From: Neptunicoccus sediminis
GTDB taxonomy: Bacteria > Pseudomonadota > Alphaproteobacteria > Rhodobacterales > Rhodobacteraceae
Reading direction: 5' to 3'
NCBI RefSeq assembly: GCF_001719615.1
Contig: NZ_MDVX01000001.1
Coordinates: 1 to 64,000, forward strand
DNA length: 64,000 nucleotides
The notes below the pieces were generated by a model. The model was given only the letters and a program-made list of their open reading frames with translations. It was not told where the DNA came from and did not search any database. Positions 1 to 64,000 of the stretch are shown here, piece after piece. Position 1 is the first letter of the stretch. Every line of letters begins with the position of its first letter. Both the position numbers and the translations under genes were made by a program.

Positions 1-183
1 CTCTTCAGATACTATCAATTTCAAAGAGCCAGAGACAATAAACAACCGATGCGCCCATAACTTTAGGCGCGCCCGCCACTCGATGTCTCTATTTTGGAAC
101 CTTAGCTTCTAGCAAACCCTGCCGTCCGCGTCCAGTCCGTGTTACCGTCAGTTCCGAGTGTTTGTCCCTCGTTGCCTCCGGTG
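1..183 (-). other. rRNA operon leader (16S gene lies beyond the left edge)
   Basis: Read on the minus strand, the last 30 bases hold a boxA-like antitermination element, GCTCTTTGA (positions 29-21), followed by sequence that I recognise as the 16S leader of Rhodobacterales rRNA operons. BoxA binds the Nus factors that keep polymerase going through rRNA genes. A promoter with ideal spacing sits just upstream (190-218). The 16S gene itself would begin left of position 1, so it cannot be confirmed here. No protein gene is supported in this stretch; a 66-codon open frame over it has no recognisable features. Confidence 0.68.
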
Positions 184-189
184 AAGCGG

Positions 190-218
190 TGTTTAGGCCG
201 ACTGCCCGAGACCCGCAA
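190..218 (-). promoter_or_regulatory. rRNA operon promoter
   Basis: On the minus strand there is a -35 hexamer TTGCGG (218-213), a spacer of exactly 17 bases and a -10 hexamer TAAACA (195-190). The upstream side (about 222-260) is A/T-rich like an UP element. The promoter points left into the leader with the boxA-like element. TTGCGG is a non-consensus -35, which I recall as common in rRNA promoters of this group. The assignment rests on spacing, context and the leader. Confidence 0.62.
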
Positions 219-292
219 CCCCTTTTTACAGAAAAATCACAATCTTTTTGGAACCCCCTTATTTTATGGGCGTTAATCACCTCAGACACCTA

Positions 293-401
293 AAATCCAA
301 ACCCGCAAATCCAACCAAAACCGCCCCAAATCCAACCACCCCCCCAAATCACCCGCAATTCGACCCCAAATCACCCGGAATCACCCGAGTCACCCCGACC
401 C
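293..401 (-). repeat. G-rich degenerate short repeats upstream of the rRNA promoter
   Basis: On the plus strand AATCACCCG occurs three times (347-355, 369-377, 379-387) and AAATCCAA three times (293, 307, 328), in a stretch that is C-rich and nearly free of G. On the minus strand four G-runs of three or more bases (396-393, 386-384, 376-374, 367-364) are separated by loops of 6-7 bases, which fits a G-quadruplex pattern. The stretch lies between the end of gabD and the rRNA promoter and has no supportable gene. Confidence 0.55.
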
Positions 402-451
402 GAAACATCCAGAACCGGGAATCACGGGCGACTCGGGGGGCAAATGGAAAA

Positions 452-480
452 GACCCGCCACAGGATAACTGTAGCGGGCC
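452..480. terminator. Rho-independent terminator after gabTD
   Basis: A 12-bp stem (452-463 with 469-480, one G-T pair) closes a 5-base loop. Read leftwards, in the direction of gabD, the stem is followed by TTTTCC; read rightwards it is followed by five T. It can therefore work in both directions. It isolates the gabTD transcript from the rRNA operon that follows on the same strand. Confidence 0.85.
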
Positions 481-533
481 TTTTTATCAGATCAGCGATC
501 CGGTCCGGATCGGGGAGATTGGCGAGCTGTCGA

Positions 534-1988
534 TCAGGAGACTTCGCCAAAGCACATGTATTTCAGCTCCAGGAAATCCTCCACGCCGTATTTGGAACCT
601 TCCCGCCCGAGACCGGATTGCTTCACCCCGCCAAAGGGGGCGACCTCGGTAGAGATCAGTCCGGTGTTGATTCCGACGATGCCGGTTTCAAGCGCCTCGG
701 CCACACGCCAGATGCGGTTCATAGAGGTAGAGTAGAAATACCCTGCCAGCCCGAATTCCGTGTCGTTGGCCATGGCGATGACATCTTCTTCACTGTCAAA
801 GCGGAACAAGGGGGCGAGCGGTCCGAAGGTTTCTTCCCGCGCGACCGCCATGTCGGGGGTCACGTCTGTCAGGACGGTCGGTTCAAAGAAGGTGCCGCCC
901 AATGCGCTGCGCTGCCCGCCAAGCGCGACGGTCGCGCCCTTGGTTTTGGCATCCGCGATATGGTCTTCCACCTTGCGCACCGCCGCATCGTTGATCAGCG
1001 GACCCGTGGTGACGCCGTCCTTCATACCGTCCCCCAGCGACAGCTTGCCAATCGCGGCCTGAAGTTTCTCTGCGAAAGCGTCATAGACGCCCGCCTGCAC
1101 ATAGATGCGGTTGGCGCAAACGCAGGTCTGGCCGTTGTTGCGGAACTTGGAGATCATCGCCCCGTCTACCGCTGCATCCAGATCCGCGTCATCGAACACA
1201 ATGAAAGGCGCGTTGCCGCCCAGTTCCAACGACATCTTCTTGATGGTGTCGGCACATTGCTGCATCAGGATTTTGCCCACACGGGTCGAACCGGTGAAAG
1301 TGATCTTTGCCACTTTGGGATTGGCGCAAAGTTCCTGTCCGATTTCCGCAGAGCGCGAGCTTGGGATGATGTTAAGCACACCTGCCGGAATACCGGCCCG
1401 TTCCCCCAGAACCGCCATAGCCGTCGCAGACAGCGGGGTAAGTTCGGCAGGGCGGGCCACAAAGCTGCACCCCACGGCCAGCGCCGGCGCGACCTTGCGG
1501 GCAATCATCGCATTTGGAAAGTTCCACGGCGTGATAGAGCCGACAACGCCAACAGGCTGTTTGATCACAACGATGCGTTTGTCCCGCTGGTGTCCCGGAA
1601 TCACATCGCCGTAGATGCGTTTGGCCTCTTCCGCGAACCATTCGATAAAGGAGGCCCCGTACAGGATCTCCCCCTTGGCTTCGGGAAGGGGCTTGCCCAT
1701 CTCGGCGGTCAGGATCGCAGCCAGATCATCGGCATTCTCGACAATCAGGTCGTACCAGCGCCGCAGCACAGCGGCGCGTTCTTTACCTGTCCATGCAGCC
1801 CAGTCTTTCTGGGCTTTATGGGCGTGGTCGATCGCAGCGGCGGTTTCTGTCACGCTAACATCTGTCACATCCGCGATTTTTGCGCCTGTAGCCGGATTGG
1901 TCACAGCGAAACTTGCGCCGTTGCTTACCCATTCCCCGTTAATATAGGCCCGCGGCTCCAGCAGGCTTTGGTCTTTCAGTTCAAGCAT
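534..1988 (-). CDS. gabD: Succinate-semialdehyde dehydrogenase
   Basis: This 484-residue aldehyde dehydrogenase oxidises succinate semialdehyde to succinate with NAD(P)+, the last step of GABA breakdown. The length is normal for GabD. The NAD-binding segment has SITPWNFP (about 151-158) and FTGSTRVG (about 231-238). The catalytic pair is Glu255 in LELGG and Cys289 in GQTCVC. It lies 3 bp after the gabT stop, so the two are one transcript, and it ends at a strong terminator. As the island also encodes putrescine uptake and the Puu enzymes, its substrate probably comes mainly from polyamines. Other semialdehydes, such as glutarate semialdehyde, cannot be excluded. Confidence 0.93.
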   Translation of the reverse strand: MLELKDQSLLEPRAYINGEWVSNGASFAVTNPATGAKIADVTDVSVTETAAAIDHAHKAQKDWAAWTGKERAAVLRRWYDLIVENADDLAAILTAEMGKPLPEAKGEILYGASFIEWFAEEAKRIYGDVIPGHQRDKRIVVIKQPVGVVGSITPWNFPNAMIARKVAPALAVGCSFVARPAELTPLSATAMAVLGERAGIPAGVLNIIPSSRSAEIGQELCANPKVAKITFTGSTRVGKILMQQCADTIKKMSLELGGNAPFIVFDDADLDAAVDGAMISKFRNNGQTCVCANRIYVQAGVYDAFAEKLQAAIGKLSLGDGMKDGVTTGPLINDAAVRKVEDHIADAKTKGATVALGGQRSALGGTFFEPTVLTDVTPDMAVAREETFGPLAPLFRFDSEEDVIAMANDTEFGLAGYFYSTSMNRIWRVAEALETGIVGINTGLISTEVAPFGGVKQSGLGREGSKYGVEDFLELKYMCFGEVS

Positions 1989-1991
1989 GCC

Positions 1992-3269
1992 TCAGCCCTT
2001 CTTTGCGGCTTCGATGGATTGCTCCAGCAGGTCGAGCCCTTCGGCAAACACATCATCCGGAATGGTGATCGGCGCAAGGAAGCGGACCACATTGCCGTAG
2101 GTGCCACACGTCAGCAGGATCAGGTTACGCTTAAGCGCTTCGGCCCGCACGCGATTGGCGAAATCTGCATCCGGTGTGCTGCCGTCCGCTGTGTTGAATT
2201 CTGCCGCAACCATGAAGCCCGGCCCGCGCACGTCTACCATCTGCAGTGTGGTCTGGCGGATTTGTTCCAGACGCTGTTTCAAACGGGAGCCAAGCTCGTT
2301 GGCGCGATTGCACAGGTCTTCTTCCTCGATCACGTCCAGAACCGCATTCGCCGCAGCGACCCCCATCGGGCTGCCGCCATAGGTGCCGCCCAGTCCGCCC
2401 GGATTGGCCGCATCCATCAGATCGGCACGCCCCGTCACAGCGGCGAGCGGGAAGCCACCGGCGAGACCTTTGGCCATAGTGGTGATGTCAGCACAGACAT
2501 CGTAACCATCCATTGCGAAAAGGTTGCCGGTGCGTGCAAATCCGGTCTGCACCTCATCCGCGATCATGACGATACCATGTTCGTCGCAAAGCTCCCGCAG
2601 ACCGCGCATCAGTTCTGCCGGTGCTTCGTAGAAACCGCCCTCGCCCTGTACGGGTTCGATAATGATTGCCGCAACACGGGCCGGATCAAGGTCCGCCTTG
2701 AACAGTTTGGTAATCGCACCGAGCGACTGTTCAACTGGCACATTGTGCAAATCAATCGGGAACGGCACGTGATAGACATCGGGCATCATCGCGCCAAAGC
2801 CCTTTTTATACGGCTCCACTTTCCCTGTCAGGCTCATCCCCATGAAGGTCCGGCCGTGAAAGCCGCCGCCAAAAGCGATAACCGCCGGACGGTTGGTGGC
2901 AATTCGTGCCACTTTGATCGCATTCTCAACGGCTTCGGCGCCGGTGGTGACAAAGACAGTTTTCTTGTCAAAATCGCCCGGAACCTTTTCGTTCAGACGC
3001 TCTGCCAGGCGCACATAACTTTCATATGGGACAACCTGATGGCAGGTGTGGGTAAAGGCGTGAAGCTGCTTTTCCGCCGCTGCAATTACTTTGGGGTGGC
3101 AGTGGCCGGTGTTCACCACGGCAATCCCTGCGGCGAAGTCGATATAGCGGTTGCCTTCAATATCCCAAATCTCGGCGTTGAGGGCGCGTTCGGCATAGAC
3201 TTGCGTCATCATGCCAACCCCGCGCGAGATTGCAGATTCGCGACGGGAATTTACCTCTGCATTTTTCAT
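1992..3269 (-). CDS. gabT: 4-aminobutyrate aminotransferase
   Basis: This 425-residue class-III PLP aminotransferase transfers the amino group of GABA to 2-oxoglutarate, giving succinate semialdehyde and glutamate. The PLP lysine is Lys267 in TTMAKGLAGG. The cofactor-ring aspartate is Asp238 in IADEVQTGF, and the phosphate-binding region has TTGAEAVENA (about 108-117). It is directly followed by gabD. About 115 bp separate its start from the upstream amidotransferase, so it may have its own promoter as well as read-through. 5-Aminovalerate is a common second substrate of this family and would link to the glutaryl-CoA gene at 15.2 kb. Confidence 0.93.
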   Translation of the reverse strand: MKNAEVNSRRESAISRGVGMMTQVYAERALNAEIWDIEGNRYIDFAAGIAVVNTGHCHPKVIAAAEKQLHAFTHTCHQVVPYESYVRLAERLNEKVPGDFDKKTVFVTTGAEAVENAIKVARIATNRPAVIAFGGGFHGRTFMGMSLTGKVEPYKKGFGAMMPDVYHVPFPIDLHNVPVEQSLGAITKLFKADLDPARVAAIIIEPVQGEGGFYEAPAELMRGLRELCDEHGIVMIADEVQTGFARTGNLFAMDGYDVCADITTMAKGLAGGFPLAAVTGRADLMDAANPGGLGGTYGGSPMGVAAANAVLDVIEEEDLCNRANELGSRLKQRLEQIRQTTLQMVDVRGPGFMVAAEFNTADGSTPDADFANRVRAEALKRNLILLTCGTYGNVVRFLAPITIPDDVFAEGLDLLEQSIEAAKKG

Positions 3270-3351
3270 CTGAGTTAACCTTCTGTAACTTGTGTGTGTT
3301 GTGAAAGCCCCTCGCAGGGACGGCGTGTTTTGATGGTATCGGGGATAAGGC

Positions 3352-3368
3352 GGGGCAAGTCATGCCCC
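3352..3368. terminator. Hairpin between the polyamine operon and gabT
   Basis: A 6-bp GC-rich stem (GGGGCA, loop AGTCA, TGCCCC) is followed by TTTTG on the plus strand only. On the minus strand, where all neighbouring genes lie, there is no T-run, so it may only slow polymerase or stabilise the 3' end of the upstream mRNA. The gap also holds a single GGTATC half-site (3335-3340) resembling the GntR operator described at 11.8 kb. Confidence 0.35.
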
Positions 3369-3384
3369 TTTTGTTATGCGGATG

Positions 3385-4071
3385 TTATGCGGTCCGAGCG
3401 TTTTGCTTGAAGAAGTCTTCAAACATTTGCGCGTAATCAACGGAGTCCAGACTGGCCTCCAACCCCGCCTGCGCCTTGTCGAGCACCTCAGCAGGCAGAA
3501 TATCGCCGCGGGCCTTAAGAAGATCGCCCATGAACGTGGGGGTGAACTCGGGGTGGGGTTGCACGGTCAGCGCACGGTTGCCATAGGCCAGCATCGCATT
3601 GGCGCAAAAATCGGTGGTGCCGATGATCTCGGCGTCAATGGGCACTTGGGTGATCTGGTCCTGGTGCCAGGCCATAATCCGGTCGTTGCGCCCGTCCGTA
3701 CGGTTATAAGTCACCGGACCCACCTGCCAGCCGCCGCTGAATTTCTCCACCTTACCGCCCAGCGCCTGTGCAAGAATCTGATGGCCGAAACAGACCCCGA
3801 CAATCGGGATCGCAGCGGCATAGGCCCGCCGCAGGAAATCTTCGAGCGGTGGAATCCAGTCGTGATCTTCATAGACGCCGAATTTCGATCCGGTGATCAG
3901 CCAGCCGTCCGCATCCATCACGGTATCGGGGAACACGCCGTCGAGAACCGGATAGGTGTCAAAGCTGAACCCCCGCCCGTCCAGCAACCGCATGAACAAG
4001 TCGTTATAGTCGCCGTGTTTCTCCCGCATCTCTTCGGGGGTGTGGCCGGTCTGTAGAATTCCAATCTTCAT
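3385..4071 (-). CDS. Class I glutamine amidotransferase, probable PuuD-like gamma-glutamyl-GABA hydrolase
   Basis: This protein of about 228 residues has the class I amidotransferase triad: Cys94 in GVCFGHQ, His173 and Glu175 in QPHPEF. By position in the operon it is the best candidate to cut gamma-glutamyl-GABA into GABA and glutamate, the PuuD step, although it looks like the GMP-synthase-like family rather than E. coli PuuD. I chose the ATG at 4071 because AAAGG lies 7 bases before it; an ATG at 4077 is too close to that site. A longer open frame to 4146 would overlap agmatinase and is not supported. It starts about 10 bp after the agmatinase stop, so it is cotranscribed. Confidence 0.72.
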   Translation of the reverse strand: MKIGILQTGHTPEEMREKHGDYNDLFMRLLDGRGFSFDTYPVLDGVFPDTVMDADGWLITGSKFGVYEDHDWIPPLEDFLRRAYAAAIPIVGVCFGHQILAQALGGKVEKFSGGWQVGPVTYNRTDGRNDRIMAWHQDQITQVPIDAEIIGTTDFCANAMLAYGNRALTVQPHPEFTPTFMGDLLKARGDILPAEVLDKAQAGLEASLDSVDYAQMFEDFFKQNARTA

Positions 4072-4081
4072 CGTCATACCT

Positions 4082-5053
4082 TTACAGTCTACCCACTTCG
4101 ACGCCCTGCGCGCCTTTGGCCTTGGCCAGAAGACACAGCCAGTCATGGGCTACGGTTGCCGCCGCGATTGCGGTGATCTCGGACACATCATAAGGCGGAG
4201 AGACTTCGACCACGTCCATGCCGATCAGGTCCAGCCCTTCCATCCCGCGAATGAACTCCAACGCCTGCCAGGATGCAAGCCCTCCTGCAACCGGCGTGCC
4301 GGTTCCCGGAGCAAAGGCAGGGTCCATCCCGTCCACATCAAACGAGATATAGACGGGTGCATCCCCTGCCCGTTCCCGCGCCACTTCAATCGCAGCATCA
4401 ATGCCGTTGCGATGAATCCACGGACTGGTCAGGATTTCAAAACCGAAATCATCGTCATTATAGGTGCGCAGCCCGACCTGCGTGGACTTGGACACATCAA
4501 TGATCCCTTCGCGCGCAGCCCGCAGGAACATCGTGCCGTGATCCATCCGCTTGCCGTCATCGTCCCATGTATCACAATGGGCATCAAACTGGATCAGCGC
4601 CACCGGCCCGTGCTTTTCCGCATGGGCCTTTAGCAGCGGATAGGCGATGGAGTGATCCCCGCCCAGCGTCAGCAGCTTGGCACCGCTTTCAATAATCCGC
4701 GCGGCATGGGCCTCAATCGCGGGGCGCACGGTTTCGGGGTGATGGGGGTCCAGATGCACATCGCCATAATCGACCACCGACAGGGTCTCAAAAGGGTCGA
4801 ACCCGAAGGGAAAGGCTTTCAGCTCTGCCAGTTGGACCGAAGCCGCGCGGATCGCCTGCGGGCCAAGCCGACAGCCCGGACGAAACGTCACCGCATTGTC
4901 AAACGGCACGCCGGTGACAGCCACATCTACACCTTCGAGGTTGCGGGAATAGTTGCGGCGCAGAAAGCTGAGCGCGCCGCCATAGGTCATTTCTTCCCAG
5001 CGTCCTTTGGTGGTGTCGCTGCGCAAAAATGCCTGATCACCGTTCTGCGCCAT
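4082..5053 (-). CDS. speB: Agmatinase-family ureohydrolase
   Basis: This 323-residue ureohydrolase carries the full binuclear manganese set: His134 in GGDHS, Asp157, His159 and Asp161 in FDAHCD, and Asp239 and Asp241 in SFDVDG. The family hydrolyses a guanidino group to urea plus an amine. In this putrescine island agmatine to putrescine is the likeliest reaction, which would feed the Puu enzymes; guanidinobutyrate to GABA is an alternative that also fits the context. Its start overlaps the end of potI by 17 bp, with an AGGAG-type ribosome site inside potI, so it is translationally coupled to the transporter. Confidence 0.82.
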   Translation of the reverse strand: MAQNGDQAFLRSDTTKGRWEEMTYGGALSFLRRNYSRNLEGVDVAVTGVPFDNAVTFRPGCRLGPQAIRAASVQLAELKAFPFGFDPFETLSVVDYGDVHLDPHHPETVRPAIEAHAARIIESGAKLLTLGGDHSIAYPLLKAHAEKHGPVALIQFDAHCDTWDDDGKRMDHGTMFLRAAREGIIDVSKSTQVGLRTYNDDDFGFEILTSPWIHRNGIDAAIEVARERAGDAPVYISFDVDGMDPAFAPGTGTPVAGGLASWQALEFIRGMEGLDLIGMDVVEVSPPYDVSEITAIAAATVAHDWLCLLAKAKGAQGVEVGRL

Positions 5054-5849
5054 GTTTCTTACTCCTGCTGATTTGAAGGGCGGCAGCGATGATCCCCAGG
5101 GAAACGATGCCGATAATAATAGTGGCCAATGCGTTCACATCGGGACTGACTCCCAAGCGCACTTTGGAAAAGACGACCATGGGCAGGGTCGAGGCGCCGG
5201 GACCGGACACAAAGCTGGCAATCACCAGATCATCCAGACTGAGCGTGAACACCAGCAGCCAGCCCGACAGCAAGGCAGGTGCGATCACCGGCAACGTCAC
5301 ATCAAAGAACACCCGCACGGGTTTCGCCCCCAGATCCTGCGCCGCCTCTTCAATCGACAGGTCCATGTCGACCAAGCGGGACTGGATCACCACGGCAGCA
5401 TAGGCCGCACCGAAAGTGGAATGGGCAATGATGATCGTCATCATCCCGCGCCCGCCCGGCCAGCCGATCAACCCCTGCATCGCTACAAACAACAGCAACA
5501 GTGACAGACCGATGATCACTTCGGGCATCACCAGCGGCGCGGTGATCATCATGCTTAGCAAGCCTTTGGTGCGAAACTTCTTGAAGCGGATCAGCACGAA
5601 AGAACCCACCGTCCCGATCACAATGGCAAGCGTCGCACTGATCAGGGCAATCTTGATGCTGACCCAAGCCGCCTCAAGGATTTGGGGGTCGCGGAACAGT
5701 TCTGCATACCATTTGGTTGAAAACCCGCCCCAAACCGTCACCAGCTTGCTTTCGTTAAAGCTGAAGATGACCAGCGACACGATCGGTGCATAAAGGAAGA
5801 TAAAGCCGAGCAGCGCGACAATCTTCAAAAATCTGGATTGCTGACCCAT
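5037..5849 (-). CDS. potI: Putrescine ABC transporter permease PotI
   Basis: This inner-membrane permease of about 270 residues has six hydrophobic segments and the EAA loop (EEAAQDLGA) that docks on the ATPase. It is of the PotC/PotI type and forms a heterodimer with PotH. ATG 5849 shares one base with the potH stop (TGATG), which supports this start over a GTG one codon earlier. The C-terminal end overlaps the agmatinase start. The PotI name rests on the complete FGHI order and the Puu context; spermidine cannot be excluded as a substrate. Confidence 0.87.
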   Translation of the reverse strand: MGQQSRFLKIVALLGFIFLYAPIVSLVIFSFNESKLVTVWGGFSTKWYAELFRDPQILEAAWVSIKIALISATLAIVIGTVGSFVLIRFKKFRTKGLLSMMITAPLVMPEVIIGLSLLLLFVAMQGLIGWPGGRGMMTIIIAHSTFGAAYAAVVIQSRLVDMDLSIEEAAQDLGAKPVRVFFDVTLPVIAPALLSGWLLVFTLSLDDLVIASFVSGPGASTLPMVVFSKVRLGVSPDVNALATIIIGIVSLGIIAAALQISRSKKHGAER

Positions 5850-6799
5850 CACTGCACCTCCGCTTCGGCGGCCTGCGCCTTGCGCAACAGCATGATCGGA
5901 ATGACCAGCACTACCAGCATGACAATTGCCACAGCCGAGGCAATCGGCCAGTCACGGTTGGAAAAGAACTCGTTCCACAAAACCCGACCGATCATCAGCG
6001 TATCCGGTCCACCCAGCAGGGCCGGGATGACGAATTCTCCGACAGCGGGAATAAAGACCAGCATACATCCCGCGATAATCCCGCTTGCAGACAGGGGCAG
6101 GGTTACGGTGAAAAATGTCGTCACCGGACGCGCCCCCAGATCGGCAGACGCCTCCAGATAGGATTGGTCCAGCTTCACCAGATTGGCAAACAGCGGCAGG
6201 ATCATAAACGGCAGATAGGTATAAACGATGCCGATATAGACGGCGAAATCCGTTTGCAGCATGACCAGAGGCTCGTTGATCAGGCCAATCTTCATCAGGA
6301 TGTTATTGATAATCCCGTTGCCTTTCAAAAAACCGATCCACGCATAGACGCGCAGCAGAAAAGAGGTCCAGAACGGCAGGATCACCAGCATCAGAAGGAT
6401 GTTTCGGGTATCCGGCGCAGCGCGGGCAATCAGATAGGCCATCGGATAGCCGACCAGCAGGGTGATCACCGTCGACACAGCCGCAATCTTCACCGACTCT
6501 ATATAGGCGGACAGATACAGCGGATCATCAAACAGGAAGAGGTAGTTGCCAAAGTTCAGCGTGATGTTGAGAAAACCGTCATCCCAGTTCCACAGCGGCA
6601 AATAGGGTGGACGGGCAATGGCGGCTTCGGACAGGGAGATCTTCGCCACCACAAGAAACGGCAGAAGAAAGAACAAAAACAGCCACAGGACCGGAATGGC
6701 AATCACCAGCCCGCGGCCACGCAGCCCGATCCGGTGCAGCGCACGGCCCAGAAAGGCGCCACCGGGCAATTTTCCGTTAAGGGTTTCCTCTTGGCTCAT
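5849..6799 (-). CDS. potH: Putrescine ABC transporter permease PotH
   Basis: This 316-residue permease has a long cytoplasmic N-terminus followed by six hydrophobic segments, as usual for the PotB/PotH side. Its EAA loop reads LEASADLGARP. It partners PotI in the inner membrane. The start codon overlaps the potG stop (ATGA) and its stop overlaps the potI start (TGATG), so the three genes are translated as a coupled set. Substrate is inferred from the operon, not from the permease itself. Confidence 0.87.
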   Translation of the reverse strand: MSQEETLNGKLPGGAFLGRALHRIGLRGRGLVIAIPVLWLFLFFLLPFLVVAKISLSEAAIARPPYLPLWNWDDGFLNITLNFGNYLFLFDDPLYLSAYIESVKIAAVSTVITLLVGYPMAYLIARAAPDTRNILLMLVILPFWTSFLLRVYAWIGFLKGNGIINNILMKIGLINEPLVMLQTDFAVYIGIVYTYLPFMILPLFANLVKLDQSYLEASADLGARPVTTFFTVTLPLSASGIIAGCMLVFIPAVGEFVIPALLGGPDTLMIGRVLWNEFFSNRDWPIASAVAIVMLVVLVIPIMLLRKAQAAEAEVQ

Positions 6800-7935
6800 G
6801 CTGTCACCACGACACCGGCGCGGCCCGCCCAGCCCAGATTGACCCTGTCGCCATAGGTCGGCGCATCCTCGTTGGAACGGGTCCGGTTCGACTGGCTGAC
6901 GCGGACACGTTTGCCGCTGTCCAGCAACACGTGATAAACGGACACATTCCCCATGTAGGCGATTTCATCCACTGTGCCGGTCGTTCTGTTGCGCATCTCG
7001 CCCAGATCGGCCTTGCTGATCTCCATCTTTTCGGGGCGCACGGCGATAGCGATCTGCTGGCCTTCGACGCCGCTGACCGCATATGGCACATAGATGTCGG
7101 TGCCCGCCTCCGGCGAGGCGATCACCACATGGTTTTCGCCGTCCTCTTTAATGCGTCCTTCAAACAGGTTCACCGAGCCGATGAAATCCGCCACAAAACG
7201 GTTGCGCGGAAATTCGTAGATTTCATGGGGGGTGCCGACCTGTACGATCTCGCCCTTGTTCATCACCCCGATCCGGCTGGACAGGGTCATTGCCTCTTCC
7301 TGATCATGCGTCACCACAACAAATGTTACGCCAAGGCTTTCCTGAATTTTTATCAACTCGAACTGGGTTTCCTCGCGCAGCTTCTTGTCGAGCGCGCCCA
7401 GAGGTTCATCCAGCATCAGCAGTTTGGGCTTTTTCACCAGCGAACGGGCCAGCGCGACCCGCTGGCGTTGCCCGCCCGAAAGCTGGTGGGGTTTACGGGT
7501 GGCAAAACCGTCCATCTGCACCAGCGACAGAATATCGGTCACGCGAGTCGCGATTTCCTTTTTCGGCAATCCGTCCCGCTTTAGCCCGTAGGCAATATTC
7601 TTTTCCACCGTCATATGCGGGAACAGCGCATAGGATTGGAACATCATATTGGTCTGGCGGTCATAGGGGGCAACGCCCGCCTGATCCTCTCCGTCGATGA
7701 TGATCTGGCCCGAGGTGGGAACCTCAAACCCCGAAAGCATCCGCAACAGGGTGGATTTACCACAACCCGATCCACCGAGCAGGCAAAATATCTCACCTTT
7801 GTACACATCGAGCGAGACATTCTCGACCGCCACAACAGAACCGAACTTCTTGGTGATATTCTTGATCTGCATGAAAGGAACGGCATCCGGCGTGTCCCAT
7901 GGTTTAGCAGCAGTCGATGGTTGGCTGGTGGTCAT
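6796..7935 (-). CDS. potG: Putrescine ABC transporter ATPase PotG
   Basis: This 379-residue ABC ATPase has Walker A GGSGCGKST (54-62), the LSGGQ signature (152-156), Walker B LLMLDEP (172-178) and a C-terminal TOBE-type regulatory domain (about 285-379). It energises putrescine import through PotHI. I chose the ATG at 7935 because AAGGGA lies 8 bases upstream; the longer open frame to 8031 has no ribosome site. A 64-bp gap separates it from potF, room for a stability hairpin between a highly expressed binding protein and the membrane part. Confidence 0.9.
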   Translation of the reverse strand: MTTSQPSTAAKPWDTPDAVPFMQIKNITKKFGSVVAVENVSLDVYKGEIFCLLGGSGCGKSTLLRMLSGFEVPTSGQIIIDGEDQAGVAPYDRQTNMMFQSYALFPHMTVEKNIAYGLKRDGLPKKEIATRVTDILSLVQMDGFATRKPHQLSGGQRQRVALARSLVKKPKLLMLDEPLGALDKKLREETQFELIKIQESLGVTFVVVTHDQEEAMTLSSRIGVMNKGEIVQVGTPHEIYEFPRNRFVADFIGSVNLFEGRIKEDGENHVVIASPEAGTDIYVPYAVSGVEGQQIAIAVRPEKMEISKADLGEMRNRTTGTVDEIAYMGNVSVYHVLLDSGKRVRVSQSNRTRSNEDAPTYGDRVNLGWAGRAGVVVTA

Positions 7936-7999
7936 AAAACTGTCCCTTGGATGATCGGGCCGGGCGCGCCGCCAGTCAGCGTAACGCCCGGCCTTTAGA

Positions 8000-9082
8000 T
8001 TATTGTCCGGTCTTGATTGTGGTCCATGCACGGGTCAGGGACCGGTCATAACGGGGGGTATGGGGCCGCAGGGAGAACAGGTTGGCCTGAACCTCCTTGG
8101 ACGGATAGATACCCGGATCGTTGCGCACCTCGTCATCCACGAACTCTGTCGCAGCCGTATTCGGGTTGGCATAATAGACGTAGTTGGTCACAGCCGCCGC
8201 GATTTCGGGCTTGAGGATGTAGTCGATGAACTTCAGCGCGTTTTCCGCGTTTGGCGCATCGTCAGGGATGGCCAGCATGTCAAACCCGACCTGTCCGCCT
8301 TCTTTGGGAATGGCATAGGCCACTTCGACACCCTGATTGGCCTCGGCTGCACGATCACGGGCCTGCAGGACATCACCGGAATAGCCGACAGAGACGCAAA
8401 TATCGCCATTGGCCAGATCGTTGATGTACTGGGAGGAATGGAAGTAACGGATATGCGGGCGCACAGACAGCAGCAGATCGGTGGCTTTCTCAAGGTCGGC
8501 CTTGTCTTCGGAGTTCGGGTCCAATCCGAGATAGTTCAGCGCAGGCGCCATGATTTCTGACGGGCTGTCCAGCACTGCAATCCCGCAATCCGCCAGTTTC
8601 GCGGCGGTTTCAGGATCGAAAACCATGTCCCAGCTGCCGATCTTCTCTGCGTCGATCCGTTCTTCCACGGCTTTAACGTTATAGCCCAATCCGGTGGTGA
8701 ACATCATATAGGGAACGCCGTGGGTGTTGTCGGGATCGTTCACCGCCAGAATCTTGAGGATCTGCGGGTCGAGGTTGCCATAGTTCGACAGGGCGTCCTT
8801 GTCGATCTTTGCGAACACACCGGCCTGTGCCTGACGTGCCATGAACTCGATAGAGGGAACCACAACGTCATACCCGCTGGAGCCGGTCAGCATCTTGGCT
8901 TCCAGAACCTCGTTGCTGTCAAACACATCGTAATTCACCTTGATGCCGGTCTCGGCCTCAAAATTCGCGATGGTGTCTTCGGCAATGTAATCCGACCAGT
9001 TGTAGACGTTCAATTCGCCCTCTGCCAGCGCACCACCCGCGCCCAGCGCAACTGCGGCACATGTCATCATTATTTTCTTCAT
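8000..9082 (-). CDS. potF: Putrescine-binding periplasmic protein PotF
   Basis: This 360-residue binding protein begins with a signal peptide (lysines, hydrophobic core, cut after GGALA near residue 20) followed by GELNVYNWSDYI, the typical mature N-terminus of PotD/PotF proteins. The start at 9082 is set by GGGAGA six bases upstream; the open frame extends further but without a ribosome site. It delivers putrescine to PotGHI. It starts 34 bp after puuB, so it belongs to the same operon as the catabolic enzymes. Confidence 0.9.
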   Translation of the reverse strand: MKKIMMTCAAVALGAGGALAEGELNVYNWSDYIAEDTIANFEAETGIKVNYDVFDSNEVLEAKMLTGSSGYDVVVPSIEFMARQAQAGVFAKIDKDALSNYGNLDPQILKILAVNDPDNTHGVPYMMFTTGLGYNVKAVEERIDAEKIGSWDMVFDPETAAKLADCGIAVLDSPSEIMAPALNYLGLDPNSEDKADLEKATDLLLSVRPHIRYFHSSQYINDLANGDICVSVGYSGDVLQARDRAAEANQGVEVAYAIPKEGGQVGFDMLAIPDDAPNAENALKFIDYILKPEIAAAVTNYVYYANPNTAATEFVDDEVRNDPGIYPSKEVQANLFSLRPHTPRYDRSLTRAWTTIKTGQ

Positions 9083-9116
9083 CTTTTTCTCCCTGAAATT
9101 TGTGAAGTGAGTGTAT

Positions 9117-10427
9117 TCAAACCCCGAGCCGGTCACGCAGCCCGTACCACCAAGACCCCATGACAGAGTAAGGCACACGGAACAGACGACCGCCCGGAAA
9201 TGGATACCAAGGCACGTTTTCGAACACGTCAAAGCGGGACACGTCCCCGTCGATCGCTTCGGACAGAATGCGCCCGAACGTGTGCGAACCGGTGACGCCA
9301 TGACCGGAATAGCCATGGGCGAAATAGGTGTTTTTACCGATGCGGCCCATCTGGGGCACCCGGCTGAAGGACAGGGCGAAATTGCCGCTCCACGCGTAAT
9401 CCACCTTTACCTTCTTCAGTTGCGGGAACACTTTTTCCATGTTGCCCCGCAGCTTTGCTTCGATGTCGAGCGGATCGGCGCCACCGTAAACCGTGCCACC
9501 GCCAAACAGCATGCGCTTGTCGCCGGACAGACGGTAATAATCCAGAATGTAGCGAATATCTTCAACGCAGGCGTCTTGGGGCAGCAGCGAATGGGCCAGT
9601 TCTTCGCCCAGTGGCTCGGTTGCCATGACCTGCGTGGACACCGGCATAACGCGGGATGTCAGTGTCGGCACCACATGCCCCAGATAGGCATTGCCGCAAA
9701 GCACCAGCGTCTTGCAGGTCAGCGACCCTTGCGTGGTGGTCACAACAGGACGCGCCGCCTCTGTATCCACCGCCGTCACCATAGACATCTCGTAGATTTT
9801 ACCGCCCAGCATCTCAAACGCCGCCGCTTCCCCAAGCGCGAGGTTCAGCGGGTGCATATGGCCACCGGAATGGTCAATCAGCCCGCCCTCATAAAGATCG
9901 GAATTGATGTGTTCGCGCAATTGCGCCTTGTCCAGCATCTCTTGGTTGTTGATGCCGTAGCTTTCCCAAAGGGTCTTGCGCTCTTCCAGCTCTTTCATAT
10001 GGGCTTTTGTCAGACCTGTGAAAATGTTCTTGTCTTTCAGATCGCACTGTATGTTGTAGGTCTTGATCCGCTCGCGGATGATCTCGCCGCCTTCCTGAAC
10101 CAGACCGGCCACAAAGGTAGCCGTGTCCTGACCGTAGCGTTTCTTGATTGTCTGAAGGCTGGCATTCAAACCGTTCACGATCTGCCCGCCATTGCGCCCC
10201 GAAGCGCCCCAGCCAACACGCGCACCTTCTACGATGGCCACGTTATACCCTTTTTCAGCCAGATGCAGCGCGGTGGACAGGCCGGAATACCCTGCCCCCA
10301 CAACACAGACATCCACCTCATGCGCCCCCACCAGCGGCGGGCGCTCCGGTGCGGGATTGGCCGACGCTGCATAATAGCTGTCGGTGTGGCGTCCGTCGCC
10401 GGCGTAATGTTTCTGATTGGTCCCCAT
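9117..10427 (-). CDS. puuB: Gamma-glutamylputrescine oxidase
   Basis: This 436-residue FAD-dependent amine oxidase of the DAO family has the dinucleotide fold VDVCVVGAGYSGLSTA at about residues 38-53 and WGASGRNGGQ at about 74-83. The family oxidises gamma-glutamylputrescine to gamma-glutamyl-aminobutyraldehyde, with peroxide or reduced carrier as by-product. The ATG at 10427 overlaps the puuA stop by one base (TGATG), preferred over a GTG one codon upstream. Close relatives act on other N-substituted amines, but direct coupling to puuA makes PuuB the best call. Confidence 0.85.
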   Translation of the reverse strand: MGTNQKHYAGDGRHTDSYYAASANPAPERPPLVGAHEVDVCVVGAGYSGLSTALHLAEKGYNVAIVEGARVGWGASGRNGGQIVNGLNASLQTIKKRYGQDTATFVAGLVQEGGEIIRERIKTYNIQCDLKDKNIFTGLTKAHMKELEERKTLWESYGINNQEMLDKAQLREHINSDLYEGGLIDHSGGHMHPLNLALGEAAAFEMLGGKIYEMSMVTAVDTEAARPVVTTTQGSLTCKTLVLCGNAYLGHVVPTLTSRVMPVSTQVMATEPLGEELAHSLLPQDACVEDIRYILDYYRLSGDKRMLFGGGTVYGGADPLDIEAKLRGNMEKVFPQLKKVKVDYAWSGNFALSFSRVPQMGRIGKNTYFAHGYSGHGVTGSHTFGRILSEAIDGDVSRFDVFENVPWYPFPGGRLFRVPYSVMGSWWYGLRDRLGV

Positions 10428-11776
10428 CACACGATCTCCAGATAGGAATGATATTCAAAGTCGGTTACATGCCGCGCAAAACGTTGCAGCTCTTGCGCCT
10501 TGCATTCGACCAACAGCGTCTGAAGCTGGGCCGAGAAGATGTCGGGCACATGGGGACCTTCGGCAAAAGCCTCAATTGCGCTGGCCCAGTCGAGCGGCAG
10601 ATGCGTCAGCTTTTGACGATACGCATCCCCCGTGATCGGCGCAGCAGGCTGCATGTCCCGCTCGATCCCAAGCAACGCTCCCCCGAGAATGCTGGTCAGC
10701 ACCAGATAGGGATTGGCATCGGCTCCGGCCACGCGATGTTCGATCCGCCGCGCCTTGTGACTGCCACCGGGAATGCGGATCGCCGCGGTACGGTTTTCAT
10801 AGCCCCAAGCCACCCCTGTCGGCGCATGGGCGCCGGGCATCAGACGGCGGTAGGAATTTTCATGGGGCGCAAAGGTCAGACTGTTCTGCTGCATGGTCGC
10901 CAGCAAACCCGCAACCGCGCTCAGCATGGTTTGCGACCCTTCTTCGCCGCCGTTGTCAAAAACATTGTTACCGTTTTCATCCAGCAGGGAAAAATGCACA
11001 TGAAAGCCGCTGCCTGCGCGGGCCCCGTAGGGTTTCGCCATGAAAGTCGCCGCAAACCCGTGTTTGCGGGCCACGCCGCGCACCAGCCGTTTGAAAAGCA
11101 CCGCATCATCCGCAGCTTTCAACGGGTCATTCACATGCAGAAGGTTGATTTCAAACTGCCCTGCCCCGTTTTCGGAGATTGCAGCATCCGCTGGAATGCC
11201 CTGATCGGCGCAGGCCGCATAAACATCATTCAGAAACGCATCGAAATGCTGCAATTCGTCCAGCGACAGAACCCCGTCGGAATCTAGCCGCTTGCCCGTC
11301 ACCGGAGAGTGCGGCGCACGGGGTTGATCGCCGGAGGGATCGCAGAGGTAAAATTCCAGCTCAGTTGCAACCACAGGGGTCAGGCCACGGGCCGCATAGC
11401 GTTCGACCACAGCGTTCAAGGCACGGCGCGGGTCGGATAGAAACGGCGTGCCATCCTCCTTGCGCATCCACAGCATCGCCATCGCAGCAGGGCGGTCCGT
11501 CCATGTGATCGGCAGCAGGTCACGTCCGGTGTGTTCACATATCCCGTCCGAATCACCCGTTTCGAACACAAGCGCACTGTCCTCGATGTCTTCCCCCCAA
11601 ATATCCACGCTCACCACGGACAGGGGCATCCGGATACCGCCTTCGATAACCTTTTCGGCCTGATCCACAGGAACCCGCTTCCCGCGCAGAGTTCCGTTCA
11701 GATCACAAACACAGGCGAAGACCGACTCAATGTCGGGGTGGCTTTTCAACCAATTTTTAACGTCTTGAACAGGCAT
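10427..11776 (-). CDS. puuA: Gamma-glutamylputrescine synthetase
   Basis: This 449-residue member of the glutamine synthetase superfamily ligates glutamate to putrescine with ATP. It has an N-terminal beta-grasp domain (about 1-100) and the catalytic core with ELEFYL (about 176-181), HVHFSL, and ENRTAAIRIPG in the nucleotide site. AAAGGAGAG lies directly before ATG 11776, which sets the start; an extension to 11818 would run through the operator. It is the first gene of an eight-gene minus-strand operon and faces a GntR regulator. Confidence 0.87.
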   Translation of the reverse strand: MPVQDVKNWLKSHPDIESVFACVCDLNGTLRGKRVPVDQAEKVIEGGIRMPLSVVSVDIWGEDIEDSALVFETGDSDGICEHTGRDLLPITWTDRPAAMAMLWMRKEDGTPFLSDPRRALNAVVERYAARGLTPVVATELEFYLCDPSGDQPRAPHSPVTGKRLDSDGVLSLDELQHFDAFLNDVYAACADQGIPADAAISENGAGQFEINLLHVNDPLKAADDAVLFKRLVRGVARKHGFAATFMAKPYGARAGSGFHVHFSLLDENGNNVFDNGGEEGSQTMLSAVAGLLATMQQNSLTFAPHENSYRRLMPGAHAPTGVAWGYENRTAAIRIPGGSHKARRIEHRVAGADANPYLVLTSILGGALLGIERDMQPAAPITGDAYRQKLTHLPLDWASAIEAFAEGPHVPDIFSAQLQTLLVECKAQELQRFARHVTDFEYHSYLEIV

Positions 11777-11785
11777 AAACTCTCC

Positions 11786-11833
11786 TTTGTGATACCGATT
11801 TAACATATGTGATACCATTTGTGAACTTGGTAT
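11786..11833. promoter_or_regulatory. Operator in front of puuA: GATACC-N12-GGTAT plus a direct repeat
   Basis: TGTGATACC occurs twice, at 11788-11796 and 11808-11816, exactly 20 bp apart. The second copy forms an inverted repeat with GGTAT at 11829-11833 across a 12-base spacer. The same arrangement with the same spacing recurs before puuC (12683-12705). An inverted TTTGTGAT half-site lies at 11845-11853. The adjacent GntR/FCD protein is the obvious candidate to bind. Confidence 0.7.
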
Positions 11834-11924
11834 TTTCTTTTTTACATCACAAAGAGAGTTTCATACTGTAAGACAAGACAACGCCACACAGCGTGGCCGC
11901 CCTGAACACGCCGGATATATCACT

Positions 11925-12605
11925 GTGAACATTCCAGAACTTCCCGTTGATCATGACATTACAGATCAGGAATCCGTTTATGCCCGCCTGCGCCATGCGA
12001 TCATGGTGGGCACCATTGAACCGGGAACAAACCTGACCATGCGCGGTCTTGCGGAGGCAATGGGGCTCAGCCCCACCCCCGTGCGAGAAGCGGTCCGGCG
12101 GTTAAGCTCTGAAAACGCGATCGAAATCCTTCCCAACCGGCGCATGGCTATTCCCGAAATGACACTCGGGCGGTTTGAAGAACTGGTCGCACTGCGCGTC
12201 ACTCTGGAAGTTCACGCCGCTGAACGATCCCTCCCATACATATCTGATTACGTTATAGAAAAACTAAAGGAAATTGATGAAGCAATGGACGAGGCACTGC
12301 GGGAAGAGAACCTCGACAAGCTGACAATTCTCAACCAGCGGTTCCACCGGATGCTCTATTCCGTCAATCCCAATCAGGTCTGCGTGCCCGCCATCGAAAG
12401 CGTCTGGCTTCAGCTTGGACCGTTCCAGAGACAAGTGGTCAAACGGGTCAAGGAATTCTATAAAATCGACCGTCACAAAGAGATCCTGACCGCCCTGCGC
12501 GCCCGTGATGTCGCCGCCCTTATGAATGCCACCGAAAGCGATATTCGTGAGGGAAGCAGCCGCAGCGGACGGCTTGTTCTGACCGAAAACCTGACCACGC
12601 GCTAA
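11925..12605 (+). CDS. GntR-family (FCD) regulator of the polyamine genes
   Basis: This 226-residue regulator has an N-terminal winged helix (about 15-78, with LSPTPVREAVRRL in the recognition region) and an all-helical FCD effector domain (about 90-215). It starts with GTG. It is divergent from puuA and lies upstream of puuC; both promoters carry GATACC-N12-GGTAT. It thus sits in the role that PuuR plays in enterobacteria, although PuuR is of a different family. The effector, perhaps a gamma-glutamylated intermediate, GABA or putrescine, cannot be read from the sequence. Confidence 0.85.
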   Translation: MNIPELPVDHDITDQESVYARLRHAIMVGTIEPGTNLTMRGLAEAMGLSPTPVREAVRRLSSENAIEILPNRRMAIPEMTLGRFEELVALRVTLEVHAAERSLPYISDYVIEKLKEIDEAMDEALREENLDKLTILNQRFHRMLYSVNPNQVCVPAIESVWLQLGPFQRQVVKRVKEFYKIDRHKEILTALRARDVAALMNATESDIREGSSRSGRLVLTENLTTR

Positions 12606-12677
12606 CCCTCGACACGCAATGATTGTCACCCGCCCAGACAGTGCGCTGCTGGAAGACATCTTGTTCTGCGCGATGAT

Positions 12678-12705
12678 TTTGTGATACCTTTACAGTTAAT
12701 GGTAT
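12678..12705. promoter_or_regulatory. Operator in front of puuC: GATACC-N12-GGTAT
   Basis: TTTGTGATACC (12678-12688) is followed after 12 bases by GGTAT (12701-12705). Motif and spacing match the site before puuA. It ends 18 bp before the chosen puuC start at 12724, so bound regulator would block initiation. Confidence 0.7.
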
Positions 12706-12723
12706 ATCAAAATGGTGAGACTC

Positions 12724-14241
12724 ATGACCGAACTTTCAAAAGCCGACTGGCACGCCAAAGCGGAACAGATTCGCAACGCAGCACAGGCGGGCGCGAAAAT
12801 GATAATTAACGGCCGGAAAGTTGACGCAGCATCGGGCCGAACCTTTACCTCTATCAGTCCGATAGACGGACGGCCGCTCGCGCAAGTGGCCTGCGGGGCA
12901 GAGGAAGACGTGAACCGTGCCGTTCAGGTCGCCCGCGCTGCATTCGAAGACGGACGCTGGGCCAGCCGCCCCCCCGCCGAACGCAAACTGGTTCTGCGCA
13001 GGTTCGCAGACCTTATTCGCGCACATCGGGAAGAACTGGCCCTGCTCGAAACGCTCGACATGGGCAAACCCATTGCGGACAGCACCTCAATTGATGTGCG
13101 GGCGGTGTCGAATTGTTTTGACTGGTACGGCGAGGCCATCGACAAAATCTATGACGAAATCGCCCCGACTGCGGCCTCTGCGGTTGCGATGGTCACGAAA
13201 GAACCGCTGGGCGTGGTGGCAGCGGTTGTGCCGTGGAATTTCCCGATGCTGATGGCCGCTTGGAAGGTCGCACCCGCGCTTGCCACTGGCAATTCGGTCA
13301 TTCTGAAACCCGCCGAACAATCGCCCCTGAGCGCGATCCGCCTGGCCGAACTTGCACTGGAAGCCGGCATCCCCGAAGGGGTGTTCAATGTCGTCACCGG
13401 GGACGGTCCCGAAGTCGGACGCGCGCTTGGACTGCATATGGATGTGGACGGGCTGTTTTTCACCGGCTCCACACAGGTTGGTAAGTATTTTATGGAGTAT
13501 TCCGCACAATCCAACCTGAAACGGCTCGGGCTGGAGCTGGGCGGCAAAAGCCCCAACATCATCCTGTCGAGCTATCGCGACACAAAACATGCTGCCAGCA
13601 CCTCGGCCCATTCTGCCTTTTTCAACCAAGGGGAAATGTGCACCTGCCCCAGCCGCCTGATCGTTGAACGCTCTATTCAGGATGAAGTGGTTGAGACACT
13701 GCTGACCATCAGCCGATCCTACGCCCCGGGCGATCCGCTGGACCCCGAAACCAGCATGGGCGCCTTGGTAAACGAATCCCATGCCAACCGTGTCCTCGCC
13801 TTTACAGACCACGCAAGAACCGACGGCGCAGATGTGATTACGGGCGGCAAACGGGCGCGCACCGAAAGCGGCGGAAGCTATGTGGAGCCAACCATTTTCA
13901 ACAATGCCACAAATGACATGCGTATTGCGCAGGAAGAGATTTTCGGCCCCATGTTAACCGTCATTCCGGTGGACAGCGTGGAAGAGGCCATCAAAACCGC
14001 AAACGACAGTTGTTATGGTCTGGCTTCGGCGGTCTGGACGGATGATCTTGCCACGGCGCATCGAGTCTCCAAAAGCATTCGCGCCGGTCTGGTTTATGTG
14101 AACTGCTATGATTGCGACGACATGACAACACCCTTCGGCGGCTTTAAAGAATCCGGCATCGGGCGGGACAAGTCATTGCATGCACTCGATAAATATGTGG
14201 AGCTCAAGACCACCTGGATGAACATTGAGGGTCGGCCTTAA
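12724..14241 (+). CDS. puuC: Gamma-glutamyl-aminobutyraldehyde dehydrogenase (PuuC-like)
   Basis: This aldehyde dehydrogenase of about 505 residues has VPWNFPML in the cofactor region, FTGSTQVG, the catalytic glutamate in LELGGKSPN and the catalytic cysteine in QGEMCTC. It is the expected next enzyme after PuuB, oxidising the aldehyde to gamma-glutamyl-GABA; free aminobutyraldehyde is possible too. I prefer ATG 12724, with GGTGAG ahead of it, over ATG 12712, which lies closer to the operator. It is on the opposite strand from puuAB but shares their operator. Confidence 0.82.
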   Translation: MTELSKADWHAKAEQIRNAAQAGAKMIINGRKVDAASGRTFTSISPIDGRPLAQVACGAEEDVNRAVQVARAAFEDGRWASRPPAERKLVLRRFADLIRAHREELALLETLDMGKPIADSTSIDVRAVSNCFDWYGEAIDKIYDEIAPTAASAVAMVTKEPLGVVAAVVPWNFPMLMAAWKVAPALATGNSVILKPAEQSPLSAIRLAELALEAGIPEGVFNVVTGDGPEVGRALGLHMDVDGLFFTGSTQVGKYFMEYSAQSNLKRLGLELGGKSPNIILSSYRDTKHAASTSAHSAFFNQGEMCTCPSRLIVERSIQDEVVETLLTISRSYAPGDPLDPETSMGALVNESHANRVLAFTDHARTDGADVITGGKRARTESGGSYVEPTIFNNATNDMRIAQEEIFGPMLTVIPVDSVEEAIKTANDSCYGLASAVWTDDLATAHRVSKSIRAGLVYVNCYDCDDMTTPFGGFKESGIGRDKSLHALDKYVELKTTWMNIEGRP

Positions 14242-14254
14242 CCAGTTAAGGCCG
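14233..14254. terminator. Perfect palindrome holding both stop codons of two convergent genes
   Basis: Ten-base arms CGGCCTTAAC and GTTAAGGCCG flank CA in the middle. The puuC stop (14239-14241) and the LysR stop (14240-14238) both lie in the left arm, so the genes overlap by 4 bp tail to tail. The hairpin can end or protect transcripts from either side. There is no T-run. Confidence 0.6.
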
Positions 14255-15137
14255 CGTGATGTAGCCAATCGGCAAACCCTTGCATTGTCGCACTTGGCTG
14301 GCGTCCGGCGGGGCGGATCAGCGCATAAGGCGTTGTTCCCTCCAGCCCCTGCGGGTGAATTTGGCGCAAACTGCCGGATGCCAGCGCGGACTGCACAAAA
14401 ATATCCGGTAGCAAAGCCACGCCCAACCCCGCTTCGGCAGCGGAAATCACCATATCAAAATGCTGCACCCGCGGCCCTTTCAGGCTGTCGGGGGGCGGAG
14501 TGCCCAGACGGGAAAACCAATCATTCCAAAGCTCTGGCCGTGTCGCCAACTGGATTAACGGATAGCCCGCCAGCTGGTCCGGCGACACGTCCGCCGCCTT
14601 TCCGACCAGCTTGGGCGCCGCCACGGTGATCAGGGTTTCATCCAGCAAATGCACCACATCGGTCCCTTTTCGCGCCATCACCGCCCTTTGCAGCGCCGCA
14701 TCGAAAGGGCTTTCGTCAAAATCTACCGGATGTAATGCCGAGGTAAGGTCGATCGAGACCTCGGGATGGGTCTCCAGAAACTCTGGCAAGCGCGGGATTA
14801 ACCACGTTGAGGCCAGCGTGGGCAGCACCGCCAGACGCAACACATCGCCGCCCTTGCCAAACGCCATTGTCATCCGCGCGGATCTGTCCAACGCGGCGAG
14901 AATTTCGCGCGATTCATGCACCATCGCCCGTCCCGCATCCGACAGATGTAACCGTTTGCGCACCCGGTGGAACAGCTGCACACCAAGCCGGTCCTCAAGG
15001 GAGCGGATCGCGCGGCTGACTGCACTTTGCGTCAGGTTTAACGCAGCTGCCGCACGGGACACGGAGCCGAGATCGCCGCAAAACACCAGCGCACGCAGCT
15101 CCGGTATGCTGGGGGTGTAATTCGGGCGTAGCACCAT
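14238..15137 (-). CDS. LysR-family regulator, probably of glutaryl-CoA dehydrogenase
   Basis: This regulator of about 299 residues has a LysR winged helix near its start (SVSRAAAALNLTQSAVSRAIRSLE, of which the recognition helix is LTQSAVSRAIRSL) and a periplasmic-binding-like effector domain from about residue 95. It is divergent from the acyl-CoA dehydrogenase at 15230, the usual arrangement for a LysR protein and its target. The start is uncertain: ATG 15137 gives the normal short lead before the helix, while ATG 15155 and 15212 are possible. It could also act elsewhere. Confidence 0.8.
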   Translation of the reverse strand: MVLRPNYTPSIPELRALVFCGDLGSVSRAAAALNLTQSAVSRAIRSLEDRLGVQLFHRVRKRLHLSDAGRAMVHESREILAALDRSARMTMAFGKGGDVLRLAVLPTLASTWLIPRLPEFLETHPEVSIDLTSALHPVDFDESPFDAALQRAVMARKGTDVVHLLDETLITVAAPKLVGKAADVSPDQLAGYPLIQLATRPELWNDWFSRLGTPPPDSLKGPRVQHFDMVISAAEAGLGVALLPDIFVQSALASGSLRQIHPQGLEGTTPYALIRPAGRQPSATMQGFADWLHHAALTG

Positions 15138-15229
15138 AATATTACCAAAACTCATCAACTGTGGAATTTCTATCGTTATCAAGCTTACGGTCAATTTGCT
15201 AGTCAGAGGCAAAGAAAAGGAAACATCTT

Positions 15230-16438
15230 ATGACTCTGAAAGCCAAAGACGCCCCCGATTTGAACCGTTTTAACTGGGAAGACCCCTTCGCGCTGGAAAC
15301 CCAGCTTAACGAAGAGGAACGCATGTTGCGCGACGCGGCCAAAGCCTATGCGCAGGACAAATTGCAACCCCGCGTGATCGAGGCGTATCGCGAAGAGAAA
15401 ACCGACCCCGAAATCTTTCGCGAAATGGGCGAAATGGGCCTGTTGGGTGTGACCATACCGGAAGAATACGGCGGGCTGGGCGCGTCTTATGTGGCCTATG
15501 GTCTGGTGGCACGGGAAGTGGAGCGGGTGGATTCCGGCTATCGTTCGATGATGTCGGTGCAAAGCTCTCTCGTGATGTATCCGATTTATGCTTACGGCTC
15601 TGAAGAACAGCGCAAAAAGTACCTGCCAAAACTCGCCAGCGGAGAGTGGATCGGATGTTTCGGCCTGACCGAACCCGATGTTGGCAGTGACCCGTCGGGT
15701 ATGAAAACTGTGGCGAAGAAAACTGCCGATGGCTACCGTATCTCCGGTGCCAAAATGTGGATTTCAAACAGCCCGATTGCGGATGTATTTGTGGTCTGGG
15801 CCAAATCCGAAGCCCACGACGGCAAGATTCGCGGCTTTGTTCTGGAAAAAGGCATGAAGGGTCTGTCTGCTCCGAAGATTGCGGGCAAACTTTCCCTGCG
15901 GGCCAGCATCACCGGCGAAATTGTGATGGATGGCGTTGAAGTTTCAGAAGATGCGTTGCTGCCGAATGTGGAAGGTTTGAAAGGCCCGTTCGGCTGTTTG
16001 AACCGCGCCCGTTATGGCATTAGCTGGGGCGTGCTTGGCGCAGCGGAATTCTGCATGGAAGCCGCCCGCCAGTATGGTCTGGACCGCCAGCAGTTTGGCA
16101 AACCTCTCGCGCAGACACAGCTGCATCAGTTGAAACTGGCCAATATGTTGACAGACATCAGCCTTGGCCTGCAAGCCAGCCTGCGTGTAGGCCGATTACT
16201 GGACGCAGCAGAGGCCGCGCCCGAGATGATCTCGGTTATCAAACGCAACAACTGTGGTAAGGCGCTGGAAATCGCACGGATCGCACGGGATATGCATGGC
16301 GGCAACGGCATTTCGGAAGAGTTCCAGATCATGCGCCACATGGTGAACCTTGAGACTGTGAACACCTATGAAGGCACCCATGACGTGCACGCCCTGATCC
16401 TTGGACGGGCTATCACCGGCCTGCAAGCCTTTTACTAA
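15230..16438 (+). CDS. gcdH: Glutaryl-CoA dehydrogenase
   Basis: This 402-residue flavin acyl-CoA dehydrogenase oxidises and decarboxylates glutaryl-CoA to crotonyl-CoA, passing electrons to ETF. It has the acyl-CoA dehydrogenase segments [13 protein letters not shown] (about 144-156) and [10 protein letters not shown], and the catalytic glutamate lies in [16 protein letters not shown] near the C-terminus, the form typical of GCDH. The chain is strongly like the family along its whole length. It ends in a terminator. Glutaryl-CoA can come from lysine, cadaverine or 5-aminovalerate, which fits the polyamine island next door. Confidence 0.92.
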
Positions 16439-16450
16439 TCCTTAAAATGC

Positions 16451-16486
16451 GCGCCCCTGAAACGGGGGCGCCCTTTGCCTTTTTTG
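16451..16486 (+). terminator. Rho-independent terminator of gcdH
   Basis: GCGCCCC (16451-16457), a 6-base loop and GGGGCGC (16465-16471) are followed by a T-rich tract ending TTTTTT at 16480-16485. Confidence 0.8.
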
Positions 16487-16499
16487 AATGGAATGTTTC

Positions 16500-17612
16500 A
16501 TGTCAAACAATGGTCTGATCCTCACCATCAATCCGGGCACCACAACCACGCGGCTTGGCCTGTTTCGTCCCAATGGCGCAGAAGTCACCCCCGTGCAGGA
16601 TACAACGATCGAGCACGACGAGACCCGCATGGCAGGGTTTGCGACAATTTCCGACCAGCGGGATTTTCGCGCAGCAGAAATTGCCAAGTTTCTGGCAGCA
16701 CAACCCGCTGACACGCGACTGGCAGCGGTCGCAGGACGGGGCGGCATGCTTAGCCCGGTTCCCGCAGGTGTAATTGCAGTGAATGAAGATCTGGTTAATT
16801 TCGCACTGCACAGTCCACGATATAATCATGCGTCCAACCTCGGGGCGCCTTTGGCCAAATCTATTGCAGACCGGCACGGCGTTGACGCCTTTATCGTTGA
16901 TCCGGTTTCGGTCGATGAACTGCCGCAGGTGGCCCGTCTGTCCGGATTTCCCGAAATTCCACGGTTCTCCTTTGTGCATGCGCTGAACATTCGCGCCTGC
17001 GGTCGCAGGTTTGCGGCTGAAATCGGGAAGCCGTTTGACCACCTTAACGCGGTGGTGGCCCATATGGGCGCGGGCATTTCAATTGCAGCCCTTAAAAAAG
17101 GGCGCATTGTAGAGAGCACGAACCGGATGGAGAACGCGCCGTTTTCACCGGAACGGGCCGGCGGGTTGCCGGTGATGCCTTTAATAGACCTGTGTTATTC
17201 GGGGAAATATACCGAAGCCGAACTGAAGCGAAAACTCTACGGCAACGGCGGTGTGTTTGCCTATCTTGGCACCAAGGACATACGGCAGGTTGAGGCGCGG
17301 ATCGCGAAGGGCGACAGTCAAGCGGCCCTTGTGCTGGATGCGATGATCTACCAGATCACCAAGGCAATCGGCGCTATGGCCGCTGTGGTGGATTTTGCGC
17401 CGGACGGAATATTGCTGACCGGCGGCATGGCCCATTCCGAGCGGATTGTTAAGACACTGCAAGCAAGCTGCGGCTCCCTTGCCCCGATCCGCGTTTACGC
17501 AGGCAGCCATGAAAGCGAGGCGCTCGCGCAGGGGGCAGCACGGGTGTTGGCCGGTGTGGAAACTCCGATGAATTGGCCGGTGGAACCCGTAAGAGAAGGG
17601 ATCGCAGTATGA
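16500..17612 (+). CDS. buk: Butyrate kinase
   Basis: This 370-residue ASKHA-fold kinase of the acetate/butyrate kinase family interconverts butyryl phosphate and butyrate with ADP/ATP. It has the N-terminal phosphate loop INPGTTTTRLG (about 10-20), HMGAGIS and LLTGGMAHSE. The ATG at 16500 is chosen because it gives the usual start just before the first strand; an ATG four codons upstream is possible. It overlaps the next gene by ATGA. A buk/ptb pair lets a cell make or use butyryl-CoA; crotonyl-CoA from gcdH is two steps away, so the neighbourhood may not be chance. Confidence 0.87.
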   Translation: MSNNGLILTINPGTTTTRLGLFRPNGAEVTPVQDTTIEHDETRMAGFATISDQRDFRAAEIAKFLAAQPADTRLAAVAGRGGMLSPVPAGVIAVNEDLVNFALHSPRYNHASNLGAPLAKSIADRHGVDAFIVDPVSVDELPQVARLSGFPEIPRFSFVHALNIRACGRRFAAEIGKPFDHLNAVVAHMGAGISIAALKKGRIVESTNRMENAPFSPERAGGLPVMPLIDLCYSGKYTEAELKRKLYGNGGVFAYLGTKDIRQVEARIAKGDSQAALVLDAMIYQITKAIGAMAAVVDFAPDGILLTGGMAHSERIVKTLQASCGSLAPIRVYAGSHESEALAQGAARVLAGVETPMNWPVEPVREGIAV

Positions 17613-18526
17613 TCCGCAGCTTTGACGCACTAGAGTCCGAAATGTCCCGACGACCGCCTTTGCGGGTTGTTGTTGCAGGGGCGGATGATGATCTGGTTTT
17701 GCAGGCTCTGGAAACCGCGGCGGCACGCGGCCAGATCCGTTCGGCAACACTGATCGGTTCAGCTGCGGAAATCCGGCGGCTTTTGCCGTCTGCTTTGGAC
17801 CCGTTTGCGCAGATTGTGGATGCGCCGGACCCCGAAGTTTGCGCCGTCAAAGCGGTGGCTGCCATTCGCGAGAGAGCGGGGGATGTGCTGGTGAAAGGCA
17901 CCCTGAACAGTGCTGCCTATCTGCGGGCTGTGGTGGATAAATCCTGCGGACTGCGGCGTGCGCCGGTTCTGTCGAATCTGACGCTGGCCGAGATGCCCTC
18001 GCTCGACCGGCTGATCGGTGCGACGGACAACGGCATCATTCCTGCCCCCACGCTGGAGCAGAAACGGGCAATTCTGGAAAATGCCAATGGCCTGTTCGCA
18101 GGGCTTGGAAACACCTGTCCGCGGGTGGCTGCGATTGCTGCTTCGGAAAAAGTGTCAGAGCGTCAACCGGCCACCACTGATGCTGCGCAACTGGCGGCCG
18201 CATCCCGTCGCGGCGCGTTTGGTGGCATGCAGGTGGATGGACCCTTTGGCTATGACGTAGCCGTGTCGCAGGCCGCTGCGCAGCGCAAGGGACTGGACGG
18301 ATCAGAGGTAGCGGGCAAAGCGGATCTGATCCTGTTTCCGAATATTGAATCCGGCAATGCCACGGTAAAAGCGTGGAAACTGCACGGCGGCGCACGCACC
18401 GCCAGCATCGTTCTGGGCGCTGCTGCGCCGGTTTTGTTGAACTCCCGCTCTGACGGCGCGGATCAACGGCGACTCGGGCTTGTTCTGGCACAGGCGGCAC
18501 TGGCTGGAATGGAGATGCAGTCTTAA
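17609..18526 (+). CDS. ptb: Phosphate butyryltransferase (phosphotransacylase)
   Basis: This 305-residue protein belongs to the phosphate acetyl/butyryltransferase family and would exchange CoA for phosphate on butyryl-CoA. GAFGGMQVDGPFGYDVAV (about 200-217) and ILFPNIESGNATVKAW (about 240-255) are typical family segments. The start ATG overlaps the buk stop (ATGA); longer starts upstream would lie within buk. Acetyl-CoA cannot be excluded as a substrate, but pairing with butyrate kinase favours Ptb. Confidence 0.85.
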   Translation: MIRSFDALESEMSRRPPLRVVVAGADDDLVLQALETAAARGQIRSATLIGSAAEIRRLLPSALDPFAQIVDAPDPEVCAVKAVAAIRERAGDVLVKGTLNSAAYLRAVVDKSCGLRRAPVLSNLTLAEMPSLDRLIGATDNGIIPAPTLEQKRAILENANGLFAGLGNTCPRVAAIAASEKVSERQPATTDAAQLAAASRRGAFGGMQVDGPFGYDVAVSQAAAQRKGLDGSEVAGKADLILFPNIESGNATVKAWKLHGGARTASIVLGAAAPVLLNSRSDGADQRRLGLVLAQAALAGMEMQS

Positions 18527-18626
18527 ATCGCGGCACGGCGCGACCAGTCCGGATTGAACCATATCCCATCCCGCACGTTAGGCCACCGAAGACCGGGAAA
18601 ACCGCAACGCAGGAGAGGATTTTGAA

Positions 18627-19547
18627 ATGGCAGAGAATTCCGATTTTGACAAACGCATTACCCGACATTCCAAGTCGACAGGTTCAGGAAGTCCGGATGT
18701 TTGGGGAATTTACGAGCCGGACACAGGCTCTATCCAGTATATATGCGCCGATCCCGAGACCAAGAAAGCCGCATTGATTGACGTGGTTCAGGACTTCGAT
18801 CCCAAGAGCTTTGAGTTATCGACCGATGCGATGGACCATCTGCTTGATTTCGTGAAGGAAAAGGGGCTGACCGTTGATCGCATTCTCGACACCCATCCCC
18901 ATGCGGATCATGTTATGGCCTCGGCCCTGTTGAAAAAACGTACCGGCGCGCGCAACGGTATCGGGGAAAAAGTAAAGGACATCGCGGATCTGTGGCGCGA
19001 CCTGTATCACCTGCCGGACGCATTTGACGTGGAGCGTGATTTCGACGATCTCTTCGCAGATAAGGATACGTTCAAGGTCGGCAATCTGGATCTGCGCGTG
19101 ATGCTTTCGACAGGGCACACGATGGGGTCGATCACCTATGTCTGCGGTGATGCGGCCTTTGTCCATGACACCTTCATGCAGCCCGACAGCGGAACAGCCC
19201 GCGCGGATTTTCCCGGCGGCAGCACCGAGGAGCTGTGGAATACGCTTCAGGCAATTCTGGACCTGCCGGAAGAGACACGACTGTTTATCGGTCACGATTA
19301 CGGATCAGACACCCGTGATACGCCGGAATGGGAGGCCACAGTCGCAACCCATAAAACCGAGAATATCCATCTGAAGGATGGACAAACAAAAGAAGGCTAC
19401 ATCAGCCTTCGCGATGAGAAAGACAAGACACTAGACCTGCCCGACCGGATGCTGGCCGCGCTGCAACTGAACCTGCGGGCCGGACAGTTGCCACAGGCCG
19501 AATCCGATGGGCATCATTATCTCAAACTACCTGTAAACAAATTCTAA
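18627..19547 (+). CDS. ETHE1/Blh-like metallo-beta-lactamase-fold sulfur dioxygenase
   Basis: This 306-residue metallo-beta-lactamase-fold protein has THPHADH (about 89-95), STGHTMGS (about 161-168), VHDTFM and FIGHDYG, the single-iron ligand pattern of glyoxalase-II-like and ETHE1-like enzymes. Such enzymes oxidise glutathione persulfide to sulfite. A rhodanese follows 12 bp downstream, the common partner of Blh/ETHE1 proteins. The likely task is removal of sulfide-derived persulfide. A good AGGAG site lies 10 bases before ATG. A glyoxalase-II role is less likely given the partner. Confidence 0.8.
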   Translation: MAENSDFDKRITRHSKSTGSGSPDVWGIYEPDTGSIQYICADPETKKAALIDVVQDFDPKSFELSTDAMDHLLDFVKEKGLTVDRILDTHPHADHVMASALLKKRTGARNGIGEKVKDIADLWRDLYHLPDAFDVERDFDDLFADKDTFKVGNLDLRVMLSTGHTMGSITYVCGDAAFVHDTFMQPDSGTARADFPGGSTEELWNTLQAILDLPEETRLFIGHDYGSDTRDTPEWEATVATHKTENIHLKDGQTKEGYISLRDEKDKTLDLPDRMLAALQLNLRAGQLPQAESDGHHYLKLPVNKF

Positions 19548-19559
19548 AGGAGACACGTT

Positions 19560-19949
19560 ATGGCTAAATCAATGAAAGATCTTGTCGCGGATGCCAAGAG
19601 CCACGTGACAACTGTCAGCCCCGGAACCGCCCTGAGCGCAAGCAAGGATAGCGGCGACCTGATACTCGACGTGCGCGAGCCGGACGAGCTGCAAAATGAC
19701 GGGCGGATCGACGGGGCCGTACATATTCCACGCGGACTGCTAGAGGCCAACGCCGATCCCGATACGGGTAAGGGCAATGACCGCCTGCTTAATTATCGCG
19801 GGTCGGACCGCAAGGTTCACCTGCTCTGCGCGTCGGGTGCGCGGGCCACACTGGCGGCGGATTGCCTGCGCCAGATGGGGTATAACACCACCGTGATCGA
19901 GGGCGGCTTGGCAAACTGGAAAAAAGAGGATCTTCCGGTTCAGTCCTGA
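19560..19949 (+). CDS. Rhodanese-domain sulfurtransferase
   Basis: This 129-residue single-domain rhodanese has ILDVREPDE (about 35-43) and the active loop CASGARAT (about 84-91), with cysteine carrying the persulfide. It moves sulfane sulfur between acceptors such as glutathione, sulfite or cyanide. It is in one operon with the dioxygenase at 18627, so the two probably handle persulfide together. No signal peptide is present; it is cytoplasmic. Confidence 0.87.
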   Translation: MAKSMKDLVADAKSHVTTVSPGTALSASKDSGDLILDVREPDELQNDGRIDGAVHIPRGLLEANADPDTGKGNDRLLNYRGSDRKVHLLCASGARATLAADCLRQMGYNTTVIEGGLANWKKEDLPVQS

Positions 19950-19994
19950 TTTTACCATCGCAAAATCCGGCGGGTAGCGGCCGCCAGAAAACAT

Positions 19995-20025
19995 GCGAAA
20001 GCCACCAAACCAGCGTGGCTTTCGC
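19995..20025. terminator. Hairpin after the rhodanese gene
   Basis: An 11-bp perfect stem (GCGAAAGCCAC with GTGGCTTTCGC) surrounds a 9-base loop and extends further with one wobble pair. No T-run follows. The rest of the 302-bp gap (19950-20251) holds an A/T-rich stretch at about 20085-20130, probably the promoter of the universal stress gene; no other gene is seen. Confidence 0.55.
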
Positions 20026-20251
20026 GTGCACAGGCGCCACAAGACCGGCTTTGCAAAATGCAGCACTCGCCCGCTTTGCCGCGCATTTTCTTTATTTTAC
20101 TTGAGAAATTAATAGTAATTTAGGCAAATCTCCTCCTAAACTCGGGGATGAGGGTCTCACTCAACACCCTGAAGTGCCCATAACACCCCTCGGATTCTTT
20201 TCTGGTAGCCTCATTTTTCAGGCATGTGCTTCGGGACAACAGGAGAACGAA

Positions 20252-20689
20252 ATGCCGACAAAATTATTGATTGGTCTGGACGGCGAAGGGTCCGGCGAGC
20301 GCGCATTGCACCATGCAAAACGATTGGCAAAACTGATCGGAGATTGCGAGATCGTTGTGGCCTATGTCATCGAATGGTCCCCTTTTACTTTTCAAACGGC
20401 AGAGGAAAACGCCAAGCGCCACCAGCGCCGCGAGGAGGAATTGAACCTTGCCCACAGCCGCGTGGTCGATCCCGCCGTCACCCAGTTGGTTGACGAAGGC
20501 TACACCGCCAGCGGCGTGGTGCGTCACGGGGACGTTGCAGAGACATTGAACAAGATTGCAGTAGAAGCAGGCGCAGAACAGATCGTCGTGGGACGCAGCT
20601 CGGAAGGCGGGTTTACACAGCGTCTGTTCGGCAGCTCTACCGGTAATCTTGTCATGCACGCCAGCATGCCTGTCACAGTGGTCGGATAA
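20252..20689 (+). CDS. Universal stress protein (UspA family)
   Basis: This 145-residue UspA-fold protein starts with KLLIGLDGEGSGERAL and ends with the nucleotide-binding pattern VVGRSSEGGFTQRLFGSSTGNLVMHASMPV in segments, where G-R-S-S-x-G and the later G-S-S-x-G-N are the ATP-binding residues. It is thus probably of the ATP-binding class. AGGAGAACGA precedes ATG 20252. It lies 9 bp ahead of the symporter and is cotranscribed with it, suggesting a regulatory or protective role for that transporter. The exact function is unknown. Confidence 0.85.
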   Translation: MPTKLLIGLDGEGSGERALHHAKRLAKLIGDCEIVVAYVIEWSPFTFQTAEENAKRHQRREEELNLAHSRVVDPAVTQLVDEGYTASGVVRHGDVAETLNKIAVEAGAEQIVVGRSSEGGFTQRLFGSSTGNLVMHASMPVTVVG

Positions 20690-20698
20690 GGGGGTATT

Positions 20699-22252
20699 AT
20701 GAGACATCAAACAACACTCTGGTCCGGCGCGGCACTGGCCGCGGTCTGCGCCAATCCCGCTTTCGCCCAAGAAGCCGTAAGCCTTGATGAAAAGGTCAAT
20801 CAGACTTTCGCAGCCTTCACCGGCCCCTTTGTCAGCCTGATTTTCGCCCCCTTCCCCGGCACCTCCTTTCCGTGGATCGTGATGTGGCTGGTGGTCGCGG
20901 CGACGGTGTTTACGCTCTACTTCGGGTTCGTACAGTTCCGCTTTTTCAAACATGCAATCCAACTGGTGAAGGGCGATTATTCCGATCCCCATGACGCGGG
21001 CGAGGTCAGCCATTTTCAGGCACTAGCAACCGCGCTATCAGGCACGGTGGGGCTTGGTAATATCGCCGGTGTCGCCGTGGCGGTTGGCATCGGTGGTCCG
21101 GGGGCAACCTTCTGGATGATTCTTGCGGGTCTATTGGGTATGGCATCCAAATTTACCGAATGTACGCTTGGGGTGAAATACCGGAACGAATATCCGGACG
21201 GCACCGTTTCCGGTGGGCCGATGTACTATATTTCCAAGGGCTTTGGCGAATTGGGCCTACCCGGAGGCAAGTTCCTCGCAGTGCTGTTTTCGGTCTTTTG
21301 TATTCTTGGTGCGCTTGGGGGCGGGAATATGTTTCAGGCCAATCAGGCCCATGCGCAGATCACCGGAATCGTCGGGGAATATCCCGGCTGGATCACCGGT
21401 ATCATCTTTGCCGGTGTGGTCTTTGCCGTGATCGTTGGCGGGATCAAATCCATCGCCAATGTTACCGAAAAAGTCGTGCCGTTCATGGGGCTGCTCTACG
21501 TGGGTGCCGCACTAATCATCCTGCTGATTAACTACGACAAGATCGGCTGGGCCTTCGGCCAGATTTTTGCCGGTGCCTTTACCGGACTTGGCGTTGCCGG
21601 AGGTATGGTCGGCGCGTTGATACAGGGCTTCAAACGGGCGGCCTTTTCAAACGAAGCGGGCGTCGGGTCGGCTGCGATTGCCCACTCTGCCGTGCGCACG
21701 AAAGAGCCTATTACCGAAGGTTTCGTGTCCCTGCTGGAACCGCTGATTGACACTGTTGTCATTTGTACAATGACGGCGCTGGTGATCACCATTTCCCAAC
21801 AAATGGTCATTGATCCGGCCACTGGAAACTATGTTCTGAACGAGGCCGGAACCGGCATTGCCACCGTCAATGACACCTCAGGGGTTGCCCTGACCTCTGC
21901 TGCATTTGCAGCGGGGCTTAGCTGGTTTCCCTATGTTCTGGCGGTTGCGGTGATCCTGTTCGCCTTCTCCACCATGATTTCATGGTCCTATTACGGTCTG
22001 AAAGCATGGACCTACCTGTTTGGCGAAGGCCAGACATCCGAACTGGTGTTCAAAGTGATCTTCTGCGTCTTTATCGTCATCGGGGCGGCGGCCTCGCTGG
22101 GTCCGGTTATCGACTTCTCGGATGCGGCGATCTTCTCTATGGCTGTGGTAAATATCTTCGCGCTCTACTTCCTGATGAAACTGGTTAAGGCCGAACTGCA
22201 TTCCTACGCCAGCCGGTTGCAATCAGGCGAGATCCGCAAATTCTCGGACTGA
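20699..22252 (+). CDS. Sodium:alanine/glycine symporter (AGCS family)
   Basis: This 517-residue transporter has about eleven hydrophobic segments and the AGCS hallmarks ATALSGTVGLGNIAGVA (about 104-120), SGGPMYYI and FKRAAFSNEAGVGSA. The family imports alanine, glycine or related amino acids with sodium. The N-terminus looks like a cleavable signal sequence (AVCANPAFA, about residues 14-22), as seen in many marine AGCS proteins. It is preceded by a universal stress gene in the same transcript and followed by a long hairpin. Substrate cannot be fixed from sequence alone. Confidence 0.88.
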   Translation: MRHQTTLWSGAALAAVCANPAFAQEAVSLDEKVNQTFAAFTGPFVSLIFAPFPGTSFPWIVMWLVVAATVFTLYFGFVQFRFFKHAIQLVKGDYSDPHDAGEVSHFQALATALSGTVGLGNIAGVAVAVGIGGPGATFWMILAGLLGMASKFTECTLGVKYRNEYPDGTVSGGPMYYISKGFGELGLPGGKFLAVLFSVFCILGALGGGNMFQANQAHAQITGIVGEYPGWITGIIFAGVVFAVIVGGIKSIANVTEKVVPFMGLLYVGAALIILLINYDKIGWAFGQIFAGAFTGLGVAGGMVGALIQGFKRAAFSNEAGVGSAAIAHSAVRTKEPITEGFVSLLEPLIDTVVICTMTALVITISQQMVIDPATGNYVLNEAGTGIATVNDTSGVALTSAAFAAGLSWFPYVLAVAVILFAFSTMISWSYYGLKAWTYLFGEGQTSELVFKVIFCVFIVIGAAASLGPVIDFSDAAIFSMAVVNIFALYFLMKLVKAELHSYASRLQSGEIRKFSD

Positions 22253-22270
22253 CGATTTGCAAGCCCAAGC

Positions 22271-22299
22271 CACAGGCGCAGGGTCTCTCTGCGCCTGTG
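22271..22299 (+). terminator. Long hairpin after the AGCS symporter
   Basis: An 11-bp perfect stem (CACAGGCGCAG with CTGCGCCTGTG) closes a 7-base loop, 19 bp after the stop. There is no clear T-run, so it is a terminator or a 3' stability element. Confidence 0.6.
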
Positions 22300-22329
22300 A
22301 CGAATTAAATCCCTGCTTGATTGGTTTGT

Positions 22330-22344
22330 TGACTTATTAAGTCA
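22330..22344. promoter_or_regulatory. IRO-type iron-responsive box before the exbB operon
   Basis: TGACTTATTAAGTCA is a perfect palindrome around a central T and fits the TGA-N9-TCA pattern known for RirA-linked iron-responsive operators in alphaproteobacteria. It overlaps a possible -35 TTGACT (22329-22334), so a bound repressor would block transcription of the heme-uptake operon in iron-rich cells. A related site lies before hemP (30660). Confidence 0.72.
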
Positions 22345-22415
22345 GGTAATAGTAAACGGGGGCCTGACAGCCAGCGCCCCGCCAGCGACCCTTTGCACAA
22401 ACTTTGGTGATTGCG

Positions 22416-23117
22416 ATGCTGGCGCCCCTTCAGGCCACTTACACAGAAACCTTTTCCACCGCGGCACAGTTCCTTCTGGACGGGGGACCGTCAATCTGGG
22501 CGATCTTCGCCTTGTCGGTGCTGGGTCTGACACTGACGCTGTGGAAAACATGGCGTCTGGCATTGTCCGGCGCGTGGAACCGGCGGGGCATTACAGACGC
22601 GCTTGGCGAATTGCGCAACGGAAATATCAAGGCCGCACTGTCCCTGACAGGGCGTTTGCGCGGGGTGCGGGGCCGTTTTCTGACTGACGTTATCAACACC
22701 CGGCAAGCCCTTCCCGAAGGGGATGCAAAAGACGAAACCGCGCGAATTGCCAAGCGCCAGCTGGCCCGTGCAGCCTCCGGTCTGCGCCTGCTGGAACTGG
22801 TTTCCACCATCGCACCGCTTCTGGGGTTGCTGGGTACGGTTCTCGGCATGATTGCCGCATTCCAAGCCCTTCAGGAAAGTGGCAGTCGCGCCGATCCTGC
22901 CATTCTCGCAGGTGGTATCTGGGAGGCCCTGCTGACCACTGCGGCGGGCATGGCGGTGGCGATCCCTGCTTCTTTTGCGCTGACATGGTTTGAAAGCGTG
23001 GTGGACTGCCTGCGCCGCGATCTGGAGGATATTGCTACGCAGGTCTTCGTGATCCAGCAGGGTTTCGGGCCTGTCACCAATCCGCGCAAAGACACCGCAA
23101 GACTGGCAGCAGAGTGA
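22416..23117 (+). CDS. exbB: ExbB-type proton channel of the TonB system
   Basis: This MotA/TolQ/ExbB-family protein of about 233 residues has three membrane segments (about 25-45, 132-155 and 170-190) and the conserved LLGLLGTVLGMI and GIWEALLTTAAGMAVAIPA regions that line the proton path. With ExbD it powers TonB. The start is uncertain: ATG 22416 has GGTGA five bases before it, while GTG 22407 and TTG 22404 lie upstream. It heads an operon of heme uptake below an iron box and overlaps exbD by one base. Confidence 0.87.
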   Translation: MLAPLQATYTETFSTAAQFLLDGGPSIWAIFALSVLGLTLTLWKTWRLALSGAWNRRGITDALGELRNGNIKAALSLTGRLRGVRGRFLTDVINTRQALPEGDAKDETARIAKRQLARAASGLRLLELVSTIAPLLGLLGTVLGMIAAFQALQESGSRADPAILAGGIWEALLTTAAGMAVAIPASFALTWFESVVDCLRRDLEDIATQVFVIQQGFGPVTNPRKDTARLAAE

Positions 23118-23503
23118 TGGTTTTTGCTGACCAGCCACAGCCGAGACGCAAGCCAAGTCTGACGCCGATGATCGACGTGGTGTTTTTGCTGCTGGTGTTC
23201 TTTATGCTCGCTTCGCAATTCGGACTGGATCAGGTGGTCCGCCTGCCGCTGGCCGCTGCGGGAAACGGGGCGCAAAGCTACTCCGGTCCGCCACGGCTGG
23301 TCACAATCACGCGGGAAGGTCTTCGCCTGAACGGGGTCGAAATCGCTTTGGCCGATTTGCCCGATGCCCTGCAAAGCCTGACCGACACCCTGAACGATCC
23401 CGTCATTCTGCGCGGACAGAATGCGGCCACGTCGCAGCAGGTTCTAGACGTGCTTGGCCCGCTGCAAGCCGCCGGATTCACCGCTGTCGTTCTGGTGGAG
23501 TGA
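23117..23503 (+). CDS. exbD: ExbD-type protein, first copy
   Basis: This 128-residue biopolymer-transport protein has one N-terminal membrane helix with the key aspartate in LTPMIDVVFLLLVFFM (about 15-30) and a periplasmic domain. The aspartate is the proton-carrying residue of the ExbB/D motor. The start ATG shares a base with the exbB stop (TGATG). The second copy follows 4 bp downstream and differs at this very residue. Confidence 0.88.
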   Translation: MVFADQPQPRRKPSLTPMIDVVFLLLVFFMLASQFGLDQVVRLPLAAAGNGAQSYSGPPRLVTITREGLRLNGVEIALADLPDALQSLTDTLNDPVILRGQNAATSQQVLDVLGPLQAAGFTAVVLVE

Positions 23504-23507
23504 CCTG

Positions 23508-23891
23508 ATGGATTTCGCATCCCCCCCGAAACGCAGTACCGGCGAGTCTATTGTGCCCATGATCAACGTGGTGTTTCTGCTGCTGATCTTTTTTCTGATG
23601 ACATCCGAAATAAAACCGCCGGAGCCGTTTGAAACCACCCTGCCCGCCGCCAGTGCGCTTGGCGTGCCGGAGTCCGAATTGACCCTTCACGTCTCAACAC
23701 AGGCGCAGGTGCGGTTTGAGGATTTCGCAGGAGACACCGCATGGGCACGTCTTGGCGGACGGCTGGACCCGCAGACAGCGGTGAAACTGCGCATTGATGC
23801 AGAGCTACCCGCGCCCGATCTTGCCAAAGTGCTGCGGCGGCTCGCCCCTCTTGGTGCCGGTTCGGTCGAAATCGTCGCGGTGCCGCAATGA
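23508..23891 (+). CDS. ExbD-type protein, second copy lacking the membrane aspartate
   Basis: This 127-residue paralogue has the same layout, one N-terminal membrane helix and a periplasmic domain, but the helix reads VPMINVVFLLLIFFL: asparagine replaces the proton-carrying aspartate. It may therefore act as a structural or regulatory partner in a mixed ExbB/D complex rather than as a proton carrier. Its stop overlaps the tonB start (ATGA). The start at 23508 is taken because upstream codons lie in the preceding gene. Confidence 0.85.
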   Translation: MDFASPPKRSTGESIVPMINVVFLLLIFFLMTSEIKPPEPFETTLPAASALGVPESELTLHVSTQAQVRFEDFAGDTAWARLGGRLDPQTAVKLRIDAELPAPDLAKVLRRLAPLGAGSVEIVAVPQ

Positions 23892-24781
23892 AGGTCTATG
23901 CGGAAATGCTGGTGTTCGGGGCCATTGCAATATCGGTCCATGCGGCTGGCTTTTGGGTCGCGCCGGAAACGGGTGAAGATGGCGGTGGCCAGCAGGGGGA
24001 GATGATGCTGTCGCTGCACGGTGTCACGCCGCAAATCGAAGCTATGGTCGCAGACTGGACGCGCCCGCCGGATGTGCAGGCCGATCAGCCTGCGCCGGTG
24101 TCCAGCCCCGTGCAAACGGTGCAAACCGCCCCTGCACCCCCGCTTGAAGTGTCACAGTTTGCACCCGTGCAATTACAGGCGCCCGAAGCAGCACAAGCGG
24201 ATGATCCTGCACGCGAAACGCCATCCATCAACACGCACAGCGCACCCCAGCTGCCCAAAGTTGACCCGCCGCCAAAGGTACGGCCAAAACCGCGGCCCGT
24301 TCCAAAGCAGGCAACAAAAGTCAAACCGAAGCCGAAGAAAACCGCTGCCAAGGCACAACCGGAGCAAGCGCCTAAAACCGCGCGCAAAGCGCAAAAAGCA
24401 CAGGATGCCCAGCAGCAACAAAAAGCTGCGGGCGCAGGCAGCACGCAAACAGCCGGAACCCGCGGAAAGGCCAAAGTCAAATCCGGCAATGCGAAATCCG
24501 CAGCGCGGGCGCTGGATGTTTGGGGTGCGCAGGTGCGCCGCGCGATTGAGCGGCGTAAAAGGCCCGTGCGCGGACTGAAGCGCCGCGCCGCGCTGGTGCT
24601 GGAGGTTACGGTTGCTGCGAACGGTCAGGTGCTCAGCTACCGGATCGTGAAATCCTCTGGCAATGGCAAGGCGGATAAGGCGGCGCTGCGGGCGGTCAAC
24701 GGGGTGCGAACCCCGCCGGCGGTGCAGGGTGTGGCGGTTTCGAAGCACAGTTTCCGCATTCCCATGCTCTTTAACCCTTAG
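23888..24781 (+). CDS. tonB: TonB energy transducer
   Basis: This 297-residue protein has an N-terminal membrane anchor (about 6-25), a long proline/lysine-rich spacer (about 70-190, with repeated KPKP-type segments) and the C-terminal TonB fold (about 210-297, with LEVTVAANGQVLSYRIVKSSG). It carries energy from ExbBD across the periplasm to the outer-membrane receptor. Codons for Lys, Pro and Ala dominate the spacer, as usual. It is coupled to the second exbD by ATGA and is followed by the receptor gene with its own promoter. Confidence 0.9.
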   Translation: MKVYAEMLVFGAIAISVHAAGFWVAPETGEDGGGQQGEMMLSLHGVTPQIEAMVADWTRPPDVQADQPAPVSSPVQTVQTAPAPPLEVSQFAPVQLQAPEAAQADDPARETPSINTHSAPQLPKVDPPPKVRPKPRPVPKQATKVKPKPKKTAAKAQPEQAPKTARKAQKAQDAQQQQKAAGAGSTQTAGTRGKAKVKSGNAKSAARALDVWGAQVRRAIERRKRPVRGLKRRAALVLEVTVAANGQVLSYRIVKSSGNGKADKAALRAVNGVRTPPAVQGVAVSKHSFRIPMLFNP

Positions 24782-24794
24782 CGCATTTCTATAG

Positions 24795-24823
24795 TTGACA
24801 AAAATACTAAGACTCTTGATACA
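24795..24823 (+). promoter_or_regulatory. Promoter of the heme receptor gene
   Basis: TTGACA (24795-24800) matches the -35 consensus; after a 17-base spacer GATACA (24818-24823) is a partial -10. It lies in the 108-bp gap between tonB and the receptor gene, so hmuR-hmuV can be transcribed apart from exbBD-tonB. Confidence 0.55.
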
Positions 24824-24844
24824 CAGCCGAAAGTAGCCACCCGA

Positions 24845-24877
24845 CTCGCGTTAGGAAGTGAAAAACAACAACGCGAG
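24845..24877 (+). promoter_or_regulatory. Leader hairpin next to the ribosome site of the heme receptor
   Basis: CTCGCGTT (24845-24852) pairs perfectly with AACGCGAG (24870-24877) over a 17-base loop. The 3' arm overlaps the purine-rich GAGAGGG (24875-24881) that serves as ribosome site for ATG 24890, so folding could hide the site. Confidence 0.5.
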
Positions 24878-24889
24878 AGGGAATGGATT

Positions 24890-26899
24890 ATGAAATCCAA
24901 CAGATTTATGCTGGCGGTTGTCGCCGCGATCACAGCGCAGGGCGCCCATGCCCAACAATCCACCGAGGTGGATCCAATCGTCATCAACGCCGGTCAGGAC
25001 AAAGTTGCCTCCGATGTGCCGCAATCCGTGACGGTGGTTAATCAGGAACGGCTTGACGAAACGCAGGCCGCCACCATCGGTGATATTCTGGCGCAGGTGC
25101 CCGGTGTATCCGGCGTTGGCTCCAGCAGCCCGCTTGGGCAGTCCTTTAACATTCGCGGCGTCGGGGCCGGTCTGAACGCGGCGGAATCCTCTATCCTGAC
25201 GCTCGTCGATGGGGAGGAGCTTTATTACGAAAGTTACCGTCAGGGATCGCTTTTTGTGGAACCCGAACTGCTGAAACGGGTCGAGGTTTTGCGCGGTCCG
25301 GGGTCTTCTACGTTATACGGTTCCGGTGCGATGGGTGGCGTGATCTTGATGGAAACCAAGGACGCCAGCGATTTTCTGGAAGGCGATGACAAATTTTCCG
25401 TTCGCCAGAAGCTGACCTTTGAATCCAACGAGGATAAATTCCAGTCAACCACGATTATGTCCTTTGCGCCGGACAACAAGTTCGACGCGCTTCTGGCGCT
25501 GTCCTATTCCGACATCGGCCAGAGCGAGGACGGCGATGGCAACACACTGATCCGCACCAACGCCAAGATCACCAACTTTCTGGGCAAGGCGAATTACACC
25601 GAAGGGGCGCACAGCTTTGGTGCCTCCTACCAGCATCTTTACAGTGACGGGGAAAATCAGGACTTTAACCAGTTGGACGGCCCACAGGTTGGCCGCTTCC
25701 CCGGGTTCACAGGTTGGGGTGTCGGGGACATCACAACAGAGTCCCAAGTGGCACGGCTGGAATACGGCTTCGCTCCAGAGGACAGCCGCTTTTGGGATCT
25801 TACAGCCACCCTGTCCTACACCAATTCCGCCAAGGACGTGCAGCAGGGCAGTCTCGCGGCTGAACCTGTGGGCGCTACATTGCTTGGGGAACGCTCTTAC
25901 GAGTTGTGGAAACTCAAGGTCGAAAACCTTGCCGACCTCTCTACGGAACGCTTTGATCACTACCTGACCTTCGGGGTGGCCGCATCGCGCAAGGACCGCT
26001 CGGCCGATCCGGTGTCCTCTTCCCATGCAGAGGCGATCACCAAGACCTATGAAATCTACGCCCAAAGCGAACTGTCCCTGACCGACCGCCTGACCGTCAA
26101 CACCGGCCTTAGGATCGACCATCAGAAGATTTCGCCCAAAGCCACATTTACCGCCACATCGCAATCTGTAACCGCAACCGCTGTGGAACCGCAAATCGCG
26201 GCGATCTACCGGTTGAACGACAACTGGAACCTGTTCGGGTCTCTGTCCCGCGTGAACCGGCTGCCCACAGACGACGAAATCTTTGACGCCTTTAGCGGCG
26301 GGCTGCCCAATCTGGACCTGAAAGCCGAGAAAGGCATGAACTACGAAATCGGCGCCTCTTACAGCGGGCAGGGCCTGTTCCGCGCCGATGATGCTGTCGA
26401 TTTCAAACTGACCGCGTTTTATAACGATATTGAGGATAAAATCATCCGCACCGGCGGCGGTGCCGGGGTGATCGGTTTCGACAATATCGATTCCGCAATC
26501 ATCAAAGGGATCGAAGCAGAAGGCCGCTATATTGCGGGGCGTTTCTCGGCCTCTGCGGGTCTGTCGGTGCTGGACGGTCAAGGGCCGAACGGGGCAAAGT
26601 TGGACACGATCGCAAACAACACCCTGACTCTCGGGTTTGGCTATCAGGTTCGACCGGACCTCAAGCTTGGCATCAACAGTGTCTTTGCCGCAGATCGCAG
26701 CCAGTCCCGAGGCGATTTCGACGGCTATAACGTGCACAACATCTACGCCACTTACCGCCCCGATCAGGGCGCATTTGAGGGGCTCGAAGTGCGGTTCGGC
26801 GTCGATAACATCACCGATGAGACCTATCAGCCCGCGACCTATCTGTCGCAAGCCGCCAAAGGGCGGAACTTCAAACTTTCCCTCGCCAAAACCTTCTGA
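24890..26899 (+). CDS. hmuR: TonB-dependent outer-membrane heme/hemoprotein receptor
   Basis: This 669-residue receptor has a signal peptide (cut near AHAQQ, residue 22), a plug domain (about 45-160, with NIRGVGAG and VEVLRGPGSSTLYGSGAMGG) and a 22-strand beta barrel ending in the terminal phenylalanine (LAKTF). It takes up heme or hemoproteins, energised by TonB. Assignment to heme rests on the downstream hmuSTUV genes. The FRAP and NPNL heme motifs are not clearly present (NRLPTDDEIF and NLDLKAEK stand in that region), so binding details may differ. Confidence 0.85.
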   Translation: MKSNRFMLAVVAAITAQGAHAQQSTEVDPIVINAGQDKVASDVPQSVTVVNQERLDETQAATIGDILAQVPGVSGVGSSSPLGQSFNIRGVGAGLNAAESSILTLVDGEELYYESYRQGSLFVEPELLKRVEVLRGPGSSTLYGSGAMGGVILMETKDASDFLEGDDKFSVRQKLTFESNEDKFQSTTIMSFAPDNKFDALLALSYSDIGQSEDGDGNTLIRTNAKITNFLGKANYTEGAHSFGASYQHLYSDGENQDFNQLDGPQVGRFPGFTGWGVGDITTESQVARLEYGFAPEDSRFWDLTATLSYTNSAKDVQQGSLAAEPVGATLLGERSYELWKLKVENLADLSTERFDHYLTFGVAASRKDRSADPVSSSHAEAITKTYEIYAQSELSLTDRLTVNTGLRIDHQKISPKATFTATSQSVTATAVEPQIAAIYRLNDNWNLFGSLSRVNRLPTDDEIFDAFSGGLPNLDLKAEKGMNYEIGASYSGQGLFRADDAVDFKLTAFYNDIEDKIIRTGGGAGVIGFDNIDSAIIKGIEAEGRYIAGRFSASAGLSVLDGQGPNGAKLDTIANNTLTLGFGYQVRPDLKLGINSVFAADRSQSRGDFDGYNVHNIYATYRPDQGAFEGLEVRFGVDNITDETYQPATYLSQAAKGRNFKLSLAKTF

Positions 26900-26912
26900 A
26901 CCGGAGACCGCA

Positions 26913-27968
26913 ATGCTGGACCAAACTGTAACAGAGACTTTCCAAAACTTTCAGAACCTGATGCAAGAGAAAGGTGCGATGCGTGCTGTCGATGCCGCGC
27001 GGGAACTGGGCATCAGCGAGGCAGAACTGGTTGAGGCCAAACAGGTCGGCGGCGCAGCAAAACGCCTGCGCCGCGACGATACCCGCGGCTTCGCGGAATT
27101 GCTGGAGGGCATGGTCGGCCTTGGCGAAGTTATGTGCCTGACCCGCAATCAACACGCCGTCCACGAACGCTACGGAGAGTTCGACAATGTAAATATCGGC
27201 AAGGTGATGGGGCTGGTGTTAAACCGGACCATCGACCTGCGAATTTTCATGAACCGCTGGGCCTTTGGCTTTGTCATCAAGGAAGAAGTCAGCTCCGGCC
27301 TGCGCATCTCCTTGCAATTCTTCGATAAATCCGGCGTGGCCGTTCACAAGATCTACCCGACAGAAAAAACCGATCGCGCAAAATTCGACGCGCTGGTGGC
27401 GGGCTGGGTTGATGAGACACCTGCCAGAATTGAAACGCAAGCCGCTGATCCAGCACCCGTTGACGGGCCGGACAGTGACGTGGACACGGCCGCCCTGCGC
27501 ACAGACTGGGACGCCATGACCGATGTGCACCAGTTCTTCGGAATGCTGAAGAAACACAAGGTCGGCCGGTTGCAGGCACTGCGTCTGGTGGGCGAGGATA
27601 TGGCCTACCGCGTGCCCAATGAAGCCGTAACTTGGGCGCTGGAACGGGCCGCCGAAGCAAGTTTGCCGGTGATGGTGTTTATCGGAAACCCCGGCTGCAT
27701 CCAGATTCACACCGGCGAAATCGAGAACATCAAGGCAATGGGTCCTTGGATCAATGTGCTCGACAAGAAATTCCACATGCACTTGCGTCAGGACCAAGTG
27801 GCAGAAGCATGGATCGTGCGCAAGCCTTCAAAAGACGGGATTGTCACCTCGCTTGAGGCGTTTGACGAGAATGGCCAGAGCTTCTTTCTGATGTTCGGGG
27901 AGCGGGGCGAAGGCAACGCGGAACTGGACGGCTGGCGCAGCATCCTAGACGGTTTAGGGCGGGCCTAA
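26913..27968 (+). CDS. hmuS: Hemin-degrading factor / heme chaperone HmuS
   Basis: This 351-residue cytoplasmic protein belongs to the HemS/HmuS/ChuX family and shows its internal duplication (about 1-170 and 180-350; for instance LGEVMCLTRNQHAVHERYG against SLPVMVFIGNPGCIQIHTG). It accepts heme from the inner-membrane transporter and delivers or degrades it. The start at 26913 follows GGAGACCGCA; longer frames begin inside the receptor gene. It lies 13 bp after hmuR and 1 bp before hmuT. Confidence 0.9.
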   Translation: MLDQTVTETFQNFQNLMQEKGAMRAVDAARELGISEAELVEAKQVGGAAKRLRRDDTRGFAELLEGMVGLGEVMCLTRNQHAVHERYGEFDNVNIGKVMGLVLNRTIDLRIFMNRWAFGFVIKEEVSSGLRISLQFFDKSGVAVHKIYPTEKTDRAKFDALVAGWVDETPARIETQAADPAPVDGPDSDVDTAALRTDWDAMTDVHQFFGMLKKHKVGRLQALRLVGEDMAYRVPNEAVTWALERAAEASLPVMVFIGNPGCIQIHTGEIENIKAMGPWINVLDKKFHMHLRQDQVAEAWIVRKPSKDGIVTSLEAFDENGQSFFLMFGERGEGNAELDGWRSILDGLGRA

Positions 27969-27969
27969 C

Positions 27970-28818
27970 ATGTTGAAATCCTTCACACTCGCCGCTGTCC
28001 TATGCCTGACAACCACAACGGCGGCTTTGTCCCAAACCTATGAACGGATCGCTGTTGCAGGGGGCGACATTACCGAAATCGTCTACGCCCTTGGCGCAGG
28101 AGATCGCATCGTCGCGGTGGACATCACCTCCGGTTTTCCGGCGGATACAGAAACGAAGGCGCAGATCGGCTATGTCCGCGCCCTCTCTGCGGAGGGTGTG
28201 CTTTCCCTGTCGCCCGACCTTTTGATCGGCGCGGATGATACCGGACCGGACCATGTGATCGACACGTTGCAATCTGCGGGTCTGACCGTGGCGCTTGCCC
28301 CGCTCGGGCAGGGGGCCGAACAGGTTGCCACGAAAATCCGCTTTGTCGGGGAAACGCTCGGCTTGGGGGATCAGGCTGATGCGCTGATCGCCCGATACAC
28401 AGAAGATATGGCGCAGTTGAAGGCCCGCGTTGACGGGCTGACACACCGACCCAAGGTCCTGTTTATCCTGTCAGTTCGAGAGGGCGCCCCCGTGGTGGGC
28501 GGGCAGGAAACCTCGGCCAATGACATCATCGAACTGGCAGGCGGCACAAACGCCGCTGCTGCCTTTTCAGGATGGAAGCCGATGAACGCCGAGGCCCTGA
28601 TCGCGGCCAATCCCGATTTTATTCTGATGTCTGGCGTCCACGCAGAGAACATCGGCGGCAGCGATACGGTGATGAACCGGCCCGATGTGCAACAGACTGC
28701 GGCGGGTAAAGCGGGCAATCTGATCAAGATGGACGGGTTAAAGCTGCTCGGGTTCGGGCCGCGCACCCCTGAGGCCGTGGCAGAGCTGATGACCCATCTG
28801 CATGGGAACGGGACTTAA
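27970..28818 (+). CDS. hmuT: Periplasmic heme-binding protein HmuT
   Basis: This 282-residue class III binding protein has a signal peptide (about 1-21) and the HmuT-like opening YERIAVAGGDITEIVYALGAGDRIVAVD. It carries heme from the outer-membrane receptor to HmuUV. The gene starts one base after the hmuS stop and is followed after 3 bp by the permease gene. Length and order are those of standard hmu operons. Confidence 0.9.
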   Translation: MLKSFTLAAVLCLTTTTAALSQTYERIAVAGGDITEIVYALGAGDRIVAVDITSGFPADTETKAQIGYVRALSAEGVLSLSPDLLIGADDTGPDHVIDTLQSAGLTVALAPLGQGAEQVATKIRFVGETLGLGDQADALIARYTEDMAQLKARVDGLTHRPKVLFILSVREGAPVVGGQETSANDIIELAGGTNAAAAFSGWKPMNAEALIAANPDFILMSGVHAENIGGSDTVMNRPDVQQTAAGKAGNLIKMDGLKLLGFGPRTPEAVAELMTHLHGNGT

Positions 28819-28821
28819 GCT

Positions 28822-29871
28822 GTGGCCATCACTGACGCGCCCCATCGCAAGTTCCCTGCATTTAACCGACAGCAAAGCATCTTTGCGGGTCTTGTCAGCG
28901 CGGTTTTTATTATTGCGCTGGCCGAAATCGCTCTTGGGCCGGTGTCTTTGACCCTGTCCCAGATCGTGGAGGCGGTTTCGGGTAAGGCCGACCCGATGCC
29001 CACGGCTATCGTTACGCAAATCCGCGCCCCCCGTTTGGTGCTGGGTCTGGGGATCGGGCTGTCGCTGGCGATTTGCGGCGCGGTGCTGCAAGGGCTTTTG
29101 CGCAATCCGCTGGCGGATCCGGGGCTGATCGGTATCTCCGGCGGAGCCTCGGCTGCGGTGGTGGTGGTGATCGTGCTTGGCGATTTGGTTATCGGGGAAA
29201 TCCCCGCCACTTTGCGTCCCTATCTTCTGCCTGTTGCCGCCTTTTGCGGTGCGCTTCTGGTCACGGCGCTGATCCTGGGGCTGTCCAGAAAAGACGGAGA
29301 GATGTCGGTCGGGCGGCTGATCCTTGTGGGGGTGGCAGTCAATTCCATCGCGGGCGCGGGCATCGGGTTTCTGACTTATATCTCCACCGACACGCAACTG
29401 CGCGACCTTACATTCTGGTCGATGGGCAGCCTTGCAAAATCCGGCTGGCCTGCCGTACTGGTCAGCGTTGTGATCATGGGGGGCAGCAGCCTCGCGCTGT
29501 TGCGCTTTACCCGTGCGCTGGACCTTTTCCAGCTTGGCGAAAGAGCTGCCTTCCATTCCGGTCTGGATGTGATGCGGATCAAGTTTGCTGCCTGCGGGAT
29601 TTGTGCGCTGGCGGTGGGGGCCGGCGTGTCGATTGCCGGACCAATCGGTTTCATCGGACTGGTTGCGCCCCATATCGCGCGGATGCTGGTGGGCGGTGCC
29701 CATCGCGTGCTGCTGCCTGCATCTGCCCTGACGGGGGCGGTGCTGCTGCTGGGCGCGGACCTGTTGGTGCGAAATGTGGCACCGCCACAGGAACTGCCCA
29801 TCGGATTGGCCACATCGCTGATCGGCGGGCCGTTCTTTTTGTATCTTCTGCTGCGGACGGGCAAATTATGA
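28822..29871 (+). CDS. hmuU: Heme ABC transporter permease HmuU
   Basis: This 349-residue FecCD-family permease has about nine or ten membrane segments and family signatures IRAPRLVLGLGIGLSLAICGAVLQ in its front part, RNPLADPGLIGISGGA (about 94-109) and IGFIGLVAPHIARMLVG (about 275-291). It forms the inner-membrane channel for heme with HmuV. It starts with GTG three bases after hmuT and overlaps hmuV by ATGA. Confidence 0.9.
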   Translation: MAITDAPHRKFPAFNRQQSIFAGLVSAVFIIALAEIALGPVSLTLSQIVEAVSGKADPMPTAIVTQIRAPRLVLGLGIGLSLAICGAVLQGLLRNPLADPGLIGISGGASAAVVVVIVLGDLVIGEIPATLRPYLLPVAAFCGALLVTALILGLSRKDGEMSVGRLILVGVAVNSIAGAGIGFLTYISTDTQLRDLTFWSMGSLAKSGWPAVLVSVVIMGGSSLALLRFTRALDLFQLGERAAFHSGLDVMRIKFAACGICALAVGAGVSIAGPIGFIGLVAPHIARMLVGGAHRVLLPASALTGAVLLLGADLLVRNVAPPQELPIGLATSLIGGPFFLYLLLRTGKL

Positions 29872-30653
29872 TCACAGGACGCAATATCGACGTGGCCTTC
29901 GGGCGAAAAACAATCCTGCGCTGTGTGGATGTGGATGTGCCCTTCGGCAAGCTGGTCGCGCTCTGCGGGCCGAACGGGGCGGGGAAATCAACGCTGCTCT
30001 CGGCACTGGTCGGAGATGTGCCCACAGCCCGCGGTGACATCCGCTACAACGACACCGATTTGCACCGGATGGATGCGGCTGACCTGTCCCGCCGTCGCGC
30101 TGTGCTGGAACAGTCCCCGACCCTATCAGCAGCTTTCAGCGTGGCCGAAGTGGTCCGCCTGTCGGTCCCGATCGAATATGCCCCCGCAGAAACCGAGTCT
30201 TTGGTCACAGAAGTCACCGCGCAACTGGGACTAACCCGTTTTATCGACACCCCCGTACCGAAACTGTCCGGCGGGCAAAGGCACCGCGCCCATCTTGCCC
30301 GTGTGCTGGCGCAACTGACCGCGAACCGCAGTCTGTTTGGTCCGGGCTATCTGTTTCTGGATGAACCAACCGCAAGCCTTGATATTCAACACCAGATCGA
30401 AGTGATGAAAATCGCCCGCGTATTGGCACGCGGCGGGTCCGGTGTTCTGGTGGTGTTACACGATCTCAACCTCGCCGCGGCCTTTGCCGATTCGATCTGT
30501 CTGATGCGCGATGGTGCTGTTGTGGGTTCTGGCACGGTGGCAGAGGTCTTTACCGCCCGAATGCTCTCTGACGTCTATGCCACGCCAATTTCTGTAGAGA
30601 AAACAGAGGGCGGCCCGCTGATAATCTTGCCGGATTATCACTCTGCCGCCTAA
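29868..30653 (+). CDS. hmuV: Heme ABC transporter ATPase HmuV
   Basis: This 261-residue ATPase has Walker A GPNGAGKST (34-42), the signature KLSGGQRHRAHLAR, Walker B YLFLDEPTASLD and the switch histidine in VLHDLN. It energises HmuU. The ATG at 29868 overlaps the hmuU stop (ATGA). A much longer open frame upstream in the same phase runs across hmuU and is not coding. It is the last gene of the run before hemP. Confidence 0.92.
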   Translation: MITGRNIDVAFGRKTILRCVDVDVPFGKLVALCGPNGAGKSTLLSALVGDVPTARGDIRYNDTDLHRMDAADLSRRRAVLEQSPTLSAAFSVAEVVRLSVPIEYAPAETESLVTEVTAQLGLTRFIDTPVPKLSGGQRHRAHLARVLAQLTANRSLFGPGYLFLDEPTASLDIQHQIEVMKIARVLARGGSGVLVVLHDLNLAAAFADSICLMRDGAVVGSGTVAEVFTARMLSDVYATPISVEKTEGGPLIILPDYHSAA

Positions 30654-30659
30654 ATAAGC

Positions 30660-30674
30660 TGAGTAATTAAGTCG
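30660..30674. promoter_or_regulatory. IRO-like box before hemP
   Basis: TGAGTAATTAAGTCG resembles the perfect box at 22330 (11 of 15 positions identical) and the TGA-N9-TCA pattern except for the last base. Downstream lie TTGACA (30678-30683) and TAAGTA (30700-30705) as a possible promoter for hemP, so hemP may be iron-controlled on its own transcript. Confidence 0.55.
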
Positions 30675-30749
30675 GAATTGACAAAGTTGAGCCTTTTAGT
30701 AAGTAATAGGTTTAATGTGACCAAACAAAACCAATCCGGACGTATTTTC

Positions 30750-30926
30750 ATGACCACGCCTTCCCCCGCGAACGAACCGGCCTCCAGCAGCCTGCCGGAC
30801 GACGGCCAGCCGGTCTATGACGCCCGCAAGATGCTGGCGGGCAACGCAACGGCCCGTATCCAACTGGACGATCAGACCTACATCCTGCGTCTGACCCGTC
30901 AGGGAAAACTCATCCTCACCAAGTAA
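30750..30926 (+). CDS. hemP: Hemin uptake protein HemP/HmuP
   Basis: This 58-residue protein ends in the HemP signature (YDARKMLAGNATARIQLDDQ, then YILRLTRQGKLILTK). In Bradyrhizobium the homologue HmuP is a co-activator of heme-uptake genes, and in other proteobacteria HemP also has a regulatory role. The conserved part begins about residue 20, so ATG 30750 is preferred over an ATG at 30678 that would add a poorly conserved extension next to the promoter. It lies directly downstream of hmuV behind its own iron-type box. Confidence 0.82.
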   Translation: MTTPSPANEPASSSLPDDGQPVYDARKMLAGNATARIQLDDQTYILRLTRQGKLILTK

Positions 30927-30978
30927 GCCAGATCGCAGCGCACAATCCTGCGCTCCAGCCCCAGCCAGAGTGACAATT

Positions 30979-31242
30979 ATGCCCAAGACCCCTTCCCCCT
31001 GCATTGACGTCTGCAAGTTCAAACGCGGCGGTCATTGCATTGGCTGTTCGATGACCAAAGAGCAGAAATCCATGTTCAAATCGTTGAAAAAAGAAAAACA
31101 CCAGCACGCCTTTATAGACATGCTGGTGTTTCAACAGGCGCAGCTTGGCAAATTCGGGCACTGGCCCGAAGCCTATCGCGCAAAGTGCCGCAAAAAGGGC
31201 GCGCCCAATCCACTGGACGCGCTGACCTCAATCGAGGTGTGA
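30979..31242 (+). CDS. DUF1289-like small cysteine-rich protein
   Basis: This 87-residue protein starts with the cysteine pattern SPCIDVCKFKRGGHCIGC (four Cys within residues 6-23), which resembles the DUF1289 family, a possible metal or Fe-S site. The rest is basic. Its function is unknown. It follows hemP by 52 bp and ends inside the 3' end of dps on the other strand (15-bp tail overlap). Position between hemP and dps suggests a link to iron, but this is only context. Confidence 0.7.
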   Translation: MPKTPSPCIDVCKFKRGGHCIGCSMTKEQKSMFKSLKKEKHQHAFIDMLVFQQAQLGKFGHWPEAYRAKCRKKGAPNPLDALTSIEV

Positions 31243-31698
31243 GCGCAGCATCCAGGCAAATTTCTCGTGGGTCTGACCCCGCGCAATACACAGATCTTCT
31301 GTCAGCGTATCTCCTGCCTCGGCAGCGAGTGCGCCACATCCGGCCAAAGTAGCCGCCAGCGTTTCCTGTGCTTCCAGCAGCGCCGCGATCATTTCCTTGT
31401 CGGTGGCCTTGCCTTCATGTTCGGACACTTTGGAACGTTTGATCATCCCGGCCAAAGTGCCTTCGGCGTGGACGTTCAGCGCCCTGATCCGTTCGGCAAG
31501 ATCGTCCTGCCCCACGAAATGGTCTTCGTAGATTGTCTGGAACAAGTCGTGCAACGGGCCAAAGGCCATGCCGGTTACGTTCCAGTGGAAATTCTGTGCC
31601 AGCATTGTCGTCACAGCAGTTTCCGCAACGCTCTGGTTCAGCGCATCTGCGATGGCTTCTCTGGCGGAGGGGGTGAGGTCTGTAGCAGTCTGTGTCAT
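31228..31698 (-). CDS. dps: Dps-family ferritin-like DNA-protection protein
   Basis: This 156-residue ferritin-like protein has the Dps ferroxidase pattern: NFHWNVTGMAFGPLHDLFQTIYEDHF at about 35-60 in pieces, with His37, His49, Asp50 of the first region and Asp/Glu of the next helix at the subunit interface. Dps forms a 12-mer that stores iron and protects DNA from peroxide. ATG 31698 follows AAGGAT seven bases upstream; an ATG six codons earlier is less likely. A perfect Irr/ICE-type palindrome lies about 120 bp upstream. Confidence 0.85.
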   Translation of the reverse strand: MTQTATDLTPSAREAIADALNQSVAETAVTTMLAQNFHWNVTGMAFGPLHDLFQTIYEDHFVGQDDLAERIRALNVHAEGTLAGMIKRSKVSEHEGKATDKEMIAALLEAQETLAATLAGCGALAAEAGDTLTEDLCIARGQTHEKFAWMLRSHLD

Positions 31699-31818
31699 TG
31701 AATTATCCTTCATCAAGCGCGCACAAGCGGGGCATACCGGGGGAGCAGACGGGTGGCTGGCATCAGGCTGGCTTCCCTAGGGAAAAGGTAAAGCACAAAT
31801 CCGGATGGACTGCAAGAG

Positions 31819-31835
31819 TTTAGAATCATTCTAAA
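31819..31835. promoter_or_regulatory. ICE/Irr-type iron-control palindrome upstream of dps
   Basis: TTTAGAATCATTCTAAA is a perfect 17-base palindrome around a central C and fits the TTTAGAA-N3-TTCTAAA pattern of Irr-bound iron control elements of alphaproteobacteria. It lies 121 bp from the dps start and 16 bp past the stop of the minus-strand gene at 31851-32288, so dps is the only sensible target. Confidence 0.75.
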
Positions 31836-31850
31836 TCGAAAAGCGCGACA

Positions 31851-32288
31851 CTAAAGCGTGAATCGCCCCCCGAACCGGCCAACCGCCCCGCGGATCAGGA
31901 ACCGGATAGAGCGCTGCATCGTTTTGGCGATGCGACTGCGGACCAGAAACTCGACCGACGCCATATCCCCCTGCTCTGCCGCGTCCAACACCTGCAACAA
32001 CCACTGCTCGTCAAAGCTCTCCTCTGTTTCGCCAACACCGTAGAACCTCGGCTTGCGCCCCAACCCCTGATGCAGACTGCGCAGCAGCGCCTCTTCAAAA
32101 CGAAGCGAGCTTTGGGCTTCATCCACGCACAACAGGTTGCAAGCTGCGGAGACATCGACACGGGCGCTCGCACGGCAGCGCATGGCCGACAGCCGCAAGC
32201 GGTTTAACCGGCGCGTTTGTGCAGGGCTGCGCAGGGGCTGCCGCAGATCAATCGCCGGCTGTTGAACAGGGGTTTTCAGTGGAATCAT
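31851..32288 (-). CDS. Hypothetical protein, 145 residues
   Basis: I do not recognise this protein. It is arginine-rich in its first 50 residues, with a Cys-containing middle (AACNLLCVDEAQSSLRFEEALLRSLHQGLG) seen in segments, an acidic helix (about 88-112) and a basic C-terminus. The middle suggests a small helical cytoplasmic protein. The frame is well separated from neighbours on both sides, which supports that it is real. It lies upstream of dps on the same strand with the ICE-type palindrome between. Confidence 0.6.
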   Translation of the reverse strand: MIPLKTPVQQPAIDLRQPLRSPAQTRRLNRLRLSAMRCRASARVDVSAACNLLCVDEAQSSLRFEEALLRSLHQGLGRKPRFYGVGETEESFDEQWLLQVLDAAEQGDMASVEFLVRSRIAKTMQRSIRFLIRGAVGRFGGRFTL

Positions 32289-32386
32289 AGCAAGGTCACG
32301 TCGCTCACGTTTTATCTCTGACTAAAATAATCAGAAATACAGAAACTGCAACCGACAGAAGTGCCGCAGGTCAAAAGCCGGCGGTA

Positions 32387-33040
32387 TCAGGCGTTCAGAC
32401 TGGCGATGAGTTGTTGGAACTTCTCCCCCTGCACCGCCACATGATCCCGCAAGGCACGGGCAGCGGCTTCTCCGTCACCGTTTTGTAGCGCCGCGACGAT
32501 CAGCTCGTGCTCCGCCATAGATTGGGGCATCCGTCCGCGAAACCGCAATTGGGTCCGGCGATAGGGTTTCAGACGGTTCTGCAACCGCCGCGCCTCTTTC
32601 TCCAGAAAACTGTTCGCCGCCCCGCGATAGATCGTCTGATGGAAAATCTCGTTCTCGGCGTAATAGGTTTCCAGATCCTGCCGGTCGATCGCCTGCAGAC
32701 ACCGTCCGTTGGTTTCATCCAGCAGCGCCAGCCCCTCGTCGCTGATCCGGGACGCCGCAAGCCGCCCGCAGGCCGCCTCAATTTCCGCCATTGTTTCAAA
32801 CATTTCCATCAGGTCCACAGGACCGGGCAAACGCACGAAAACCCCCCGACGGGGGATTTGTTCCGCGAATCCGGACAGAACCAACCGTTGCAAAGCCTCT
32901 CTGATCGGGGTGCGCGAAACGGCAAAGCTCTCGGCCAGCCTGATTTCATCCAAACGGTCCCCGTCTTTGTAATCCCCGCTGAAAACAAGCTGCTCCAGCG
33001 TCTCTGCGATCTTTTCCGCGCGGGTCAATTCGGTGTCCAA
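32387..33040 (-). CDS. matR: GntR-family (FCD) regulator of malonate genes
   Basis: This 217-residue protein has a GntR winged helix (about 8-72, with VSRTPIREALQRL) and an FCD ligand domain (about 80-210), including the metal-site pattern E-N-E-x-F-H (about 128-133). It is divergent from the TRAP transporter and malonyl-CoA genes, the arrangement of MatR/MdcY-type repressors of malonate use. The intergenic region holds the palindrome TTGTATACAA. The effector is probably malonate or malonyl-CoA, by analogy only. Confidence 0.8.
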   Translation of the reverse strand: MDTELTRAEKIAETLEQLVFSGDYKDGDRLDEIRLAESFAVSRTPIREALQRLVLSGFAEQIPRRGVFVRLPGPVDLMEMFETMAEIEAACGRLAASRISDEGLALLDETNGRCLQAIDRQDLETYYAENEIFHQTIYRGAANSFLEKEARRLQNRLKPYRRTQLRFRGRMPQSMAEHELIVAALQNGDGEAAARALRDHVAVQGEKFQQLIASLNA

Positions 33041-33080
33041 TTCAGCGCCATCCTTCAGATTGAGTGCCAGCTTACATTTC

Positions 33081-33090
33081 TTGTATACAA
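33081..33090. promoter_or_regulatory. Palindromic operator candidate of the malonate regulator
   Basis: TTGTATACAA is a perfect 10-base palindrome, typical in type for FCD-class GntR operators. It lies 40 bp before the regulator start and about 112 bp before the TRAP binding-protein start, so it could control both directions. Confidence 0.55.
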
Positions 33091-33202
33091 AAATCTTGAC
33101 CCTGAATGCAATACTGTGACTAATACCCGCAGCAACGGGTAACCGTTTGCACAGGATTTCCGGCGACCACCGGATTTGCGCATATTTAACGGGAGGAATA
33201 TC

Positions 33203-34189
33203 ATGAAAGCGAATTTTTTAACGACCGCCGCGGCGCTGGCAGCCCTTTGTCTGGGCGGTGCAGCACAGGCCAAAGAACTGCGACTGTCCCATCAATGGTC
33301 CAACAAGGACGTGCGCCACAAGGTGGCCGAGATTGTTGCCAACGAAGTTGCCGCCGCCGATGTGGATCTGGACATCAAGATTTTCGGGTCCAAATCCCTG
33401 TTCAAACCGCGCGAGCAGTATCGCCCGCTCAGCCGTGGCCAGCTTGATATGACGGTGCTTCCGCTCAGCTATGCAGGGGGCCAACAACCGGCCTTCAACC
33501 TGACGCTGATGCCCGGCCTGGTGAAAAACCACGATCATGCCGCCCGCCTTTCCAATTCTCCGTTTATGGAGGCGCTTGAAGAGAAAATGGCCGGCGACGA
33601 TGTAATGGTTCTGGTGCATGGCTATCTGGCGGGCGGTTTTGTCGGCAAGGACAAATGCATCACCAAACCGGCTGACGTAGAAGGGTTGCAAACCCGCGCA
33701 GCGGGCAAGGCCTTTGAACAGATGCTGGCGGGTGCAGGGGCGTCCATCGCGTCTATGGCATCATCCGAGATTTACAACGCCATGCAAACCGGCGTTCTGA
33801 ACGCGGCCAATACGTCTTCGTCTTCTTTTGTGTCCTACCGGATTTACGAACAGGCGAAATGCTACACCCCTGCGGGTGATGTGGCGCTTTGGTTCATGTA
33901 TCAGCCGCTGCTGATGAACAAATCCACGTTTGACGATCTGAATGAAGCCCAGCAAAAGGCCCTGCTCGACGCATCCGCCAAGGCCGAAGCCTATTATCTG
34001 GAAGAAGCCAAGAAACAGGACGCAGCCTCTGTAAAGGTATTTGAGGATGCAGGCGTAGAAATTGCCCAGATGTCGCAGGAAGATTTCGACGCCTGGCGCG
34101 CCATTGCGCAGGAAACCTCTTACAAGCAGTTTGTGACCGAAGTACCGGACGGGCAAGCGCTTCTCGATATGGCGCTGGCTGTAGAATAA
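33203..34189 (+). CDS. matP: TRAP transporter substrate-binding protein, probably for malonate
   Basis: This 328-residue DctP-family protein has a signal peptide (cut near AAQAKE, about residue 24) and family features such as LRLSHQWSNKD at the mature start and the central region around Arg in LQTRAAGKAFEQML, the arginine that binds the carboxylate in DctP proteins. GGGAGGAATATC precedes ATG 33203. It opens an operon ending in malonyl-CoA enzymes, so malonate is the likely substrate, as for MatPQM of rhizobia. Confidence 0.82.
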   Translation: MKANFLTTAAALAALCLGGAAQAKELRLSHQWSNKDVRHKVAEIVANEVAAADVDLDIKIFGSKSLFKPREQYRPLSRGQLDMTVLPLSYAGGQQPAFNLTLMPGLVKNHDHAARLSNSPFMEALEEKMAGDDVMVLVHGYLAGGFVGKDKCITKPADVEGLQTRAAGKAFEQMLAGAGASIASMASSEIYNAMQTGVLNAANTSSSSFVSYRIYEQAKCYTPAGDVALWFMYQPLLMNKSTFDDLNEAQQKALLDASAKAEAYYLEEAKKQDAASVKVFEDAGVEIAQMSQEDFDAWRAIAQETSYKQFVTEVPDGQALLDMALAVE

Positions 34190-34274
34190 GCCACAACCGT
34201 TCAGGCAGCGGCGCGTTCGCTGCCTGACACACAGACCTCTCCGGATCGCCCCACATAACGCAAGGACGCTTTAC

Positions 34275-34826
34275 ATGGCTGGCCATACCCCTTCTGCTGC
34301 GACATCCCAGACGGGCAGCAATGCTTTTCTGCGCGCTGTTGCCGCCCTCTCCACCCTGTCCGGCTGGATCTCTGCCGCGATGATTGTCGCCGCTGTTGCG
34401 ATCACCTGTCAGATGATTGTCGTGCGCTTTGTGCTGAACGGTTCCACCGTCTGGCAGACCGAAGCGGTGATCTATCTGGCCATTGCCGCGACGCTGATCG
34501 GCCTGCCCTATGTGCAGCGATTGCGTGGTCATGTGAATGTGGATCTGGTGCCGCTGGCCCTGCCGAAAAGGGCACGGTTTGTTCTGTGTATCTGCACGCT
34601 CAGCCTGACCATTGCGATGGTTTGCGTCATGCTGTGGTACGGGTTCGAGTTTTGGCATCTCGCGTATGAGCGTAACTGGAAGTCCGACACGATCTGGGGC
34701 GTGCGTCTGTGGATTCCCTATATGGCGCTGCCCGTAGGCTTTGCCCTTTTCCTGTTGCAACTGATTGCCGATCTTGTGGCTGTCATCCTTAAAATCGATC
34801 AACCTTTCGGACTGGAGGACAGCTGA
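34275..34826 (+). CDS. matQ: TRAP transporter small permease (DctQ type)
   Basis: This 183-residue membrane protein has four hydrophobic segments (about 30-55, 65-85, 100-125 and 150-172) with the DctQ-like pattern WQTEAVIYLAIAATLIGLPYVQRLRGHVNVD. It forms the small subunit of the TRAP pump. It ends directly against the large-permease start (stop 34824-34826, start 34827). An 85-bp gap separates it from matP. Confidence 0.85.
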   Translation: MAGHTPSAATSQTGSNAFLRAVAALSTLSGWISAAMIVAAVAITCQMIVVRFVLNGSTVWQTEAVIYLAIAATLIGLPYVQRLRGHVNVDLVPLALPKRARFVLCICTLSLTIAMVCVMLWYGFEFWHLAYERNWKSDTIWGVRLWIPYMALPVGFALFLLQLIADLVAVILKIDQPFGLEDS

Positions 34827-36143
34827 ATGGACCCTTTGATCCTCGGCGCTATTGTTGCCATTTCCACTATTCTTATCCTGTTTTCCGGCGTCTCTGTTGC
34901 CATCGGCCTGCTGCTGGTCTCGACCCTGTTTCTGCTGGTGTTTGACGGCGTCCGCTCGCTTGAACTGCTGCCGGAAATCCTGTTTGGCAAACTTGACAAC
35001 TTTGCACTGCTGTCGATCCCGATGTTCATCATCATGGGCTCTTCTATCGCCTCAACCCGCGCAGGCGCCGATCTGTATGAGGCATTGGAGCGCTGGCTGA
35101 CCCGCTTGCCCGGTGGTCTGGTGATCTCCAACCTCGGGGCTTGTGCGCTGTTTGCTGCGATGTCCGGTTCCAGCCCTGCCACCTGTGCCGCGATTGGGAA
35201 GATGGGCATCCCTGAAATGCGCAAACGGGGCTATCCTGACGGCGTGGCCGCCGGTTCCATTGCGGCAGGTGGCACGCTGGGCATCCTGATCCCGCCCTCT
35301 GTCACGATGATCGTTTATGGCATCGCCACGGAATCCTCTATCGGGCGGCTGTTTCTGGCGGGCGTTATACCGGGGCTGATGCTGGTGCTGCTGTTCATGA
35401 TCTGGTCGCTTTATTCCACTTGGGCGTCGGGCAATAAATCCCTGCTCAGCACCCGCAGCTATTCGTGGAAGGAACGCTTGGAAATCCTGCCCCGTGTGCT
35501 GCCATTTCTGCTGATCATTCTGGGGGTGCTTTACGCCATGTACGGCGGCGTTGCGACACCGTCCGAAACTGCGGCTGTCGGGGCGCTGCTGTGTCTGGTC
35601 ATCGCCATGGTGATCTACAGGTTGTGGAATCCCAAAGACCTTTGGGTGGTTCTGCGGGACAGCACACGGGAGAGCGTGATGATCCTGTTCATCATCGCCG
35701 CCGCCGGTGTGTTTTCTTATATGCTGTCAAGCCTGTTCATCACCCAGTCCATTGCCGAATGGATCGGCACGCTGGAAGTGAACCGCTGGGTTCTGATGGC
35801 TGCTGTGAACGTCTTTCTGCTGATCGCGGGTTTCTTTTTGCCACCCGTTGCGGTGATCCTGATGGCCGCGCCGATCTTGTTGCCGATTATCACCGCTGCC
35901 GGTTTTGATCCGATCTGGTTCGCGGTTGTACTAACCATCAATATGGAAATCGGCCTGATTTCCCCGCCGGTGGGTCTGAACCTTTACGTGATCAACGGCA
36001 TCGCGCCTGAAATTTCGCTCAAGACCATTCTGATGGGGTCTCTGCCCTATGTGGGCTGTATGGTGCTGGCGATTATCCTGCTGTGCCTGTTTCCCGGCCT
36101 TGCCACATGGTTGCCCGATGCGGTGATGGGGGTCGCGAGATGA
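34827..36143 (+). CDS. matM: TRAP transporter large permease (DctM type)
   Basis: This 438-residue DctM-family protein has about twelve hydrophobic segments and the signatures MSGSSPATCAAIGKMGIPEM (about 112-131) and GGTLGILIPPSVTMI (about 148-162). It forms the transport path and uses a sodium gradient. It overlaps the malonyl-CoA decarboxylase gene by ATGA, a tight tie between uptake and use of the substrate. Confidence 0.88.
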   Translation: MDPLILGAIVAISTILILFSGVSVAIGLLLVSTLFLLVFDGVRSLELLPEILFGKLDNFALLSIPMFIIMGSSIASTRAGADLYEALERWLTRLPGGLVISNLGACALFAAMSGSSPATCAAIGKMGIPEMRKRGYPDGVAAGSIAAGGTLGILIPPSVTMIVYGIATESSIGRLFLAGVIPGLMLVLLFMIWSLYSTWASGNKSLLSTRSYSWKERLEILPRVLPFLLIILGVLYAMYGGVATPSETAAVGALLCLVIAMVIYRLWNPKDLWVVLRDSTRESVMILFIIAAAGVFSYMLSSLFITQSIAEWIGTLEVNRWVLMAAVNVFLLIAGFFLPPVAVILMAAPILLPIITAAGFDPIWFAVVLTINMEIGLISPPVGLNLYVINGIAPEISLKTILMGSLPYVGCMVLAIILLCLFPGLATWLPDAVMGVAR

Positions 36144-37396
36144 GCTTTTTCTCTGAAATGGTCGCGACCGTTTTTGAAAGACGCTACAAGCGCGGCCTTC
36201 TGAAAGATGCGGACGGGCGGTCCTTGGAGGATTTGTCCGAGGCCCTGCTTAGCAGTCAGGGAGAAGTCTCGGGTGCGACACTGGCGCGGAGCATTCTGGA
36301 CCGCTACGCCCGCCTGACGCCGGATGAAAAACACCAGTTTTTCACCTTTATGGCCAAGGGTCTGGAGATTGATCCGGATACCGTTGTCTCAACGCTGAAC
36401 GCCTATAAAGCCGCGCCTTCCAAGCAAAGCTACCGCGATTTCGCCACGGCTTGTGAACCCCGCCGGCAAGAACTTGCACGTCGGATGAATCAGGTGCCCG
36501 GTGCTACGGCGCAACTGGTGGCCATGCGAAACGACCTGCTAAAGCTGATGCGCAAAGACCCCGCGCTAGAGCCGGTGGACGTGGATTTCAAACATCTGTT
36601 TTCCTCATGGTTTAACCGCGGCTTTCTGGTGCTGCGCCCGATCAGCTGGAGCAGTCCTGCCGATATTCTGGAAAAGATCATCGCCTATGAAGCGGTCCAT
36701 GCGATTGACAGTTGGGACGACCTGCGCCGCCGCCTGAAACCCACCGATCGACGCTGCTTCGGCTTTTTCCACCCTGCAATGGCCGAAGAGCCGCTGATTT
36801 TTGTTGAGGTCGCCCTGACACGGGGCATCCCTGACTCTGTTCAAGACCTGCTGGCCGATGGCCGCACAACGATAGAGGCTGAAGACGCGGATACGGCCGT
36901 GTTCTATTCGATTTCCAACTGTCAGACGGGCCTTGCAGGAATATCCTTTGGCAACTCTCTGATCAAACAGGTGGTTTCGGATTTGTCACAGGAACTGCCC
37001 GGCCTGTCTACATTTGTAACCCTTTCGCCCATTCCCGCGCTGAACGGCTGGCTGGAAAACCAGAATGCAGACATAAAACTTGCACAAGAAAATCCGGCGG
37101 AAACTGCGGCGCATTACCTGCTGGAAGCGAAACGGTCGGACGGTATGCCCTATGATCCGGTCGCCCGCTTCCATCTGGGCAATGGTGCGATGGTGCATAA
37201 GGTTCACGCGGGGGCCGATACCTCGGCCAACGGGCTGAAACAATCGGGCGGGACGATGGTAAATTACCTTTACGATATTCAGAAAATTTCGCAAAACCAC
37301 GAGCAATTCGTAGGACAGAAAACCGTCGTAGCCTCGGGCGAGGTGCGCCAGATGGCGGCCGCCGGATCTGCGATCAGGACAGGAGACCGACCATGA
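36140..37396 (+). CDS. matA: Malonyl-CoA decarboxylase
   Basis: This 418-residue protein is a full-length malonyl-CoA decarboxylase, with an N-terminal helical domain (about 1-150) and a GNAT-like catalytic domain. In the latter, FVTLSPIPALNGWL (about 292-305), the segment H-x-G-N-G-A near FHLGNGAMVHKVHAGAD and the ASxNGLKQSGGTMVNYLYD region are family hallmarks. It turns malonyl-CoA into acetyl-CoA and CO2. The start overlaps the TRAP permease stop; its stop overlaps the next start, both ATGA. Confidence 0.92.
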   Translation: MSFFSEMVATVFERRYKRGLLKDADGRSLEDLSEALLSSQGEVSGATLARSILDRYARLTPDEKHQFFTFMAKGLEIDPDTVVSTLNAYKAAPSKQSYRDFATACEPRRQELARRMNQVPGATAQLVAMRNDLLKLMRKDPALEPVDVDFKHLFSSWFNRGFLVLRPISWSSPADILEKIIAYEAVHAIDSWDDLRRRLKPTDRRCFGFFHPAMAEEPLIFVEVALTRGIPDSVQDLLADGRTTIEAEDADTAVFYSISNCQTGLAGISFGNSLIKQVVSDLSQELPGLSTFVTLSPIPALNGWLENQNADIKLAQENPAETAAHYLLEAKRSDGMPYDPVARFHLGNGAMVHKVHAGADTSANGLKQSGGTMVNYLYDIQKISQNHEQFVGQKTVVASGEVRQMAAAGSAIRTGDRP

Positions 37397-38910
37397 ACAA
37401 CCCGCTGTACGACACTTTTTTCGGCAAGCATCGCGGCAAGACCACACCGTTTCTGCGGCTGGCGGACGGCACGGTCATCACCCATGACGGTTTTTTGCAA
37501 ACCGCTGCGCAATACGCCAACCTGCTGACCGATCTTGGCGTAAAGGCGGGCGACAGAATTGCGGTCCAGATTGCCAAATCGCCGCAATCGCTCGCGGTTT
37601 ATTGCGCTTGTGTGCAGGCGGGAATCATTTTTCTGCCTCTGAATACGGCCTATACCGCCGAAGAAGTGTCTTACTTTGTCGAAAACAGCGGTGCCCGCGT
37701 TTTGCTCTGCGATGAAAGCCGCGCAGGTGATCTTAACAGCGTTGCCAAAGCCGCCAACGCCATACTGGAAACCCTGAATGGCGACGGCAGCGGATCATTC
37801 ACCACCAAAGCGGTTGAGCATCCGGTGCGCTTTGACACTGTGGCGCGGGGCGAGGATGATCTGGCCGCTTTCCTTTACACTTCGGGCACCACCGGACGCT
37901 CCAAAGGGGCGATGCTGACACAGGCCAACCTGATGTCCAATGCGAAAACACTGGCGGAAGAATGGCGTTTTACCGAACAGGATGTGCTGCTGCACGCCTT
38001 GCCGATATTCCACACCCACGGGCTGTTTGTGGCGACCAATATCACCCTGTTTGCCGGCGGGCAGATGATCTTTCTGCCAAAATTCGATCTGGACCAGATT
38101 CTCGCGCATATGCCGGATGCGACCACCATGATGGGCGTGCCGACTTTCTACACCCGTCTGCTGGATGATGCGCGGTTCACCAAGGATCTGGCTCAACATA
38201 TGCGCCTGTTCGTGTCCGGGTCTGCCCCCCTGCTGGCGGAAACCCATGTGGCCTTTGAGACCCGCACCGGCCACCGGATTCTGGAACGCTATGGCATGAC
38301 GGAAACCAATATGAACACCTCCAACCCTTATGACGGGGAACGCCGCGCAGGAACGGTCGGATTTGCCCTGCCGGGTGTGGAGGTGAAAATCACCGATGCC
38401 GACACCGGCGAGATCCTGCCCCAAGGCGAGATCGGCCAGATCGAAGTGCGCGGACCCAATGTGTTCAAAGGCTACTGGCAGATGCCGGAAAAGACCGCCG
38501 AAGAACTGCGCGAGGACGGATTTTTCATCACGGGCGATCTGGGGCAGTTCGATGCGGACGGCTATTTGCAGATTGTCGGGCGCAACAAGGATCTGATCAT
38601 TTCGGGCGGATACAACATCTATCCGAAAGAAATCGAACTGCTGCTGGACGAAGAGGAAGGTGTGCTGGAAAGCGCTGTCATCGGCGTGCCCCATCCCGAC
38701 TTTGGCGAGACTGTTGTAGGGATTCTGGTGCCACGGGCGGGGGTGGAGCTTGATCTTGACCGGATCAAGGCCAGCGTTGGCACGTCTCTGGCGCGGTTCA
38801 AACAGCCGCAAAAGCTGATTGTGCTGCCCGAACTGCCGCGCAACACAATGGGTAAGGTGCAAAAAAAGGCGCTGCGAGAGGATTACGCAGAGCTGTTCGC
38901 CGCCAAGTGA
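37393..38910 (+). CDS. matB: Malonyl-CoA synthetase
   Basis: This 505-residue AMP-forming acyl-CoA synthetase activates malonate with ATP and CoA. It has the P-loop YTSGTTGRSKGAM (about 161-173), ERYGMTETNM, the GDLGQFDADGY hinge region and the C-terminal lysine in MGKVQKKALRE. The coupling with matA and a TRAP transporter makes it MatB rather than a general ligase. Its product feeds MatA, or fatty-acid and polyketide synthesis. A strong terminator follows. Confidence 0.92.
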   Translation: MNNPLYDTFFGKHRGKTTPFLRLADGTVITHDGFLQTAAQYANLLTDLGVKAGDRIAVQIAKSPQSLAVYCACVQAGIIFLPLNTAYTAEEVSYFVENSGARVLLCDESRAGDLNSVAKAANAILETLNGDGSGSFTTKAVEHPVRFDTVARGEDDLAAFLYTSGTTGRSKGAMLTQANLMSNAKTLAEEWRFTEQDVLLHALPIFHTHGLFVATNITLFAGGQMIFLPKFDLDQILAHMPDATTMMGVPTFYTRLLDDARFTKDLAQHMRLFVSGSAPLLAETHVAFETRTGHRILERYGMTETNMNTSNPYDGERRAGTVGFALPGVEVKITDADTGEILPQGEIGQIEVRGPNVFKGYWQMPEKTAEELREDGFFITGDLGQFDADGYLQIVGRNKDLIISGGYNIYPKEIELLLDEEEGVLESAVIGVPHPDFGETVVGILVPRAGVELDLDRIKASVGTSLARFKQPQKLIVLPELPRNTMGKVQKKALREDYAELFAAK

Positions 38911-38933
38911 CAAGCGCAAAAGCACAGGCAAAG

Positions 38934-38958
38934 GGGCGTCGGAAACGGCGCCCTTTTT
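38934..38958 (+). terminator. Rho-independent terminator of the malonate operon
   Basis: An 8-bp stem (GGGCGTCG with CGGCGCCC, one wobble) closes a GAAA tetraloop and is followed by five T. Confidence 0.88.
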
Positions 38959-39098
38959 CGTTGCAAAGGATTCCGCGAAAATCGCAAGCTATTGTGATCC
39001 TTCAAGAAACGAGATTAAGACCCTGCAGATATGAAGCTTCATAATTGCAGGGTGATACATCCTGTGACAGCGCATCCCGTAGCACTTTGCGTCAGGGG

Positions 39099-40145
39099 TC
39101 ACTCCCACGCCGCAAGCAATTCCGGCGAGACCGCGTGATCGCTGCAAAATGCCAGCAACCGCTGCAAATCCGCATCACGCCACGCACGCTTATGGGCGCT
39201 GGAATTGTCGAACAACACCGTTGCAACGACCGTCAGAAACAGCTTTCCCAGCGCACCTACAACATAATTCTGATGACAGTCTTGCAGGCTAAAACCGGAC
39301 ACGCCGGACGCCTGTAATTGCTTGTGATAGTGCCGAATCAGATCCGTCTCACCCGCCCGCCGCTGCGCCGGCGCCAAAGAGCTGATGAGGAAATATGCCA
39401 GATCGCTACCCCCGTTGCCGCGCCCGGTAAATTGCCAGTCCAGCACAACCGCGCCCTTTGGTGTGAACAGCACATTATCCACCTGCAAATCCCGATGGAT
39501 GCAGGTCTGCGGCCCCTGCCCCAGCAATTGTGCGAACCGCTGCGGCTGTACCGCCAGTGCGTCCCCGAGCCTGCGGAACCAGTGGGGCAGGTTCTGTTGC
39601 GGCAGTATTTCCGCCAGTCGCGCAGGATAGTCTGCCCAGCACTGCGGGAAATCGAATTCCGACAACCAACCGGATTGCGCCGCCCCAACGCCCCAAAATT
39701 CTCCGTGAATCCGCGCCATCGCGGAGATTACCGAATGGGCATCCTCCAGCGGGCACCCCTTTACAAAATCTACAGACCGCGCCGTTGGAAAATCCTCCAG
39801 CAGCGTGATGCTCTGCCCTGACGCCCTGTCAAAATCCGCATATAAATACTGCGGCACAGGCAGATCCCGCCCCGATGCACAGGACCTATAAAACCCGACT
39901 TCCCGCCGGTTTGCCTGCGCCAGTGCCTTGCGAAACTCCGGCCGCCTGGCCGATAGTTTCGCGATGATTGTTGCAGGCCCGCCCGAACCGGCCCACGCCA
40001 CCCCGAGCCGGATCAGGCTCCCTCCGGTAAAGCTCTCATCCTGTCCGATGCGCTGCGCCGTGCAGGATGCTACGCTCCGGCCCAGCGCGTCGGACAACCA
40101 GTCCGGCGTGATCTCTTCCGCGTTTCGGGGGATGGGCAAGGGCAT
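39099..40145 (-). CDS. Phosphotransferase of the aminoglycoside/choline-kinase-like fold
   Basis: This 348-residue protein has the APH-type kinase core: a nucleotide region (about 30-115), the Brenner motif HRDLQVDNVLF (about 210-220) and the metal-binding VLDWQFTGRGNGGSDLAYF (about 226-244). It resembles the DUF1679/ecdysteroid-kinase-like branch rather than true antibiotic kinases. The substrate is unknown; a resistance role is not suggested by context. ATG 40145 is preferred over a TTG at 40163. It stands alone between the malonate operon and purine genes, on the minus strand with uraH, 85 bp downstream of it. Confidence 0.75.
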   Translation of the reverse strand: MPLPIPRNAEEITPDWLSDALGRSVASCTAQRIGQDESFTGGSLIRLGVAWAGSGGPATIIAKLSARRPEFRKALAQANRREVGFYRSCASGRDLPVPQYLYADFDRASGQSITLLEDFPTARSVDFVKGCPLEDAHSVISAMARIHGEFWGVGAAQSGWLSEFDFPQCWADYPARLAEILPQQNLPHWFRRLGDALAVQPQRFAQLLGQGPQTCIHRDLQVDNVLFTPKGAVVLDWQFTGRGNGGSDLAYFLISSLAPAQRRAGETDLIRHYHKQLQASGVSGFSLQDCHQNYVVGALGKLFLTVVATVLFDNSSAHKRAWRDADLQRLLAFCSDHAVSPELLAAWE

Positions 40146-40230
40146 CGGGCAACCGTCAGGCAACAGAACATTTCCGCGCAGGCTTACGCAGATTTCCGCA
40201 CCTTGACCAGCACTCCCTTGCCCCGTGCGC

Positions 40231-40587
40231 TTAGCTGCCGCGATAGGTGGAATATCCGAACGGGCTTAGCAACAGCGGCACGTGGTAGTGGGCATCTGCA
40301 TCATCCATGCCAAACCGGATCGGAATTTCATCCAGAAACAGAACCTCCCCCGCGGCCACGCCGCAGGCCCGCAAATAGTCCCCGGCATAAAACACCAGTT
40401 CATAGGTTCCGGTCTTGAAACTGTCAGAAGGCAGGATCGGCGCATCTGTGCGACCGTCGTCATTGGTTGCCATCTCAACCACCAGTTCCCGCGCCGTACC
40501 GGACAGACGATAGAGCGCGATCTTGATGCCCTCGGCGGGAACCCCGCGTGCTGTGTCCAAAACATGTGTCGATAGCCATCCAGCCAT
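40231..40587 (-). CDS. uraH: 5-Hydroxyisourate hydrolase
   Basis: This 118-residue transthyretin-like protein has the N-terminal LSTHVLD (about 5-11) and the C-terminal [18 protein letters not shown], the signature of HIU hydrolases, with His and Arg of the active site. It turns 5-hydroxyisourate into OHCU in urate breakdown. AAAGGG lies upstream of ATG 40587. The next enzyme, OHCU decarboxylase, is fused to allantoinase on the divergent gene at 40762. Confidence 0.92.
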
Positions 40588-40761
40588 GCCGTGCCCTTTC
40601 TGTGCAAACCTGAAACCCTGCTGCCTATTCAACCACCTCGCAGGCGGTGGCGCAAAGGCATTTCTGCGGCCAAACAGAACAGCAGTTTCAATCTTTTTTT
40701 GATAAACCTGACTGGCATTTTCGTATAGTTTGGCAAAGAAACACCAAAAAGAAGTCTGATC

Positions 40762-42180
40762 ATGAACCGATATTCACGCAATATGCAGGGCTACGGCCCA
40801 AATCCGCCTGTCGCAAACTGGCCGAACGATGCCAAAATCGCGGTTCAGTTTGTGATTAACTACGAAGAGGGCGGCGAAAACTGTCTGCTTCACGGGGATG
40901 CCGCATCCGAGGCTTTCCTGTCCGAAGTGGTCGGCGCCCAGCCCTGGGTGGGGCAGCGTCACTGGAACATGGAGAGCATGTATGAATATGGCGCACGGGC
41001 CGGTTTCTGGCGGCTGCACCGTCTGTTCACAGGGGCCGACATTCCGGTCACGGTCTACGGCGTGGCGACGGCGCTGGCCCGCTCCCCACATCAGGTGGCG
41101 GCAATGCAATCCGCCGATTGGGAAATCGCCTCCCACGGTCTGAAATGGATCGAATACAAGGATTACGAAAAAGAAGCCGAACGTGCCGATCTGGAAGAAG
41201 CCGTGCGCCTTCACACCGAAGTCACAGGCGAGCGTCCGCTTGGCTGGTACACGGGGCGCTGTTCATCCAATACGGTAGACATCGTGTCCGAAGAGGGTGG
41301 CTTTGACTATTGCTCTGACACCTATGACGACGATCTGCCCTACTGGCGGGAACATGAGGGCCGTGACCAGCTTATCATTCCCTACACTCTGGACGCCAAT
41401 GACATGCGGTTTGCATCGGCGCAGGGGTTCAACTCCGGCGACCAGTTCTTCACCTATCTGAAGGACAATTTCGACGCGCTCTATGCCGAAGGCAAGGCGG
41501 GCGCCCCCAAGATGATGACCATTGGTTTGCACTGCCGTCTGATCGGGCGGCCCGGTCGCATCCAGTCCCTGAAACGCTTTGTGGATTACGTCAAATCCCA
41601 ACAGGATGTCTGGTTTGCACGTCGAATCGACATCGCGCGGCACTGGCAGAAAAACCACCCGCCGGTCCACGTCGACATCCGCCCGACCGAAATGGACAAA
41701 CAGACGTTTGTCTCCCATTACGGCAGCATATTCGAGCATTCCCCCTGGATCGCCGAAGGCGCACATGATCTGGAGCTTGGCCCCGCCCATAACACCGCCA
41801 TCGGGTTACATTCCGCCCTGTGCCGCGTGTTCCGCAGTGCCAGTGACGAACAGCGCCTTAACGTGCTGAAAGCGCACCCTGATCTGGCGGGCAAACTTGC
41901 AGCGGCCAAACAGCTTACAGCCGAGAGCACTTCCGAACAGGCTTCGGCCGGGCTTGACGCGCTGACAGATGCAGAGCGGGAAACCTTTCAGGCGTTGAAC
42001 AGCGAATACACCGGAAAGTTCGGCTTCCCCTTCATCATTGCAGTCAAAGGGCTGACCAAGGACGATATTCTGGCAGCTTTCAAAACCCGCATTCACAACG
42101 ACCGCGACACCGAACTGGCAACCGCTTGCAAACAGGTGGAGCGGATCGCCCTGTTGCGGCTGACAGACATCCTGCCGTAA
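40762..42180 (+). CDS. puuE: Bifunctional allantoinase (PuuE type) - OHCU decarboxylase fusion
   Basis: This 472-residue protein has two domains. Residues about 1-300 form a polysaccharide-deacetylase-like, metal-independent allantoinase (PuuE) with [16 protein letters not shown] and [19 protein letters not shown]. Residues about 312-472 form OHCU decarboxylase, with [17 protein letters not shown], the catalytic histidine in HPDLAGK and [11 protein letters not shown]. It thus carries out OHCU to S-allantoin and allantoin to allantoate in one chain, next to uraH for the preceding step. Such fusions are known in proteobacteria. The gene shares its 5' region with uraH. Confidence 0.9.
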
Positions 42181-42186
42181 AGCAAT

Positions 42187-42219
42187 AATGCTCCGGCGGT
42201 CGCAAACCGCCGGAGCATT
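42187..42219. terminator. Strong hairpin between purine and Tad-type genes
   Basis: A 14-bp perfect stem (AATGCTCCGGCGGT with ACCGCCGGAGCATT) closes a 5-base loop 6 bp after the stop of the fusion gene. It also lies 47 bp past the end of the convergent TadE-like gene, so it can serve both. Confidence 0.78.
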
Positions 42220-42266
42220 TGTCAGTCTTGTAAGGGATCATACCGTCCCACTGCAATCTGTAGTGA

Positions 42267-42827
42267 TCAGCCTGACGAGTGATCCGAATTTGCCAGTTTA
42301 GAGGTAAACCGCGGGCTCATAACCAGCTTTTTCACCAGCAACCGCGCCTCTATTCCGATGTATTCCTGAAACGGCACAAACGGAATGTGGCTTTCGATCA
42401 GAATGGTGCTTTCGCCCACCTGAAGGTTCGGGAATATCTCATGCGGAATATCCTTGTTCCGCGTGAGCGCGGGATAGGTGCCAGTGCCAACGCTCCAGTC
42501 GATTTCAAGCCCGTCTTCCGTGTTGTCGATATTTGAGATCCGCATGTAGGTATCGCTGCTATCCACCCCCATAATGGAGGCAAACAGCGTGTTCATATCC
42601 TTGATGTACTGGTCGTCCACCTCTGTCTGGCGGGACAGAATATCCGCCACCGTGTAGGTGGCCTTCACCGAACGGGTCCAGGTGCTATAGGCATCAAAGA
42701 AGGTGAATGTGCCTGCAAACCAGAAGGCGACCAGCGGCAGGATAAACATAAATTCGACCATTGTCGCACCGGATTCGTCCCGTTTCAGGGCATTCAGGCG
42801 GTTTGTTAACCGTTTCAACAGTCGCAT
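42267..42827 (-). CDS. TadE-like pseudopilin, last gene of the group
   Basis: This 186-residue protein has a short basic N-terminus, then DESGATMVEFMFILPLVAFWFAG (about 18-40), the glutamate-plus-hydrophobic helix of TadE-type pseudopilins processed by a prepilin peptidase. The remainder is a periplasmic/extracellular domain. Its start overlaps the previous gene by TGATG. Its role in a Tad-type pilus is inferred from family only, since no other pilus assembly gene lies here. Confidence 0.8.
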   Translation of the reverse strand: MRLLKRLTNRLNALKRDESGATMVEFMFILPLVAFWFAGTFTFFDAYSTWTRSVKATYTVADILSRQTEVDDQYIKDMNTLFASIMGVDSSDTYMRISNIDNTEDGLEIDWSVGTGTYPALTRNKDIPHEIFPNLQVGESTILIESHIPFVPFQEYIGIEARLLVKKLVMSPRFTSKLANSDHSSG

Positions 42828-43348
42828 CAGTCAGGCTCGTTCACAAAGGCAGTATCCGCAACAAGAGGAATGCCGGTTTCAGAGGTGCCCGGAAACAGGG
42901 CAATGCCGTTGGGCATCAGCGGGTCGATGATAATGCAGGCACGAATATAGACGATCTCGTTGCGCGATCCCGGCGACCATGTGGTCACAGGTGCTATATC
43001 GTTTTCCTTGTCATAGCATTTGTAGTTCTTGGCATAGCCCACGGATGGATTGAAACGGTCCATCTCAAGGAAAAGGGTATCCGAGCAATCGTTAAACACC
43101 AGTGCTTTATCGCAGATTTCCTCCTTGATAAAATCGTGGGTATATAGCGGGCTGGCGAAAAGCCGTAACTCCCGCACCGTAATGTCGAGCGCCCGCTCCA
43201 GCATCATCTGTTTGGTCATGATGAGACCGGTTTCAAACACCCAGAAAAATCCGGTGAGAAACGTCGTCGCCACGATTACAAATTCGGCAGTGGAGGATCC
43301 GCGCTCGTCGTCGCGGAACCCCCTGAGTTTGTTAATGAACTTGAACAT
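42827..43348 (-). CDS. TadE-like pseudopilin
   Basis: This 173-residue protein starts with a basic segment and DERGSSTAEFVIVATTFLTGFFWVF (about 14-38), the same TadE pattern with the conserved glutamate at the fifth position of the processed helix. Four cysteines in the outer part (Cys99, 108, 130, 158 approximately) may form disulfides. It lies 24 bp after the TadG-like gene and is coupled to the following TadE-like gene. Confidence 0.8.
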   Translation of the reverse strand: MFKFINKLRGFRDDERGSSTAEFVIVATTFLTGFFWVFETGLIMTKQMMLERALDITVRELRLFASPLYTHDFIKEEICDKALVFNDCSDTLFLEMDRFNPSVGYAKNYKCYDKENDIAPVTTWSPGSRNEIVYIRACIIIDPLMPNGIALFPGTSETGIPLVADTAFVNEPD

Positions 43349-43372
43349 GACCTGCTCGCTTTATGCTTATGA

Positions 43373-45034
43373 TTATTGTGTCAGTTTCAGTTTCTGGATG
43401 GACGCCGCGATAGAGGCGAACACGGTGGTAATGTCAGTTCCGGCAGCCGGATAGAAATGGCTTTCGGTGCTGGCACAGTCTTTCAGCTTGCCGGACGTGG
43501 TGTCGTTTGTCTCATAGCCGATTGTGTAGACGATGATCCCGGAGTTTTCGGCTGCGGTACAGGCTGATGACATCACCGTATCGGCCTCGCCCATGTTCCG
43601 GCTGGACACATTTACCAGATCGTTCAAAGCGTTTTCCCGTGTAATGTTGTCGTAATAATCAGCCGGCATTTTGCCCCAGGCTTCATCCCACGGAAGTTGC
43701 CGGTAAGAAACCGTACCCAGCGCGGTTTTGATCAGATTGAACGTCGTAGAAGAAATCCAGGAGTCATTCGAAATATCAAACAGGCTGCCGGTGGAGGGCT
43801 TGCGCAGATAGAAGTTTGTCACCTCGACCGGATCGCCATAATAGCAGGTGATCCCGTACTGGCCGCAGTATTTTTCATATTTGCTGCCTGTGTAGGTTCT
43901 GCCGTAATAGGTCAGGTGCGTGAACGCGCCTGGTTCTTCTTCAACCACTTCCCAAAGATCGGAAAGTCCGGTGCGATATTCATCCTTGAAGCGGAACTCA
44001 TACGTATTGGCACCATCGCCCATCAGAATGATCACCTTCAGGGTCTCATGATCGGTGTAATCCGCCGGAATTCCAGCCAGGCCCGGATTGATGTCACCGT
44101 CAGCGATCAGGCCATCGGCAATAGGACGGAAGGAAGGATCAAGAAGGGCAAGGCCCCATTTCATGCCCAGATGTGCCGCAGTCCAGCCGCTGGTGCCAAG
44201 GCTGTCAATCTTTGTGTGCAGATTGGATTCGCTGCTTTCATAGGGCATGATTTCATATTTCGACTCCCCCATGCAGGTTTCATAACTGCTGTTGAAATCC
44301 TGAAAATCACCATACAAAGCGGTAAACACGCCCTGTTTCAGGCTGGAAGTCGGATCAATCGCCACTTCGCTGAAGCTGGCATCGGAGAAATCCAGACAGT
44401 TTGACAAAGTATGCGTTACCGCAACATTCAACCTGCTGAAGATCGAATCCGGCGGCGTCACGTTGTGGTTGAACGGAACGACAGAGATCGAAACAGTGTC
44501 CGGGTCCACACCGGTCAACATGGTCGTCACGAACTCTTTCGCAGCGGTTTTTAGGTTGCGCAGCTTGCTGCCAGCCATAGAGCCGGAAACGTCAAGCACC
44601 AGAGAAATTTCGAGGTTCGGGATCCGTTCGGAAGCTGCACTGCGCGCGGTGATCGGCATTTCTTCGATACCGGCCATAGAAAGAAACCACGTATCCAGAT
44701 TGGCCGTAGCCGTCGCAGAAACTGTCCTTGCGTTGGTGGCGACAATCGAATTCACGTCTACCGTAAAGGCATCAATCGTGACCACTTTGGACATGTAGTC
44801 CTTTACAACCACATCGGGGTCTTGCGTCTGTTTCAGCGAAGCCGCTGCAAGAACCGCACGATCCAGATTGTACTGAATGGACGACCGCAGGTTTTCATGA
44901 CGGGCAAGATCAACGGCCGTACCACCGACCAGGAACATTGCCGAAAATACGACGAGTATGAATACGATGATGGACCCTTTTTCATCATCCTTATACCCGC
45001 GATTAACCAGTTTCTTCTTTAATGACGTCAGCAT
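43373..45034 (-). CDS. TadG-like protein with von Willebrand A domain
   Basis: This 553-residue protein has a pseudopilin-like N-terminus (DEKGSIIVFILVVFSAMFLVGGTAVDLAR, in two parts; about 17-45) and a VWA domain from about residue 140 with the metal-ion motif DVSGS (148-152), interrupted by a long insertion (about 200-480) before the C-terminal VWA part with YTIGYETND. Such TadG-type proteins are thought to help anchor Tad pili. It heads a three-gene group. The long insert with Tyr and Cys is unusual and may define what it binds. Confidence 0.82.
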   Translation of the reverse strand: MLTSLKKKLVNRGYKDDEKGSIIVFILVVFSAMFLVGGTAVDLARHENLRSSIQYNLDRAVLAAASLKQTQDPDVVVKDYMSKVVTIDAFTVDVNSIVATNARTVSATATANLDTWFLSMAGIEEMPITARSAASERIPNLEISLVLDVSGSMAGSKLRNLKTAAKEFVTTMLTGVDPDTVSISVVPFNHNVTPPDSIFSRLNVAVTHTLSNCLDFSDASFSEVAIDPTSSLKQGVFTALYGDFQDFNSSYETCMGESKYEIMPYESSESNLHTKIDSLGTSGWTAAHLGMKWGLALLDPSFRPIADGLIADGDINPGLAGIPADYTDHETLKVIILMGDGANTYEFRFKDEYRTGLSDLWEVVEEEPGAFTHLTYYGRTYTGSKYEKYCGQYGITCYYGDPVEVTNFYLRKPSTGSLFDISNDSWISSTTFNLIKTALGTVSYRQLPWDEAWGKMPADYYDNITRENALNDLVNVSSRNMGEADTVMSSACTAAENSGIIVYTIGYETNDTTSGKLKDCASTESHFYPAAGTDITTVFASIAASIQKLKLTQ

Positions 45035-45488
45035 GTGACACCCCTCTCTCTGATACGCGCTCAGAACGGTCCGAGGGAATCACCCAAGGGCCAGAATACT
45101 ATTTAAGCTTGATCAATATGCCTGAGATGCGGGGCGAAAATACGGCGGATAAGCACCGTTTCGGAAACAATAAAGGCTGGATTACAAACAATTTCATTCA
45201 TTTTGAGAAGGCAGATTTTCCGGTCAGACAGGGTCCAACACGCGGATTCTGTTAACTTTATAAGTATTTTGGAAAAACGCGCCAAATTTTCCTAAAATCA
45301 GGTTTTGGCCAATTTGTCGGTATATTTGGAAACACTCTGCACGGACGATGACACATTCCGGCCGCATTTCCGAAGCATCCGTTCCCTTGGGTTTCAGGCT
45401 GATTCCATTCCCCTGATCGGCAAAAACCCGATCAAAATCACCCCTGAGACTTGCCACCGCCGCCCAATTATGGCTGTAAGCCCGCATC
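45035..45488. other. Intergenic region upstream of the TadG-like gene
   Basis: This 454-bp stretch between the TadG-like start and the tRNA is more A/T-rich than its surroundings. It should hold the promoter of the Tad group. No gene, repeat or strong hairpin stands out. Confidence 0.5.
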
Positions 45489-45565
45489 GGCCCCGTGGCT
45501 CAACTGGATAGAGCAGCCCCCTCCTAAGGGGCAGGTTGCAGGTTCGAATCCTGCCGGGGTCGCCA
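45489..45565 (+). tRNA. tRNA-Arg (anticodon CCT)
   Basis: The 77-base gene folds as a full cloverleaf: acceptor stem GGCCCCG with CGGGGTC (one G-T pair), anticodon stem GCCCC/GGGGC around loop CTCCTAA with anticodon CCT, T arm GCAGG-TTCGAAT-CCTGC, discriminator G and encoded CCA at 45563-45565. It reads AGG codons, which are rare in this GC-rich genome. The site is a common target of integrative elements, but no integrase or repeat is seen here. Confidence 0.96.
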
Positions 45566-45610
45566 GAATCCGGGGATGCAGTCTCCTGCATCTCCGGTTA
45601 ACTTTTCAGA

Positions 45611-45976
45611 TCAGGCGGCCATAACCTCTGGCAGCGCGACCACGGCGATCATTTCGACGCGCATGCCCGGACGGGCGAGCGATGTGCCGCCGGTGGCCCG
45701 TGCGGGTGGTGCCTTGGCGCAGACCCATTCGTCCCAGACAGCGTTCATGCCCTGAAAGTCGTCCATATTGGCCAGCCAGACCTGTACGGAGGCAATATCG
45801 GCCTTTTGAGCACCCAGATCGGCAACGACCTTATCCAGTTTAGCCAGCACCTGACGGGTCTGCGTGGTGATGTCGGCGGTCAGGTCGTCGGGCACCTGCC
45901 CTGCCAGAAACGCGATGTTTCCGATGGTGACGGCCTGGCTCATACGGGGGCCGGGGTTGAGGCGGGAGAGTGTCAT
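45611..45976 (-). CDS. ridA: RidA-family enamine/imine deaminase
   Basis: This 121-residue protein of the RidA/YjgF family has GNIAFLAGQVPDD (about 18-30) and the C-terminal RPGMRVEMIAVVALPE, with the arginine that binds the carboxylate of reactive enamines. Such proteins hydrolyse 2-aminoacrylate-type imines to ketoacids and ammonia. AAAGGAC sits seven bases before ATG 45976. It is the last gene of the catabolic group, 13 bp after a DUF3726-like gene, which suggests that the pathway has an enamine or imine intermediate. Confidence 0.85.
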   Translation of the reverse strand: MTLSRLNPGPRMSQAVTIGNIAFLAGQVPDDLTADITTQTRQVLAKLDKVVADLGAQKADIASVQVWLANMDDFQGMNAVWDEWVCAKAPPARATGGTSLARPGMRVEMIAVVALPEVMAA

Positions 45977-45989
45977 GACAGGTCCTTTG

Positions 45990-46715
45990 TTAATCATTGT
46001 CACTGAGGTTTGATCCAGCACCAGCGCGAGAGGCTTCTGTGGCAGGCACAGTGGTGCGCATGGCAAATTTGTTCAGCACTGCAACGGTTGCAGCAGTGGT
46101 CTGGGCGTTGGGACTTGTGGTCGGGCAAGGCTGGTGGCAGGGGGCTTTCTCTACGCCCAGTGTCAGCGAAAGCTGCGACACACTTAAGGCGTCTGCCGCC
46201 GCATCGAGCCATTTCTCGGCCCCGTCGATACGCAATTGGCCGCCGTCCCAACACAGCACAAACGACAGATCGTTCCTGCGCCCGAGTTCCGACAAAAACG
46301 GCACCAGCAGGATCGGAGCGTTTACCGGCCCAAGGGAAAGTGCGGATTCGGGAGCCGGTCCTTCGGGCAGGTCCGCGTAATCGCAAAGTGTGGCGCCAAG
46401 GATGATCGGACAGGCCGCCTGCCCTTTCGCGTTCTGCCACGCGCCCGGTGTCACAGCAGGGCACAGATCCTCCCAGTCCAACCCCTCGGCCTGTTCCAGA
46501 TGACTGCGCAATTGGGTCGGGCCGTCGATGCCGTGGGACACCAGCCAAGCAGCGGCAAACCCCGCTTCTTCGGCCATGCCCCAGCTCATACCGACACCGC
46601 GGGCCGCTTTGGTACAAAGCGCTGCCGCTTCGTTGCAGGACAAAGGCGCGTGTTCGTTTCCTGCAAACTGCGGGGCGGTTTCGCCTCGGGTCTGGTCGTG
46701 GGGATCGGCGCTCAT
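45990..46715 (-). CDS. DUF3726-like protein of unknown function
   Basis: This 241-residue protein has LSCNEAAALCTKAARGVGMSWGMAEEAGFAA in two parts (about 25-55), which looks like the conserved N-terminus of the DUF3726 family. The rest has no motif that I recognise. No signal peptide or membrane segment is seen. Its start overlaps the stop of the 558-residue protein upstream (ATGA), so the two are made together and may form a complex. Function is unknown. Confidence 0.7.
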   Translation of the reverse strand: MSADPHDQTRGETAPQFAGNEHAPLSCNEAAALCTKAARGVGMSWGMAEEAGFAAAWLVSHGIDGPTQLRSHLEQAEGLDWEDLCPAVTPGAWQNAKGQAACPIILGATLCDYADLPEGPAPESALSLGPVNAPILLVPFLSELGRRNDLSFVLCWDGGQLRIDGAEKWLDAAADALSVSQLSLTLGVEKAPCHQPCPTTSPNAQTTAATVAVLNKFAMRTTVPATEASRAGAGSNLSDND

Positions 46716-48388
46716 ACGTTGGCCTCCTGCTTGATTTCGTCAGGGAAAGGGGCGCCGGCAAACAGGTTGATCCGCACCCATCTGTCAGAGCGGGGATCGA
46801 ACTGGCTTGCACCGAAAAACGCCAGCTTGCAGCGCAACAGGTCAATTGGCAGCATATCCGCCGCAATCAGATTGTCCCGCACTTCGGCATAGGGGTGGGA
46901 TTGCGCGATCTGGGCCCGCCGGACGGCGTAGCGGTGCTCGGGGTGGGACAGCAGAAGTGCTGCCACCGGCTGACTGGCATCGTAATCTTTAACAGTGTCG
47001 TAAAGCTCTGAGATCAGACGGGCGATACACAGGGGTTGTTCCAGCGTAGCGCCTTCTTCAGTGGCGCGCTCTCCCAAGCGGGGTTCGAGTTTTTCTTCGG
47101 AAACATACCAGAACCGCGCCACATTTTCAGGGGTGCTAAAGTCTATATCAAGCGCCCAGCGGTAGTCCGTTTCCAGACATTGACGCAGCGCGGCCACTGT
47201 CATGGCCCCGTTGATATGAAAGCTCGCCGCCTCATCCGCGCCCATGTGATCGGCCAGTTCATCCACCAGCGCGCCGTGGGGTTCCAGCATCAAGGACAAC
47301 AATGTCTCTTGCCCTTCAAGGCTGAGCGTCGCAGCCCCCCAAGACCACAGCGCATCCCAAGGGTGGTCTGTTGTCCAGTCCCAAGAGCCAAGCGAGTCCT
47401 CGATCAGCGAAAGATCGCGGCGCAGCTCTGCCAGTTTGGCAGTCTGGACCGGATGTTCGGAATGCCAGATCTGGGCGTTTTCCTTGGCGAGGTGCAGCAC
47501 ACGGGTCAGGTCTGACACCGCTTGCGCGCGGGCGGCGGGTTGCGCCCGCACCCGTGCCAGCGCTTCTTCGCGGGCCATGATCCAGTTGTTCAGCAGAACA
47601 GGGTGGCGCACAATAAACGGCGCCATGCCCAGTCCGGTGGAATTGCCGACGCCAAGACTGCGGCGGGTGGCGCGGTCCAGTGTTACCGCCTGTGTACCGC
47701 CACGCGCCGCAGCGATATGTTCGACGATATCCACTGTAAAGGCGCGGATCAGCCAGACGGTCAGCATTTCCACCTGAAAGGGCGCGGCCAGTTCGGGACG
47801 CTCTGCGATATAGATCCGGTCTGATGCGCCGAATTTGCCAGAGCCATAGACCGCTGTGGTGCGCATCAGATAGCCCACCGCGCGGATTTCTTCCGCGTCG
47901 GGTTGGCGTCCTTGTGAAAGCGCCTCAACCACATGGTTGAACAGGCGCACGGAACGGTTGGCACGGGCCAGCGTCAGTTCTTTGGATGTGACGCGACCGG
48001 CCTCCTGATAGGGGACGTTTTGCGCCAGCCTTTGGATGTCCGCGTCTGTCGGGTCGCCGTCAAACAAGGTAAAGGTCGCATCCCAAGCGGTGGCGATCAC
48101 CCTGTCGGAACGCATTTCGGGCGGCAGGTCATGGGCGAAGGCAACAAGGCTATAGGTGCGTCCGGCACTTTTCACGCGGTACACCCCGTGGCCGACGCCT
48201 CTGGCATCCACCTTCCAGACCGGACGGTCAATGTCCCAATCCGCCCCCCGCAAGCGGCGCAACATCACGCGCAGGAACGACAAGCGTGTGGGATGACCGC
48301 ATCCCATACGGGCCAGTCGCATCACCTCGGCTGCGGGACGCCTGTAGCGGGCTACGTCCTGCGTGGTGATCGAAGGTGTGACAGACAT
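46712..48388 (-). CDS. Unrecognised 558-residue protein in the BCCT/RidA gene group
   Basis: I do not recognise a family. The protein is soluble, mostly helical in appearance, without signal peptide. It has a Trp-rich middle (SWDWTTDHPWDALWSWG, about 350-366), several His/Asp/Glu clusters and GVGNSTGLGMAPF (about 255-267), a glycine-rich loop that could bind a nucleotide or cofactor. It lies 66 bp after the BCCT transporter and is coupled to a DUF3726-like gene. With RidA, a dipeptidase homologue and an aldehyde dehydrogenase in the same group, it is a good candidate for the first or ring-opening enzyme of a pathway. Confidence 0.62.
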   Translation of the reverse strand: MSVTPSITTQDVARYRRPAAEVMRLARMGCGHPTRLSFLRVMLRRLRGADWDIDRPVWKVDARGVGHGVYRVKSAGRTYSLVAFAHDLPPEMRSDRVIATAWDATFTLFDGDPTDADIQRLAQNVPYQEAGRVTSKELTLARANRSVRLFNHVVEALSQGRQPDAEEIRAVGYLMRTTAVYGSGKFGASDRIYIAERPELAAPFQVEMLTVWLIRAFTVDIVEHIAAARGGTQAVTLDRATRRSLGVGNSTGLGMAPFIVRHPVLLNNWIMAREEALARVRAQPAARAQAVSDLTRVLHLAKENAQIWHSEHPVQTAKLAELRRDLSLIEDSLGSWDWTTDHPWDALWSWGAATLSLEGQETLLSLMLEPHGALVDELADHMGADEAASFHINGAMTVAALRQCLETDYRWALDIDFSTPENVARFWYVSEEKLEPRLGERATEEGATLEQPLCIARLISELYDTVKDYDASQPVAALLLSHPEHRYAVRRAQIAQSHPYAEVRDNLIAADMLPIDLLRCKLAFFGASQFDPRSDRWVRINLFAGAPFPDEIKQEANV

Positions 48389-48454
48389 CGCGGTTCCCCC
48401 CAGAGACCTAAATTCGGTGAAGGTATGGCGCCCTCCGGCGCCATACCGTTTGCA

Positions 48455-50020
48455 TCAGACCGGTGCAGTCGTGGCCGTTGGCTTGCGCCCCAGCATCCAT
48501 GTAATCCGCAGGGCGTCCCACAGGGAAGGTAACAGCAGAAGCGACACAGGCACAGCCGTCACAACGATGAAGCTTTGCAGCTTGCCGATGCCCCCGGCGC
48601 CGGTAGAGATCAGGATCAGAGCCATCACACCCATCGCCAGCCCCCAGAAGGCGCGCATGGCGCTGGAAGGTTCGCCGTCGGACATGGTGGTCGAGATCAC
48701 ATAGCTCATGGAGTCGCTGGTGGTGGCGACAAAACACATGGTCAGCACCAGAAACAGCACCGACAGAATCATCCCCATAGGCATCGCCTGAGTAATCGCC
48801 AGCAGACCCGCAGGCAGGTTAAAGCCTTCAAACGGGCCGGAGATCACGCCGGGTTCCGCGATTTCAAAGAAGATGCCCGAACCGCCGATGATCGTGAACC
48901 AGAAGTTGGTGATCAGCGGTGCCATCACAGACAGGGTCAGAATGATCTGACGGATAGAGCGACCACGGCTGATACGGGCGATAAAGATCGCCATCAGCGG
49001 ACCATAGCCCATGAACCAGCCCCAGAAGAACACAGTCCACCAGCCCAGCCAGCCTGCATCCCCGAACAGAGCCGCGTCACCGCGATAAAGGGTCAGATCA
49101 AAGAAATGGGTCAGATAGACCTGCATACCGCCAAAGAAGCCGGCGAAAATTTCTGTGGTGGGACCGGCAATCAGCATGAAAACCAGAAGGATCACAGCAA
49201 GCACAACATTGATCTGCGACAGGAGTTTGATGCCTTTGGCAAGGCCGGTGATCGCAGACACGGTGTAGATCGCAACCAGTGACAGAATGGCAATGGACTG
49301 GGTAGTGAAATTATCCGGAATGCCAGTCAACTCGTTCAGACCATAGGACAGTTGCAGCCCCAGAAAGCCGATTGGCCCGACCGTGCCCGCCACAACCGCA
49401 ATCACGCAGGACGCATCTGCAATCAGGCCAATCGGCCCGTGCAAGGCACGCTCTTTGAACACCGGATAAAGCAGGGTGCGTGGTGCCAGCGGCAGACCTT
49501 TGTCATAGTGGTAATGCATTAGCATCACAGTGGTCAGCGACCCGAGGATCGCCCAAGCCAGAAAGCCCCAGTGCAGGAAACTCTGGGCCAGTGCAGCATT
49601 GGCCTGTGCTTCGACGTCCCCGCTCAGATCGCCAAACAGGGGCGGTGTGGACAGGAAATGGGCGATAGGTTCGCCTGCGGCCCAAAACACACCGCCACCG
49701 GCAAGCAGGGTACACATGATCATGGAGCCCCAGCTGAAGCTGCTGAACTCTGGCAGGGCAAGACCGCCCATGACCGTTTTGGACCCCGGCAGCACGCAAA
49801 GGACCAGACCGATCAGAAAGGTCGCCAGCAAAAGGATTTGCCAGTAAAGGCCGAAATACTTGGCCGAGAAGGCAAAGGCGCTGTCCACCAGTGCGGACAA
49901 TCCTTCGATATTAAAGAAAGCATAGGCGCAAAACAGCGCGATGAACCCTCCGGTGATGGCGAAAAGCGCCTTGTCTATCCGGCCGGTTGGCTGGCCTGTT
50001 GTTCTACTCGTATCGCTCAT
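48455..50020 (-). CDS. BCCT-family transporter with altered signature
   Basis: This 521-residue transporter has twelve hydrophobic segments and BCCT hallmarks such as GGGVFWAAGEPIAHFLSTPP (about 97-116) and FIARISRGRSIR (about 331-342). The signature in TM8, normally rich in Trp for gripping a quaternary ammonium group, reads WWTVFFWGWFMGYGP: a Gly-Tyr-Gly takes the place of the usual Trp-Ser-Pro part. The substrate may thus be a betaine-like or other zwitterion. GGAGGACTAAG precedes ATG 50020. It opens the group with the unknown 558-residue protein and follows the M19 gene by 54 bp. Confidence 0.82.
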   Translation of the reverse strand: MSDTSRTTGQPTGRIDKALFAITGGFIALFCAYAFFNIEGLSALVDSAFAFSAKYFGLYWQILLLATFLIGLVLCVLPGSKTVMGGLALPEFSSFSWGSMIMCTLLAGGGVFWAAGEPIAHFLSTPPLFGDLSGDVEAQANAALAQSFLHWGFLAWAILGSLTTVMLMHYHYDKGLPLAPRTLLYPVFKERALHGPIGLIADASCVIAVVAGTVGPIGFLGLQLSYGLNELTGIPDNFTTQSIAILSLVAIYTVSAITGLAKGIKLLSQINVVLAVILLVFMLIAGPTTEIFAGFFGGMQVYLTHFFDLTLYRGDAALFGDAGWLGWWTVFFWGWFMGYGPLMAIFIARISRGRSIRQIILTLSVMAPLITNFWFTIIGGSGIFFEIAEPGVISGPFEGFNLPAGLLAITQAMPMGMILSVLFLVLTMCFVATTSDSMSYVISTTMSDGEPSSAMRAFWGLAMGVMALILISTGAGGIGKLQSFIVVTAVPVSLLLLPSLWDALRITWMLGRKPTATTAPV

Positions 50021-50074
50021 CTTAGTCCTCCACAAAGCGATTGCACATGGCCTGCTGGCCGCGAAAAAATAGTC

Positions 50075-51061
50075 TTAAGGGACGGATTGCGCCCCGAAGC
50101 TCTGTTCAAAAAATTTCAACCAGTTGTCGCCCATCACGCCGTCGGTCGTGGTCTCATCCAGTCCTGCGGCCCGCAAACCGGCGCGGATTCCCGCCAGATC
50201 GCGGTTGTCATGGAACCAGTCAGGCATGGGCGGGAAACCGGCATTGTCGGCACTGCCTTCGCCATAGTCGATGACCTTGGTCCAGCGCCCGACCCGCATC
50301 CATTCAACGATACTGTCAGGCTGGTCCTGACACAGATCCGTGCCAATCCCGACCTGCCCTGCGCCCACCAGATCAACCGCCAGCGCTGCCATATCGCACC
50401 ATGACTGGAGCGTGCATTGGCTGGCGTCTTTCAGGTGATGGGGATAGATCGACAGCCCCAGAAACCCGCCGCTTTTGCCCAGCGCGCGCAGCAGATCATC
50501 GGATTTGTTGCGCAGGGCGGCGTGCCAGCTGGATGGATTGGCATGGCTGATGGTGATGGGACGGGTGGAATGCTCAATCGCCTCAAAGGTAGAACGCTCA
50601 CCCGAGTGGCTCATGTCCACTACCAGACCGACGCGGTTCATTTCGGCCACCACCTGACGGCCCATGCGGGTCAGTCCGGTGTCATCATCCTCGTAACAGC
50701 CTGACGCCAGCAGCGACTGGTTGTTATACGTCAGTTGCATAAACCGCAGACCGAGCGTGTGCAGCACCTCAACCAGCCCGATGTCATCTTCGATACAGGA
50801 CGGGTTTTGCGACCCGAAAAAGATCGCTGTGCGGCCGGTTTCACGGGCGCGGCGTACATCGTCAGCGGTGCGGCCCTGAAAGATCAGGTCGGGGAATTGT
50901 TCAAACCAGCGGTTCCATTGCTCGATCACCAGAACCGTTTCGCGAAAGGTCTCGTGGTAAGTGATGGTGACGTGGACAGCGTCCACGCCCCCCGCACGCA
51001 TCTCGCGAAAGATTTTCTCAGACCAATTGGCGTATTGCAAACCGTCGATCAGATAGCTCAT
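50075..51061 (-). CDS. M19 (membrane dipeptidase) homologue with lost metal ligands
   Basis: This 328-residue protein has the M19 amidohydrolase-like barrel, with LTYNNQSLLASG, DMSHSGERST, ISHANPSSW and GIGTDL in family order. However, the N-terminal metal motif DGHND reads DGLQY (residues 6-10) and the bridging glutamate region reads FGSQNPS. The two later histidines and an aspartate remain. It is thus unlikely to be a normal two-zinc dipeptidase and resembles M19-like proteins found beside dimethylglycine/betaine genes in pseudomonads. It overlaps the aldehyde dehydrogenase gene by ATGA. Confidence 0.78.
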   Translation of the reverse strand: MSYLIDGLQYANWSEKIFREMRAGGVDAVHVTITYHETFRETVLVIEQWNRWFEQFPDLIFQGRTADDVRRARETGRTAIFFGSQNPSCIEDDIGLVEVLHTLGLRFMQLTYNNQSLLASGCYEDDDTGLTRMGRQVVAEMNRVGLVVDMSHSGERSTFEAIEHSTRPITISHANPSSWHAALRNKSDDLLRALGKSGGFLGLSIYPHHLKDASQCTLQSWCDMAALAVDLVGAGQVGIGTDLCQDQPDSIVEWMRVGRWTKVIDYGEGSADNAGFPPMPDWFHDNRDLAGIRAGLRAAGLDETTTDGVMGDNWLKFFEQSFGAQSVP

Positions 51062-52509
51062 GCCGGTTCACCCGCCGAAACGTAAGCGGTTTTGACCGTC
51101 GTGTAGAACTCGGCCGCATAAGTGCCCTGTTCGCGCGGTCCAAAGCTCGACGCGCCACGACCGCCGAAGGGCACGTGATAGTCGGTGCCCGCTGTTGGCA
51201 GATTCACCATCACGGTTCCCGCCCGCATGTTCGCGCGGAAATGGCTGGCACGGGCCAGTGAGGTCGTCATGATACCGGCGGTCAGACCGAACTGGCTGTC
51301 ATTGGCAACCGACAGCGCCTCTTCGTAGCTGTCCACCTTTTGCACGGCGGTGATCGGCCCGAACATCTCTTCGCGGTTGATCCGCATATCGTTGCGCGTG
51401 TTCACAAAAACCGCAGGCGCCTGATAGAAACCTTCGGTCGCCATTTCCAGACGCTCTCCACCACAGAGCAGCTCTGCCCCTTCGCTCTTGCCGGTTTCGA
51501 TATAGTCGAGGTTCTGGCGCAACTGGCTTTCGCTGACGACAGGGCCGATTTGCGTGCCTTCTTCTAGCGCGTGACCGACCTTGAGCGCCTTGGCAGCGGC
51601 GACCAGTTTCTCAACAAAGGCATCGTGCAGGCTGCTGTGTACGATCAGTCGGCTGGCCGCGGTGCATTTCTGCCCTGTCCCGCCAAAGGCCGAACCCGCA
51701 GCATGGGCCACGGCAAGATCAAGCTCCGCATCATCCATCACGATCAACGGATTCTTCGATCCCATTTCCATCTGCACCTTGGTCATGTTCTGCACGGCAG
51801 CAGCGGCAATGCCACGGCCTACAGGAACCGAGCCGGTGAAGCTGATCGCATCCACCTGCCCGCCTTCGACCAGACGCTGGCCCACATCACGGCCCGGTCC
51901 GGCCACAAGGTTGAACAGGCCCTTTGGAATGTCCTGACGGGCGATGATTTCTGTCAGGGCAATGGCACTGGCCGGTGTCACATTGGCCGGTTTCCACACA
52001 ATCGCGTTGCCAAAGGCCAGCGCAGGGGCGATTTTCCAGGACGGCGTGGCCACAGGAAAGTTCCAGGGCGAAATGATCGCCACCACGCCCACCGCTTCGC
52101 GGCGCACGTCAATTTCAATCCCCGGACGTACACTTTCGGCTAGATCACCGTGCTGACGCAGGCATTCGGCGGCGTAATAGGTAAAGAACTGTCCGGCGCG
52201 GTAAACCTCGCCCTTGCCCTCGGCCAGCGGTTTGCCTTCTTCGCGGGACAGCATACGGCCGATTTCTTCGGCGCGGGCCATCAGTTCGGTACCGATAGCC
52301 ATCAGCACATCGTGACGCTTCTGGATACCCGCAGCCCACCATGCCGGCTGGGCACGACGGGCCGCAGCAAGCGCTGTGTCCAACTGTCCGGCATCCGCCT
52401 GTGCATACATGCCGATCAAATCGGATGTGTCAGAGGGGTTGCGGTTTTCAATCTGGCTGGCCCCGTCGGTCCAGGAACCATCAATGTAAAGTTGCGTGCG
52501 ATCGGTCAT
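51058..52509 (-). CDS. Aldehyde dehydrogenase, 2-oxoglutarate-semialdehyde dehydrogenase-like
   Basis: This 483-residue aldehyde dehydrogenase has ISPWNFPVATPSWK (about 146-159), FTGSVPVG, the catalytic Glu248 in EMGSKNPL and Cys282 in GQKCTA. The E-M-G-x-K-N-P form of the glutamate motif is typical of the branch with 2-oxoglutarate semialdehyde dehydrogenases. An end product of glutarate or 2-oxoglutarate type would fit a pathway for a five-carbon amine or pyridine-derived compound, but the substrate is not proven. It is the first gene of the leftward group and faces a LysR gene. Confidence 0.8.
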   Translation of the reverse strand: MTDRTQLYIDGSWTDGASQIENRNPSDTSDLIGMYAQADAGQLDTALAAARRAQPAWWAAGIQKRHDVLMAIGTELMARAEEIGRMLSREEGKPLAEGKGEVYRAGQFFTYYAAECLRQHGDLAESVRPGIEIDVRREAVGVVAIISPWNFPVATPSWKIAPALAFGNAIVWKPANVTPASAIALTEIIARQDIPKGLFNLVAGPGRDVGQRLVEGGQVDAISFTGSVPVGRGIAAAAVQNMTKVQMEMGSKNPLIVMDDAELDLAVAHAAGSAFGGTGQKCTAASRLIVHSSLHDAFVEKLVAAAKALKVGHALEEGTQIGPVVSESQLRQNLDYIETGKSEGAELLCGGERLEMATEGFYQAPAVFVNTRNDMRINREEMFGPITAVQKVDSYEEALSVANDSQFGLTAGIMTTSLARASHFRANMRAGTVMVNLPTAGTDYHVPFGGRGASSFGPREQGTYAAEFYTTVKTAYVSAGEPA

Positions 52510-52599
52510 GACACTCTCCTATTTGGTTGGCTTTGGTCTAGACCCTCGGAGAGATTTCAGTCACTATGAATTTATTGAAGGTTCTTTCAGGAAAATTGA

Positions 52600-53469
52600 A
52601 TGTCAGTAAAGCTTGAGATGCTCCGCACCTTTGCAACGGTCGCAGCTCAAGGCACGTTATCCGGTGCCGCAGCGGTTTTGGGGCGCACGCCCTCTGCCAT
52701 TTCCATGATGCTGGCCCAGTTTGAACAAGAGGTCGGCGCCCCCCTGTTTGAAACCGACCGCAAGAGCCGTCTGTCCCCCCTTGGCCAACTGGTGCTTGAG
52801 GAAGCCCAACGCGCCACCGAAGCCTTTGACAACAGCGTCGATGCGATCCGCCGCCACGCCCTGTCCACGGCAGGTATCGTGCGCATCGCGGCCGTGCCCT
52901 CTGCGACTGTGGCGCTGCTGCCCGATGTGATCGACGCCTTTCGCAAGGCCCGTCCGGAGGTGCGCATCGAAATCAGCGACGTGGACAGTGCGGCGGTGCG
53001 CGCCCGCCTGCATCGGGACGAGGCCGACATCGGTATTGTCTCGGCAAGGCCCGGCGACCCGCTAGAGGGCGTGCGCATCCTGTCTGATGACCTTGGAATT
53101 GTCTGTGCCGAGGGCGGTGCCATCCATCAGGCCCATCTTGCCACCAAAGGCGCGTCGGACTGGAGCCTGTTGCGCCTGGAGCCGCTGATCTCTAACCCGC
53201 TGTGTGATCTGGTAGAGGATGCAACCGTCGATGCCCTGCGGGTGGCCAGTGTACTGGAGGCCCGCAATACCACCGCCATCCTGTCCTTCGTGCGGCGCGG
53301 TTTCGGGGCCAGCATCCTGCCGTTTGATGCCGTGCGCAACCAGCCCGATGGGGTTGAGTTCTTTGTACCGGCCCATACGCTCAGCCGGCGGGAATTGCGA
53401 AAGATCAAGCAGGAGCAGGACAGTCTGCGCGGCCCCGCGCTGGATTTCTGGGAACTTCTCAACCCGTGA
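52600..53469 (+). CDS. LysR-family regulator of the BCCT/M19 gene group
   Basis: This 289-residue regulator has a LysR winged helix (about 3-60, with LSGAAAVLGRTPSAISMML) and an effector domain from about 88. It is divergent from the aldehyde dehydrogenase at 52509, with 90 bp between, the normal arrangement for control of the leftward operon. The recognition helix has RTPSAIS in place of the common TQPAVS. Inducer unknown. Confidence 0.87.
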   Translation: MSVKLEMLRTFATVAAQGTLSGAAAVLGRTPSAISMMLAQFEQEVGAPLFETDRKSRLSPLGQLVLEEAQRATEAFDNSVDAIRRHALSTAGIVRIAAVPSATVALLPDVIDAFRKARPEVRIEISDVDSAAVRARLHRDEADIGIVSARPGDPLEGVRILSDDLGIVCAEGGAIHQAHLATKGASDWSLLRLEPLISNPLCDLVEDATVDALRVASVLEARNTTAILSFVRRGFGASILPFDAVRNQPDGVEFFVPAHTLSRRELRKIKQEQDSLRGPALDFWELLNP

Positions 53470-53709
53470 CAAAACTCTAAAGAACTTCAACCGGATGGCA
53501 GCCTGTCACATCATATTCTGCCTTGAAAACCACTTCAGCTTTTCTATTCTGAAAGAGAGTTGTCGGAAAATCGCGTGTGATCATTAGAAAATACCGGACG
53601 AGTATCGGGAGAGCCTAACAACTGTGTACCTGCATCGTCTGGTTTAGACATCATCCACAGAACTTCATAAAGTTACAGTTTGAAGGGTTGATTAACTAGG
53701 GAGAGGGAT

Positions 53710-54516
53710 ATGTCCAAAGTTGAGCGTTGCGCTGTCAGAGTATCCGGCTCTGGCGAAACTGCCATTGTGTTCCTTCACGGCTACGGCTGTGACAGCGGCA
53801 TGTGGAGCAAAGTCGCGCCTGATTTTGAATCCCGCTTCAAAGTTATCACCTACGACCTGATGGGCTATGGCCAGTCCGCCATCGAGCACTATGACCGCGC
53901 CCGCTATGCCACGCTTGACGGTCATGCCGAGGATCTGATCGACATCCTCGACGAACTCGACCTTAGCGATGTGATTGCGGTGGGCCATTCTGTCAGCGCC
54001 ATGACCATTGCTTTGGCGTCAAACCTGCGCCCCGATTTGATCGCGAAGAACGTTATGATCTGTCCCTCGCCAAGTTATATGAACGACGACAATTATATAG
54101 GCGGATTTGAGGAACGGGACCTGTTGGGTCTACTCGACATTCTGGACGTTAACTATCTTGGATGGGCCAGTGATATGGCCCCTGCAATTATGGGAAGACC
54201 CGAGCGCCCGGAGCTTGGTGAAAAACTGACCGAAAGTTTTTGTCAGACCGATCCCGATATTGCCAAACACTTTGCCCGCGTGACCTTTCTAAACGACCAC
54301 CGGGAAGACGTGAAAAACATTGCGCAACCCACACTTGTGTTGCAGTGCCGCGACGACATTCTTGTGCCCGACACGGTGCGCGCATGGCTGAATGACAACC
54401 TGCAACAGGGCGAACAGGTCCTGCTGGATGCGACAGGCCACTGCCCGCACATGAGTTTTCCGGAGCAAACCTCCAATGCAATTCTGGCCTATTTGCAACC
54501 GACTGTCGCACGATGA
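53710..54516 (+). CDS. RsbQ/KAI2-type alpha/beta hydrolase
   Basis: This 268-residue alpha/beta hydrolase has a complete triad in RsbQ/KAI2/D14 positions: Ser94 in VGHSVSA, Asp216 in CRDDILVP and His247 in GHCPHMS, with a lid region around 125-190. In Bacillus RsbQ is needed by the PAS-domain phosphatase RsbP for energy-stress signalling, and plant KAI2/D14 are hormone receptors of the same fold. Here the next gene, overlapped by ATGA, is a PAS-domain kinase, so the hydrolase probably makes or binds its signal. GGGAGAGGGAT precedes the start. The 240-bp gap upstream has no gene. Confidence 0.85.
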   Translation: MSKVERCAVRVSGSGETAIVFLHGYGCDSGMWSKVAPDFESRFKVITYDLMGYGQSAIEHYDRARYATLDGHAEDLIDILDELDLSDVIAVGHSVSAMTIALASNLRPDLIAKNVMICPSPSYMNDDNYIGGFEERDLLGLLDILDVNYLGWASDMAPAIMGRPERPELGEKLTESFCQTDPDIAKHFARVTFLNDHREDVKNIAQPTLVLQCRDDILVPDTVRAWLNDNLQQGEQVLLDATGHCPHMSFPEQTSNAILAYLQPTVAR

Positions 54517-55859
54517 ACAAAAACATCCAGCCTCTCTCTGATCTGGACCTCTGGCCCGGTGGCTTGCTGGTGATGGACGGTGACGGGATGATCATCAAAA
54601 CCAACGCGACCCTGCGGACGTGGCTGGGGCAGGACAGCGCGGCGCAGGTCAGCGGGGCCCGCTTTGTGGATATACTGACACGGGCGAGCCGGATCTTCTT
54701 TGAAACCCACCTCCGTCCGATCCTGATCGTCGAAGGGGCATTCTCGGAAGTGTCCCTTGAACTGGAGCGACCCGATGGCAGCCGGTTTGGCGTTTACGTC
54801 AACGCCGAGCGGCCTAACGGACAGCTCGGCGTGGCCTATTTTTGCCTCTATAGAAACGAACAGCGCCAGTCCTTTGAACGCGAACTGGTAGAACGGCGCA
54901 GGGAAAGCGACGAATTTCGTATATTGGTGGACTCTTCCCCCCATGCCATCGTCTCGTCGGATAGATTCTTCCGGATACACGCGTGGAACCCGGCTGCAGA
55001 ACAACTATTTGGCTATTCAAAGGAAGAAGTGCTTGGCCAGCGGTTCGACCTGCTGCTGATACCAGAAGACGAACTGGATGAACTGCACAAAAGGGTTGCC
55101 GACGTCATCGCAGGAGAGGTCCTGCGCAGTGAAACCCTCAGACTGCACAGATCCGGACAGAAAATTCATGTAGAACGAAGCTTTGCGGCCATACGGGACG
55201 AGAACCAGACCCACGCGGGATTTGTCACCATGTACAGCGACATTTCCGAACGCAAGAAAGCCGAAACGAAAATTGAAACCCTTCTTCACGAGATCAATCA
55301 CCGCTCTAAAAACCTGCTTTCCATCGTAGAGGTGATCGCCCGCCAGACCGCGCGGTCTCACGCAGGGGATGAATTTCTTCCGGTCTTCTCTAACCGGCTG
55401 CGCAGTCTGGCATCCAATCAGGATATTCTGCTCCGCAGCGGTAGCACCCATGTGGATCTTGAAGAACTGGCGCGGGCCCAGTTCACCCACCTTGAGGATG
55501 TTCTGGACACTCGGGCAAAGCTCTCCGGTCCGCCGGTGCATCTGAATGAATCCGTGTCACAGGCGATAGGGATGGCAATTTTTGAACTGGTGACAAATAC
55601 TGCGAAATATGGCGCCCTCTCACAAGAGAACGGCGGGGTGAAGCTGACATGGGAGATCACCACTGGTGAAAACCCTGATCTGAAGATGTACTGGCTTGAA
55701 ACCAACGGCCCCCCTGTCACCGCCCCCACCCGAACAGGGTTCGGTTCGCAGGTGACGGGACTTCTGCTCGAAAGCACCACGTCGGGCGAAACCCGTCACG
55801 ACTTTGCCACAGACGGTCTGCGCTGGAGCTTTACCGCGCCGGTGGAAAACCTGACATAG
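54513..55859 (+). CDS. PAS-PAS sensor histidine kinase of the HWE/HisKA_2 type
   Basis: This 448-residue kinase has two PAS domains (about 12-115 and 130-245; the second with AWNPAAEQLFGYSKEEVLGQ) and an HWE/HisKA_2-type kinase part. The phospho-acceptor is His263 in INHRSKNLL. The N-box reads FELVTNTAKYGAL: the histidine that gives HWE kinases their name is Phe. The W-x-E part is present as WLETNGPP. No membrane segment is seen, so it senses inside the cell. It is coupled to the RsbQ-like hydrolase. HWE kinases often feed the PhyR general stress response of alphaproteobacteria, but no PhyR, NepR or sigma gene lies here. Confidence 0.85.
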   Translation: MNKNIQPLSDLDLWPGGLLVMDGDGMIIKTNATLRTWLGQDSAAQVSGARFVDILTRASRIFFETHLRPILIVEGAFSEVSLELERPDGSRFGVYVNAERPNGQLGVAYFCLYRNEQRQSFERELVERRRESDEFRILVDSSPHAIVSSDRFFRIHAWNPAAEQLFGYSKEEVLGQRFDLLLIPEDELDELHKRVADVIAGEVLRSETLRLHRSGQKIHVERSFAAIRDENQTHAGFVTMYSDISERKKAETKIETLLHEINHRSKNLLSIVEVIARQTARSHAGDEFLPVFSNRLRSLASNQDILLRSGSTHVDLEELARAQFTHLEDVLDTRAKLSGPPVHLNESVSQAIGMAIFELVTNTAKYGALSQENGGVKLTWEITTGENPDLKMYWLETNGPPVTAPTRTGFGSQVTGLLLESTTSGETRHDFATDGLRWSFTAPVENLT

Positions 55860-55962
55860 CAAGGCGGCAGCGAAACCGTTGCCAGCGCCGCGAACTGCGC
55901 CATATCTCTTGCGTCAGGGCAGAAACCACGGCACGGTAACTGCATCACAAAAGGAAAGCTCT

Positions 55963-56220
55963 ATGGGTATTACAAGCGTATTTGTCCTTCTTATCGTCGG
56001 TGCAGTTGCTGGCTGGCTGGCCGGAAAAATCGTCAAAGGCTCCGGCTTTGGCCTGATCGGAAATATCGTCATCGGCATCCTTGGCGCTTTCATCGCGACC
56101 CTGCTGCTGCCTGCCATCGGACTGCCGGTCGGGGGCGGAATGCTCGGCTCTATCATCAGCGCCACCATCGGTGCGGTGATCCTGCTGTTCCTGCTTCAGC
56201 TTCTCAAACGCAAAAGCTGA
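55963..56220 (+). CDS. GlsB/YeaQ/YmgE-family stress membrane protein
   Basis: This 85-residue protein has three hydrophobic segments and the glycine-rich pattern GAVAGWLAGKIVKGSGFGLIGNIVIGILGA in two parts, typical of the GlsB/YeaQ (transglycosylase-associated) family, which is often induced in general stress. AAAGGAAAG precedes ATG 55963. It lies 103 bp downstream of the kinase gene, so it may be co-regulated. Its stop codon abuts the stop of the convergent gene (TGATCA, 56218-56223). Confidence 0.85.
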   Translation: MGITSVFVLLIVGAVAGWLAGKIVKGSGFGLIGNIVIGILGAFIATLLLPAIGLPVGGGMLGSIISATIGAVILLFLLQLLKRKS

Positions 56221-57009
56221 TCAGCGCCCGAAGGTCATAGAGGCCCAGAAACTTTCGTAAAACGGCGTATCTTTGGCTTCGGGCCGCGCGATATGAACTG
56301 CGTTAAGCAGGACAAAGCCGCTTTCGGGCACGTCCACCTCGGCAAATCCGGCCTTATCCGTGTGTACCCGCCCCGTGGTCACGTCACCGGATTTCATGAA
56401 CACATTGATCGGATAGTCCGCCACGGCCTCCCCCTGCCAGAGCAATTGCACCCGCACCCGATCCGTGTCTGGTGCATAAGGAGAGCCTTCGACCACCAAC
56501 TCGAACGGCAGGCCAAGCACCTGATCACGGCCCCCGTCATAAGGGCCAACCTGCACCAGCGCCTTGGCGTTGCGGGTATAGGTCTCGGTAATGTCGATCT
56601 CGGGCCAGCCTTTTTCGCGATGCGCCTTTAGCACAAAATCCAGCCCTTCCGCCTTGAGGTATTTCTCCAGAAGGTCGGGATCACGATAGGTCAAACGGTT
56701 CGCGTTAGAATGATAGGCAAGGATGTTCAAGCCCGTCACAGGCTCTGCCACTTGTAGCGCGGGGCTGTCCCCGACAATTCCTTTGTGATCCAAAGTGCCC
56801 TGACTGTTCGTAATAGTAAAGGACTGGAACTGCGCGGGAATATAGGGAAATGTGGACCCTTTCAACTCGGACCCCACCTTGAGAAAGGCCATCATCCGCC
56901 CGTCCGGCGCCACGGTGAAATCCAGCGGTTCGATCCAATACTCATGCGCCAGTGATGGACCCGCTAATCCAAATGCCATAAACACGGCACACGCCTTCAA
57001 CCAATTCAT
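56221..57009 (-). CDS. DUF4198-like periplasmic protein
   Basis: This 262-residue protein has a signal peptide (cut near SLAHEYW, about residue 21) followed by HEYWIEPLDFTV, as in DUF4198 / NikM-like proteins that are linked with nickel or cobalt uptake. The mature N-terminal histidine could bind metal. The C-terminal half has carboxypeptidase-regulatory-like beta strands. ATG 57009 gives the correct signal peptide; a longer frame would run into the divergent gene. The partner gene across a 15-bp gap is of HupE/UreJ type, also linked to nickel in other bacteria. Confidence 0.75.
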   Translation of the reverse strand: MNWLKACAVFMAFGLAGPSLAHEYWIEPLDFTVAPDGRMMAFLKVGSELKGSTFPYIPAQFQSFTITNSQGTLDHKGIVGDSPALQVAEPVTGLNILAYHSNANRLTYRDPDLLEKYLKAEGLDFVLKAHREKGWPEIDITETYTRNAKALVQVGPYDGGRDQVLGLPFELVVEGSPYAPDTDRVRVQLLWQGEAVADYPINVFMKSGDVTTGRVHTDKAGFAEVDVPESGFVLLNAVHIARPEAKDTPFYESFWASMTFGR

Positions 57010-57024
57010 AACAGAAGTCCCCTC

Positions 57025-58170
57025 ATGATCTTTCCAAAACCATATAGCGCGTTGCTTCTCATAGCCACTCTTGCCGCATTTTTTATCTCTCTCAGCCCGT
57101 TGCGCGCCCATGAAGCCACCCCTTCGATTATCGACATGGCCCTGAACGGCACCGAAGTGACCCTGTCGATCAATACCAACCTGGAAGCCATCATCGCGGG
57201 CGTCGCGGATGAGACGAACACGCAAAACGCCCAAGCCGGTGAGGAAGAATACCTGCGGCTGCGCGAAACAGCGCCAGAGGAACTGTCAGAGGCTTTTGCT
57301 GCCCTGCGCCCCTCGTTTGATCCGACGCTCAAACTGTCGCTTGATGGCACGCCGGTAGAGCTGAACTATGTGGATCACAGCATCCCCCCCGTCGGAGACC
57401 CCGCAATTGCCCGCGTCTCGACCCTGACCTACAATGCGACCCTGCCCGCGGCGTCCGGCACGTTGACATGGGATTTCCCCGCCGATTACGGCGATAGCGT
57501 CCTGCGGGTGTCGCTGCCCGATACCGTCGATCCGGTGATCGCGGATTACGTGGCAAGCGGTGCGACAGCCTCCGTGGATCTCGACAATATCGCCCCGCAA
57601 ACCACCACAGAGGTCGTGTGGGATTACATCGTGGCGGGTTTTGACCATATCATCCCCAAAGGTCTCGACCATATCCTGTTCGTGATCGGGCTGTTCCTGC
57701 TCTCGGCCCACCTGCGCCCGCTTTTGATGCAGGTTACAATGTTCACGCTGGCCCATACGATCACACTGGCGCTCGGCGCACTTGGATATGTGAACGTACC
57801 TGGCAACATTGTTGAGCCGCTGATCGCCGCCTCTATCGTTTTCGTCGCAGTGGAAAATATCTTTACCGAGCGGCTTACCGCATGGCGCCCGATCCTGATC
57901 TTCGGTTTCGGTCTGCTGCACGGGCTTGGCTTTGCATCTGTGCTGGGCGATTTCGGCCTGCCCACGGCACAATTCATCCCTGCGCTGATCGCCTTTAACA
58001 TCGGCGTGGAAATCGGCCAGCTTGCCGTGATCGCCATCTGCTTCCTTGCGGTGGGCATCTGGTTCCGCAACAAACCGTGGTATCACAGCCGCATCGTTGT
58101 TCCCGCCTCGGCCGCCATCGCAATCATGGCCGCCTATTGGGTTCTGGAACGCACCGGCTTTATCGCCTGA
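57025..58170 (+). CDS. HupE/UreJ-type membrane protein with long periplasmic N-terminal domain
   Basis: This 381-residue protein has a signal peptide (cut near LRAHEATPS, about residue 29), a periplasmic domain (about 30-200) and a HupE/UreJ-2 membrane domain (about 205-381, with FDHIIPKGLDHILFVIGLFLL in parts and FTLAHTITLALG). The mature protein also begins with His-Glu. HupE-type proteins are linked to nickel or cobalt uptake. No ribosome site precedes ATG 57025 (the sequence is CCCCTC), so the start or its translation is unusual. Confidence 0.8.
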   Translation: MIFPKPYSALLLIATLAAFFISLSPLRAHEATPSIIDMALNGTEVTLSINTNLEAIIAGVADETNTQNAQAGEEEYLRLRETAPEELSEAFAALRPSFDPTLKLSLDGTPVELNYVDHSIPPVGDPAIARVSTLTYNATLPAASGTLTWDFPADYGDSVLRVSLPDTVDPVIADYVASGATASVDLDNIAPQTTTEVVWDYIVAGFDHIIPKGLDHILFVIGLFLLSAHLRPLLMQVTMFTLAHTITLALGALGYVNVPGNIVEPLIAASIVFVAVENIFTERLTAWRPILIFGFGLLHGLGFASVLGDFGLPTAQFIPALIAFNIGVEIGQLAVIAICFLAVGIWFRNKPWYHSRIVVPASAAIAIMAAYWVLERTGFIA

Positions 58171-58201
58171 GCCTTCTTCTGGCCCTAAATATCCCGGGGG
58201 T

Positions 58202-58220
58202 CCGGGGGCAGCGCCCCCGG
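58202..58220. terminator. Hairpin between convergent hupE-like and ABC transporter genes
   Basis: CCGGGGGC (58202-58209), a 3-base loop and GCCCCCGG (58213-58220) form an 8-bp GC stem, with CCCGGGGG just before. The element can serve both the gene ending at 58170 and the one ending at 58234. It resembles a GC-rich repeat that I recall as common between genes in Rhodobacterales. Confidence 0.65.
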
Positions 58221-58233
58221 GTACCTTTCCGCC

Positions 58234-59391
58234 TTAATGATCCGAATAGGGATCAAGAGAATCCCGCAAACCGTCCCCTAAGAAATTGAAGGCCAGCACG
58301 ACCACAATCACCGGCAGCATCGGGATCGCGGTCCAGGGGTAAATCTCGATCGACGCAAGGTTCTGCGCATCGTTCAGCATCACCCCCCAGCTTACCGCCG
58401 GCGCCCGCAGCCCCAGCCCCAAAAACGACAGCGCCGTTTCGCCAAGGATCATGGCAGGGATCGACAACATGGCGCTGGCGATCAGGTGGCTGGCAAAATT
58501 TGGCAGCAGGTGCTTGCGGATGATCCGGTTCGGCTTGGCCCCCATCATTTCAGCCGCACGCACGAATTCCTCTTCCCGCAGGGCCAGAAATTTGGAACGT
58601 ACTGCCCGCGCAAGGCCGGGCCAGTCCAGCAGCCCCAGTATGATCGAGATCACAAAGAACACCGCCACCGGACCCCAATGGCTCGGTACGGCGGCAGACA
58701 GGGCCAGCCACAAGGGGAGTTCAGGCAATGAACGCAGGACTTCAATCACCCGCTGCACGCCCCAATCGGTACGCCCGCCAAAATACCCTGCAAGACCGCC
58801 GATGGTGATCCCCAGTATGAACGACACGGTAATCCCGATCAGACCCACAGTCAGGGAAAGTTGCGCACCATAAAAGATGCGCGAGAATATGTCCCGCCCC
58901 AGACGGTCCGCCCCCCAAAGGAACACTGTCGCCCCTTCGGGTGCGCAGAACAGATGGGTTTCGGCACGAAACAACCCGAGAAAGTTATAGTCATCCCCCT
59001 TACAGAAATACTCCAGCCGCGCCGGATTTTCGCGGTCCTGCACATAGTTCCAGCGAAAGTTCTCAAGATCTGCTTCGGCGGTGATCGGATAGACATAAGG
59101 TCCGATGAAAGAGCCTTCATGGAACAGTCGCACCATCTGGGGGGCTGCATAAAGGTGATCTGCGTTCCGCTCGTTCGGGGTGTAGGGCACCAGAAATCCC
59201 ACAAACGGCAGGCTGAGATAGGCCACCAGCAGGAAGATACCCGACCATAGCCCGAGTTTATGCCGTTTGAACTTGCGCCAGATCAGCTGCCAGCTCGGGG
59301 CATCCAGGTCGGGGCGATCCAGCGACTTGATATCCTCATGCGGATCATAGGGCGCATCATCGACGTAGTGATTGTTCGGCAGCACACTCAT
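58234..59391 (-). CDS. Peptide/opine-type ABC transporter permease, OppC/YejE side
   Basis: This 385-residue permease has six hydrophobic segments and the inner-membrane component motif EEFVRAAEMMGAKPNRIIRKHLLPN (in parts; about 275-300). After TM1 it has a long periplasmic stretch (about 70-165), as in YejE-like permeases. With the partner permease it forms the channel for peptides or similar solutes. It overlaps the OppB-type gene by ATGA and is the last gene of the operon. Confidence 0.82.
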   Translation of the reverse strand: MSVLPNNHYVDDAPYDPHEDIKSLDRPDLDAPSWQLIWRKFKRHKLGLWSGIFLLVAYLSLPFVGFLVPYTPNERNADHLYAAPQMVRLFHEGSFIGPYVYPITAEADLENFRWNYVQDRENPARLEYFCKGDDYNFLGLFRAETHLFCAPEGATVFLWGADRLGRDIFSRIFYGAQLSLTVGLIGITVSFILGITIGGLAGYFGGRTDWGVQRVIEVLRSLPELPLWLALSAAVPSHWGPVAVFFVISIILGLLDWPGLARAVRSKFLALREEEFVRAAEMMGAKPNRIIRKHLLPNFASHLIASAMLSIPAMILGETALSFLGLGLRAPAVSWGVMLNDAQNLASIEIYPWTAIPMLPVIVVVLAFNFLGDGLRDSLDPYSDH

Positions 59392-60416
59392 TTCCTGCGC
59401 CCTCCAAACCGGATGCGCGGATCAAGCAGAACCAGCAAAACATCGGAAATCATCGTTCCCACAAGGGTCAGCGCGGCGACGAACAGCAGGATAAATCCTG
59501 CCAGAAACTGATCCTGCGATTTCAGCGCGGTCAGTAGCGCCGGCCCAATCGTCTGCAAGCCAAGCACGACGGAAACCAGCACCGAACCAGACACAAGCGA
59601 GGGCAGCAGGTTGCCAATATCCGCCACAAACGGGTTCAAAGACACACGGAACGGATATTTCAGGATCGCCTTCACCGGAGGCACCCCCTTGGCCCGCGCC
59701 GTATCCACATAGGGTTTTGACAGCTCGTCCAATAGATTGGCCCGCAACCGCTGCATCATGGCGGCAGCCCCTGATGTGCCGATCACGAAGGTCGGGATGA
59801 TCAGGTGCAGCAACACCGATTTGATCTTCTCGGGGGACATGGGCTGTCCTTCAAACTCCGGTGCCATCAGGCCGCCGATGGGCAGGTCCAGATATTTATG
59901 CCCGTAATAGAACAGGATCAGCGCCAGCAGAAAATTCGGCGTTGCCAGCCCCAGATACCCCACAAAAGCCGACGTATAATCCACCCATGTTTTGGATTTC
60001 GCCGCGGCCAGTACACCCAGCGGCAGCGCCACCAGATAGACAAACAGCACCGCCGCCACATTCACCAGAACCGTCAGCCACAAGGCCCCGCCGACAATTT
60101 CCGCAACGGGGCGGTCAAATTCGAACGACCAGCCGAAGTCCCCTTGGATGATGCCGGAAAACCCGTGCGGACCGGGCCAGAAGCCCATCCAGATCAGGTA
60201 TTGCTTCCACAGCGGCTGATCGAGCGAGTATTCCACCCGCAGAAACTCCACCTTGGAAATGCCGTCCGCCTGCCCTGTGGCCCGCAGCTCGGCAATCAGG
60301 TTGGACAGATAATCACCCGGCGGCAGGTTCATGATGAAAAACACCAGCGCCGACACCACCACAAGGGTCGCCAGCATCGTGATGAAACGATAAATCGAAT
60401 ACCGCAGTATGAGCAT
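59388..60416 (-). CDS. Peptide/opine-type ABC transporter permease, OppB side
   Basis: This 342-residue permease has six hydrophobic segments and an OppB/DppB-type loop, YVDTARAKGVPPVKAILKYPFR (in parts; about 235-256). The N-terminus has the GDYLSNLIAEL periplasmic region typical of the family. Its start shares one base with the stop of the binding-protein gene (TGATG), and its stop overlaps the next permease (ATGA). Confidence 0.85.
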   Translation of the reverse strand: MLILRYSIYRFITMLATLVVVSALVFFIMNLPPGDYLSNLIAELRATGQADGISKVEFLRVEYSLDQPLWKQYLIWMGFWPGPHGFSGIIQGDFGWSFEFDRPVAEIVGGALWLTVLVNVAAVLFVYLVALPLGVLAAAKSKTWVDYTSAFVGYLGLATPNFLLALILFYYGHKYLDLPIGGLMAPEFEGQPMSPEKIKSVLLHLIIPTFVIGTSGAAAMMQRLRANLLDELSKPYVDTARAKGVPPVKAILKYPFRVSLNPFVADIGNLLPSLVSGSVLVSVVLGLQTIGPALLTALKSQDQFLAGFILLFVAALTLVGTMISDVLLVLLDPRIRFGGRRK

Positions 60417-62344
60417 CAGTTTGTGACCTCTGGCGCAAAGAAGAATTCATCCACCCGGTGTATTCCGAAATGCGCCCCCGGATCCCAGGCCCAAAGCCCG
60501 GCCTCCGGCACATTTTTCAGCTTGTTAGACACCACGACAGGTTGCGGGGCTTCGGCCAGAATGCCGATGGCGTATTTTTCTTCAGCGTGGATTTGTAACA
60601 TCTCCTGCCAGATCGCCACCCGCCGTGCGCGGTTGTTGGTCCGCTCCCATTCGGCGGCAAGATCCATCAGACGCGCCGCTTTGGGCATGTCCACAGGCTC
60701 CCCTGCTTCGGCATTTGTTTGATAGTACTGCCCCCATTTCGGCCATGCAAAAAAGTCCTGAGCACGGGGCGCAAGATAGTCGGGTGACGTATTGGGGGTT
60801 GGGATGCCATTGTCCCAGCCAAACCAGACCGCCGCCATCGACTGGCCGGAATAGACGTGCTGGCGCAGAATATCGCGGTCAAGCGGGCGCATCACCAGTT
60901 CCACACCGATATCGCGCCAGGTGTCTGCGATGATTTGCAGGGCGTTTTCGACTTCCTGACGTTCGCCCGCGGTTTCCACCAGAACACGCATCGGGCGGCC
61001 ATCGTCCAGAACGCGAATGCCGTCGCCCCTGCGGTCGGTAAAGCCCAGATCGTCGAGTATCCGGTTCGCCCGTTCCGGATCATATTGGGCAAAACTGTGA
61101 AGGTTAGCCTCGCTATAAAACGGGCTGGCAGGCAGGGCTGTCATGTTCCCCTCAGAGGCCAGCCCGAAATAAAGCGCACGATTGATCATACGGCGGTCAA
61201 TTCCCAGAGACAGCGCGCGGCGAAACTGCACATCGCGCAGGATCTCGCGCCAGATTGGATCGGCATGGTTCAGGTTCAGATAGATCGCAATCTGGCTTGC
61301 CGTGCCGTTCGGCCACAGGTGCACCTTGTATTCCTGCCCTTCGGATTCCCCCTTCTTCAGCACCGCCACATCGTTAAAGTCGAGCCCGCGTGCCTGAAGA
61401 TCCACCTCTCCGGCGTTGGTTTTTGCCGCCACCAAACCGGAGCCGACGATGCTCATCTCGACGGTATCAATATAGGGCAGTTGCAAACCGCGACTGTCAA
61501 TCCGGTGATAATAGGGGTTGCGCACAAACAGGCGGCGGCTGTCCATGCCGGTATCCGCCGGTATCCACGGCTGCAATGTCGGCAGGCTGGGGTTGTCGAA
61601 TTTATACATGTTATCGCGCTTGTTGTGCAGCGCGGCCCAGCTTCGGACCTTCTTTTTCGCCACAGCTTTGGCCAGCTTCACCGGATCGGCGTATTTGGTG
61701 TGAAACTGTTTCAGATAGGCCGAGGGACGGTAGATAAACGGTGGTCTGGCCTGCGCAAGATGGGGCAGAAATCCGGGATTGGGTTTGGACCAGCGAAAGA
61801 TCACGGTGGTTTCATTCGGGAACAATACCCGCGGATATTCCCCGTCCACCCGCAGGAACGACGGCGGGCCGCTGGGCGAGAGTTCGGGGTTATTGGCCAC
61901 GTCATACCACCAGTAACGAAAGTCATCCGAAGTGAAAGGCGCACCATCGGACCAGCGGTGGCCTTCGCGCAGTTTAAGCACGAAAATCCGCTCCTCTGCG
62001 ACTTTTACATCCGCCAGAATATCCGGCACGAGGTTATATTTCGCGTCATAGCCCACCAGCCGTGCGTAGCCGTAAACGACCATCTGCCGCACATCCTTGG
62101 AGCGCGTGACCATCGTGCGCAGATTGCCACCATGCTGGCCGAACTGCCGCCCCTTCGCGGCGAGATCGACCACCACCGGATTGCGCGGCATTCGCATCTC
62201 GATCGGGTCGAGCGCACCGGACCTAACCTCTGTTTCCCAAAAGCCGGTTTCCTGCATCACCACATCTTCCGCCAACGCGGCAAAAGGTGCTGCGGCCAAT
62301 GCGGCGACAAGACACAAGGATCTGATAAAAGGCTGCAACATCAT
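60416..62344 (-). CDS. Extracellular solute-binding protein, family 5
   Basis: This 642-residue binding protein has a signal peptide (cut near FAALAED, about residue 25) and family-5 features such as LREGHRWSDGAPFTSDDF (about 135-152), which marks peptide/nickel/opine-binding proteins. At about 640 residues it is larger than OppA/DppA and nearer to YejA-like proteins. Substrate is not clear; a peptide, opine or modified sugar is possible. ATG 62344 or 62341 overlaps the ATPase stop (ATGATG). Confidence 0.83.
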   Translation of the reverse strand: MMLQPFIRSLCLVAALAAAPFAALAEDVVMQETGFWETEVRSGALDPIEMRMPRNPVVVDLAAKGRQFGQHGGNLRTMVTRSKDVRQMVVYGYARLVGYDAKYNLVPDILADVKVAEERIFVLKLREGHRWSDGAPFTSDDFRYWWYDVANNPELSPSGPPSFLRVDGEYPRVLFPNETTVIFRWSKPNPGFLPHLAQARPPFIYRPSAYLKQFHTKYADPVKLAKAVAKKKVRSWAALHNKRDNMYKFDNPSLPTLQPWIPADTGMDSRRLFVRNPYYHRIDSRGLQLPYIDTVEMSIVGSGLVAAKTNAGEVDLQARGLDFNDVAVLKKGESEGQEYKVHLWPNGTASQIAIYLNLNHADPIWREILRDVQFRRALSLGIDRRMINRALYFGLASEGNMTALPASPFYSEANLHSFAQYDPERANRILDDLGFTDRRGDGIRVLDDGRPMRVLVETAGERQEVENALQIIADTWRDIGVELVMRPLDRDILRQHVYSGQSMAAVWFGWDNGIPTPNTSPDYLAPRAQDFFAWPKWGQYYQTNAEAGEPVDMPKAARLMDLAAEWERTNNRARRVAIWQEMLQIHAEEKYAIGILAEAPQPVVVSNKLKNVPEAGLWAWDPGAHFGIHRVDEFFFAPEVTN

Positions 62345-64000
62345 GGGTTCACCCGGACCATATGGCCCGGCTCCGTCTCGATCAGTGGCGGCAGTGTCGT
62401 GCCATGCATGGCAAAAGCTTCGGGCCAGGTATGGGGATCCCCCGCGCCCAGCGCCACTGTTTGAAGGTTGATTTTCTGGGTCACGTCTGCCTCAAGACAG
62501 GCGGCGATCAGGGCCTTTGTGTAGGGATGACGGGGTGCCGTGAACAACACATCCGGCGCCGCCTGTTCCACAATCTGCCCCTGCCGCATGACCGCCACTT
62601 CATCCGCAATCCGCGCGACAACCGCCAGATCGTGACTGATGAACAAGTAGCTAAGACCGAAATCGTCGCGGATTTCTTCCAGCAGTTCAAGCACTTGCAT
62701 CTGCACCGACAGATCGAGCGCGCTGGTGGGTTCGTCACAGACCAGAAGGCTCGGGTTCAGGGCGAGCGCGCGGGCAATGGACAGACGCTGGCGCTGGCCG
62801 CCGGAAAATGCATGGGGAAAGCGGCGCAACATGTTCTTGTCCAGCCCGACTTTCTCCAGCAGCTCTGCCGCGCGATCCTTTTGCTCCTTGCGGGTGCCGA
62901 TCCCGTGAATTCGCAGGGGTTCGGTCAGAATATCAATGATTTGCATGCGCGGAGACAGGGAGCTGAAAGGGTCCTGAAACACCATCTGTGCCTCACGCTG
63001 GAAGGCACGGCGCTCTGTTGTGTCCAGATGCGCCACATCGACGGGCAAAGCGCCTTTCTCTGCCCAATAGCGGATCGCTCCGCCTTCGTCTGCCGGCGTC
63101 GCGCCCAAGGCGATATTCGCAACGGTAGATTTGCCCGAGCCGCTCTCGCCCACAATGGCAAAAGTCTTGCCCCGCTCCACCGTCAGGCTGACGTTTTGCA
63201 CCGCCTGAACCTCGCGGTTCTTGCCAAAGAAGCTGCCCGCGCGGGAAATGAACGTCTTGTTGATCCCTTCAAGCTGCAGGATCGGGTCCACAACGGGCCG
63301 CGCCGCAGAGGGTTCGGCGCTATGGGGGATGGCAGGGGCCGCCGCCAGCAGCTTTTTTGTGTAACCGTGGGCCGGCGCACCGATCACGATGTCGGTCGGC
63401 CCGCTTTCCATCACGCGCCCTTTGCGCAACACGCAGACCTGATCCGCGATGTTTGCGACTACCCCCAGATCATGGGTGACAAAGATCACCGCCATGCCGG
63501 TTTCCTGTTGCAAGCTTTTAATCAGTTCCAGCACCTGCGCCTGTGTGGTCACATCAAGCGCCGTGGTCGGTTCATCCGCAATCAGCAATTCGGGCCGCGC
63601 AATCATCGCCATCGCAATCATCGCCCGCTGGCGCATGCCACCCGACAGTTCAAACGGATAGGCTTCAAACGCCCGTTTCGGATCCATAAATCCCACACGG
63701 CGGAATTTCTCGATCACTTCGCCTTTTGCGCTGGCACGGGAATGGCCGCGATGCAGGGTCAGAACCTCGGCCACCTGATGACCGATCCGGTGCAGCGGTG
63801 ACAGGCTGTGCATAGGTTCCTGAAAGATCATGGAAATCCGGTCGCCCCGCACATCCCGCAACTGTTTTTCGGACAGGGCGAACAAATCCACTGGTGCAGC
63901 ATCCGCCGGATTGAACACAGCCGTGCCGGAATGGATCACCGCAGAACGGGGCAACACCCGCAGCAAAGAGCGACAGGTGATCGTCTTACCCGATCCGCTC
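62341..64000 (-). CDS. Fused two-domain ABC transporter ATPase, cut by the right edge
   Basis: The 552 codons in the window hold most of a tandem ATPase of the DppD-DppF/YejF type. The first domain lacks its very beginning; the Walker A end GSGKT can be read at the edge (63999-63985), then [15 protein letters not shown] and [12 protein letters not shown]. The second has [24 protein letters not shown] and [12 protein letters not shown], and the C-terminal oligopeptide/dipeptide extension. It drives the two permeases downstream. The N-terminus of perhaps 40-50 residues lies beyond position 64000. Confidence 0.88.

Follow-up and report, generated by a model that had tools for sequence, protein, structure and literature searches.

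A conserved gene cluster around a protein family without a Pfam model or solved relative, probably for uptake and catabolism of homarine

Described systems and the layout of the locus

Homarine (N-methylpicolinate) genes are reportedly known from Rhodobacterales, SAR116 and SAR11, and a homarine operon is said to have been named homABCDER. The trigonelline pathway, in which the ring of an N-methylpyridinium carboxylate is opened and an aldehyde dehydrogenase and a hydrolase take part, includes TgnC and TgnD besides a TgnA/TgnB-type flavin oxygenase. The part of PMC8269262 that was available names TgnA/TgnB and regards them as unlikely to open homarine, so that another enzyme would be needed for this compound; our literature search on the trigonelline genes gave no pathway paper among the matches listed. 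PMC13390433 cites a study of homarine catabolism (Ferrer-Gonzalez et al. 2026, Nat Microbiol 11:1531) and, in the section available, states that N-methylglutamate dehydrogenase (Mgd) participates in it. In the glycine betaine cluster of Vibrio natriegens, dgcAB comes after pepD, which is predicted to encode a dipeptidase, and after a hypothetical gene; both hold the same place in Pseudomonas aeruginosa, according to the excerpt available from PMC12093977.

The operon described here lies at 45611-53469 of the window, the 64,000-nucleotide stretch of Neptunicoccus sediminis DNA that was analysed. We consider it probable that its products import and degrade a zwitterionic N-methylated compound, with homarine as the leading candidate, and that it is induced by its substrate. 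It would share with the trigonelline pathway the logic of ring opening, aldehyde dehydrogenase and hydrolase, but a TgnA/TgnB-type flavin oxygenase is absent and two other proteins, U558 and DUF3726, stand in its stead. It shares with the pepD-hypothetical-dgcAB cluster a dipeptidase-like gene, there beside N-demethylation genes, whereas dgcAB and the electron-transfer flavoprotein genes are missing from the window operon.

A LysR-family regulator (52600..53469, plus strand; Pfam HTH_1 and LysR_substrate) diverges from six genes on the minus strand, namely an aldehyde dehydrogenase (ALDH) of the EMGSKNP type (51058..52509; PF00171, 527 bits), an M19 homologue (50075..51061), a BCCT transporter (48455..50020), the 558-residue protein that we call U558 (46712..48388), a DUF3726 protein (45990..46715) and a RidA-family protein (45611..45976). 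All seven genes lie where the sequence-only reading had placed them, Pfam agrees with the six families that it had named, and the EMGxKNP motif it had seen is present in the ALDH. The two ATGA overlaps are likewise found, with 4 bases each, at the ALDH/M19 (51058-51061) and U558/DUF3726 (46712-46715) junctions. The longest open reading frame of RidA reaches a TTG at 46066; its start is probably the ATG at 45976 behind AAAGGA, in which case RidA and DUF3726 do not overlap. Similarly, the BCCT frame reaches a TTG at 50035, and the ATG at 50020 behind GGAGG is probably the start.

The LysR/ALDH intergenic region (52510..52599) is marked by two stretches of the form TTCA...TGAA, at 52586-52600 and 52556-52579, the former ending on the initial A of the start codon of LysR. 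Alignment of this region with those of 8 related loci gave 24 invariant columns, a good number of which fall in TTCA, CTGA and TGACTGAA. The two stretches form a probable LysR operator, and LysR would control the operon through this divergent promoter.

From this gene content we infer the substrate, the order of the steps and every catalytic role in the following route. The BCCT protein would import the zwitterionic N-methyl compound; U558 and DUF3726, as one unit, would be the first to attack the N-methylpyridinium ring and would open it; the ALDH would oxidise the released semialdehyde; and the M19-fold enzyme would cleave the N-formyl bond that is left (or another N-acyl bond) to give N-methyl-iminoglutarate. 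In operons of the window type, RidA would hydrolyse N-methyl-iminoglutarate to 2-oxoglutarate and methylamine; in those of a type seen in Ruegeria, an Ldh_2/DpkA-like enzyme would reduce it to N-methylglutamate, which N-methylglutamate dehydrogenase would convert to glutamate. A complete route ending near glutamate or 2-oxoglutarate had been proposed earlier for this locus. The role of Mgd in homarine catabolism, as given in the available part of PMC13390433, fits the glutamate end; completeness remains unproven, as none of the seven operon and regulator proteins belongs to a known oxygenase family in Pfam or NCBIfam. The first chemical step would therefore fall to U558 with DUF3726, by exclusion only.

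Conservation of the cluster and its candidate substrates

U558 is present in 53 of 385 alphaproteobacterial genomes, its usual neighbours are M19 and DUF3726, and the full gene set recurs outside the Alphaproteobacteria, with linkage kept in the 100 loci read as well as in all 4 regions taken from such genomes. The grouping is therefore far from chance. Neighbours were counted in 79 well-flanked loci drawn from 100, all chosen for holding U558, and 80 of the 100 are the best 80 of at least 581 matches, a sample that leans to near relatives. Within 7 kb of U558, an M19 gene is found in 75 of these 79 loci, a separate DUF3726 gene in 73, an ALDH of the same subfamily (at least 600 bits) in 57 and a LysR gene on either strand in 54. 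The conservation of gene order, on which the sequence-only reading had staked its case, is thus seen in many genomes. In two Ruegeria loci (L118 and L123) the arrangement is LysR plus ALDH-M19-U558-DUF3726-Ldh_2, and two SAR116 records (L096 and L107) hold ALDH-M19-U558-DUF3726.

With five structural genes and a LysR, a predicted end near glutamate, and hosts among Rhodobacterales and SAR116, the Ruegeria type may correspond to homABCDER, a likeness of gene count and hosts, not of protein sequences. In the window operon, BCCT and RidA are present and Ldh_2 is absent. The count of five structural genes and a regulator, raised earlier for a homarine operon, holds for the two Ruegeria loci; the window has six structural genes. 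Homarine is the best-fitting candidate substrate.

The transporter is consistent with such a compound. It matches PF02028 with 480 bits (cut-off 27) and stays below the cut-off of TIGR00842 (306.9 versus 407.55); among solved structures it is nearest to a trimethylamine transporter, choline transporters, DddT and BetP. The ALDH would also suit a different substrate. Its best-scoring NCBIfam family is 2-oxoglutarate semialdehyde dehydrogenase (NF042993), an activity named before as frequent in EMGxKNP enzymes, though at 499.6 bits it lies under the 770-bit cut-off. An operon of the same kind might act on another N-methyl compound, such as proline betaine, hydroxyproline betaine, N-methylpipecolate, trigonelline or carnitine, with U558 and DUF3726 attacking a cyclic N-methyl compound and the ALDH finishing a semialdehyde near 2-oxoglutarate. 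Several neighbours point the same way: an MttB-like methyltransferase near L061 and L232, with kin of the L061 protein by clustering in L064; an OYE-type oxidoreductase at L061, L064 and L127; a Rieske protein with remote similarity to GbcA (102 of 670 bits) at L044; a proline racemase-family gene at L122; and Sox-type operons at L044 and L113. None of these recurs in the core, however, and SoxA lies within 7 kb of U558 in 3 of the 79 well-flanked loci. We regard such a substrate as unlikely.

U558, DUF3726 and the atypical M19 protein

U558 is a protein family without a Pfam model or solved relative. No Pfam model scored over its cut-off (the top one, Spectrin_4, reached 14.3 bits versus 24.2 needed), no NCBIfam model matched, and sequence and profile searches of Pfam, NCBIfam, PHROGs and PDB sequences gave nothing over cut-off or at E <0.05. 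When 18 divergent members were compared with Pfam, two gave one weak match each, to Spectrin_4 (E 0.0031) and Gag_p30 (E 0.0092), which we took as chance. The AF2 model is confident (pLDDT 90); Foldseek comparison of this model with PDB gave no match at E 0.001 (best E 0.51, TM 0.11), and with BFVD a best E of 0.7, these two being the structure collections that the statement on fold covers. After these searches, membership of a known family was rejected. The description of U558 as a protein of no known family has thus held: in these searches, neither a housekeeping family nor any other that has been described showed homology to it.

Across 24 divergent U558 rows, 36 residues are invariant, among them one His, one Asp, no Cys and no Glu, and no cofactor site was found. 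An oxygenase role for U558 would therefore draw no support from a classical metal site.

The DUF3726 protein (PF12525, 90 bits) is tied to U558 by fusion of the two in 4 of 100 loci (L061, L064, L127 and L082). Its model found only Ldh_2-type dehydrogenases, a family that includes delta1-piperideine-2-carboxylate reductase (1wtj) and ureidoglycolate dehydrogenase (4fjs), among the best 25 Foldseek chains, with a best E of 2.7e-3, a probability of 1.00, a TM-score of 0.42 and none at E 0.001. In hhalign, the match of DUF3726 to Ldh_2 had a probability of 32%, whereas 20 column shuffles never exceeded 0.8% and reversal gave 1.1%. The Ldh_2 family differs in having 330-350 residues versus about 200 in DUF3726, and DUF3726 falls outside PF02615 (Ldh_2), with PF12525 its only Pfam match at E 1. 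Modelled fold and profile comparison suggest that DUF3726 may be a remote relative of the Ldh_2 reductases, reduced in size. A literature search gave no paper on the DUF3726 family.

The M19 homologue belongs to its family by PF01244 (238 bits), within the amidohydrolase superfamily, and its closest solved chain is 2i5g (E 1.1e-59). In M19 membrane dipeptidases we take the metal ligands, by place and role, to be HxD, a bridging Glu and two His. At the HxD place, none of the 92 rows with letters has His or Asp (Leu in 90, Tyr in 89), and the place of the bridging Glu holds Gln in all 92; the two ligand His and one late Asp are invariant. The membrane dipeptidase ligand set is not found in these 92 rows, and the lack of three of these zinc ligands weakens a hydrolase role for the protein. 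Both the Gln-for-Glu change and the two His are visible against dipeptidase 3id7, in an alignment that starts behind the HxD place.

In the alignment, 2i5g lacks the same ligands as the M19 homologue. This chain is presumably the P. aeruginosa protein of the pepD-dgcAB cluster, and a literature search for PA5396/PA5397 gave no paper. Such a likeness, together with the place of pepD and its hypothetical neighbour before dgcAB, would suit a general accessory module, in which M19-U558-DUF3726 helps in N-methyl amino acid breakdown (for example in the handling of formaldehyde or formyl adducts) and ALDH, BCCT and LysR mark host-specific substrates. Among the gene kinds looked for, M19-U558-DUF3726 in fact stands alone in 10 of the 79 well-flanked loci. 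The recurrence of one ALDH subfamily and of LysR, in the 57 and 54 loci given above, speaks against a general module, which we consider improbable.

RidA, Ldh_2 and Sox-type genes at the end of the proposed route

For a homarine operon, the last steps would depend on the finishing gene. RidA of the window is over the PF01042 cut-off (84.7 bits) and below that of TIGR00004 (55.9 versus 106.25), and an Ldh_2 reductase is found at some loci where others have RidA. Among solved structures, the Ldh_2 neighbour is closest to delta1-piperideine-2-carboxylate reductase (E 2.2e-56), which acts on cyclic 2-imino acids; enzymes of this type also make N-methyl amino acids. The only Ldh_2 match in the window genome is 42% identical and located away from the operon. 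With thresholds that we set at 60 bits for RidA and 150 bits for Ldh_2, the 79 well-flanked loci include none with both, 20 with RidA only, 28 with Ldh_2 only and 31 with neither (Fisher p 3.2e-5); the RidA of L226-L229 scores 20-22 bits against that of the window and is missed at the 60-bit threshold. Both genes occur together in 2 of the 100 loci (L062 and L068). On a tree of 97 loci plus the window, the alternation is not significant (7 independent pairs, mean 0 same and 3.6 opposite, median p 0.125), and it is therefore suggestive only.

Sox-type operons, which we take to be the family to which Mgd belongs, adjoin the module in L113, L100, L175 and L190, and may encode either Mgd or sarcosine oxidase. 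SoxA matches at 1e-150 occur in at least 142 of the 385 genomes and are too common for presence alone to help. In 5 of 20 genomes (G252, G229, G075, G364 and G207), a type III glutamine synthetase gene over the cut-off, presumably of the gmaS type, stands 10-23 kb away from an operon of the U558-adjoining Sox-type clade and has mgs-type genes beside it, and in the 1.2-Mb genome G207 the gmaS/mgs-type genes, a Sox-type operon and M19-U558-DUF3726 lie within about 36 kb. By Pfam, L246 and L247 each hold 4 proteins of the gmaS/mgs set and L250 two of its genes. Among 20 regions with about 8 kb on each side, L185 has an mgs-type gene and L177 a short amidotransferase open reading frame. By eye, L176 also shows a purU-like gene, and L183 and L184 show MttB-like ones. 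Of the 20 genomes, 9 gave no type III glutamine synthetase over the cut-off, including G331 and G065, both with a Sox-type operon right beside U558, and this weakens the reading of such operons as Mgd. Because of the gmaS-type genes 10-23 kb away in the five genomes named above, the Sox-type operons may still lend mild support to a link between the operon and Mgd.

In the window genome, a single SoxA-type gene exceeds the cut-off of its family, Mgd and sarcosine oxidase being both possible for it, and no type III glutamine synthetase scores over the cut-off; methylamine as a product would therefore lack a familiar assimilation route there. Going further than homarine as a substrate, we tentatively raise a more doubtful idea: U558 might be the first known member of a class of enzymes whose fold is new and, with a degenerate Ldh_2-type DUF3726, might open an N-methylpyridinium ring with no oxygenase of a recognisable flavin, iron or Rieske type. 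Hosts would then finish by RidA (2-oxoglutarate and methylamine) or by Ldh_2 (N-methylglutamate), so that the routes of the nitrogen and the methyl group of one marine compound would differ between bacteria.

If the cluster is a true homarine operon, its genes would mark homarine consumers, and the system as such would be ordinary, with U558 as its unusual part: the enzyme of the first step would be a protein family without a Pfam model or solved relative.

Gene order and spread of the operon

In the window, open-reading-frame analysis and family searches placed the gene set, its strands and the divergent LysR regulator where the sequence-only reading had put them. The LysR gene (52600-53469) lies on the plus strand; the others follow on the minus strand and encode an aldehyde dehydrogenase (ALDH, 51058-52509), an M19 homologue (50075-51061), a BCCT transporter (48455-50020), U558, the 558-residue protein of no described family (46712-48388), a DUF3726 protein (45990-46715) and RidA (45611-45976). 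U558 was defined as an open reading frame and the rest by family searches, with the starts of BCCT and RidA read from the sequence. Four-base overlaps are found at the ALDH/M19 and U558/DUF3726 junctions. The LysR and ALDH genes are 90 bases apart, and the region between them contains TTCA...TGAA elements, kept in nine aligned loci, that match expectation for a LysR operator and are candidates for this role. Directly downstream of the operon, tad-type genes (42267-45034, minus strand) encode, as judged by eye, a 553-residue protein and two TadE-like proteins. On the other side (53710-55859, plus strand), the gene of a 268-residue alpha/beta hydrolase, presumably RsbQ/KAI2-like, shares a four-base overlap with that of a 448-residue PAS-PAS-HWE histidine kinase; with such a likeness the two would form a hydrolase-sensor pair coupled to an HWE kinase.

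Among 385 alphaproteobacterial genomes, 53 encode U558, and these span 42 of 277 genera. A set of 398 genomes of the phylum includes 29 with U558, nine of which fall outside the class, and the class to which G442 belongs has it in 5 of 185 genomes, including G442 itself. A scan of named records gave at least 581 matches, and the best 80 include many Rhodobacteraceae along with SAR116, Hyphomicrobiales, Leucothrix, Granulosicoccus, Chromatiales, Rhodoferax and Deltaproteobacteria (labels of metagenome-assembled records as deposited). These 80 loci and 20 others, all chosen for holding U558 and leaning towards near relatives, make up the 100 loci counted here; in 79 of them the sequence extends at least 5.5 kb upstream of U558 and 2.5 kb downstream.

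The gene order is conserved in other genomes; its absence there would have counted against the sequence-only reading. Within 7 kb of U558, the 79 well-flanked loci contain M19 in 75 cases, a separate DUF3726 in 73, ALDH of the same subfamily in 57, LysR in 54, an Ldh_2 reductase in 28, BCCT of the window's kind in 21, RidA in 20, a second kind of BCCT in 11 and SoxA in 3. The minimal set is M19-U558-DUF3726, and ten of the 79 have nothing further among the kinds looked for. M19 is present in 92 of all 100 loci, and a DUF3726 profile match in 97, the exceptions being the distant L049-L051. Four regions (L226-L229) were taken from those nine non-alphaproteobacterial genomes; all encode ALDH, M19, BCCT, U558, a RidA-like protein and LysR, and all match the DUF3726 profile, weakly in L226 (E 0.0019) and L229 (E 3.4e-5). 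A histone-deacetylase-family gene stands just upstream of the module in L109 (8977-10005, by Pfam) and L112 (7935-8972, by eye). The distant U558 branch (L050, 29% identity, and L231) adjoins an IclR regulator (a Pfam match in L231, judged by eye in L050) and an M19 homologue; both loci have a 240-254-residue protein that matched no Pfam family at the DUF3726 place and, by eye, ABC transporter genes, and L231 also encodes RidA.

Properties of the module proteins

The AlphaFold2 model of U558 is confident (mean pLDDT 89.7, pTM 0.91, 74 rows), and fold searches with it retrieved no PDB chain at E 0.001 (best E 0.51, TM 0.11) and no match in BFVD. An alignment of 24 divergent rows has 36 invariant residues, including ten Arg, N144, S146, Q162, Y173, N249, S430 and two Trp-free Gly-rich stretches (182-187 and 246-254). 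Since the invariant set holds one His (H262), one Asp (D103) and neither Cys nor Glu, a classical metal site is not evident. An anionic ligand would be in keeping with so many invariant Arg.

The DUF3726 model is also confident (pLDDT 89.5, pTM 0.84). Its best 25 Foldseek chains, several from one protein, are all Ldh_2-type dehydrogenases, namely ureidoglycolate, type-2 malate/lactate, YiaK and sulfolactate enzymes and delta1-piperideine-2-carboxylate reductase; the best match has E 2.7e-3, probability 1.00 and TM 0.42 over 147 columns, with none at 0.001. Profile comparison put the first helices of DUF3726 and Ldh_2 in register over 44 columns with a probability of 32% (P 4.8e-4). In the controls the probability stayed at or below 0.8% over 20 column shuffles, was 1.1% with the alignment reversed and 0.2% with U558. 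DUF3726 is therefore probably a shrunken Ldh_2 relative. Fusions with DUF3726 at the end of U558 occur in L061, L064 and L127, which form one clade, and in L082.

The solved chain nearest the M19 homologue is 2i5g, an 'amidohydrolase'. We aligned the homologues of 92 loci with that of the window, 93 rows in all, one of which has gaps at the sites. At the places that we take to be those of the canonical M19 metal ligands, the HxD position never holds His or Asp in the 92 rows that have letters there (Leu in 90, Tyr in 89), and Gln replaces the bridging Glu in all 92; H152, H173 and D242 are invariant. Alignment with dipeptidase 3id7 sets Gln opposite Glu and matches the two His, and 2i5g has the same replacements. 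Because HxD and the bridging Glu are replaced throughout, a plain dipeptidase is unlikely, and a remodelled site in an amidohydrolase fold is the likelier reading.

Where Ldh_2 adjoins the module, its nearest solved relative is delta1-piperideine-2-carboxylate reductase. Among the 79 well-flanked loci, 20 have RidA only, 28 Ldh_2 only, 31 neither and none both (two of 100 overall); on the tree this alternation is not significant (p 0.125). RidA and Ldh_2 may be alternative ways of processing one and the same imine. The sole Ldh_2 match of the window genome (42% identical) lies elsewhere. G565, of the same genus, has a different version, Ldh_2-M19-U558-DUF3726 (L225, 6023-13602), with M19 75% and U558 57% identical to the window's (79% for U558 of L052). 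It stands just ahead of three tad-type genes resembling those behind RidA (25, 39 and 32-37% identity), so that its place looks like the window's on one side, while the other flank differs; because of these low identities, orthology of the two places is unsure.

Sox-type operons and the proposed route

A Sox-type operon adjoins the module in L113, L100, L175 and L190, and could encode N-methylglutamate dehydrogenase (Mgd) or sarcosine oxidase. We inspected 20 regions with operons of the nearest SoxA clade, among the matches listed; in 11 of the 20 genomes queried a type III glutamine synthetase, which we take to be of the gmaS type, scores above the cut-off. It lies 9.7 kb (G229), 12.2 kb (G252), 16.9 kb (G364), 17.0 kb (G075) and 22.8 kb (G207) from SoxA, 1.6 Mb away in G213 and on other contigs in the rest. 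Its neighbours are glutamate-synthase, GXGXG and amidotransferase genes of the mgs type. In G207, SoxA is 6.6 kb from U558. In G331 and G065, whose Sox-type operon adjoins U558, no gmaS-type gene exceeds the cut-off. On gene neighbourhood, the reading of the Sox-type operon near U558 leans towards Mgd.

The 1.2-Mb genome G207 (L048, L250, L251) holds M19-U558-DUF3726, gmaS/mgs-type genes and the Sox-type operon within about 36 kb; other genomes with U558, of 1.3-1.6 Mb, are G030, G161, G259 and G297. In G252, a long cluster (L246, 5062-18592) runs from gmaS/mgs-type genes through an Amt-like gene and a regulator to the Sox-type operon, with GcvT-like, reductase-like and Rieske-like genes by eye, and is perhaps a larger methylated-amine island.

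In passages of one study, the trigonelline ring-opening enzymes TgnA/TgnB are considered unlikely to open homarine (N-methylpicolinate), no homarine degradation pathway is described as characterised at that time, and R. pomeroyi DSS-3 is reported to grow more poorly on homarine than on trigonelline (PMC8269262). The Ruegeria loci L118 and L123 carry LysR with ALDH-M19-U558-DUF3726-Ldh_2. Conversion of homarine (seven carbons including the methyl) to N-methylglutamate (six) would cost one ring carbon, which could be lost through ring cleavage, aldehyde oxidation and deformylation, and on chemical reasoning ALDH, the amidohydrolase-fold protein and RidA or Ldh_2 would fit these steps. In the window genome, no gene scores above the cut-off for type III glutamine synthetase. 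The sequence-only reading had proposed a complete route for a zwitterionic N-compound, with a homarine operon as a candidate; its observations are sound, and its interpretation, as a whole, is supported in part. The operon most likely belongs to the kind of homarine operon already in print, and the parts of it that may be new and can be checked are the U558 fold, the kinship of DUF3726 with Ldh_2 and its fusions to U558, the altered M19 site and the alternation of RidA and Ldh_2.
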